Below, piece after piece: positions 1-36,952 of a DNA stretch of 36,952 nucleotides. Both the position numbers and the translations under genes were made by a program. Source of the stretch: Pseudomonadota bacterium. Lineage in GTDB: Bacteria; Desulfobacterota; Desulfobacteria; Desulfobacterales; RPRI01. Below the pieces are notes generated by a model. The model had not been told where the DNA came from. It searched no databases and saw only the letters and a program-made list of their open reading frames with translations. Positions within the stretch are counted from its first letter, which is position 1; each line of letters begins with the position of its first letter. The DNA lies in contig JAHIFE010000238.1 of the NCBI GenBank assembly GCA_018901125.1, forward strand, positions 1-36,952. Direction: 5' to 3'.

Positions 1-218
1 CTAACCGATAGAAGAAGCAACGGGTGCAATCGGGTATTGTAATAGCGTTCTCCGTAAGGGAAAAAGGTCAAGTGAAAAAGAAGTTATTTTTTTACAAGGG
101 GAGGTGTTTTTTCTCTTGACCTGACCTTTAATGGGTGACCCTGATCTTTCCATGAATAGTAAATAGTTAAGATCCGACCCCAATGTCTTCCCTTCACTGT
201 AATCATAGGTAATATTGT
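1..218. other. Intergenic segment with repeat-like sequence
   Basis: I see no convincing gene here. A reading frame is open on the minus strand across the segment and into the start of the next gene region, but it has no recognisable domain, low-complexity composition and no ribosome binding site. The minus strand carries GGGGTCGG near 178-183 and GGGTCACCC-type sequence near 135-143. This G-rich GGTC-type composition recalls degenerate intergenic repeats in related genomes, by memory only. Confidence 0.3.
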
Positions 219-845
219 TTACTTCTCTTTTTCCTGCTGTGTGTCTTCCCAAAGCTTATTTATTGGGATATATTCATCCTTTCTATTATCATCGTACCGA
301 TACCATTTAATCCGTTTATCAAAGACATTCACCTGTGAAATATCAGTCCAGGGAGTGGGCGCAAGCTCAATACCATAATCACCTTGAGGCTGATCACGCT
401 TAAAAAAATATACTGCCCCTTTGCCAGTCCACCAAAGTTTTATAGGGCCACATCTAATCTCATCTTTTGTATCAAAAGCTACTGGATGCCCAAAGAGAGA
501 CCAACTTGGTTTTGGCCAATGTAATTCTTCTTTCCTAAACTTTACATTTTTATTAGTAAAATCTCCTGTCTTATCTTCTTGATAGTACGATTCATATCTT
601 GTGTATAAATCTTCCTTTGTATTTCCTGTCAAGAATTCCGTAAATTTTACAACGCAATAATCTGAGTCTTTGCGAATAAGCAATATTCTTCCGATAGGCA
701 TTATTATACAATTAGGGGCAAGTTGTACTTCATTTATACTAAGAGTTCCGATACCCTCCCTTTGACTAGAGATTGACAATCCTTCCCCCATTATTAGGCC
801 AATTATTACTGAACAACCAATGATCGCACATATGACTTTTCTCAT
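219..845 (-). CDS. Exported hypothetical protein downstream of RHS tip; candidate immunity protein
   Basis: I do not recognise the family of this 208-residue protein. The N-terminus (MRKVICAIIGCSVIIGLIMG) is a typical Sec signal or anchor, so the product should be periplasmic or membrane-attached. The mature part is rich in W, Y and K, with no catalytic motif I can name. A strong GGAGG sits 8 nt before the ATG, so the gene is real. It begins 39 nt after the stop of the RHS gene that ends in a variable tip. In RHS and other polymorphic toxin loci this slot is usually taken by the cognate immunity gene. Export would fit a toxin acting on the envelope. The immunity role is inference from position only. 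Confidence 0.6.
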   Translation of the reverse strand: MRKVICAIIGCSVIIGLIMGEGLSISSQREGIGTLSINEVQLAPNCIIMPIGRILLIRKDSDYCVVKFTEFLTGNTKEDLYTRYESYYQEDKTGDFTNKNVKFRKEELHWPKPSWSLFGHPVAFDTKDEIRCGPIKLWWTGKGAVYFFKRDQPQGDYGIELAPTPWTDISQVNVFDKRIKWYRYDDNRKDEYIPINKLWEDTQQEKEK

Positions 846-884
846 ACTTTATGCCTCCGCATAACTCATTTGCCACTTCTTCTA

Positions 885-3369
885 TTATTTAAGAGTATTC
901 ATCGAGTTTTGATATGCATTAGATATTGTGCTTAAACTTGGAAATACATCATTTGCCACATGTTTAACTGTCGACCAATTCCAACCCCAGTTTTGCATGC
1001 TCTCACCGTTGTGCCCAGGTAAATCTTGGCCCACATGTAACGCAGAAGGCATAAAGCCGCTTTGAATAATATTATTTGCATTGGCAAGAGCTTCGCCTTG
1101 CGTTTGATAACGATTGAGAGTTGAATCAAACCCGCTCATTGCATGGGTGTTAGCTGCAGGTGCAGTCCGATCCGTTGAATTACTATCTTCAGCCATAACA
1201 CTTAATGCAAGTGTTAGACTGCCCCGTATACTACGCCCGGAATTCAATGCTGCCACTAATGTTATCCCGCCATGCCAGAAAAAGGCAAGCTCACCATTTG
1301 GGTCAATCAGATTCGTTGGGTTGTTCCCCACATACGCCATCAAATTCACATCCCCGCCATCAAACCCAATCGGATCTTCGGAGATAAACCTACCCACCTG
1401 GGGATCATAATACCGTGCCCGCATGTAGTAAAACCCGTTCGGCTCGGCCATAACCCCAAACTGTCCCACATACTTGAACGGCTGGGGTACGGCTTCCACT
1501 TCATTATTGATATTTCCAAATTCATCATAAGCATATTTATTCACTATATTCTGACTGCTATCCGTCATGGCAACTGTGCTGCCGATGGTATTGTAATGGT
1601 AGCAGTAAACCTGATCCGAAGGAGTAACCATTGCCATCAGACCCTGGCCGTAAATGTAGTAGCGGGTAATAACATTATTGTTATCCGCCTCGGCTAACAG
1701 ATTTCCACCCGCATCATAAATGTAACGTGTTTCAACACCATTTCGTAAAGCTTTAAGCCTGTTGCCTGTGGCATCATAGGAATAAACATAATTACTTCCG
1801 ATAGCCGTAAGCCTGTGATCATAATCGAATGTATAATATGATCCGTATCCGTTTGTAATCTGCCCTTCATCATCATAACCAAAGCTGTTTGCACCATCAG
1901 AAAGCAATCTGTTCTTATATGTGTTGTAAGTATAATTGGTGTTTTCCAATGCAGCTGTATCAGTTAGCGGTTCGTCTTTTATAATATTTGTACGATTGCC
2001 GTTTTCATCCAGATCAAACTGATAAGTCGCAATCGCTGCCCCGCCCTGCTGCCTGTTTTCCAGCGAAACCAGCCTGTTCGCATCATCAAAATCGTATGTG
2101 CTTGTGGTGCCGTTAAAGTTATCAATGCTTGCCAGCCGACCTGCGGCATCATAATTATATGTGGCGGTCTGGCTCAGCCAGTCAAGCGTTACCGTTTTCA
2201 TGCGGTTAAGTTCGTCATAAGTGTAGCTAACACTTTTGTTTCCAGGATATGTGAGCTTTGTTACATTTCCGGCTTCATCATATTCATAGGATACATTAAA
2301 TCCGAATGGGTCGGTTTTTGAAGTTAAGCGATTTACAGCATCATATATATATCCGGTAGTTCCTGTGGAATCCTGCATACTCTCAAGATTGTCAAGCTGA
2401 TTGTATGTAAAATTTACTTCGGAAGCATCAGGATATGTAATGGTTTCCGGGTTGCCGCTTTGGGTGTATGAGAGTGTGATGGTATTATTATTACGGTCTG
2501 TTTTGGTATGAAGTGAACCATCATTATAATAGGTAAGGGTTGTGCTCTTTCCCAGAGGATCTGTTTTGCTTAGCAATAAGCCACGACGGTCAAATGCAAA
2601 TCTTGTAATTGCGCCTGCCTGGTCGGTAAGTTGCACCATTCTTCCAACAGAATCATAATCATAATCTATCACAGGTTCGGCAGATACCCTGGAGGTATTG
2701 GGATTTCCGACAGCATCATAGGTTATGGTGGTAATAACCCCGCGTCCATCCGTGACAGTATTTGGGAAACCATTGGGATACGGTGTTGTGCTTGTGCTGA
2801 TTTGTTTGTCGGATTCGGGATACGAAGTTGCCATGATGGGATGATGTTCGGCATCATAATCAAGGTGAGAAATCTTTTTTTGCCTTACCGAATTTAAGGC
2901 ATACCAGGAATCGGTCTTTCTGAACAAAGCATCGTAATCAAATTCCATATCATACTCTGTTCCTGACAGCGGGCTTTTAGTGCTTATCAGATTTTGATTG
3001 CCATCATACTCAAATTCGGAAATATTGCCCTTAGGGTCAACGGTTTTTATAACATGATCCTGACCGTCAAAAGTCTTGGTAAACTTGTTGCCCAGAGGGT
3101 CTTCCTGGGCATATTCGCGGCCCTTATGATCATAATAATATGTGAGCGCATTGCCATCCGGGTCTACTTCCTGATTGCGGTACCCTGAGAAATAGAAGCT
3201 GTAGTCAGCTGTGCCTCCGCCCTGGCGCGGTAATGTTTGAATTATAACCCTGCCAAAATCATCATTAAGCATATTTAACCGATCCGGCATAAGAAGTTAT
3301 AAACGATGTAATAAGCAGTATCAGAACAGCAGCACAAAGAAATATTACATGCTTAAGCTTAAATAGCAT
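885..3369 (-). pseudogene. Secreted RHS/YD-repeat protein with PLC-like C-terminal tip, frameshifted after signal peptide
   Basis: The long frame (ATG at 3290, 801 codons) is a chain of YD repeats ending in the RHS-core signature YYMRARYYDPQVGRFISEDP, followed by a unique tip at residues 668-801. Its apparent start lies in the middle of a repeat. In another frame a good signal peptide begins at 3369 (MLFKLKHVIFLCAAV..., ending SYA-GSVKYA) behind GGGGGGATGACAAA, then stops at TAA 3267-3265. Removing one A at 3265/3266 joins the two frames into GSVKYAYDDFGRVI, a normal first YD repeat, giving 827 residues. The tip has H673, H716, an HxxxDxxxH motif (H752, D756, H760) and HxxxD (H777, D781). This pattern is reminiscent of zinc-dependent phospholipase C/P1 nuclease folds. 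Either the gene is broken by a 1-nt insertion, it shifts frame, or this is a sequence error. Confidence 0.8.
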
Positions 3370-3711
3370 TTTGTCATCCCCCCGTTGTTCACTATTTGAA
3401 ATCTTAGAATAACCCCCGATTCTATTTTCTTGCATTTGTTTTCCCGTATTTTATCTATTATCTATGGCAGCATATAAAATAACGCCCTACGGCTATCGGC
3501 AATATAACAAAAATTCCCCCTTTAAAAATTGCCACTCTTCACATCCCCCAAGAAACCCTTCTACATTCATTATTCCTTGTTCGATATTCGATATTCTTCT
3601 TTCTTTCAAATGGGCTTTATATCCCACACCCCTCCAAGGCAATTAAGTTCCATCAATCTTTCAACAAGAGCTAAGAGTAGAACTGACAACAACTATCCTC
3701 TTAATCACAAA
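3370..3711. other. Intergenic region between the two RHS genes
   Basis: This 342-nt stretch holds no supported gene. It contains the ribosome binding site of the downstream RHS gene, a heptamer array (3555-3596), and AT-rich sequence with no recognisable coding remnant. Short open frames on the plus strand have no family signature. Confidence 0.5.
3555..3596 (-). repeat. Heptamer array, GAANNNN x6
   Basis: Read on the minus strand, the units are GAATATC, GAATATC, GAACAAG, GAATAAT, GAATGTA and GAAGGGT. All six keep exact 7-bp spacing and a GAA start. This is the short tandem heptanucleotide type known from several bacterial lineages. Confidence 0.75.
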
Positions 3712-6700
3712 TCAAGGTTTGACCCTGATCCCCTGATCCCCCTGGTATGTAGTTACCTGAGATTTGGCATCGGTAACGGATGCAAGGCTTCCGTGGCCGT
3801 CATAGGTATAAGCTGTAATCAGGTTGCCAGGCTGAGTTACAGTTTTTAGCCGGTTTAAGGCATCGTATGTATAGCTTGTGGTTTTTCCGTTAAAATCGGT
3901 TACAGAAGATACATTGCCTCTTACATCATAGGCATATTCCATAAAACTGTCGTCATGCTTGATCTCTTTGTAAAGTTTTCCGGGTATAGCCGGATGCTGA
4001 TAATCAAAACGCTTCCAGTTTGTGCGTGTTGCCGCCGGATCATAATAACTCTTATCTGTCGGATTACCCTGAGTATCATACAGGTTATCAATATAATTGC
4101 CCTCATGATCGGTAACACGGGATAGCCTTCCGTAAGTTGTGTCATAAGTATAACCGGTATTTACACTGTCTTCATCGGTTCTTGATTCTATAAATCCGGC
4201 AGCATTAAAGGTAGTGCTTGCCGTGCTCGAATCATCCGCATGATACACATCCGTAGCCCTTCCCCTGCCATCATAAGTGTATGTGCTTACATGGCCGTTT
4301 ACATCGGTGGTCTGACCAACCTGACCGGCATTGTCATAATTTTGAAAAAGACTGCTTCCAACAAGCGGCCTTGTAATGGATGTAATATCGCCTGAACTTA
4401 AATTATATACAAAAGTACTTGTATCTGCGGTTCCGGCAACAGGGCCGTCTATGGATAAAACCTGACCTTTGGCATTGTAAGTAATCTTTGTTATATATTC
4501 ATAAGCAACTGTTGCTCCGGTATTATCTGCTGTAAAACCCTGCTCGATAACCCGGCACAAATTCCCCGTTGGGTTCTGGTTTGGCGTGCTGTTGTAATCA
4601 TCATCATAATCCCAGATGGTAACCTTGTTGCCGGTACCCAAAACACTAACTTCCATTCTTGTTAAGGGCACATTCATATCGGGATGATAGGTATAAATGA
4701 TTGTCCTTTGTTCGGGAGCGCCCGATGCCAGGATAACGGTTGCCGGATTTCCTTTTGCATCATAGTTCTGATAAAGATTTATAACACCTCCGGCATCTTC
4801 TGTTTCAATTAGATTCATGTTTGCGTCATAAGCCCATCTTACAACATTATTTGCACTGTACGGTGCTTCTGCAATGCCGCTTACGCCAAGCACTCTTTTT
4901 CTGCCCCCTGCTTCGATAATAGCGTAAGTTCTTAACACACCATAAGCATCGGTAACTTCTACCTGGATATTGTCGATATAAACAACCGACACCCCTGTTC
5001 CGTTAACACTGAAATTATTTATCGCTCTATCCAGATCATCATATGACCAGGTATTTAAAAGATGATTTGCATTGTTTTTCTTTTCCGTAAGATTGTGAAT
5101 GTCATATGTGTCGGTATAAGCATAATTGAATCCCGAACCATCGGCATATGTAACGCTTATAAGATTTGCATTTGTATCATAGCCGTATTGCACCCATATT
5201 CCGTCTGTAACAGCAGATGTAACCGGCCCTGTGATATTTTCCAGAAGATTATTTGCATTATAGTTAAATGTCAGGGTTCTGCCGCTTGAAGTATCTGTAA
5301 CCGTAGATACCAGATCATTTGCATTATAAGCTATTTCAAGACTGTTTGATTTTTCATCTGTAATACGGATAAGTTTTCCTGAAGAATTGAAAGTATATCG
5401 CGATCCGTCAGTACGATGCCAGATGTATTCACCGGAAACATTTGTAAGAGTTGAGCGCTCATTAAAAGCCGCCTGATAAACACCGGGAGATATTTCTTCA
5501 AAAAAGATCCCTCTTCCGGTACCGTCCGTTATTTTGATATAGTTTAGATTGTTAAACTGGTAGGAAGTATCAAGAGATGCTTCATAAGTATGCGTCCAGC
5601 CGTATCCGAGAGCACCAGTTACATCGGATTGGCTGTTGTAAAATGCGGTAAGTGATAATCCAGTTTTATTGGGGGAGGAAAATTGCAGATCGTTTCTGTA
5701 TTCAAGCACATTGCCGTTTAGTACGCGGATTGTTTCACCTACAAGACCTCCTCCGCCCTGCTGTTCATCATAATCGAAACCAAGATCTGACAATGGCGGT
5801 ATATTTTGCGCAAGCGGTAACTTTTCATCAAGTTTACTAATTTCATCCAAATCAAGATTTGTATTAAGACTTGTTATTATATCGGAAGATTTTGCAGAAG
5901 AATCCGAATTTAATACCATAAACGTTACATTGCCGGATATTCCGCCCCCCGGCTTAGGATTAGAAGCTGTTATTTCTATATGCCCACCAGTTTGAAGATC
6001 AGCAGGAACTAAGCTTAATTTCAGTTCTGTTGAACTTATGGGAGTGTAAGTTCTCTGAATGCCGTTTACATAAATTGCAGTATCGTTAATAAAGCCTTTG
6101 CCTGAAATATTTACCGCCAGGCCAAGAGTTCCTGCTATAGCCTGGGGAGGATCGATGGTTGATATTAACGGTACGGGATTTTGCACTGTAAATGTAAAGC
6201 TGTCCGATACGCCGCCTGATGGCAAAGGATTTGTTACGGTAACAGGAAAGATGCCCGCACTTGAAAGAAAAGTTGAGGGAACTATGGCGTCAAGCGTGTT
6301 GTTACCGGAAAATGCAGTATTAATGTCGAACCGGTTAAACTTAACAGAGGATGAAGCGATAAATCCTTCACCGTCTATTCTTAATTTCACATCAGTATCT
6401 CCGGCAGCTGCGCCCGATGGAGTAATTTCTGTTATCCGGGGCACAGGATTTGGAAGTTGAACTTCCAGAACGCCTCTTTCAGGCTGATCGCCTGCCGTGT
6501 CTTTTAAATAAGAAACAAGGCTGATGTTTCTGTATTTATCTACTGCTACAGATCTTAGGCTGTTTATATCGGTTATCGGATATTCATTTAATGTGTTTGT
6601 ATTTAGATCAAGGAGCAGAAGACTTTCTTCTCCGGTTATAACCGCAATATGGGTGGATGGGTTTATATCAAGCCCATAGGTGGAATCATTCTGAAAATAG

Positions 6701-7653
6701 GATAATCCGCTTCCTGCATTTTCAAGATCGCCTATTATAGTCTCATCAATTTCAGAATTGTAAAGGTTTAGAAAACTTGTGATATCGGTATTAATGTCCG
6801 AGTCATTAATATAGTCATTGCCGCCACCAGCTAAATAGTCCGTAATGCCTTTGAGTTTGATTCCGGTTAAAAAATCATCCCCATCCTTTATATTGGAAAT
6901 TATGCTGCCGCTTGAAATATCAAAAAGATTTAGCTCCTTAAGACCTGATGTAATGCTTATGCTTTTGCCTGTATCTATCGCAACACCTTTTGCACCTCTT
7001 TTAAGGGTTATGGTGTTTAAAACCGTACCGCTGTCGATATCGGCTATCATTACTATATTCTGTCACCAGCTGAAAACCCCTTCGCCTGCTGCAACAACCG
7101 CCCTGTTTGTATCCGTGTCAACCGCAACAAGCCTGGGTTTATAGGCAAGCGGAATCTCTTGCAATGTTTCCAAAGTATCTGCAGAAAGAACTAATAGCTT
7201 CTTTTCCCGCTCAAGCGCTATTACAATGGTATTATTTTCAGGATTGACCGCTATGCCGTGAGAATCACCGTTTATGGTAAGCGTATTTAAAATTGCACCG
7301 GTTGAATCAACTGTGCATAAAAAACTGTTATCGTTTAATAATCCGTTATCATTAAGAGTAACATAGGCAAGATTGTTTTCAGGATTTACCGCAATACCTA
7401 TCGGTCTTCTTGCAAGAGAGACTGTTTTTGTGACCAAATGGGAGCCAAGATTAATTATATAAAGGCTTTTTGTATGCTTATTAATTCCATAGGCCATGCC
7501 GGTGTTTGGCGAAAGGGCAATCGAATCTATAAGGCTGTCTGTGGAGATATTACCGATAACCGAAATATCTCCGGCAGTTAAAATGCAGGGAATAAACAGA
7601 ATTGCTAAAACAAGCAGATACAGAAAGGCTCTTTTCCTTGCGGATCTCCTCAT
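3712..7653 (-). pseudogene. Large exported beta-propeller/TIG/RHS protein, interrupted by in-frame TGA and 3'-truncated
   Basis: Two frames lie in the same phase. The first starts at ATG 7653 (an upstream TTG at 7677 is possible) with signal peptide MRRSARKRAFLYLLVLAILF and runs through propeller-like repeats (IAVNPENNLAYV, IAVNPENN) to TGA 7065-7063. The second begins 12 nt later (QNIVMIADIDSG...) and continues the same propeller. Two IPT/TIG-type domains follow (motifs PRITEITPSGAAAGDTDV and PLISTIDPPQAIAGT), then a DUF6531-like entry segment (LSLTAFYNSQ...ALGYGWTHTYE) and many YD repeats. The protein ends abruptly after VTDAKSQVTTY; the last ten residues come from a G-rich repeat (GGGGGATCAGGGGATCAGGG), so the RHS core closure and any tip are missing. 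In sum, one ancestral gene with a nonsense codon and a lost 3' end. Confidence 0.8.
3723..3742 (-). repeat. Short G-rich repeat at the truncated RHS end
   Basis: The minus strand reads GGGGGATCAGGGGATCAGGG, three G-tracts separated by ATCA. It replaces the normal continuation of a YD repeat and forms the last codons before the stop. It resembles the G-rich array at 11646-11708. Confidence 0.6.
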
Positions 7654-7692
7654 GCCTAAGAAAGAAATTGCAAGCAACCAGCAAATTTAAAT

Positions 7693-7769
7693 CAGAAGTA
7701 AGTTCGCAGCGGGCAGTAGTCAGAAATCAGTAGTCAGTAGTAAGTAGTAAGTAGTCAGTAGTAAGCTGC
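7693..7769 (+). repeat. Heptamer array, (C/A)AGTAGT-type x11
   Basis: Eleven consecutive 7-nt units: CAGAAGT, AAGTTCG, CAGCGGG, CAGTAGT, CAGAAAT, CAGTAGT, CAGTAGT, AAGTAGT, AAGTAGT, CAGTAGT, AAGCTGC. The period is exact while sequence varies at both edges. The array lies just upstream of the large RHS gene, between it and the radical SAM gene. The rest of 7770-7967 is AT-rich and shows nothing recognisable. Confidence 0.8.
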
Positions 7770-7967
7770 AATAAATACTTAAAGCCGGAACTTAATAACG
7801 CTATGATAAATATAATGCTTGGTAAGACGTAATAAATCAAATGCATAGAGATTAGAAAAATAATGGTGGGTTTACTATCAGAAGAATATCTGCATGTCAA
7901 ATAAAATTATTATTTTTAAGTAAAATAATCAGTTTACAGATTGTCTGGATAAATAAGGCAGTATTTA

Positions 7968-9230
7968 CTATAATCTTTGTATGAGGTAAACATACACCGG
8001 CATTCTAATGGAATATTTTATTGTGTGAAATTTTCTCTTGATCTCGTCATTATCCCTTTCACCTATCAGTGGAGAGAGATAAATACAGCCTTTGACAGAA
8101 CGGTCCGGAATGTTTTCATTTATAAAGTCTTGCATGGAAGTTAAATGAGACGTTGGTAGTTGTGATCCGATGATAAAATTTCCGGTAATTTCAATATTGC
8201 TGTATTTTCTGTTGATTTCAATCATACGCTTAAAAGCTTTTTTTGAATCATCAGCTTTTACGGGTTTGCCGATTAAATCGAGTGTTGTTTGGTCGAATGA
8301 TTCAAAGCCGATATTGATATATGTGTGAAATGGGGAATCATCAAGCATGCTGAAAATCTCTTCATCCGCGTTGAGTAATGAAAAGATACTGCCGAATAAA
8401 TATAGATAATTATCAAGCATCACAGTGTTTTTTATGAGTTTATAAGACTCGCCTATTGCAAATGCCATAATACTTTCATTTGCAACCAATGCATCATGAT
8501 TGCCGAGAAATACTGAATTATAGTTGATAATATCTTCGCCGTAAAATTCTCTTAATTGATTTAGCTGCAAAGCGATATTCGCTTCGTTGCGGATATTAAT
8601 TTTTTCACCTGATTTGACCGAACAAAAACTACAGTTGTATACGCATCCGTCCGCGATAATAACAGGAATAACATCGTAATCCGAATGTCGCGTGTCCGGC
8701 GGAAGCACAGATATAGAGCTTTTTATGATGCTGTGAATATCGGGTTCGGGCAAAACGGAATTATTGTTAATTATTTTGTTAAGAAGTACTTTGTTCTCTG
8801 AACAGGCCGGTTCATCGATAACATTCTTTAATTTACTTACAAAGGATTGAAGAGAATCAAGGGCATTTAAAACATATTGGCTTTTAAATGGCTTGTAGTC
8901 GAAAACCGAGTTGGAATTATAATTAAGGCATAGTGTGTAGTATTCGCCTTCATATGCGAAAGCATTACTATAGCCCATACCTGCGGTGTAAAATATCCAA
9001 TCATTTCCTTTTGTGCGTTTCAGCCAATCTTCACGAGGCCAATCATTATGCCGCTTTCCGCTAATTATTTTTGCCCTGCCGTTTAAATCAAAAATATATT
9101 CATAACCTTCTGTTCGAATCTTTATATAATTCCCGTAACGGATAGGATGGGTTGCTTTGCTGTATTTATCCAGGCCTGACTCTATTGAAACGGAAAAGTT
9201 ATTTAGCTTTGAAGCGCACTCGGCTAACAT
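7968..9230 (-). CDS. Radical SAM protein of unknown substrate
   Basis: This 420-residue protein has a CxxxCxxC cluster-binding motif at C196, C200 and C203 (DGCVYNCSFCSVKSG). It should ligate a 4Fe-4S cluster and cleave SAM to a 5'-deoxyadenosyl radical. The NIGFESFDQTTLDLIGKP segment after it is typical of the radical SAM barrel in the B12-binding/MiaB/HemN-like branch. The N-terminal 180 residues are unlike a cobalamin-binding domain and I cannot place them. AAGGTGAT precedes the ATG with normal spacing. The gene lies 177 nt behind the 713-residue protein of the GRE locus on the same strand. It may be the last gene of that operon or independent; the gap leaves both open. Confidence 0.8.
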   Translation of the reverse strand: MLAECASKLNNFSVSIESGLDKYSKATHPIRYGNYIKIRTEGYEYIFDLNGRAKIISGKRHNDWPREDWLKRTKGNDWIFYTAGMGYSNAFAYEGEYYTLCLNYNSNSVFDYKPFKSQYVLNALDSLQSFVSKLKNVIDEPACSENKVLLNKIINNNSVLPEPDIHSIIKSSISVLPPDTRHSDYDVIPVIIADGCVYNCSFCSVKSGEKINIRNEANIALQLNQLREFYGEDIINYNSVFLGNHDALVANESIMAFAIGESYKLIKNTVMLDNYLYLFGSIFSLLNADEEIFSMLDDSPFHTYINIGFESFDQTTLDLIGKPVKADDSKKAFKRMIEINRKYSNIEITGNFIIGSQLPTSHLTSMQDFINENIPDRSVKGCIYLSPLIGERDNDEIKRKFHTIKYSIRMPVYVYLIQRL

Positions 9231-9407
9231 AATAATTTATCACCTTAATTTTGCATATAAAACCCTTTGTGAGTCAACCTTGTTTGCAATTTTACGTCTA
9301 CCGTTAGCTGCTCTTTTCTGTTCCTATGTTTTCGATATCTGGTACATAAAAGTATTTCAAGAAGTATTCATGATTATATCGGCAAAATAATAACCCCAAA
9401 TTACTTC

Positions 9408-11549
9408 TTATACGTTTTCAAGGTCGAACCCGATAGACAACCTGATCTGCTGCCACGCTGAATCCATCAGCAGAAAGTAACCGAAAAGACCGTAACGGTA
9501 TATTTCCGGATCTTTGGCAGGATCATAGGGTTCAATTATATTGGTGGCATACATCAACCGGCCCAAAAAAAGTCCCTCGGCAATCTGTACCAATTCGTCT
9601 ATGCAGTAACAGTCGGGAACAATTGTCTTTAGTTTTGGCCAGCGATAATTTAACTGAAATATTTCTTTGCCCTTGCTTTGCGGGTTGATTGAAAGAGTTT
9701 TTTTTGCAATGAAAAAGAAATTCTTCACATCATAGCCAAACTTCTGAGCTTCTTCTGTTGTTGCCTTTTCAGTCCATATATCGGACAGATTCATAAGGCG
9801 TCCCACAAAGCGCTCTTTAAAAGTGCGCAGAGCCTGAGCATTAGAACCCCAAAAAGTATTAGCATTTCCGGTTTCATGCCCATCGGTGAATTCTAACAGC
9901 TTCTCTTTGGAAACGGGGTCAAATCTTTTGCCTGTCCAGGTGGAAAATGGTGCTGCCATACGTGTATAAAGCAAATTGATTGTGTTGGTTTTGAAAAGAT
10001 CGAAAATGCCTGCTGAATGCCAGCTTACCAGTGCCCCGTTGTAAAAGCCATCCATAGTATCCGGGGCGATACCGCTGTTAAACAATTCCCCAAGCTGATC
10101 AAAATAAGGCGATTCGTTGGACAGGTTATCCTTAAGTTCTCCGGCACATGCCTTCAGATAATGAAGTAAAGTAGGATACTGCCCTGATTGAGTAAGTAAA
10201 TCGCCCTTTATTTTATCATTACATGAAGTAGGCGCCGGTTCCTGAAACGTGAAGGCAGTAAATTTGTTCTGTTTAAGATCAAGGCCTATTTTAGGTGTTT
10301 GCATGCCCGGTGCATTTGGAGGAATCTCCAGATAAGTGAAGAGACGCCGTGCCTCGGCATGCCAATTGCTGTCTAAAAGAAGAAAATAACCGAAGTTTTG
10401 ATAGTTGTAATCTGCGGGCGGACGTTTAGGATCATAATCGCGTATAAGTTTGCGTGTGGCGTAGCAAAGTTGTCCCAGAAAAAGGCCGGAAGAAATCTCG
10501 ACAAGTTCATCGATAAGCCAGCCGTTAGGAACCGGGTTGTTTAAAGATTTGTAGCGATAGTTTAGCTGGAATATAGGCCGGGGGGATTTTGCACAGACGG
10601 AAAAGGCCGGGCTGCCGATAAAATAGCCGCCGTTTTTATCCCAGTTATAAGCCTTTCTTTCACTCTCGGGAGCCGGATGCAGGTTCATCAATGAAGTTAA
10701 CATCTGAAATGCTACCGGATTTAAAATGCGGGTGGAAATTTGATTAAAATGGTTGATTCCCAGCAGTACAGGTGAGTTTGCATCAGGCTGTTGCCCGATA
10801 ATCGCCTGCATCCGTGACGGTTCAACCTTTTGAAGGCTTTTGCCTACCCAGGGGCTTTCATTAGAAAGACCGGTGCCCCATATAAGTCCCAGAACATTTC
10901 CAAAGTCGGCCATGTTTTCCGGCATTTCACCACATCGCACTCCAAGAGTGATGCCGTAAAAATGACCCTGTACAATTTCCGGAGTTTTGCCTGCATCAAA
11001 CAGAGCTGAAAGTTTTGAATATACAGGATCATTGTTGTCGGAACTGCAATCAAGGATTTCTTTATACTTATAAAACAGCTCAAGGATTGAACCCTGTTTT
11101 TCAAGTTCGCCATATACCTGATCAAGAATAGTATTATCAGGCTTGCTGTCTGAACGAAACGTCCATGTTTTTAAGCCCGATCTGGAATCTGTGCCGGAAC
11201 CTTTGCTTATAGAGGCTTTATGCTGTATATCTATACCGGCTTTTACCAGAGCCGGGTCTGAAAGAGCCACGTCAATTACAATATCTTTTATAACATCATA
11301 GATTATGTTACTGCGTGTGCTGTGCAGCAGATCGCCCTTGGAATTTTTAACCTTCAGGTAGATATCAGGTCTATCGATTACTTCGTTTTTTCCATGACAC
11401 TTTATGGCAAATGTGCCGCTATTATCGGTTTTGGCCGTGCCCAGCAGATCGTCAATGAACAAATCGGCGTCATACGCTTCAACCGTAAGACCGGCAATAC
11501 CTTGTCCTATATCTTTTCTTTTAATGGTTCCGCTGATAGTAAATCCCAT
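9408..11549 (-). CDS. Transthyretin-like domain plus two tandem copies of an unrecognised module
   Basis: Residues 1-95 look like a carboxypeptidase-regulatory/transthyretin-type beta-sandwich (GTIKRKDIGQGIAGLTVEAY, then TDNSGTFAI). After a linker, a ~250-residue module occurs twice, about 140-400 and 455-703. Matched landmarks are LFDAGKTPEIVQG/LFNSGIAPDTMDG, PWVGKSL/TWTGKRF, FQLNYR (327 and 631), IDELVEISSGLFLG (346) and IDELVQIAEGLFLG (650), and FGYFLLLDSNW/FGYFLLMDSAW. The 19-residue distance from FQLNYR to IDELV is identical in both copies. No signal peptide is seen, so it is probably cytoplasmic. The W-x-GK-x-F and late LxG...YFLL pattern faintly recalls the calycin-like GXWXG/DUF4334 proteins; this is weak and from memory. 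A strong AAGGAGGT lies before the ATG. The gene follows the GRE activase by 56 nt. Confidence 0.75.
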   Translation of the reverse strand: MGFTISGTIKRKDIGQGIAGLTVEAYDADLFIDDLLGTAKTDNSGTFAIKCHGKNEVIDRPDIYLKVKNSKGDLLHSTRSNIIYDVIKDIVIDVALSDPALVKAGIDIQHKASISKGSGTDSRSGLKTWTFRSDSKPDNTILDQVYGELEKQGSILELFYKYKEILDCSSDNNDPVYSKLSALFDAGKTPEIVQGHFYGITLGVRCGEMPENMADFGNVLGLIWGTGLSNESPWVGKSLQKVEPSRMQAIIGQQPDANSPVLLGINHFNQISTRILNPVAFQMLTSLMNLHPAPESERKAYNWDKNGGYFIGSPAFSVCAKSPRPIFQLNYRYKSLNNPVPNGWLIDELVEISSGLFLGQLCYATRKLIRDYDPKRPPADYNYQNFGYFLLLDSNWHAEARRLFTYLEIPPNAPGMQTPKIGLDLKQNKFTAFTFQEPAPTSCNDKIKGDLLTQSGQYPTLLHYLKACAGELKDNLSNESPYFDQLGELFNSGIAPDTMDGFYNGALVSWHSAGIFDLFKTNTINLLYTRMAAPFSTWTGKRFDPVSKEKLLEFTDGHETGNANTFWGSNAQALRTFKERFVGRLMNLSDIWTEKATTEEAQKFGYDVKNFFFIAKKTLSINPQSKGKEIFQLNYRWPKLKTIVPDCYCIDELVQIAEGLFLGRLMYATNIIEPYDPAKDPEIYRYGLFGYFLLMDSAWQQIRLSIGFDLENV

Positions 11550-11605
11550 TATCTACCTCCTTGTTTTTAATAACGAAAATCGAAGTAAATTGTTCGATAT
11601 TAGTA

Positions 11606-12616
11606 TTATTTATCATGGCTTGTAATTAAAGTCTTTCTGCTATTTCCCTTATCCCTGATCCCTGCCCCCCGATCCCCGATCCCCGAACCCTGACCCCCGA
11701 ACCCTGTTAGCTTTTTTTTAACTATGGTATCAAATATTTTTACAATATCCCTGTATTTTTCCAGAGCTATGGAATGGGCAAAAAGATTGGGTGCCGCGTC
11801 TTTTCCTATAGCGGAAGCTTTTATAATGGCTCCCGGGTGATAGGGAAGAAGGCGGTAAGGCAAATGGTCTATTGAGCCTATAAATTCTGCTATAGACTTA
11901 AGATTTCCCAGCTCTGCTGTAAATCCGCTTATAACAGGAATCGAACAGGTAAGTTTGCTGTGCGCCATATAAACAAGCTTTGAAAAATTTGCCAGGATAT
12001 TAGTGTTTGATTGCCCGGTGAATTGCAGATGCAGATCGGGATCAAGACATTTGATGTCAAAATAAATCAGGTCGATCATGTCAAGTAATTCGGTTTCAAA
12101 CAAATCCCAGTGGAAAAAACCGCAGGTTTGCAGGGCCGTATGAACTCCGTTGTCCTTAAGCTTTCTCAGTACCTGGCCAAGGTAAAGGCAGTGCTGCGTG
12201 GGTTCGCCTCCGGAAAAGGTGACTCCTCCCTTCGAATGTTCAAAAAATCGCTTGTCTTTTAATATTATCCCGACCAGTTCTTCCGGTTCATAATAACGCC
12301 CCTTTATAGTCATGGCTTTGCCGGGACATTCGGCAGCACACAGACCGCAACCATTACACAACTTTCGGTTGATCCGGACACAGCCGTTTATGGTAATAGC
12401 ACCTTCAGGGCATACAGATAAACAATCGCCGCAGAGAATGCAGTTTTTAGGCTGATGGAAGAGTTCGGGCTCAGAAGCTATACCTTCCGGATTATGACAC
12501 CAGATGCAATTTAACGGACAGCCTTTGAAAAAAACTGTAGTTCTGATTCCCGGTCCGTCATCCAGGGCATAGCGGTGAATATCGAAAATCAGCGGACGGC
12601 GCTTTTCGGGGTTCAT
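11606..12616 (-). CDS. Glycyl radical enzyme activating enzyme (radical SAM, two extra 4Fe-4S clusters)
   Basis: This is the SAM-dependent activase that should generate the glycyl radical on the neighbouring GRE. The radical SAM motif CPLNCIWC uses C33, C37 and C40. The ferredoxin-like insert has two CxxCxxCxxxC sets, C59/C62/C65/C69 and C87/C90/C93/C97, as in activases of the glycerol/choline-lyase type rather than of PFL itself. TFSGGEPTQ and IYFDIKCLD are family motifs. It starts 5 nt after the stop of the SCP2-like gene with no clear ribosome site, suggesting translational coupling. The final ~33 residues (from about 304, GFGGQGSGIGDRGAGIRDKG...) are encoded by a G-rich heptamer array and do not look native: an unusual added or replaced C-terminus. 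Confidence 0.93.
   Translation of the reverse strand: MNPEKRRPLIFDIHRYALDDGPGIRTTVFFKGCPLNCIWCHNPEGIASEPELFHQPKNCILCGDCLSVCPEGAITINGCVRINRKLCNGCGLCAAECPGKAMTIKGRYYEPEELVGIILKDKRFFEHSKGGVTFSGGEPTQHCLYLGQVLRKLKDNGVHTALQTCGFFHWDLFETELLDMIDLIYFDIKCLDPDLHLQFTGQSNTNILANFSKLVYMAHSKLTCSIPVISGFTAELGNLKSIAEFIGSIDHLPYRLLPYHPGAIIKASAIGKDAAPNLFAHSIALEKYRDIVKIFDTIVKKKLTGFGGQGSGIGDRGAGIRDKGNSRKTLITSHDK
11646..11708 (-). repeat. G-rich heptamer array x9 inside the activase 3' end
   Basis: On the minus strand nine units of form NNNNGGG follow each other: AACAGGG, TTCGGGG, GTCAGGG, TTCGGGG, ATCGGGG, ATCGGGG, GGCAGGG, ATCAGGG, ATAAGGG. The array is read through as codons. Nine G-tracts of three or more within 63 nt make it a strong G-quadruplex candidate in both the coding strand and the mRNA. 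Confidence 0.85.
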
Positions 12617-12621
12617 GGCAT

Positions 12622-13083
12622 TTATAGTTTCCCGGTGTACTTTAGCTGCAAATGTTTGGACATATATGCGAATTTGTAAATGTAATTCAGATTGCCATCT
12701 ATAGTAATATCCTGGCTCAGCAGTGAACCAAGAATATCAGGTTTGGGGCTTAGCAGAAAACCCATAAGAGACTTGCCATTGCGAAAGATCACGGTAATAT
12801 TGGTATTGTCGATCTCTTTTTTACTGACCTTCATGTTGTTGTCATTAAATATTGCGGCTACAGTGATCTTTCTGTCCTGGCTGCAAAACAGGTAACGGGC
12901 GTTGAAGTTTTTTATATTTTTTCTGAAGTCCTTATCCAGATACAGTACAAGGCTCATAAGATTCAGAAGTACTTCTAAAAATCCTTCTGCCTTTTCAGAC
13001 TGTACTGTTTGCAGAAAATTATCAGCCGCATTTTTGGCACGTTGGGATCGCATCATAATAATATTTAATACTTTATTCCACAT
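12622..13083 (-). CDS. SCP2-like small protein in the GRE operon
   Basis: This 153-residue protein resembles the SCP2 sterol-carrier fold, mainly in its second half. VIFRNGKSLMGFLLSPKP followed by LLSQDITIDGNLNYIYKF matches the family pattern of a short strand, a leucine-rich helix and a small-residue/GxxxxxGD-type turn. SCP2-like proteins bind lipophilic ligands or act as accessory domains, for example in quinone synthesis. The N-terminal part (residues 1-55) is helical and basic. There is no signal peptide. GGAGG sits 7 nt before the ATG. It lies 27 nt after the GRE and 5 nt before the activase, so it is surely co-transcribed. Assignment is by pattern and not certain; the role may be substrate or cofactor handling. 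Confidence 0.6.
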   Translation of the reverse strand: MWNKVLNIIMMRSQRAKNAADNFLQTVQSEKAEGFLEVLLNLMSLVLYLDKDFRKNIKNFNARYLFCSQDRKITVAAIFNDNNMKVSKKEIDNTNITVIFRNGKSLMGFLLSPKPDILGSLLSQDITIDGNLNYIYKFAYMSKHLQLKYTGKL

Positions 13084-13110
13084 AACATAGCCTCCTTGTC
13101 GTTGTAACAG

Positions 13111-15591
13111 CTATTTTGTTCCCAGCATGCCACTGTGAGCATCCGGAAACGGTACTGATTTACCGCTTCTCAGATCATATGCCGTCCGGGTAATTATCTC
13201 ATCTTTCATGGCATCGTTTAAGTCTTTAAAATATGCTGAATAGCCGGAAACCCGCACCAGCAGTTCAGGATATTCATCCGGGTGCTCCTTGGCGGCAAGC
13301 AGCATTTCATAGTCCATGATATTGCACTGAATATGCAGCCCCCCGCTTTCGAAGTATGTTTCTATGCCTGCGCCGAATTTATCGATATCTTCGGTACTGT
13401 TTATAGAAGGATATTTCAGGTTGAAGGCTTCGCCGCCGGGAATACAAATTGGGTCCAATCCGCCAACAGATTGCAGGCAGGAAGCCAGATCGGTAGCAGC
13501 CTGGGAAACGGGAGTAATTCCGCTTGCAAAAACCTTGTTTGCTTTTCGTCCATTGGGCAAGGCACCGGAAAGTTTGCCCTGTCCTGCATGGTTGGTCATA
13601 GTCCAGAAAGCCGGTTTATAAGTGCCGCCGCGGTAATTGGTATGGCTTTGATAAAAATCAAATAACAGTTTTACCACCCGCTGGGCATTGGCCTGAGCCG
13701 AAGGTTCCATACTGCCATATTTGGGTGTATGGTTAACCAGATAGGCATGCAGCTTCTCGTAGCCTTTAAAATCTGCCTTCAGGGCAGCCAGCAATTCAGC
13801 AAAGGTGCATTTACGATCTGTAAAAATTGCTTTTTCAATAGCACTGATTGAATCTACAGTGTCTGCAAAAGCGATGTGGGTAGCACCGGAAGAATTATAT
13901 ATTGCGCCGCCGAAAATCAGATCCTGGCCTTTGTCCATAGGGCCTTCGAAAAAAGCCGAAAGCAGAGGCGAGGGAAGAATATCCTGATAAACCATGCCAA
14001 ACATTTCATTAAGTTCAATAGCTTTTCCTGCAACCCATTTAAACTGCGTAGAAAAAGCATTCCAGAAATCTTCAAAATCAGTAAAAGTAACGGGTTCGCC
14101 TGTAGCCGGGCCTATCTGTTCGTCGCCTGTAACCGGTCTTTTGCCATTGTAGAGGGCAAGTTCCAAAACGGAAGCCAGATTCAGCATAATTGAGCTTGAT
14201 GCGTCATAGCTGCGTCCGGCAGAAGCCAGTTCCACACAGCCTATAACGGCATAATCCCTGGCGTGTTCGGTTTTTACGCCCTGATTTTCAAGAGTACGAA
14301 TATCTGCAATATCATTGTGCACAGCCGGTACAGAGTGTGTGTTTGCTATAACCTCAGTCACCCGGTTGCGGTAGTCTTTGTTATTTACGGTTTGGTGATA
14401 ACGGGCATTAAGACTGGGATCGCGGGTCTTAAGCAGCTCGGTTACGCGAAGCATAATATAGGTCAAATCATTTACTGCATCTTGACCGTCTGCGTTCACC
14501 CCCCCGACAGTCACGGCCGGCACAGTTCCGGCTCCGCCAAACAGCTCCTCGGCAGTCTCTGGCACAAGGTTTGTGTTGTCATTCAGTTTGAGCCACAGGC
14601 AGCCGGTTAATTCCAGAGCCTCTTTAACGCTTAATTTGCCTGCCTGCATATCACGTTTATAATAGGGGTAGAGTATCTGATCAAGACGTCCGGGGCTCAT
14701 AGCCATATTGATGTTTTCCGCATGGATGGCTATCTGAATGATCCACAAAGAATTGATTGCTTCGCGAAAAGTCCTGGCAGGCTTTGACGGTACCTGGGCA
14801 CAAACTTCTGCCATCTGAAAATAATTATTTTTAAGTACAGGATCATTTTCTTTTTGAGCTATCCTGGCAGCTTCGGCACTCAGGTTTTCGGCGTAAGCAA
14901 TAATGCCCTGCAAAGCTATTTGAACTGCCCGGTAAAAAAGAACACTTCGCTGCTGGTCTTCATCCTGATTGCTTTTTGCTTTGAGATCATTTTCCTTTAT
15001 TGCTGCCTGATCTATAATATACTTCAGGCCATGTTCAAGTGCTGTTGCATAATGAGGTACTGTATGGGAGATGGTTCCTGCCTTGCTTGCAATAAAAAAA
15101 ACTATGCGCTCGAAAAGTCTCATGCATTCCGGATTATTGTGGCGCTTGCGGGTTACTTCAAGGACATTGCGATCCATCCAGTAAGGATAAATATCAAAGT
15201 TGAGTTCATCAGCTTCCGCCCGTGTCAGGGCAAGGGGATTTTTTTCCCGTGTGCTGATAACATCAAGTTCCGGCCAGATAGTAAGACCTGTCCACTCAGG
15301 GTAAACCGGCGCTCCGAAAGCCTTAGCGCAGGTGGTACCGGCAAGCAGATTGTCGTCGAAGAACAGTGGCTGCTTTCCGCCCAGAAAGTATGCCACGGCA
15401 CCGGCATAGCGTGTAATCATTGGATCACTGTCCAAAGACATATCCTTTAGAAAACGGGTAACATAACGCGCCCGTTCAATACACACCGCTGGTTTGGTTT
15501 TAAGCAGGTTGCTACGCAAACGATTGAGAAGCGGAACATTGTCCAGGGTGTACTCTGAAAGCCTGATATCCTTTAGTGTTATTTCGCTCAT
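13111..15591 (-). CDS. Glycyl radical enzyme, CxE-type lyase/dehydratase of unknown substrate
   Basis: At 826 residues this is a full-length member of the pyruvate formate-lyase superfamily. The glycyl radical loop is RVSGYSAYF with G783 as the radical site. The thiyl cysteine is C452 in IGCVELASAG, with E454 two residues on. In characterised GREs, C-x-E marks the eliminases and decarboxylases (glycerol dehydratase, choline TMA-lyase, isethionate lyase, hydroxyphenylacetate decarboxylase), where the Glu acts as acid/base. PFL instead has adjacent cysteines. Other landmarks are SPGRLDQILYPYY (299-311) and GLHIQCNIMD (751-760). The residues after GCVE (LASAGRSYDAS) differ from the GCVEP form I remember from dehydratases, so I do not name a substrate. 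A GGAG lies before the ATG. First gene of the locus; needs strict anaerobiosis and the downstream activase. Confidence 0.93.
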   Translation of the reverse strand: MSEITLKDIRLSEYTLDNVPLLNRLRSNLLKTKPAVCIERARYVTRFLKDMSLDSDPMITRYAGAVAYFLGGKQPLFFDDNLLAGTTCAKAFGAPVYPEWTGLTIWPELDVISTREKNPLALTRAEADELNFDIYPYWMDRNVLEVTRKRHNNPECMRLFERIVFFIASKAGTISHTVPHYATALEHGLKYIIDQAAIKENDLKAKSNQDEDQQRSVLFYRAVQIALQGIIAYAENLSAEAARIAQKENDPVLKNNYFQMAEVCAQVPSKPARTFREAINSLWIIQIAIHAENINMAMSPGRLDQILYPYYKRDMQAGKLSVKEALELTGCLWLKLNDNTNLVPETAEELFGGAGTVPAVTVGGVNADGQDAVNDLTYIMLRVTELLKTRDPSLNARYHQTVNNKDYRNRVTEVIANTHSVPAVHNDIADIRTLENQGVKTEHARDYAVIGCVELASAGRSYDASSSIMLNLASVLELALYNGKRPVTGDEQIGPATGEPVTFTDFEDFWNAFSTQFKWVAGKAIELNEMFGMVYQDILPSPLLSAFFEGPMDKGQDLIFGGAIYNSSGATHIAFADTVDSISAIEKAIFTDRKCTFAELLAALKADFKGYEKLHAYLVNHTPKYGSMEPSAQANAQRVVKLLFDFYQSHTNYRGGTYKPAFWTMTNHAGQGKLSGALPNGRKANKVFASGITPVSQAATDLASCLQSVGGLDPICIPGGEAFNLKYPSINSTEDIDKFGAGIETYFESGGLHIQCNIMDYEMLLAAKEHPDEYPELLVRVSGYSAYFKDLNDAMKDEIITRTAYDLRSGKSVPFPDAHSGMLGTK

Positions 15592-15949
15592 GGAACGTCT
15601 CCTTTATTTACGCAATATGCCCTGAGTTAACCAGAATACCGATAGCAGTATAAATCTGTTGCTAGGAATATATCATTAAATCATAGCTTCCAACGAAGCC
15701 AAATTTCGGGAGCTTTGAATACAGGGTCTGTGATAAGAACTTCATTTCTAATCACAAAGTTTAGGAAGATTAACCTGTTATGTCAATATAAATAATTTGT
15801 TGGCCCCAAATAGATTCGTCCTGTTTTATAGCAGCGGGGGGTCATATCTACTTGACATACAAAACTCCTACACTTATTAAACTTGGTTTAAGGATAAACT
15901 TTTATCAGCTCAACCAATTAATTCAACCGGGGAGAAAAGGACGGAAAGT
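15592..15949. other. Divergent intergenic region between the GRE operon and lipoprotein gene
   Basis: This 358-nt region holds the promoters of two divergent units. A clear sigma-70 promoter reads rightward (15852-15880). For the GRE operon I see only weak leftward elements and no convincing sigma-54 (TGGCAC-N5-TTGCA) site. No gene is visible. Confidence 0.55.
15852..15880 (+). promoter_or_regulatory. Sigma-70 promoter for the lipoprotein-NlpC/P60 pair
   Basis: TTGACA at 15852-15857 and TATTAA at 15875-15880 are separated by exactly 17 nt. The GTG start of the lipoprotein gene is about 70 nt further on. The -35 is a perfect consensus match. Confidence 0.7.
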
Positions 15950-16942
15950 GTGAAGATTACCACCATAACAGTTAGCTCTGGGACATTACCGTTGAAATTA
16001 TTCGCAAGAAGATTTTTTCATATCCTTGCGCTGGTTGCTGTACTATCTCTATTTGGCTGTGAAAACAATGACTTTCACAACTACAGGGAAAAGCTTGCCA
16101 TATCCGTCGAATGGGGGGCGAAAGCCGGTAGATTCGGTCTTGCGATCCCTGCGGAAGGAGAAATTGTCGGACCGCGGACATTTGCGATAGACGATAACGG
16201 ATACATACATATTTTTGATTCTATAAAGAAAAACATCAAGGTATTCAATAGTAAAGGCATCTTTCAGAAAAGTGTTGGCAAGAATCTTCCTGGCTACTCA
16301 TTAGTTGTCTATCGAAAAAACTATTATTTTCTGGACGGTGAAAACATCTATAAGTACAATCTTTCCGGAATATCGGAAGAGACTTACCCAATCGCTCCGG
16401 CATTAACTCTTTATGAAGGGTATGCCCAATGGATGCGTATTGATGATTATGGAGATCTTTATGTAAAAGCACAAGGCAAGACTTATAGAATCTGCAAAAA
16501 TATCGGGAGAAGAAATGCCGTTCTTTCGGAAGATGCTCAGGTAAAAAGCGAACGCAACGGTACTCCCAACAATTCAGGAACATACTGGTTCAAGCTGGCC
16601 AAGAAGAACAGTAAGCATTTCAACCTCCGCATACATGACAAACAAGGGAATCCGGTAAATGATTTTCCGATAGAAACAGCAGACACCTTTGGCTCAGTAA
16701 TATTTCTTGATCAGGATGAAAATGGCGTCATATATCTTGAAACCAAAAGAATTGGCGCAGATGGCATTGCCCATCTCGAAATAAGGCGGTACCTTGATAA
16801 CGGCAGACTTATCCAGAGCGTTGAATTGCCAAACAGTTACTACACAATCGTTTATAAAAAGATCGTTGTCGACAAGAAAGGTGCCTTGTATCAGCTTCAA
16901 ACGGCACCGTCGGGGGTAAAAATAGTAAAATGGGGCATATGA
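15950..16942 (+). CDS. Outer-surface/periplasmic lipoprotein with beta-propeller-like repeats
   Basis: The N-terminus has a hydrophobic stretch ending in a lipobox-like LFGC (ILALVAVLSLFGC), so this is probably a lipoprotein. The mature part carries repeats such as FAIDDNGYIHIFDSIKKNIK, MRIDDYGDLYV and VVDKKGALYQL, typical of NHL or 6-bladed propeller proteins. The listed start is GTG behind GGACGGAAAGT; an internal TTG at LKLFARRF would give a shorter, more usual signal peptide. Its TGA overlaps the next gene's ATG (ATGA), so the two are translationally coupled. A scaffold or sensor role with the hydrolase is inference. Confidence 0.75.
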   Translation: MKITTITVSSGTLPLKLFARRFFHILALVAVLSLFGCENNDFHNYREKLAISVEWGAKAGRFGLAIPAEGEIVGPRTFAIDDNGYIHIFDSIKKNIKVFNSKGIFQKSVGKNLPGYSLVVYRKNYYFLDGENIYKYNLSGISEETYPIAPALTLYEGYAQWMRIDDYGDLYVKAQGKTYRICKNIGRRNAVLSEDAQVKSERNGTPNNSGTYWFKLAKKNSKHFNLRIHDKQGNPVNDFPIETADTFGSVIFLDQDENGVIYLETKRIGADGIAHLEIRRYLDNGRLIQSVELPNSYYTIVYKKIVVDKKGALYQLQTAPSGVKIVKWGI

Positions 16943-17802
16943 TAACAAAACATACTGCATCGGTTGCGGCAATGTTTTCCGCATTACTCTTTCTCCTGAC
17001 GGCGTCAGCTTATGCCGATCCTCTTACGAGAGACGAGGTTGTCTCGGTCGCATCAATGTATTCAAATCTCAAATGGTTCTGCAAACGGACAAATGCCGGA
17101 AAAGGCTATAATCTCCTGACTCCCGGGAAACAGTACAAAGGTGTGCCGTATAACTGGGGCGGCTTTGATTCCACGGACAAATTTGTAAAAAAAGTTAATA
17201 AAGGAGTGATCGCAGGAAATTACAAGAAGAGGTGCGGCAAGAATCTCTGTGTCCGCCAGGATTTCGCGGGACTTGATTGCTCCGGTCTGGTTTCTCACAG
17301 CTGGGGAATAAGCAGATACACAACAAGCACGTTTCCGTATATCTCGATAAAAATACCTCAGGAACTTCTTCAGCCTGGAGATATTCTCAATTCGGAAAAC
17401 AAGCACGTTATGCTGTTTGACAAGTTCGACGACGACAACCAGATGTGGGTCTACGAATCCGCTGTATGGGTGAGAAGCAAAAACGCCCCACCTGCAGGGG
17501 TAGTATACAGATCCGTTGATGTGGGTGATGAATATGTTCCACGTCGGTATTATAAGTTTATCAAAAAAGGGGAACGGGTAAAAACCGATAAAACAATTAT
17601 TGCCCTCCGTCAGTTAAAAGGTAAAGAAAAGCTTTACATCCCGGCCGGGATGATGGGTGAAATACTGAAAGACCCGAAATTCAGAAATAATGGCCGGAAA
17701 TCGCGTACACCTTCAGATGTCTGGGTTTACGTAAAATTTGCCAACGATATGCAAGGTTGGGTCACAATCAGACATTTGACTTTGGCTAATGCCAAAGACT
17801 GA
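16930..17802 (+). CDS. Exported NlpC/P60-type cysteine hydrolase
   Basis: The signal peptide is clear (AAMFSALLFLLTASAYA-D). The catalytic cysteine is C117 in LDCSGLVSHSW and the likely histidine is H159 in LQPGDILNSENKHVMLF. This is the DCSG...PGD...H arrangement of NlpC/P60 peptidoglycan endopeptidases and CHAP relatives. The last ~70 residues (TIIALRQLKGKEKLYIPAG... VKFANDMQGWVTIRHL) look like an SH3b-type binding domain, unusually placed after the enzyme domain. Two starts are possible: ATG 16930 or ATG 16939, which overlaps the lipoprotein stop. The second keeps an ordinary signal peptide and seems equally good. Substrate is probably cell-wall peptide. Confidence 0.85.
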   Translation: MGHMITKHTASVAAMFSALLFLLTASAYADPLTRDEVVSVASMYSNLKWFCKRTNAGKGYNLLTPGKQYKGVPYNWGGFDSTDKFVKKVNKGVIAGNYKKRCGKNLCVRQDFAGLDCSGLVSHSWGISRYTTSTFPYISIKIPQELLQPGDILNSENKHVMLFDKFDDDNQMWVYESAVWVRSKNAPPAGVVYRSVDVGDEYVPRRYYKFIKKGERVKTDKTIIALRQLKGKEKLYIPAGMMGEILKDPKFRNNGRKSRTPSDVWVYVKFANDMQGWVTIRHLTLANAKD

Positions 17803-17852
17803 ATAATATGTAACCCCAATTTTGATCATTTTGAGCAAGATCTAAAAGGATT

Positions 17853-18263
17853 CTATGCCAGTTTTTTTCCAGCTCCGGGCCCTGGTGCGACTCCGTAGAT
17901 TTCTTCTATTTTTAATATAACCACGCCTTTGGATTTGAGGGGGAACCCGGCTCTGGTGCCCATATCTTCGATCCATCGGGCGGTTTCTTCATAACGTTTC
18001 CCACTGGTTTCAATGGTAACCTTACCTTTTAGCTGATAACCTTCATGTCCTTCCCAATATGTAATTGACACCTGTGGGTTTGATTTCATATTGGCCAGAG
18101 TTTTGTTGAAAAATTGATCGGAGATGAGAACGGTCTCATCATCGATAATTTTCTTTGCACCCACCGGAACAACATTGGGAGTGCCATCCGGGGTTGAAGT
18201 GGCAAGAGCCGCCGCACCCACTTTTTCAAACAGCTCCTTCATTCTCTCAGTCATTTTTGCCAT
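17853..18263 (-). CDS. Pyridoxamine 5'-phosphate oxidase-like flavoprotein
   Basis: This 136-residue protein has the FMN-binding split-barrel signature of the PPOX-like family: AALATSTPDGTPNVVPVGAK, then a strand with LISDQFFNKTLANMKSNPQV and a closing KGKVTIETSG. Family members reduce or bind flavins or F420 and their substrates are rarely known. A GGAG lies upstream of the ATG. It converges with the NlpC/P60 gene (50 nt between stops) and seems monocistronic. The C-terminal glycine/proline run (APGPGAGKK) is probably flexible. Confidence 0.85.
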   Translation of the reverse strand: MAKMTERMKELFEKVGAAALATSTPDGTPNVVPVGAKKIIDDETVLISDQFFNKTLANMKSNPQVSITYWEGHEGYQLKGKVTIETSGKRYEETARWIEDMGTRAGFPLKSKGVVILKIEEIYGVAPGPGAGKKLA

Positions 18264-18307
18264 GATAATTAATCTCCTTTCAAATTAATATTGCACTTTT
18301 GGTTTCT

Positions 18308-18511
18308 TTACGTTTCTTTCCTTTTTTTGGCCCCGTTTGCTTCCACAAGTTTTACAAGCATCTCGTAGGGCTGTGCGCCAACCAGTTTATCTTGATTCAT
18401 CACAAAGGCAGGAAAAGCCCGCCACCTAATATCTTTACCTAAGCAATAGCTTTTGCTGGTGTGTTGCTGTTTATAGATTGACACATACGGTAGCCGGTGA
18501 TATAAATTGGG
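18308..18511 (-). pseudogene. Relic of a thioredoxin-fold (DsbA-like) gene 3' end
   Basis: A 67-codon frame without a start codon ends at TAA 18310-18308. The segment RAFPAFVMNQDKLVGAQPYE followed by MLVKLVEANG matches the C-terminal cis-proline strand and GAQP(Y/F)E helix of DsbA/thioredoxin-type proteins. The N-terminal redox motif is absent and an in-frame TAA at 18514-18512 closes the frame. It lies 45 nt upstream of the PPOX gene on the same strand and is probably the remains of a partner or a former neighbour. Confidence 0.6.
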
Positions 18512-18575
18512 TTAATTATAAGGGCTTTTTACGGAGCCTTCAACCAATAAGGTGCATTATTGCCTGGAGGAGTGT

Positions 18576-18758
18576 ATGTTTGGAATTGGAATGCAGGAAC
18601 TTATAATAATACTGGTTATAGTTCTTATTATTTTTGGTGCAGGCAAACTTCCTGAAATAGGAGCAGGGCTGGGGAAAGCCATTAAAAATTTTAAATCCGC
18701 CACTTCTGAAGATGAAAAAAAAGAGCCTGAAAAAATTGATGAGAATAAAAAAGCCTGA
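18576..18758 (+). CDS. tatA: Twin-arginine translocase subunit TatA/E
   Basis: The 60-residue product forms the pore component that moves folded, RR-signal proteins across the inner membrane. It has the N-terminal membrane helix ([20 protein letters not shown]) followed by the amphipathic helix [15 protein letters not shown] and a charged tail. The FGxxKLPE hinge is diagnostic. I chose ATG 18576 because GGAGG lies at 18566-18570; the open frame extends 8 codons further up without a ribosome site. No tatB or tatC is present here. Related anaerobes often keep tatA apart from tatC. Confidence 0.93.
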
Positions 18759-18970
18759 TAGCCTGATATATTGTCCAACCTCTTAATAAACTACCATAAA
18801 ACGGCAATTCATATAAATAATCCGCTTTGCTAAGCACAAAATATCAGGCATACGGTTCAACAAGCATAACCCACATATAAAAAGCCCTCTCCCAAAGCCT
18901 GTTTTATCATAAAAACAAAGCAGCTCCCATGTTTCTATATATTTGAATGCATGAATTCTTTATAAGAATG

Positions 18971-19411
18971 TCAAAAGGGTATATCATCATCTTTAGAATC
19001 ATGACGGACAGGACCGGGACTGTTCTCATACATCGCATCATTACTGTTAGAGCCCTTTCTATCCGAAGCCCCCGAATCTTTTTTGTCTAGAAACTGTACA
19101 TCAGAAGCTACTATTTCAGTTGTGTATCTTTTATTTCCGTCTTTATCATCCCAGGCTCTTGTCTGAATTCGACCTTCAACATAAATCTGTTTGCCTTTAG
19201 AAAGATATTCACCACATATTTCACCAAGTTTTGCAAAAGCTACTATGCGATGCCATTCGGTACGCTCTTTTTTGTCGCCGCTTTCCTTATCTTTCCACTC
19301 GTCAGATGTTGCAATAGTAAAATTAGCAATCGCAACTCCAGCCGTTGTATAGCGGATCTCCGGATCTTTGCCCAGCCGTCCTATAAGCATCACTTTATTT
19401 AGACCTGACAT
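18971..19411 (-). CDS. ssb: Single-stranded DNA-binding protein
   Basis: The 146-residue protein has the OB fold of bacterial SSB ([52 protein letters not shown]) and the acidic C-terminal tip DDDIPF that recruits replication and repair partners. GGGAGG precedes the ATG. It converges on tatA across a 212-nt AT-rich gap that shows no gene. Housekeeping; length and motifs are ordinary. Confidence 0.97.
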
Positions 19412-19794
19412 TTTTTGCCTCCCTAAAAGAATTTTGTTTGTTTCAGCTACATGTTGAAGTTATATAAAATCCAACAACAGGCCGATGGGTGATAAGTCCC
19501 TGCCCGGAGTGAGGGCGGAACCGCTTGAACAGAAACTTAGTTTTTTTATTTTTTGCTTAAGGTATCAATACATAAATTGCACTGTATCTGTCAATTGTAT
19601 AAAATTTTTCTTTTTCAGCAGACAAAAACAATTCTTAGTATACCCCCACATGTATGGCTCACATGAATACGTTTTTATTAAAATAAAATTAAGGTTCAGG
19701 CAAATGTTTACACAAAAAACATTCTGTGCTATAAATTCAGCTTATTTAAAAATTATTCAAACTGCGACATATCTTAAATTTAATGGTGGCATAA
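19412..19794. other. Divergent intergenic region between ssb and hisI
   Basis: Most of these 383 nt are AT-rich and non-coding. A short GC-rich block at about 19480-19530 stands out, with a small stem GCCC-GGAGTGA-GGGC (19502-19516) and GCGG-AA-CCGC just after it. I cannot match the block to a known riboswitch or RNA. A 107-codon open frame crosses the region but lacks any family feature. Confidence 0.45.
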
Positions 19795-20172
19795 TTGATA
19801 ACACTTGATTTTAATAAAACAAATGGCCTTATTCCTGCCATTGCGCAGGACCATGAAACAGGCGAGGTTTTGATGCTTGCGTATATGAATCGGGACGCGT
19901 GGGAAAAAACCCTTGCAACCGGGAAAGCAACCTATTTCAGCAGAAGCCGCCAAAAGCTCTGGATAAAAGGGGAGACTTCGGGAAATGTCCAGATGGTTAA
20001 AGAAATACTGATAGATTGTGATGATGATACCGTTTTGTTAAAAGTTGAACAAATAGGTAAGGCTGCCTGCCACACAGGCCATATAAGTTGTTTTTACAGA
20101 AAGGTTGAAAACGGTTCTTTAAAAAAAATAAGTGAACCGGTATTTAATCCTGATGAGGTGTACAAAAAATGA
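19795..20172 (+). CDS. hisI: Phosphoribosyl-AMP cyclohydrolase
   Basis: HisI opens the purine ring of phosphoribosyl-AMP, the third step of histidine synthesis. The 125-residue protein shows [29 protein letters not shown], the metal site DCDDD and the zinc cysteines of [10 protein letters not shown]. The start is TTG with GGTGG just upstream. It is the monofunctional form, without a HisE domain. Its stop overlaps the hisG ATG (ATGA). Confidence 0.96.
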
Positions 20173-21044
20173 ATGAAAAACTAAAACTTGGAATTCCCAA
20201 AGGTAGTCTGGAAAGTGCAACGATTTCTCTTTTCAAACGTTCGGGCTGGACAATCAATGTTAATGGAAGAAGTTATTTCCCTGAAATAAATGATGATGCT
20301 ATTGACTGTGCAATTTGCAGAGCCCAGGAAATGTCGATATATGTTGAAAACGAAACTCTTGATGCAGCTCTTACAGGCAAAGACTGGATAGCCGAAAACA
20401 ATTCTGATGTTCATGTTATTACAGATCTTGTTTATTCAAAAGTCAGCTCAAGACCCGCAAAATGGGTTATAGCTGTTGCATATGATTCTCCTGCTAAAAC
20501 GCTTGAGGATCTTGAGGGCAAAAAAATTTCAACCGAACTTGTTAAATATACAAAAAAATATTTTAAAGAACGAAACATAAATGTAACGGTTGAGTTTTCA
20601 TGGGGAGCAACGGAAGCAAAAATTGTATCCGGACTTGCTGACGCTATTGTTGAAGTTACGGAAACCGGAAGCACAATAAAAGCTCACGGTCTTCGTATTA
20701 TTCATGAAATGATGCAAACTAATACTCAGCTTATTGCAAATCATAAAACATGGGAAAATAAATTCAAGCGCGCGAAAATCGAGCAGATTGCACTTATGCT
20801 AAAGGGAGCGCTTCTTGCCGAAAAGCTTGTTGGTCTTAAAATGAATGTTCCCCAGGAAAGCCTTGAAAAAATTGTATCTCTGCTTCCAAGCCTTAATGCT
20901 CCCACGGTTTCATCGCTTTATCAGTCAACATGGTTTTCCGTTGAAACTGTTGCCAATGTTAATATCATAAGAGATCTGATCCCGGAACTTTTGAAAAACG
21001 GTGCGGAAGGTATCATAGAATACCCTTTAAATAAGGTTATATAG
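20169..21044 (+). CDS. hisG: ATP phosphoribosyltransferase, long form
   Basis: HisG condenses ATP and PRPP in the first, feedback-regulated step of histidine synthesis. At 291 residues it is the long form: catalytic periplasmic-binding-like domains ([10 protein letters not shown] at the start, [20 protein letters not shown] as the PRPP loop) plus the C-terminal ACT-like regulatory domain (from about 215). It therefore should not need HisZ. The 4-nt overlap with hisI points to coupled translation. The other his genes are not in the window. Confidence 0.96.
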
Positions 21045-21127
21045 CCAAGGCTATGGTTCTAATCGCATAAAACATGGCAACCATCTATTCCCCAGCTTTT
21101 TTAATATAGATATTGAAGATATAAGAA

Positions 21128-22279
21128 ATGATATCAAAGCGCAGCCAGGAAATCACCCCATTTATAGTAATGGATGTTCTTGAGAAGGCTCGTGAAATGG
21201 AGCAAAAGGGAATAGATGTTATTCACCTGGAAGTTGGAGAGCCGGATTTTGAAACGCCTGAATGCATAAAAGATGCAATCATAAGAGCCGTCCGTGACGG
21301 ACATACACACTACACACACAGCCTCGGATTGATTGAGCTGAGAGAGGCCATAAGCGAACACTATTATAATACATATAATGTTTCGGTTCACCCGGATAAT
21401 ATAGTAATTACTTCCGGTACATCTCCCGCTATGTTCAGCCTTTTTTCAGTGCTGTTAAACAAAGACGATGAGGTGATAATCTCCGACCCGCATTATGCAT
21501 GTTATCCGAATTTTATAAAATTTCTCCTTGGTAAGTCTGTAACGGTACCGGTATTTGAAGACGATTCATTTCAGTACAGACCGTCTGCAATTAAAGAAAA
21601 GATAACGGAAAAAACTAAGGCAATATTTATCAATTCGCCTTCAAACCCTACAGGAACTCTTTTGTCTGAAAGCAGGATGAAGGTAATTGCCGAATTTTCG
21701 CAATATATTATTTCCGATGAGATATATCATGGGCTTGTGTACGAAGGCAAAGAACACTCGATATTGGAATTTACCCAAAATGCTTTTGTTGTAAACGGAT
21801 TTTCAAAACTTTATGCAATGACAGGCCTTCGTCTTGGCTACCTTATTGCTCCGGAAAATTTTATCCGCTATATCCAGAAAATTCAGCAAAACTTTTTTAT
21901 TTCAGCAAATTCAATAGTTCAAATAGCAGGGATCACAGCTTTAAAAGAAGCCGGCAATGATATTGCGAGAATGAAAAATATTTTTAATGAGCGAAGACTT
22001 TATATGATTTTACGCTTAAGAGAACTTGGCTTTAAGATAAAAATTGAGCCGACCGGTGCATTTTATGTGTTTGTAAATGCAAAACATATATCAAACGATT
22101 CCTATAAACTCGCCTTTGATATTCTTGAAAAAGCTCACGTAGGAGTTACGCCTGGTATCGATTTTGGAGCAAATGGCGAAGGATATCTCAGATTTTCATA
22201 TGCAAATTCAATTGAAAATATTTCGGAAGGTATGAAACGACTTGAAAAATACTTATCAGATCGTAAAACGGCATGCTAA
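21128..22279 (+). CDS. Class I/II PLP-dependent aminotransferase
   Basis: At 383 residues this is a fold-type I aminotransferase. K227 in VNGFSKLYAMTG should bind PLP; N173 (SPSNPTGT), D197 (SDEIYHGLVY) and the final arginine region (GYLRFSYA) complete the site. The N-terminal VIHLEVGEPDFETP is typical of aspartate/aromatic/alanine aminotransferase-like enzymes. Specificity cannot be read by eye. It lies 83 nt after hisG and 38 nt before engB, so it is probably in the same transcription unit; an amino-acid role is likely but a specific histidine role is not shown. Confidence 0.9.
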   Translation: MISKRSQEITPFIVMDVLEKAREMEQKGIDVIHLEVGEPDFETPECIKDAIIRAVRDGHTHYTHSLGLIELREAISEHYYNTYNVSVHPDNIVITSGTSPAMFSLFSVLLNKDDEVIISDPHYACYPNFIKFLLGKSVTVPVFEDDSFQYRPSAIKEKITEKTKAIFINSPSNPTGTLLSESRMKVIAEFSQYIISDEIYHGLVYEGKEHSILEFTQNAFVVNGFSKLYAMTGLRLGYLIAPENFIRYIQKIQQNFFISANSIVQIAGITALKEAGNDIARMKNIFNERRLYMILRLRELGFKIKIEPTGAFYVFVNAKHISNDSYKLAFDILEKAHVGVTPGIDFGANGEGYLRFSYANSIENISEGMKRLEKYLSDRKTAC

Positions 22280-22317
22280 TAAAAAGTTATTTCTCTGCTT
22301 TATAAGAAGATATAAAT

Positions 22318-22914
22318 ATGATTATTAAATCAGCCGAATTTGTTAAAAGTGCTGTAAAACCTTCTCATTACCCGGAAGAGAATCAACCTGAAATAGCCTT
22401 TGCCGGACGTTCCAATGTTGGCAAATCCTCATTGATAAATACTCTGTTAAACCGCAAAAATCTTGTAAAAACCAGTTCAACGCCAGGACGAACCCAGCTT
22501 ATTAATTTTTTCCTGATAAATGATTCGCTGGGTTTTGTTGATATTCCTGGATATGGGTATGCAAAGGTTCCGGCCGCTGTAAAAAAAACCTGGGGAACAA
22601 TGATTGAGACATATATACAAACCAGGAAAACCTTAAAAGGTGTTGTTCTTATAATGGATTTACGCCGCGTTCCCGGGCCTGAAGAAATAGCTTTTATGGA
22701 TTGGCTAAATTATTACAATATTCCTTTTATCCGTGTTCTTACTAAAGCGGACAAGCTTTCAAAAACCCAGCAGAAACAGCAGCAAATGATTATTGCAAAA
22801 TCGCTTTCGGCAGATAAAGACGACTTTATTCTCTTTTCAACAAAGTCAAAAACAGGCAAAAAACCTTTATGGGATGCCATAAAGAATCTGCTCCCCAAAA
22901 ACCCGCAACAGTAA
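22318..22914 (+). CDS. engB: Ribosome biogenesis GTP-binding protein EngB/YsxC/YihA
   Basis: This 198-residue GTPase assists assembly of the large ribosomal subunit. The P-loop GRSNVGKSS (30-38), G2/G3 (STPGRTQ, DIPGYGYAK) and G4 (TKADK) are intact. PPGPEEIAF-like and FSTKSKTGKKPLWD segments are family-typical. It precedes era by 9 nt, and pairing of two ribosome GTPases suggests one growth-linked operon. Confidence 0.95.
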   Translation: MIIKSAEFVKSAVKPSHYPEENQPEIAFAGRSNVGKSSLINTLLNRKNLVKTSSTPGRTQLINFFLINDSLGFVDIPGYGYAKVPAAVKKTWGTMIETYIQTRKTLKGVVLIMDLRRVPGPEEIAFMDWLNYYNIPFIRVLTKADKLSKTQQKQQQMIIAKSLSADKDDFILFSTKSKTGKKPLWDAIKNLLPKNPQQ

Positions 22915-22923
22915 AGCTTTAAT

Positions 22924-23835
22924 GTGAAAAATATGTCATCTGAAGAAAAAACAGAATTTAAATCAGGTTATGTTGCTATTGCCGGAGCTCCAAATGCCGG
23001 AAAGTCAACTCTGTTAAATAAACTGCTTGGTTTTAAAATTTCAATTACTTCAAGAAAAGCCCAGACAACAAGAAATAAAATACTAGGCGTGGTTCACAGG
23101 ACTTCATCTCAGCTTATTTTGATAGATACACCCGGCATTCACAGGGCAAATAATGCCTTAAGCATAAAGATAGTTGATACCGCACTTTCAACCTTTGGAG
23201 ATGTTGATATTATTTTGCTGGTCGGAGATGCGGCAAATTCTGATTCAACATCGGAATCAATACTTATAAAAAATATCGAAAAGATCAAAAAGCCGGTTGT
23301 TCTTGCATTAAACAAAATTGATATTGTTGATAAGCCAAAGCTGCTGGATGTTATAATTCAATGGGAGCGAAAATTTGATTTTGAAGCTATAGTCCCTGTT
23401 TCGGCAAAAAGTGCAGAAGGCGTGGAAGATCTTCTTTGTGTTTTAGAAAACCTTTTGCCGCCCGGCCCTCCGTTTTTCCCCGAAGATATGCTTACCGATC
23501 TTCCCGAGCGGTTCATAGCAGCAGAAATGATCAGAGAAAAGATATTTAGACTTACCGGTCAGGAAATCCCTTATGCTTCTGCTGTAACGATTGACTCTTT
23601 CACAGAGAAAAAAAATAAAGGAGTAGTAACAATAGATGCTACCATCCATATTGAAAGGGATTCTCAAAAAGGCATTATAATCGGAAAAAACGGGACCAAG
23701 CTTAAACAAATAGGTACTCAAGCCAGAGAAGAAATAGAGCAGCTAATCGGCACCAAGGTTTTCCTGCAATTATTTGTGAGGGTAGATAAGGACTGGAGTA
23801 AAAACAACAGAACATTAAAAAAGTTCGGGTACTGA
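22924..23835 (+). CDS. era: GTPase Era
   Basis: Era binds 16S rRNA near its 3' end and supports small-subunit maturation. The P-loop is AGAPNAGKSTLLNKLLG, with DTPGIHRANN as G3 and NKIDIVD as G4. The C-terminal KH domain (GIIIGKNGTKLKQIGTQARE) is present. The annotated start is GTG 22924; ATG 22933 is possible, and neither has a clear ribosome site. Its TGA overlaps the next ATG (TGATG). The length of 303 residues is normal. Confidence 0.96.
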   Translation: MKNMSSEEKTEFKSGYVAIAGAPNAGKSTLLNKLLGFKISITSRKAQTTRNKILGVVHRTSSQLILIDTPGIHRANNALSIKIVDTALSTFGDVDIILLVGDAANSDSTSESILIKNIEKIKKPVVLALNKIDIVDKPKLLDVIIQWERKFDFEAIVPVSAKSAEGVEDLLCVLENLLPPGPPFFPEDMLTDLPERFIAAEMIREKIFRLTGQEIPYASAVTIDSFTEKKNKGVVTIDATIHIERDSQKGIIIGKNGTKLKQIGTQAREEIEQLIGTKVFLQLFVRVDKDWSKNNRTLKKFGY

Positions 23836-24674
23836 TGATTCTTTCTTTTCACCCCTGTTTTGCAACGGATAAAAACATAATATGTGCCGGGCGAAAGCCC
23901 GGATATGATGAACTTGAACAGATAAAGCTTGCTGATGCAGTAATACTATCCCAAGGGTGCAGCGAAACCTTGTATCGCATGGCAAAAGAAAACTGCAAGA
24001 ATGTATTTCCCGACTATGATGCAAGGTTTGATTATCCCGGCAAGATGGGCCAGATTCTTTTGTTTCAGAAAACAGGAGTTGCCCATCCTTCGAGCAAAAT
24101 TTTCTCTTCTTTATCTCATTTGTGTGATTTGAACGGCGACATAATAAATGAGCAACTTTTATTTTCTTACCCCTTTGTTATAAAATTAGACTGGGGCGGA
24201 GAAGGAGAAACGGTATATCTTGTCAAAACTCCATCTGATCTTAAATCTTATATTGCAAAGATAGAAGAGTATGAAAAAAGCGGCCAAAAAGGTTTTATAT
24301 TACAGGAGTTTATTGAATCAGGCAATAAATCTTTAAGAATTGTTGTCATAGGCAATAAAATGATTTCCTACTGGCGCGTACAGAAAAATCCGGATAATTT
24401 CTGTGCAGGATTATCACAAGGTGCAACAATAGATTTTGAAATGGAACGTGCTCTAATAAGGCTTGCCGAAAAAAAGACAAAAATGTTTTGTAACCGGACG
24501 GGGATAAATCTTGCGGGGTTTGATTTTATTTTCTCAATAAATGATCCGGATAACGAGCCCCTTTTTCTTGAGATAAACTATTTTTTTGGAAGAAGCGGAC
24601 TCGGAGGATCTGAAAAGTACTACAGGATTTTAAATAAAGAAATAAGAAACTGGCTAAAAAACTTGAACCTATAA
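23835..24674 (+). CDS. ATP-grasp family protein (RimK-like)
   Basis: This 279-residue protein looks like an ATP-grasp ligase: a Rossmann-like N-terminus, an ATP-binding strand FVIKLDWGGEGETVYLV with a flexible glycine loop, GFILQEFIESG, then metal-binding residues in INLAGFDFIFS and LFLEINYFFG. It should form a carboxylate-amine or similar bond using ATP, substrate unknown. It overlaps era by the TGATG junction and is translationally coupled, the last gene of the cluster. Related proteins occur next to era in Desulfobacterota as far as I recall, but no role is known to me. Confidence 0.8.
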   Translation: MILSFHPCFATDKNIICAGRKPGYDELEQIKLADAVILSQGCSETLYRMAKENCKNVFPDYDARFDYPGKMGQILLFQKTGVAHPSSKIFSSLSHLCDLNGDIINEQLLFSYPFVIKLDWGGEGETVYLVKTPSDLKSYIAKIEEYEKSGQKGFILQEFIESGNKSLRIVVIGNKMISYWRVQKNPDNFCAGLSQGATIDFEMERALIRLAEKKTKMFCNRTGINLAGFDFIFSINDPDNEPLFLEINYFFGRSGLGGSEKYYRILNKEIRNWLKNLNL

Positions 24675-24689
24675 TTTACTAGTAAAAAT

Positions 24690-24810
24690 AGACTTTCAGA
24701 TAATGTTTTTGGCAAGGCCAGAAGGAGCTCCCCTGAGTAAAACGTACATCTGGTACGTTGTCGAAGGGGGGCAACTGATAACGCAGTCCAAAAACTTTAT
24801 CCGGAAGTCT
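24690..24810. repeat. Long imperfect palindrome with nested hairpin
   Basis: The arms 24690-24712 and 24788-24810 are 23-nt inverted repeats with about three mismatches (AGACTTTCAGATAATG... versus AGACTTCCGGATAAAG... on the other strand). Inside lie CCCCT/AGGGG and the perfect ACGTAC-ATCTG-GTACGT stem. The whole 121 nt can fold into one long stem-loop. It sits directly after the ATP-grasp gene and 12 nt before the HNH start. It could end transcription, or be a non-autonomous MITE/REP-like element. No terminal T-run suited to a classic terminator. Confidence 0.7.
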
Positions 24811-24821
24811 ATGGGATTTTT

Positions 24822-25103
24822 ATGGAACCCTTTGCTTACAATCTTGAAGAAGAAGACATAAAAAAGGAGCGGCGTTTAGCGCGGGAATTAAGAAGCTCCC
24901 AGTGGTGGAAACGCAAGCTTGCAAAGGGCATATGCCATTATTGCGGTCGTGAATTTTCTCCCAAGGAACTCACCATGGATCACATAGTTCCGATTGCACG
25001 AGGTGGTAAAAGCAGGAAAGGCAATTTAGCCACAGCCTGCAAGGAATGCAACAATGCAAAAAAGCAGCTTCTTCCAACAGAGAGAACAAGCAATGAATTT
25101 TGA
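24822..25103 (+). CDS. HNH endonuclease-like protein
   Basis: This 93-residue protein carries a complete small HNH domain: CHYC (38-41), DHIVPIARGG with D53/H54, N68, and CKECN (73-77). The paired CxxC motifs should bind structural zinc and H54 is the general base. The N-terminal 35 residues are highly charged and helical. Such stand-alone HNH proteins are common near phage or repair genes, but nothing here indicates a phage. Target unknown. No strong ribosome site precedes the ATG. Confidence 0.85.
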   Translation: MEPFAYNLEEEDIKKERRLARELRSSQWWKRKLAKGICHYCGREFSPKELTMDHIVPIARGGKSRKGNLATACKECNNAKKQLLPTERTSNEF

Positions 25104-25108
25104 ATTAG

Positions 25109-25210
25109 GCCGCCATCGACACTGTAATGCTAATCCGTGATCCAATTGGTATAATCTGAGGCAAGAAAGATGACTATTGCTGCTATCTCCTCCGGCTCTT
25201 TCGTGTAACA
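25109..25210 (-). pseudogene. Relic of a short-chain dehydrogenase/reductase 3' end
   Basis: On the minus strand a 34-codon stretch reads KEPEEIAAIVIFLASD...NWITD-stop-HYSVDGG. This is the standard C-terminal SDR motif (PEEIA..V.FLASD...ITG..., ...VDGG), broken by TAG at 25132-25130 and with another TAG upstream at 25213-25211. No start or active-site segment remains. Only the fossil 3' end survives beside the HNH gene. Confidence 0.7.
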
Positions 25211-25358
25211 CTACTCTATTCACGCGAAAAGAAGTTGTTGCAGCTGGATAAATAATATATGCGTTAACGTATAATATGAAATCACGAATGGGTCTGGATG
25301 AGATTTGCATACAAGCTCTTGAACACCATAATAGACTATTTATAAAACAAAATAATAT

Positions 25359-26975
25359 ATGCTCATAAAAATCCGTCAGCTATTACTTCCGCTCAATTAT
25401 GAAGATAAGGATATCAAAACTGCTGTTGCCGCAAAACTTGGAAGCAGTGAAGATATCCTTTCAGTTATAAAAATTATCAGAAGATCGATAGATGCGCGCA
25501 AACGAAGGGAAACCCCTGTATTTTCAGTTACTGCCGAAATTGAAATCAAAAACATAAAAGGGTTTTTACTGCCGGATAATGTTGACATTGAACAAATCAA
25601 AGAAAAAACGGTTCCTGCTGAATCCAATATCGGAAGAATATCAAGAAAACCAAACAGCCCTGTTGTTGTAGTTGGTGCAGGACCTTCGGGATTGATGGCG
25701 GCGCTTGTACTTGCGGAAGCCGGGCTTTCTCCGCTTTTAATTGAACGCGGGTCTCCTGTTAAAGAACGAACTATACAAGTTTCACAATTCTGGAAAAAAG
25801 GAACACTTAATCCTGAAAGTAACGTTCTTTTCGGTGAAGGAGGAGCGGGGCTTTTTTCGGATGGCAAGCTAACTTCGCGCAGTAAGAACAGGTCAGGAGT
25901 GCGCCGGTTTCTAAAAACACTTGTAAAATGCGGAGCTGCAGAAGATATTCTGATCGACGCGGAACCTCATCTTGGGAGCGATCTTTTAAGACAAATCGTA
26001 CAGTCCTTTCGAAAGCTTATTGAAATAAACGGTGGAGAAGTACGATTTCATTCCTGTCTGGAAGGTATCCATATAGAAAAAAATACGCTTACCGGAATCA
26101 TTGTTAATGGAAAAGAAATTGAAACCGAACACTGCGTACTTGCAAGCGGCCACAGTGCAAGAGATATTTATACAATGCTTGCGGGATCATCTGTTATGCT
26201 TGAACCTAAATCATTTGCCGCAGGAGTTCGCCTTGAGCTTTCACAGGAGCACATAAACCGTGCGCAATGGGGCCGCTTTGCAGGGCACCCGCGTCTTGGA
26301 GCAGCGCCCTTTCGCTTAACTTTCAAAAAGGATAAGTTACATCGCGCCTGTTATACTTTTTGTATGTGCCCCGGCGGAACAGTAATATCATGTGCATCAT
26401 CGCATGGCGCTTTAACTACAAATGGAATGAGCCTTTCTAAAAGGTCGGGAAAATTTGGTAATGCTGCATTTCTTGTTCCTGTAGATCCAACCGATTACCC
26501 TGCTCAGGCGGATGAAGTAAATAATTATCTTGCAGGTATTGAATTTCAGGAAAAAATGGAACGTAATGCATATACCGAAGCCGGAAGCGATTATTCCCTT
26601 CCGGCGGCACCCCTTTCAGGGTTTCTTACAAAAAAATATCCGGATATTCTTACCAGCAACAGATCCTGGAAAAGATCACGGCCTGCTGATCTGCATAATA
26701 TTCTTCCGGATTTTATCTGCGAAACTCTTTCTGTTGCAATTCCAAAAATGTTAAGCCTTATGGATGGCGTTGTCCCGGAAGAAACTCTTCTTTATGCTGC
26801 TGAAACAAGGAGTTCGAGCCCTTATCGCATACTGCGCAATGAATCGGGTGAATCAGTAAGTGTGTCAGGCCTTTTTCCTTCGGGAGAAGGAGCGGGTTAT
26901 GCAGGCGGAATAGTAAGTTCAGCTGTAGACGGAATCATGGCCGCAGAAGCTGTGATTCGTTCATTATCAAGCTAA
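25359..26975 (+). CDS. FAD-dependent protein of the COG2509 type
   Basis: This 538-residue protein belongs to the uncharacterised FAD-dependent dehydrogenase family. After a ~95-residue N-terminal cap (LLLPLNYEDKDIKTAVAAKL, a ferredoxin-like fold seen in this family) comes the dinucleotide motif VVVGAGPSGLMAA (G106-G111) and ERGSPVKERT. Later motifs are GEGGAGLFSDGKLTSR, AAGVRLE, ETRSSSPYRI and the FAD-closing GLFPSGEGAGYAGGI. Substrate and partner are unknown. No ribosome site stands out; ATG is the only good start. Downstream lies a leftward terminator belonging to the convergent gene. Confidence 0.9.
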   Translation: MLIKIRQLLLPLNYEDKDIKTAVAAKLGSSEDILSVIKIIRRSIDARKRRETPVFSVTAEIEIKNIKGFLLPDNVDIEQIKEKTVPAESNIGRISRKPNSPVVVVGAGPSGLMAALVLAEAGLSPLLIERGSPVKERTIQVSQFWKKGTLNPESNVLFGEGGAGLFSDGKLTSRSKNRSGVRRFLKTLVKCGAAEDILIDAEPHLGSDLLRQIVQSFRKLIEINGGEVRFHSCLEGIHIEKNTLTGIIVNGKEIETEHCVLASGHSARDIYTMLAGSSVMLEPKSFAAGVRLELSQEHINRAQWGRFAGHPRLGAAPFRLTFKKDKLHRACYTFCMCPGGTVISCASSHGALTTNGMSLSKRSGKFGNAAFLVPVDPTDYPAQADEVNNYLAGIEFQEKMERNAYTEAGSDYSLPAAPLSGFLTKKYPDILTSNRSWKRSRPADLHNILPDFICETLSVAIPKMLSLMDGVVPEETLLYAAETRSSSPYRILRNESGESVSVSGLFPSGEGAGYAGGIVSSAVDGIMAAEAVIRSLSS

Positions 26976-26977
26976 TA

Positions 26978-27005
26978 GAAAAAACAATGAGCTTTTCACA
27001 AGCCC
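26978..27005 (-). terminator. Intrinsic terminator of the cyclase-like gene
   Basis: Reading leftward just after the stop of the 27007-29331 gene: GGGCTT, loop GTGAA, AAGCTC (one G-T pair), then ATTGTTTTTTC. A 6-bp stem followed by a T-run fits rho-independent termination. Confidence 0.6.
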
Positions 27006-27006
27006 G

Positions 27007-29331
27007 TTAAAATTTGTCGGCCCATTGATAAAGCTTTGGATTTGAACAGACTTCGTAATATTTGTGAGAACTTATGTCCTTGACTTTAAATGTGGCAGTA
27101 TCGATAATCGGAATCTGGGACTCACGTATTAGTAAACGTTGATAGTAGCCACTTTTGGTCGGGAATTTACCGGTGTAAAAATTTGATTTCAGTTCATTTA
27201 TATCGGTCAAAGTTCCTTTAAGCAGTTTCAGATCAATTTCGTTGGAAAGCTTTTTAAAACCTTCTGCATTCAACTCAATGCCGTTGACATTATACCGCAA
27301 ATAAAGGTCATCATTGCCATCAGTCATGTTTTCAGCATCGTAGGCTTGGAAAACGTAAAGATTGAACAGGCTGTTTTGATTGACAAAAAGCCGTATGCCG
27401 GCTTTCGAGCATCTCGACAAACGGTCGGCCTGATTTATTGCTGATGAAATCATGATACGGTTAGCCTGGTCGAAAAGAAAGGCCGGAACTTTGTCCGAAT
27501 AACTGATGCCTATTCCAAGTTCAAGAATCGGTAACTGAAATTTCTGACTCTTTTCGTTATATCGCCTGATTATCATCAATATGTTAAGAGCGATACTGCA
27601 TGCCTTTGAAGCACAAAACCAGCCGGCGGGTGCATTTTCATATTCAAAAATTGATAAAATGACAGCATCGCCCTCGATAAAATTTTTTGTTGCATCATAC
27701 TCAGAAAGAATTTCAGATATTGGGTCAAAAAAATTAAGGCTGAAATAAGAGGCTGGATTCAAACCAAGTTTATTCATCTGGTAGGTGATGTCGGTGGAGC
27801 CGCGCACGTCAGCCTTAACCACAACATGGTTTATAATAGCTGCCTTTTCCGGAGGACGTTCATGGGGTAAAAGAAATTGATATAAAGTATTGTTCACCCG
27901 CGAAAGGTTTATAATCTTATCCTCCGTAGCAATATTCACCTGTTCCATACAGTCCTGGATTATTCTGAAGTTATTTATATCCCGATGATAACGTGCAAAA
28001 GCTTTGAGAAAACGTATAAGAAAGATTTTGTGCTTAAAATCGGTTGTGTTTTTAAGCAGTTTAATCTTTTTGTTAAGCGGACGTAGCGATAAGACTTGTT
28101 GGTAGTTTTGATTTATTCGTTTAAGCCTTTTTTTTATGGCTTTACGCGTCTTTGATGAAACCAGATACTGTGCGATCTGCTGGGGATTCAAGGGAGGACA
28201 GTATTTCAAATGTTCAGGCTGCATTTCATAAGATGCAGAGATAAGCTCAATCAATCCTTTGCGTTTAAATTGCTTATATAAATAATTTAACAACTTTTTT
28301 TGATTCTTCATCAGGTTTTTCAACCTGATAAGCTCACTTTTGGAGGCGTTTTGCTTTTTTAAGTTCCGGTAATCGGCTTTTGTTTGCAGCCAATTAAAAA
28401 GTAGCTCCATGTTTTCCGGATCTTGAATGATTCCTTCTATTTTTTCATTGTAAGTGCGCCGTTTTTTTAGGGTGTCCTCTTTATCATGAGATAGAGATGG
28501 GTTCGAGCGCTGTTCGATGTTGATATCGGAAAAACTGGGATCATATAAACCTATAGCGTTGATAATTTGGCGAACAAGGAAGATCAGAGCTTCATATTTG
28601 TCCGGATCATTTGTTCGACGACCGAGGCATAAATCATATTCATTGAGCATGATAAATGAATTATCATATTGTTGAGTATGCAGAATAGGATTGATAAGAA
28701 GGTTTTCGAATAGCTGTGTGCTGCAGCCAAAGATAGCTTCAAGCATTGGTTGTATTTCGTTTTGTTCAATGTCTGCCCAAAATCCGCACATATCCTTGCC
28801 TACCTTCTGTTCGATTATTGCACGATCCAGATGGATCTTTCTCAGGTTTACATTAGAATGGTAGGATTCTTCCGGCGGAGAATTATAGTCATAAACGCAA
28901 AGGTCTGTTTGGCGAACGGTTTTTTTCAGTTGTCCGATCATAGTGTCATACTGTGCCCGGATTCCATCAAGCAGTATTTTAAACACGGCAGTTTGAGCCA
29001 GATAAACTATTGAAATCTGTTTGCTGAGCTTAGCTTTGTTTATTGCTTCAAGCATCAATTCTTTATAAATCTGTTTATAGTTGTCTACCTCCATGGGCCA
29101 TTCGCCGGACAACGATTCGAGTCCTTTTTTCTCGATTCCGGCATGATGCGACATTAATCTATAAACAAGTTTGCTGGTATCATTGATAAAAACAGGGCTT
29201 ATCAAAACATCATGTCGTATGTTATCCACTCCTGGCACCAACTGCCCGAGAGAGAAGTCAACTGCATAATTTTTGAGGGGAAAACCGCTAAGAGGCGGCA
29301 ATTTGAACAAGTTTTGAAAATAAGCGAACAT
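27007..29331 (-). CDS. Large protein with C-terminal class III cyclase-like domain
   Basis: The first ~495 of 774 residues are mainly helical and unrecognised, with a basic coil-rich stretch at 280-420. From about residue 502 a class III nucleotidyl cyclase homology domain can be read: VVVKADVRGSTD (D508), FIEGDAVILSIFE (D555), LGIGISYS and SSAINQADRLSRC. D508 and D555 stand at the two metal-binding aspartates of adenylate/guanylate cyclases. I cannot see the usual purine-specifying residues, so catalysis is likely but unproven. No transmembrane segment is evident. It stands alone, 283 nt downstream of the GIQIG protein gene. Confidence 0.75.
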   Translation of the reverse strand: MFAYFQNLFKLPPLSGFPLKNYAVDFSLGQLVPGVDNIRHDVLISPVFINDTSKLVYRLMSHHAGIEKKGLESLSGEWPMEVDNYKQIYKELMLEAINKAKLSKQISIVYLAQTAVFKILLDGIRAQYDTMIGQLKKTVRQTDLCVYDYNSPPEESYHSNVNLRKIHLDRAIIEQKVGKDMCGFWADIEQNEIQPMLEAIFGCSTQLFENLLINPILHTQQYDNSFIMLNEYDLCLGRRTNDPDKYEALIFLVRQIINAIGLYDPSFSDINIEQRSNPSLSHDKEDTLKKRRTYNEKIEGIIQDPENMELLFNWLQTKADYRNLKKQNASKSELIRLKNLMKNQKKLLNYLYKQFKRKGLIELISASYEMQPEHLKYCPPLNPQQIAQYLVSSKTRKAIKKRLKRINQNYQQVLSLRPLNKKIKLLKNTTDFKHKIFLIRFLKAFARYHRDINNFRIIQDCMEQVNIATEDKIINLSRVNNTLYQFLLPHERPPEKAAIINHVVVKADVRGSTDITYQMNKLGLNPASYFSLNFFDPISEILSEYDATKNFIEGDAVILSIFEYENAPAGWFCASKACSIALNILMIIRRYNEKSQKFQLPILELGIGISYSDKVPAFLFDQANRIMISSAINQADRLSRCSKAGIRLFVNQNSLFNLYVFQAYDAENMTDGNDDLYLRYNVNGIELNAEGFKKLSNEIDLKLLKGTLTDINELKSNFYTGKFPTKSGYYQRLLIRESQIPIIDTATFKVKDISSHKYYEVCSNPKLYQWADKF

Positions 29332-29476
29332 GCGCCAGATTTTATCCTTTATCCGATATCAGACAAACTGTTACGCTTGGCGAGGTAAAAGATGCAAAGA
29401 ACTCGCTATTATTAATGGTAGAATAATAAGAAAAATAGTCTGTTACGTCAAGAATTAAATATCAGAATGTCAGAAA

Positions 29477-29514
29477 CACGTAAACTGTCCTGTAGTGTAG
29501 CACGTAATCTGTCC
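29477..29514 (-). repeat. Direct repeat pair, possible insertion-sequence end relic
   Basis: On the minus strand GGACAGATTACGTG and GGACAGTTTACGTG (one mismatch) are spaced by 24 nt start to start, next to GTAAACC. Paired repeats of this look recall multiple terminal repeats of IS21-like elements. No transposase gene is nearby, so at most a relic. The remaining intergenic DNA (29332-29614) shows no gene. Confidence 0.3.
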
Positions 29515-29614
29515 GGTTTACAATGGTCACCAGTGGTGGTGATGCATGAGATGGACAGAGATATTGCAGGAGCTATTTATTAGAAAGCAGCAGTTTTAGC
29601 GGCATATAAAAATT

Positions 29615-30301
29615 TTAAAATTTTGCATTAATGATTGGCATATAAGGCATGCGGCCATTTTCTATGTGATTCAAAATACCAATCTGTATACCTTTCATCT
29701 CATTACAATCATTAAAAAGTCCTATTTGAATACCCGTAACCTTGTCTGAATAGTTGAAAATCCCAATTTGAATGCCAGACATACTGCTGCTTTTATCATA
29801 ATTGAAGTTAAAAAGTCCGGCTATCTGAATTCCTTTAAAAGTAGCGGCAGCATTGCCTATCAGACCTATCTGAATGCCTGTAGCATCGTATGTAACTCCG
29901 TTACCAAAACCGCCTATTTGTATCCCGGAAAGATGATCGGTGGTATTACCAAGTCCTGCTACCTGTATTCCTGTAACATTAAAATCGCCGGGATCCCCAG
30001 CGGCGTTATTCATTAGTCCAACAAGCTGTATGCCTGTGAGGTTATGGGTACTGTTCACACATAGCCCGAGATCAATTCCATGTAAATCGGTGTTTTTTCC
30101 ATAGAAAATGGTAAAACGCATTCCGGCTATGCTCTTGTTCTCATTAAATAGTTGCAATGGATTAAAAACAGAAAACTGGAAAGGTGTCCAGCCGCTCCTG
30201 ACAGCTGCAGGTTTCTCTGACCGCACTTGCACGTTTTCCGCCTTTGCACCAAATGCAGATACAAGCAATATTGTTACTACAAGAAATATCGTGCGTTTCA
30301 T
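29615..30301 (-). CDS. Exported GIQIG-repeat protein (LA_2272-like surface repeat)
   Basis: A Sec signal peptide (KRTIFLVVTILLVSAFGAKA) is followed by at least eight copies of a ~20-24-residue unit with core G-I-Q-(I/V/L)-(G/A), often then L/I-x-N. This is the pattern of LA_2272-type surface repeat proteins, expected to form a beta-helix/solenoid at the cell surface or in the periplasm. I chose ATG 30301 (MKRTIF) with GGGGG just before; a TTG four codons upstream is less likely. Function unknown. Confidence 0.85.
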   Translation of the reverse strand: MKRTIFLVVTILLVSAFGAKAENVQVRSEKPAAVRSGWTPFQFSVFNPLQLFNENKSIAGMRFTIFYGKNTDLHGIDLGLCVNSTHNLTGIQLVGLMNNAAGDPGDFNVTGIQVAGLGNTTDHLSGIQIGGFGNGVTYDATGIQIGLIGNAAATFKGIQIAGLFNFNYDKSSSMSGIQIGIFNYSDKVTGIQIGLFNDCNEMKGIQIGILNHIENGRMPYMPIINAKF

Positions 30302-30454
30302 ATTATCCCCCAAGAAAAATTCTTCACATGTTCATCAGGCAAGGCAATCAAAATAATGGCAATAATTTTTTCCGTATGATACACTCTTGAGCAAGTCTTG
30401 AATAGAAAAAGGGCCGAGATTAAATTCATGAGCTATTGTAATCATTAAATAACT

Positions 30455-30552
30455 TGGCGGAAGTGCATGGGAATCGAACCCACCCGGGACGGTATTAGCG
30501 CCCCACACCGGATTTGAAGTCCGGGAGCCCCACCAGTGAGCTGCGCACTTCC
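30455..30552 (-). tRNA. selC: tRNA-Sec (anticodon TCA)
   Basis: The 5' strand GGAAGTGC pairs with GCACTTCC at the 3' end, discriminator G, and CCA is encoded (30457-30455). The anticodon loop is CTTCAAA with TCA. An 8-bp acceptor and a long extra arm make it ~98 nt including CCA, the usual bacterial tRNA-Sec plan. Its presence means the organism decodes some UGA as selenocysteine. No selA/selB/selD is in the window. Confidence 0.96.
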
Positions 30553-30569
30553 ATTTGAAAAATTGGTCT

Positions 30570-30597
30570 ATAATAGTAGCCCTCGTTTATTTGTCAA
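30570..30597 (-). promoter_or_regulatory. Promoter of selC
   Basis: Reading leftward: TTGACA (30597-30592), 16-nt spacer, TATTAT (30575-30570), 17 nt before the tRNA 5' end at 30552. Near-consensus sigma-70 elements dedicated to the tRNA. Confidence 0.75.
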
Positions 30598-30624
30598 TGA
30601 TTTTATATTAAGGCAGATATTTTC

Positions 30625-30656
30625 AAAAGTCCATTATTCAATTATAATGGACTTTT
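30625..30656. promoter_or_regulatory. Perfect 13-bp inverted repeat between selC and peptidase gene
   Basis: AAAAGTCCATTAT and its exact complement flank a 6-nt loop. It has A/T runs on both sides, as in a bidirectional terminator, but lies between two divergent genes. An operator or insulator, or a terminator for unwanted transcripts, are all possible. Confidence 0.6.
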
Positions 30657-30737
30657 ATAAACTCATTAGGCAAGCAATTAAATCTGTAATAGCGAGATGT
30701 TATATATAATAAGAATTTCAAATTTCAGGGAGTTTAT

Positions 30738-31877
30738 ATGATTAACAGCAAGCGGCTTGCTGATACATTCCGGTTTCTTGTCGGGATCGACAGCGTTTCA
30801 AAACATGAAGGTAATTTCGCTAAGGAATTAAAAAAGATTTTTGAATCTATGGGTGCGGAAACTGCTGTTGATAACGCAGGGAAAATAATTGGAAGCGACA
30901 CAGGGAATCTGGTTATAAAGTTTGCCGGTAATAAAAAGGCTCCTCCCCTTCTCTTGAATGCACATATGGATACTGTTGAACCCGGAAAAGGTATTGTGCC
31001 AGTTCTGAAAAACGGGGTTTTTACAAGCAACGGTACTACAATACTTGGGGCTGACGATAAAAGTGCAATAGCAATTCTTATAGAAGTAATGACGGTTCTT
31101 AAAGAAAAAAAAATGAGCTATGGACCGATCGAGATAGTTTTGACTATATGTGAAGAAATCGGACTGTTGGGAGCAAAAAATCTCGATATGAAACTCATTA
31201 ATGCTAAATACGGGTATGCGCTTGATGCCACTGACACTGAAGGTATAGTTACACGCGCTCCCGGTGCCAACAGGCTTGAGTTTATAATCCACGGAAGGGA
31301 TGCTCATGCCGGGGCTGCCCCCGAAAAGGGTATAAATGCAATTCTTCTTGCCGGGAAAGCAATTGCCGGGCTTGAACTCGGTCGGATCGACCGTGAAACA
31401 ACATGTAATATTGGTATAATAAAAGGTGGTATAGCAACAAATATTGTCCCAAGTTATGTCAACATTAAGGGTGAGGTCAGAAGTCATAACAGTGAAAAGT
31501 TGAAGGAAGTCACAAATAACATAATATCTTCTTTTGAAAATGTTATTAAGAATTACCAGGGGGATTCGTCCAATGGCCTTCCAAGAGTTGATGTTATTGT
31601 GGAAGATGATTTTTCCAGTACAAATATACCCGAAAACCATCCGGTTGTGACATTAGCTAAACAAGCCGCCACAAATCTGGGTAGAAACATGGTAACAAAA
31701 ATTACAGGTGGCGGAGCCGACGCAAATATATTTTTTGCAAAGGGCATTATAGCAGGAGTCATAGGAACCGGTATGCGCGATATGCATACTGTGCGGGAAT
31801 CGGTTAAGGTTGATGACATGGTTAATACCGGTGAACTTTTACTTGAGATTATTAAGCTTCATACAATCGGTAATTAG
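30738..31877 (+). CDS. M20-family peptidase (PepT/tripeptidase-like)
   Basis: This 379-residue metallopeptidase has the zinc ligands of family M20: NAHMDTVEPG (H76, D78), LGADDKSA (D106), CEEIG (E139/E140) and the dimerisation-lid GRDAHAGAAPEKG. Related bacterial proteins are called tripeptide aminopeptidase or PepT-like. It should release N-terminal residues from small peptides in the cytoplasm. GGGAG precedes the ATG and a TATAAT-like box lies ~30 nt upstream. First gene of a same-strand run to 34817. Confidence 0.9.
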   Translation: MINSKRLADTFRFLVGIDSVSKHEGNFAKELKKIFESMGAETAVDNAGKIIGSDTGNLVIKFAGNKKAPPLLLNAHMDTVEPGKGIVPVLKNGVFTSNGTTILGADDKSAIAILIEVMTVLKEKKMSYGPIEIVLTICEEIGLLGAKNLDMKLINAKYGYALDATDTEGIVTRAPGANRLEFIIHGRDAHAGAAPEKGINAILLAGKAIAGLELGRIDRETTCNIGIIKGGIATNIVPSYVNIKGEVRSHNSEKLKEVTNNIISSFENVIKNYQGDSSNGLPRVDVIVEDDFSSTNIPENHPVVTLAKQAATNLGRNMVTKITGGGADANIFFAKGIIAGVIGTGMRDMHTVRESVKVDDMVNTGELLLEIIKLHTIGN

Positions 31878-31933
31878 CCTGGACGCTGCTTTTTCAAGTT
31901 AAACATATTTGGCCATGCTTAAGGAATAAATAT

Positions 31934-33097
31934 ATGATTGCATATTTTGACTGTTTTTCCGGAATAAGCGGTGACATGACTTTAGGTGCTTTCATTGACC
32001 TTGGTGTACCAATTGACTGGCTTAAAGAAAATATTAATAATATCCCCTTAAATGATTTCGAGTTGTCCGTTTCAAATGTTTTCAAAAACGGGATAAGCGC
32101 AAAACAAGTTGAAGTAAAAACTTCCGCATCTTCCGTATCAAGAAACTATTCTCAGATTTTATCCCTTCTTTCAAATAGTTCTCTTTCGGCAAATATTAAA
32201 GATATGAGCACCTCAGTTTTTGAAATAATCGCTACAGCCGAAGCCCAAATTCATGCCTGCCCAAAAGAAAAAGTACATTTTCATGAGTTAGGCGGAGTAG
32301 ATTCAATTGTCGATATTGTCGGAACAGCTCTTTGCATTGATTACCTTGGAATAACAAAGGTATATTCATCAAAAATTCCCATAAGTTCAGGCTTTGTAAA
32401 CTGCCAGCATGGAATTATTCCGGTTCCGCCGCCTGCTGTGTTATCAATATTAAAAGATGTTGCTGTATATGGCGTTGATATAAAAAAGGAGATTGTAACA
32501 CCCACCGGTGCCGCTATTGTAAAGGCGCTTTGCCAATCATTCGGGACATTCCCTGATATGATTGTCGAAAAGACAGGCTATGGCGCAGGAAAATATGATC
32601 TTGAACATATTCCGAATCTTTTAAGAATTACAACAGGCAGGGACACAGCAAAAGAAATCTATCAAAAAGATGTTATCCTGCAGATAGAAACCTGCATTGA
32701 TGATATGAATCCTGAAATTTTCGGATTTCTGATGGATCGCCTTTTTGAAGACGGAGCCCTTGATGTATACTGGACACCTGTTTATATGAAAAAGAACAGA
32801 CCGGGAACCAAGATATATGTAATTTGCAGCCATCATAATAAGGATGTCGTTATTAACCGGATCTTATCTGAAACTACTACAACAGGTGTCAGATATCATG
32901 AGCTTGAAAGAAAAAAACTATCAAGGCACCAGGTTGAGATGAAAACAATCTACGGAATTGTTTCGGTAAAATGTATCACAAACACGGATGGCACAAAACG
33001 CTTTGTTCCTGAATATGAAGTTTGTAAAAAAATTGCTCTTGAGAAGAATATACCTATAAAAAATGTGTACGAAAATATTCTAAAGGATTTATCCTGA
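31934..33097 (+). CDS. larC: LarC, nickel insertion for the pincer nucleotide cofactor
   Basis: LarC uses CTP to insert nickel into pyridinium-3,5-bisthiocarboxylic acid mononucleotide, the cofactor of lactate racemase and relatives. The 387-residue protein begins with the family signature AYFDCFSGISGDMTLGAFID and has the VHFHELGGVDSIVDIVG and NIDDMNPE-like (CIDDMNPEIFGFLMDRLF) segments. It is one uninterrupted reading frame, unlike lactobacilli where a ribosomal shift joins two parts. larA, larB and larE are not in the window. Its TGA overlaps the next ATG. Confidence 0.95.
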   Translation: MIAYFDCFSGISGDMTLGAFIDLGVPIDWLKENINNIPLNDFELSVSNVFKNGISAKQVEVKTSASSVSRNYSQILSLLSNSSLSANIKDMSTSVFEIIATAEAQIHACPKEKVHFHELGGVDSIVDIVGTALCIDYLGITKVYSSKIPISSGFVNCQHGIIPVPPPAVLSILKDVAVYGVDIKKEIVTPTGAAIVKALCQSFGTFPDMIVEKTGYGAGKYDLEHIPNLLRITTGRDTAKEIYQKDVILQIETCIDDMNPEIFGFLMDRLFEDGALDVYWTPVYMKKNRPGTKIYVICSHHNKDVVINRILSETTTTGVRYHELERKKLSRHQVEMKTIYGIVSVKCITNTDGTKRFVPEYEVCKKIALEKNIPIKNVYENILKDLS

Positions 33098-34395
33098 TGA
33101 ATAACGGCAATCCTCATATTGTTATAATAGGAGCCGGGTTTGCAGGCTTATGGGCTGTTAGAACTTTATCAGGAAAAAATGTGCAGGTAACTCTGATAGA
33201 TAAAAACAACTATCATACATTTCTGCCTCTTCTTTATCAGGTAGGCGCAGCCGAGATTGAACCGGAAGGTATAGCTTACCCTATACGTTCACTGATCAGA
33301 AAATATTCAAATATCAAATATCTAAGATCGGAGGTAAGCGATCTTGACCTTGATTCTAAAACTCTTATAGCAAACGGCAGAAAAATTAGTTTTGACTACT
33401 GTATTATAGCCACTGGCTGTACAACAAATTTTTTTGGAATACCCGGGGCGGAATCGGTTTGTTTTAAACTAAAGACGCTTGATGACGCTGTTATCATCAG
33501 AAACCATATTCTTACCTGCTTTGAAAGGGCTGCGTTTTGTACTGGAATTGAGCGGCAAAACAGTCTGCTAACATTTACAATAGTAGGCGGAGGCCCGACC
33601 GGCGTAGAATTTGCCGGAGCACTTGCAGAATTGTTATATGGACCTATGCGCAAAGATTACCCGGAATACGATATTAATAAAGCCCGCATAGTGTTAATAG
33701 AATCTTCAAGCAGATTACTGGGTATGTTACCTGATGCTCTGAGCTCATACACACTTAAAAAGCTTCAAAGTCTCGGGGTTGAAGTTATGCTGGAAACCTC
33801 TGTTGAAAACATTACTCCGATGGGTGTTAAAATCAAAGAAGGGGCAACTGTCGAATCTGAAACCATACTGTGGTGTGCCGGCGTGAAGGGCCCTGTTGAG
33901 GCTTCCGGCTGGCGTATTCCGCTTGCAAAAGACGGAAGGATAACGGTTTCTGAAGACCTAAGAATTAAAGATTATGAAAATGTATATGCAGCTGGAGATG
34001 CAGCATGGTTTGAATTTAATGGAAAGCCCCTGCCGCAAACAGCACCAGTGGCGATTCAGCAGGGAGTGATGGCAGCAGAAAATATTTTAAGGCAAATAAA
34101 AGGATCTCAAACTCTGCCTTTTAGATTTGTTGATAAGGGTGCTATGGTCACGATAGGCAGAAACAGTGCGGTTGCAAATTTTGCCGGAATGAAGTTTAAA
34201 GGTTTTTTTGCCTGGATTATATGGCTTGTTATTCATTTAACGAACTTGATCGGATTCAGGAATAAAATAATAGTACTCATTAACTGGTCGATAGATTACT
34301 TTCTTTTTGAAAGGGCGGTCCGTCTTATTCTTCCTTCGTGCTGTAACGAACCGGGATTTGTTTCATGTCTCAGAAGGAGACGCGATAAACAGTAA
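33097..34395 (+). CDS. Type II NADH:quinone oxidoreductase (NDH-2) like
   Basis: Two dinucleotide-binding motifs are present: IIGAGFAGLWA (10-20, FAD) and IVGGGPTGVEFAGAL (162-176, NADH). NYHTFLPLLYQVGAAEIEPE (38-57) is the family quinone/FAD segment and VYAAGDAAWF (297-305) closes the FAD site. The C-terminal region (GFFAWIIWLVIHLTNLIG, INWSIDYFLFERAVRL) is amphipathic and membrane-binding. It should pass electrons from NAD(P)H to quinone at the inner membrane. In a strict anaerobe this may balance redox or serve as a sulfide-quinone-like relative. ATG overlaps larC's stop. Confidence 0.9.
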   Translation: MNNGNPHIVIIGAGFAGLWAVRTLSGKNVQVTLIDKNNYHTFLPLLYQVGAAEIEPEGIAYPIRSLIRKYSNIKYLRSEVSDLDLDSKTLIANGRKISFDYCIIATGCTTNFFGIPGAESVCFKLKTLDDAVIIRNHILTCFERAAFCTGIERQNSLLTFTIVGGGPTGVEFAGALAELLYGPMRKDYPEYDINKARIVLIESSSRLLGMLPDALSSYTLKKLQSLGVEVMLETSVENITPMGVKIKEGATVESETILWCAGVKGPVEASGWRIPLAKDGRITVSEDLRIKDYENVYAAGDAAWFEFNGKPLPQTAPVAIQQGVMAAENILRQIKGSQTLPFRFVDKGAMVTIGRNSAVANFAGMKFKGFFAWIIWLVIHLTNLIGFRNKIIVLINWSIDYFLFERAVRLILPSCCNEPGFVSCLRRRRDKQ

Positions 34396-34817
34396 TGAAT
34401 GTTTTGTATAAAGTTATACTTCTATCAGTCATATGTTTCATATTATTATTTAATTTTACTGGCTCTGATCAAAAGTTACAAAAGCTGGCACAAGAAGTGT
34501 ACTTACAAAAACAATGGACGCCGCCATTACCGCCAAACAAATTTAAATCCGACGGCTGTTCGTTCTGTCCTGATAATGAATGGTTAAAATGTTGTGTTGA
34601 GCATGATGTTATTTATTGGATGGGAGGCAGCAAAGAGGAAAGAAAGCAAGCGGATTTGGATTTGGAGAAATGTGTAGGCAGGTCAGGACATCCGTTCATA
34701 GGTAAGATTATGTATTATAGCGTTCGTATAGGTGGAGTATATTGGCTTCCCGCCCCTTTCAGATGGGGTTTTGGCTGGGATTACCCTCAATCCGGTCCTC
34801 CTGATAAAAAGTATTGA
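34395..34817 (+). CDS. Exported phospholipase A2-like small protein
   Basis: The 140-residue protein has an N-terminal membrane/signal segment (KVILLSVICFILLFNF). DGCSFCPDNEWLKCCVEHDVIYW contains C66-C67-x-x-H70-D71, the His-Asp catalytic core seen in secreted phospholipases A2, followed by GG and the AD-x-x-L-x-x-C ending (ADLDLEKC). The calcium loop before it is not typical. This may be a PLA2-fold protein with or without activity. It overlaps the NDH-2 stop by the TAATG junction, so it belongs to that operon, an unexpected place for a lipase. Confidence 0.7.
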   Translation: MNVLYKVILLSVICFILLFNFTGSDQKLQKLAQEVYLQKQWTPPLPPNKFKSDGCSFCPDNEWLKCCVEHDVIYWMGGSKEERKQADLDLEKCVGRSGHPFIGKIMYYSVRIGGVYWLPAPFRWGFGWDYPQSGPPDKKY

Positions 34818-34858
34818 TGCATTACTATTGTCGGAAAAATGATAGGATTGCAGTTTAT

Positions 34859-35329
34859 TCAAGCTTTTCTTTCATCCCACAACACATGTGCCATATCGAC
34901 TATAGTTTGTTTCTGAACTTGTGTAAGCGGGCAGAATGGAGAGTTATCAAAAGTCGTTTCCCTGTTTTCAACGATCAGTACCATTGCGTCCCTGTTTAAT
35001 GTATGCGTGTGCCAAGTTGATTTTTTAACATTATAAATCTTAAGTGGATGCATATCTTCAGCGTTGATTTCCGTAACCGTTTCAGTTCCGTTACCGATAA
35101 AAAGTATGCAGCGCCCGCGCAACAGCACAAAAACTTCATCTGTTTCATTATGACGCTGCATCGCTGAAAGATTTTCCGGCAAAAGTTCAGCGCTGAAATT
35201 TAATACAGCTACCCGCCATGTCTCAAAATCAACAACAGGGCTGTATCCTTCTTTTGTATAATCGAGTATATCTATTAATTTTTCGTGCCGGGCCTTGTTC
35301 GTACAGTCATCCATTTTTCTATTCACCAT
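34859..35329 (-). CDS. Cupin-domain protein
   Basis: This 156-residue protein has a single cupin barrel: MQRHNETDEVFVLLRGRCILFIGNG forms motif 1 (H, E ligands) and KSTWHTHTL motif 2 (His). It resembles small mannose-6-phosphate isomerase-like cupins whose substrates are unknown. Start 35329 has only a weak AAGG; ATG at MDDCTNK is an alternative. It converges with the PLA2-like gene. Confidence 0.8.
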   Translation of the reverse strand: MVNRKMDDCTNKARHEKLIDILDYTKEGYSPVVDFETWRVAVLNFSAELLPENLSAMQRHNETDEVFVLLRGRCILFIGNGTETVTEINAEDMHPLKIYNVKKSTWHTHTLNRDAMVLIVENRETTFDNSPFCPLTQVQKQTIVDMAHVLWDERKA

Positions 35330-35910
35330 TACCTTATCATCGCGAGTTTATTTGGAGTTAACATGAGCCAGTTTCAAAACGTCCCATTTTGGCCGATCTC
35401 TGCGTTGGGCAAAAATTTTAATCCTCGAAATACTCCATGTATTCCTGCGGTTAAAATTTTCACCCGCCTTGACCTTGACCAAACTGAAACGTTTTGAAAG
35501 TGGCTCAACATATCAAATAGTTTATTGACAATAAATCTTATTATTATATATGGTTTTAATTTTTAAAATAATTTCTGCATGTTTTTCCGTACTATTACAG
35601 ATAATCCGATTGAACAATGCTGATAATATGGACCTGTTAAAATCGTTGTCAAAGTTCAAAAATGTTTATATGGGCAAAATATTTCTTAGTTTCTTGTCCA
35701 GTTCAATACAAAAAATGCTGTATGTATAAACAAATTAATGTAATACGAATTGGCTTATAAAACAAGCTAAAGGTTGGCCCTGGGTGTAATTAAAAGTGTT
35801 GGTTAGAAGGTTTGCATCAATTACATATCATATAAAAAAACGATACGAGCAAGTGCATAAAAATAACATGCTGTAATCATTAAATAATTCTAGACTTTTT
35901 GATTTAACTA
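35330..35910. other. Intergenic region with large palindrome, before the insertion sequence
   Basis: About 580 nt without a supported gene. It holds the palindromic element at 35364-35507. Right after it, TTGACA at 35525 with a TATAT/TATAAT-like box ~16 nt on could be a plus-strand promoter, but nothing recognisable follows before the IS. The rest is AT-rich. Confidence 0.5.
35364..35507. repeat. 144-nt imperfect palindromic element
   Basis: Outer arms 35364-35382 (TGAGCCAGTTTCAAAACGT) and 35489-35507 are reverse complements with one mismatch. Inside, TTTTGGCC...GGGCAAAAATTTTAA mirrors TTAAAATTTTCACCC...GACCAAA. The loop region carries ATACTCCATGTATTCCTGCGG. The layout is that of a MITE-like or large extragenic palindrome; no coding capacity. 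Confidence 0.75.
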
Positions 35911-36952
35911 GTGTATAGGTTGGTTTAGGTAAACAAATTAACGTGTTACAAAGGAGAACCCAACCTATGACCGACCATCCAAAAGACAGCATAGAGAACA
36001 GACTTAACAAGCATCCTCATCTCAAAAACAGAATTGAACAATTATTGAAAATTGTAGAAAACGCTGAAGGAGATTTAACAAAAGCCGACGAAGCTGAAAA
36101 GAGAGTGATTGAAGAATTACGCAAAATGGGAAATGAAGTGTTGCACGATTGGGCTGCCAACAGAGAAGAACAAGAGGCTGACGCCGGGAATAAAAGGGGG
36201 TTGGCAAAGAATGGTAAAAAAAAATAACTTGGCACACCAGTTATGGGGAAATATCTGTTATTGAGAGAATATTTTTGAATAAAGGGAAGTTGTATAGACC
36301 TTTTTCATATACGGCAGAAGTAACAAGTCGTTGTTATTCACTTCCATTGCAGCGTATTATCACAGATTTTGGAGCGGATGTTTCTTTTCAAAAGATATCT
36401 AAAAAGCTAATGGAGCATTATGGGATAAGCGTTTCTATCAGTTCAGCACAAAAGGTCACAGAGAAGCATGCTGAATCCGTAAAAAGTATGGAACATCTAC
36501 AAAGAGATATTCCTGATGAAGCCGGGGTAAAATGTTTGATATGTGAAACGGATGGAACAATGATTCCAATAGTAGATACCGATAATAAAAACGGAAAGTC
36601 TTCGGACAAACGGAAGACTCGTAGTGTTCGATGGAAGGAAGCGCGTTTAGCTCTTGCCCGGCAGAAAGACAAAGTTGATCCGGTTTTTGGGGGAACTCTT
36701 GGTTTAGCTGATACGGCTGGGGACCATTTATTTGATTGTGCTGTCAAAGCCGGATTTGGGGATAGAACAAAGGCACATTGTGTAGGTGACGGAGCCTCGT
36801 GGATTGCAGAACAGGTAGAAAGAGTGTTTTGCGGTCAAGGGAATTATTTAATCGATTTTTATCACTTATGTGATTACCTGGCAGCGGCTTCAAAAAAGTG
36901 TTTCCCGGAAAATCCTGGAAGTTGGCTGGATCAACAAAAAAAGAGAATGAAA
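35911..36952 (+). mobile_element. ISKra4-like insertion sequence, left part (runs off the window)
   Basis: The left end is probably near 35911 (GTGTATAGGTTGG). This is a guess, since the right end and target duplication lie outside the window. ATAGGTTGG (35915-35923) is complementary to CCAACCTAT (35960-35968), which covers the transposase start. The transposase fills the rest. Confidence 0.6.
35967..36952 (+). CDS. ISKra4-family transposase, two frames joined by -1 slip, 3' end missing
   Basis: The first frame starts at ATG 35967 (MTDHPKDSIENRL) with AAGGAG at 35951-35956 and stops at TAA 36225-36227 after a run of nine A (36216-36224). A -1 slip on A-AAA-AAA carries on as ITWHTSYGEIS... 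into an open frame that reaches the window end with no stop. It contains CETDGTMIP, CVGDGASWI and LIDFYHLCDYL, the DDE-type core seen in ISKra4 and related UPF0236 transposases. So the product is a fusion made by programmed frameshifting, or the gene is broken. The helical, acidic N-terminal part is the usual leading domain. Confidence 0.8.

Follow-up and report, generated by a model that had tools for sequence, protein, structure and literature searches.

The window, by which we mean the whole stretch of 36,952 nucleotides that was analysed, is contig 66 of a 4.45-Mb genome that is 98.4% complete. It contains a minus-strand run of four genes, encoding a glycyl radical enzyme (GRE), a small partner with a predicted SCP2 fold, a radical-SAM activase and a tandem-module protein, separated by intergenic gaps of 27, 5 and 56 nt. 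These coordinates match exactly the run and the gaps claimed in the original prediction. The genes, the parts of the tandem-module protein and three residues of the GRE are as follows, with the basis of each assignment in brackets.

13111..15591, minus strand: glycyl radical enzyme (GRE), 826 aa (Pfam, NCBIfam, alignment)
12622..13083, minus strand: partner with a predicted SCP2 fold (lipid-carrier fold), 153 aa (AlphaFold model, Foldseek/VIA)
11606..12616, minus strand: radical-SAM GRE activase with CX3CX2C and two 4Fe-4S motifs, 336 aa (TIGR02494, Pfam Radical_SAM, Fer4, sequence motif)
9408..11549, minus strand: tandem-module protein, 713 aa (family cluster of neighbour proteins)
11247..11549, minus strand: transthyretin-like head of the tandem-module protein, residues about 1-101 (Foldseek TTR-52, VIA)
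10290..11177, minus strand: module 1 of the tandem-module protein, predicted GXWXG/DUF4334-like fold (VIA to 4mve)
9411..10277, minus strand: module 2 of the tandem-module protein, a copy of module 1 (identity, shared invariant columns)
14236-14238, minus strand: thiyl Cys452 of the GRE (codon checked)
14230-14232, minus strand: Glu454 of the GRE (codon checked)
13243-13245, minus strand: radical Gly783 of the GRE (codon checked)

An AGGAG motif resembling a ribosome-binding site lies 5' of the GRE start, and scans for promoters and terminators gave no signal exceeding that of shuffles. A Pfam scan of the 29 ORFs of the window found no BMC shell family. The radical-SAM gene at 7968-9230 was considered as a fifth partner and rejected, as it has no homologue in the loci of 36 relatives or in the best 80 of 425 GRE loci described below.

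The activase matches TIGR02494 with 269.9 bits against a cut-off of 174, together with Pfam Radical_SAM and Fer4. Since the genome has no PFL-like match other than this GRE, the adjoining activase most probably serves it. The genome also holds a DsrA match of 622 bits, and the host is therefore a sulfate or sulfite reducer.

The glycyl radical enzyme and its place in the superfamily

The GRE matches the PFL-like and Gly_radical families of Pfam with 547 and 64 bits, and it is intact, with Cys452 and Glu454 in a GCVE sequence (the GCxE motif) and Gly783. Across 64 aligned GREs, all 39 SCP2-linked members keep the thiyl Cys, the Glu two positions after it and the radical Gly, as well as the His equivalent to His164 of glycerol dehydratase. 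The columns of His281, Ser282 and Asp447 in glycerol dehydratase, which from the 1r8w structure we take to be diol/glycerol-binding residues, are M296, A297 and S466 in the window GRE, and the original residues are absent there from all 39 clade members. Instead the first column holds Met (27), Ser (4), Val (3), Thr (3), Ile or Ala, the second Ala (33) or Gly (6), and the third Ser (26), Gly (6), Asn (6) or Ala. With this set lost, a glycerol-dehydratase pocket is excluded for the clade. HypD, CutC and HpsG likewise do not have the set, and therefore its loss alone does not indicate a hydrophobic pocket.

None of the curated NCBIfam cut-offs for CutC, HypD, HpsG, HpfG, PRK09983, the indoleacetate and HPA decarboxylases or PFL is reached by the GRE. 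It scores 441 bits against a cut-off of 1000 for HpsG, 440 against 1100 for HypD and 429 against 1050 for CutC, i.e. at most 44% of any named GRE equivalog cut-off, and 543 bits for TIGR01774 (the PFL2-3 group), below the cut-off of 678. The closest solved structures, at 364-396 bits, include PFL2 (2f3o), CutC and glycerol dehydratase.

To place the GRE we used a tree of 64 hand-chosen sequences, obtained by a quick search and with some long branches, in which CutC, HypD, HpsG and glycerol dehydratase are the labelled groups and benzylsuccinate synthase, the decarboxylases, isethionate lyase and PFL were left out. In this tree a single clade (SH-aLRT 100) unites 28 SCP2-adjacent GREs, including that of the window, with two GREs fused to SCP2 at the C-terminus and nine at the N-terminus. 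The N-fused members, a sister branch, form one sub-branch with a support of 100. The four labelled groups lie across a starred branch from the clade, and its nearest outsiders are five GREs without an SCP2 neighbour (L172, L193, L191, L174 and L176). Membership of the CutC, HypD, HpsG or glycerol-dehydratase groups is ruled out by the scores, the tree and the residues; the expectation that the GRE would fall outside clades of known substrate is therefore borne out with respect to these four groups of the 64-sequence tree.

With glycerol dehydratase (1r8w, 368 bits) the GRE shares the Cys, the Glu, the His164 equivalent and the radical Gly, but it differs from this enzyme and the PFL2-3 group in the three replaced residues, in its additional SCP2 partner and in lying outside their branch. 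The GCxE motif and the radical-SAM activase family are shared with CutC, HypD and HpsG, whereas the scores are far under their cut-offs, the clade is another one and their control loci are without an SCP2 neighbour. Benzylsuccinate and alkylsuccinate synthases are GREs that act on hydrophobic substrates and have small accessory subunits, and fumarate-adding GREs are not known to have the Glu of the GCxE motif. Hydrophobic substrates are proposed here too, but the motif is GCVE and the partner is predicted to be an SCP2 fold, not an Fe-S subunit.

Pairing with an SCP2-fold partner across genomes

The AlphaFold model of the 153-aa partner, built with 64 homologues, has a mean pLDDT of 89.9 and shows the SCP2 fold. 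The top Foldseek matches are UbiJ-SCP2 (E 2.4e-5), alkylsulfatases, AF1534 and human SCP2, and insect SCP2 is also among the fold matches. The ten best VIA rows have Z-scores of 12.0-13.6 over 105-121 residues, and the identity to the nearest folds, UbiJ-SCP2 and the alkylsulfatases, is about 10-15%. The Pfam SCP2 family (PF02036) does not match the 153-aa protein of the window and is weakly matched by 29 of the 64 homologues (best E 0.00021). The original call of an SCP2-like protein thus holds by the predicted fold and without a Pfam SCP2 match.

In UbiJ-SCP2 and the alkylsulfatases Pisa1 and SdsA1, an SCP2 domain is appended to, or works with, enzymes for long-chain substrates. The partner shares their SCP2 fold according to the model, but its enzyme is a radical enzyme. 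The matched alkylsulfatases presumably carry the SCP2-like domain at the C-terminus, and going by their titles the entries include one structure with 1-dodecanol and another with decane sulfonic acid. Lipid binding can be lost in SCP2 folds.

A first search with the partner covered 291 genomes of the order and matched 43 of them, at 47 places. Among the 22 stand-alone partner loci fetched from outside the window, a GRE adjoins the partner in 21, one of them (L040) with a broken GRE frame, and the remaining locus is truncated by the end of its contig. The order has 24 weaker SCP2 places; twelve of the 14 fetched are SCP2-GRE fusions, and in the other two the SCP2 domain is fused to a molybdopterin oxidoreductase (L060) and to a NAD-binding dehydrogenase (L065).

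A GRE-profile scan of named genomes gave 425 matches, of which the best 80 were retained. In 77 of these best 80 loci the GRE is followed by an SCP2-like frame or carries it as a C-terminal fusion, a figure that speaks for GREs near that of the window and not for all GREs, as the profile sequences were gathered via SCP2 neighbours. The three exceptions (L070, L132 and L140) all stop at contig ends. Six of the best 80 loci are C-terminal fusions (L090, L093, L094, L100, L123 and L124), two of which, L123 and L124, are identical at 1013 of 1017 residues. The SCP2 gene comes directly after the GRE, and ahead of the activase in loci that have one nearby. An activase is present in 68 of the best 80 loci, and five others have no local one despite more than 8 kb of downstream sequence (L077, Desulfoluna L103, L110, L111 and Desulfosediminicola L113).

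As a control we used 48 GRE loci from outside the clade with flanks of about 1.5 kb, some of them cut by contig ends. Two of the 50 controls had been dropped, as their GREs belong to the SCP2 clade; one carries an SCP2 gene (L197), and the other, on a contig ending close to the GRE, is without it (L175). Neither SCP2, DUF6765, the tandem protein nor a GXWXG protein occurs within these flanks in any of the 48 controls. The 77 of the best 80 of 425 loci, the fusions and the control together rule out that GRE and SCP2 are chance neighbours.

The 80 best loci bear 13 NCBI phylum labels; they are mostly metagenome bins and some labels are unreliable, those of Myxococcota and Pseudomonadota perhaps merely reflecting the filing of 'Deltaproteobacteria bacterium' and 'Proteobacteria bacterium'. 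Clade records are also labelled Bacillota, Spirochaetota, Bacteroidota and Acidobacteriota, and by title SCP2-clade records come from sediment, groundwater, gut and soil. Within the phylum, 19 of 148 genomes have an SCP2-profile match, and one of the genomes (G067) has two SCP2-GRE copies. Judging by title and abstract, no paper found in full-text searches of an open-licence library deals with the pairing of GRE and SCP2. Papers on a limonene GRE and on benzene activation concern other systems.

The tandem-module protein and other neighbours

The original prediction had looked for conserved synteny of both partner genes. This holds for the SCP2 gene but fails in part for the tandem-protein family, which is found in only 24 of the best 80 of 425 loci; the neighbour clustering places it in 34 of the 117 mapped loci, with some contigs counted twice. 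The two modules are 26% identical to each other and have invariant columns in common, and family homologues contain the module singly or in tandem. By eye, some of the homologues start with a lipoprotein-like signal. In the fold search with the 713-aa model (pTM 0.52) the transthyretin-like head fills the list (Foldseek to TTR-52, E 8e-5; VIA Z about 10), so that module 2 and the remainder of the model are barely covered. The duplicated, transthyretin-headed architecture described earlier is therefore present in the window, but the head is not general, as TTR-52 or CarboxypepD_reg is matched by three of 26 family members.

Module 1 aligns to 4mve (Tcur_1030) with a VIA Z of 9.9 over 141 of 148 residues, within the model range 127-395, and the GXWXG-DUF4334 profile matches 4mve itself (3.5e-28). 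Module 1 is thus predicted to share the GXWXG/DUF4334 fold, by fold and not by sequence: none of the 26 family members has a GXWXG or DUF4334 Pfam match at E 1, and hhalign of the modules against GXWXG-DUF4334 (P 0.16) gives no support. The tandem copies and the transthyretin head also set the protein apart from 4mve. Plain GXWXG-DUF4334 proteins lie upstream of the GRE in four of the best 80 of 425 loci, two labelled Bacillota, one Spirochaetota and one Fibrobacterota, and none of the four has the tandem protein.

The commonest extra gene encodes DUF6765, which appears in 56 of the 117 mapped loci in the neighbour clustering, where some contigs are counted twice. It is present in 50 of the best 80 of 425 loci, on the strand of the GRE in 47 and within 300 bp in 41. 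The residues invariant among 26 sequences include H6, D35, H79, H135, D139, H143, H189 and D197, and nine of the 26 weakly match the zinc-dependent phospholipase C family (Zn_dep_PLPC, PF00882; best E 0.0012). From the weak profile match and the invariant His/Asp set, DUF6765 is a possible relative of zinc phospholipase C, but it is a separate Pfam family and lies away from the GRE of the window. It is absent from the window because its gene is on another contig in this genome, where no GRE occurs in the 16 kb that were read. In the phylum, DUF6765 is found in 26 of 148 genomes, 21 of them without any SCP2-profile match. The five genomes shared with the 19 that match SCP2, against 3.3 expected, are near chance, and the link therefore rests on adjacency.

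Around the N-fused members we scanned 73 ORFs, six of which flank the molybdopterin fusion L060, with matches not assigned to loci; they include TetR regulators (4), enoyl-CoA hydratases (3), one aldehyde ferredoxin oxidoreductase and one AMP-binding enzyme, a mild hint at hydrophobic carbon metabolism. Among 127 operon-like neighbour ORFs of the stand-alone form, calcineurin-like phosphoesterases (6) and papain-like proteases (5) are commonest, and no dehydrogenase or aldehyde-handling family recurs in the 25 commonest families. The commonest neighbour families of the stand-alone form give no pathway. Profile searches of the PDB with the DUF6765, SCP2-like and tandem alignments gave no meaningful match.

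Possible function of the GRE-SCP2 pair

The GRE variant with an SCP2-fold partner is real and recurs widely: its gene content, catalytic residues, separate clade, steady pairing and gene fusions are observed, together with the predicted fold of the partner. We propose, with a probability of about one half, that it is a GRE subfamily for hydrophobic substrates, in which a lipid-like substrate is presented by the SCP2 subunit and undergoes radical elimination. The activase would place the radical on Gly783, from where it would pass to Cys452, and Cys452 would abstract a hydrogen adjacent to a hydroxyl group of the substrate. This hydroxyl would lose its proton to Glu454 and a neighbouring group would leave, as happens in CutC and the diol dehydratases. 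The SCP2-fold subunit or fused domain may bind the acyl or alkyl part and offer the polar end to the barrel. Where present, DUF6765 (possibly Zn-PLC-like) may strip a phosphate head group first, and the GXWXG-like protein may handle substrate or product. The lipid binding, the contact between GRE and SCP2, the elimination chemistry, the order of the steps and the substrate are all proposed by analogy with eliminase GREs and SCP2 proteins, from which a lipophilic substrate, as also suggested originally, may reasonably be inferred. Against the proposal speak the ability of SCP2 folds to lose lipid binding, the low specificity of DUF6765, which is unlinked in this genome, the neighbour families of the stand-alone form, in which neither dehydrogenases nor aldehyde-handling enzymes recur among the commonest 25, and the five loci without a nearby activase.

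DUF6765 suggests a phosphate-bearing lipid upstream of the GRE step. A more specific version, in which a glycyl radical lipid lyase acts on an SCP2-held membrane-type lipid and cleaves or rearranges its polar end after PLC-like removal of the head group, is put forward tentatively, and we would sooner doubt it than rely on it.

The SCP2-fold protein might instead carry no lipid and serve as a subunit for structure or activation, stabilising the GRE or guiding the activase. The position directly 3' of the GRE and before a local activase and the fusions at either end fit this explanation, and GREs with small subunits are known, e.g. benzylsuccinate synthase and hydroxyphenylacetate decarboxylase. 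However, the partner has a lipid-carrier fold in the model, and the same domain is fused to enzymes that are not glycyl radical enzymes, the oxidoreductase of L060 and the dehydrogenase of L065, so we regard such a role as unlikely, if worth keeping in mind. We find it rather improbable that the system acts on membrane lipids of the cell itself, by anoxic remodelling or ether/plasmalogen-type chemistry, and does not degrade outside lipid, an idea that overlaps with the proposed lipid presentation, which is not tied to one lipid. The single PFL-like match in the genome of the window, the 13 phylum labels, some of them unreliable, and the lack of a constant catabolic family alongside speak for it, but the distribution is patchy (19 of 148 phylum genomes by SCP2 profile), G067 has two copies, and DUF6765 appears hydrolytic.

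The GRE could also be an ordinary enzyme that acts on a small polar molecule, whether as a dehydratase, an amine lyase or a sulfonate lyase, with an incidental SCP2 neighbour; this would agree with the GCxE motif and with closest structures that include a PFL2, CutC and glycerol dehydratase. The separate clade and scores of 44% or less of any GRE equivalog cut-off argue against it, while the 77 of the best 80 of 425 loci and the fusions oppose an incidental neighbour, which makes it very improbable. There is a still slimmer chance that the enzyme is a sulfonolipid C-S lyase supplying sulfite to sulfate reducers, a special case of lipid presentation. DsrA is present in the genome of the window and sulfonate enzymes exist in the GRE superfamily, but the clade also occurs under the labels Bacillota, Spirochaetota, Bacteroidota and Acidobacteriota, phyla in which sulfite respiration is not known to be general.

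Much of the carbon and sulfur chemistry of anaerobes is driven by GREs, and to our knowledge those with a GCxE-type active-site motif have small or aromatic molecules as substrates. If true, a glycyl radical lipid lyase would be the first GRE we know of whose substrate is an intact lipid, and its distribution would span many anaerobic lineages. A GRE clade built on a lipid-carrier fold would point to oxygen-free lipid reactions that have no assigned enzyme, and the anaerobic breakage or remodelling of hydrolysis-resistant lipid bonds would become testable with a defined set of three proteins.

Other genes of the window and an unlinked DUF6765 gene

Outside the four-gene run, the window carries the following genes:
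885-7050, two large proteins with RHS/YD repeats, encoded further downstream than the radical-SAM gene
7968-9230, a radical-SAM protein of no clear family, on the same strand as the four-gene run and just downstream of it
31934-33097, a nickel insertion protein (PF01969, 473 bits), presumably of the LarC type

No counterpart of the radical-SAM gene was found in the loci of relatives (36 relatives' and 80 named loci). The window's own genome also has a gene for DUF6765, a frequent neighbour of related glycyl radical enzyme (GRE) loci, at 4339-5304 of contig 74, unlinked to the GRE run. It is preceded by a small lipoprotein-like ORF on the same strand.

Related GRE loci

Three relatives from the same order (G067, G105 and G140) have at least ten GRE matches in each genome, including several frames of 1000-1050 residues, the size of the SCP2-GRE fusions. 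Among the related loci, the GRE frame is fragmented in L116, L088, L127 and L040 and the activase gene is split in L041/L076, all of which represent decay or assembly errors. A single cluster of neighbour proteins is common to seven loci (L035, L088, L089, L109, L118, L131, L139); the member scanned, from L109, is a papain-like cysteine protease. Peptidase_C1 matches were obtained for 5 of the 127 neighbour ORFs.

Other partners of the SCP2-like domain

In three loci of other genomes the SCP2-like domain, a predicted lipid-carrier fold, is joined to other sequences in one protein:
L096:2750-5050, followed by a long pentapeptide-repeat region in a single frame, immediately after the GRE
L065:9857-11197, fused to a 3-hydroxyisobutyrate-dehydrogenase-type NAD enzyme
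L060:9157-12162, fused to a molybdopterin oxidoreductase (AhtL-like)

The L060 fusion suggests that the SCP2-like module is also at work with other anaerobic enzymes.
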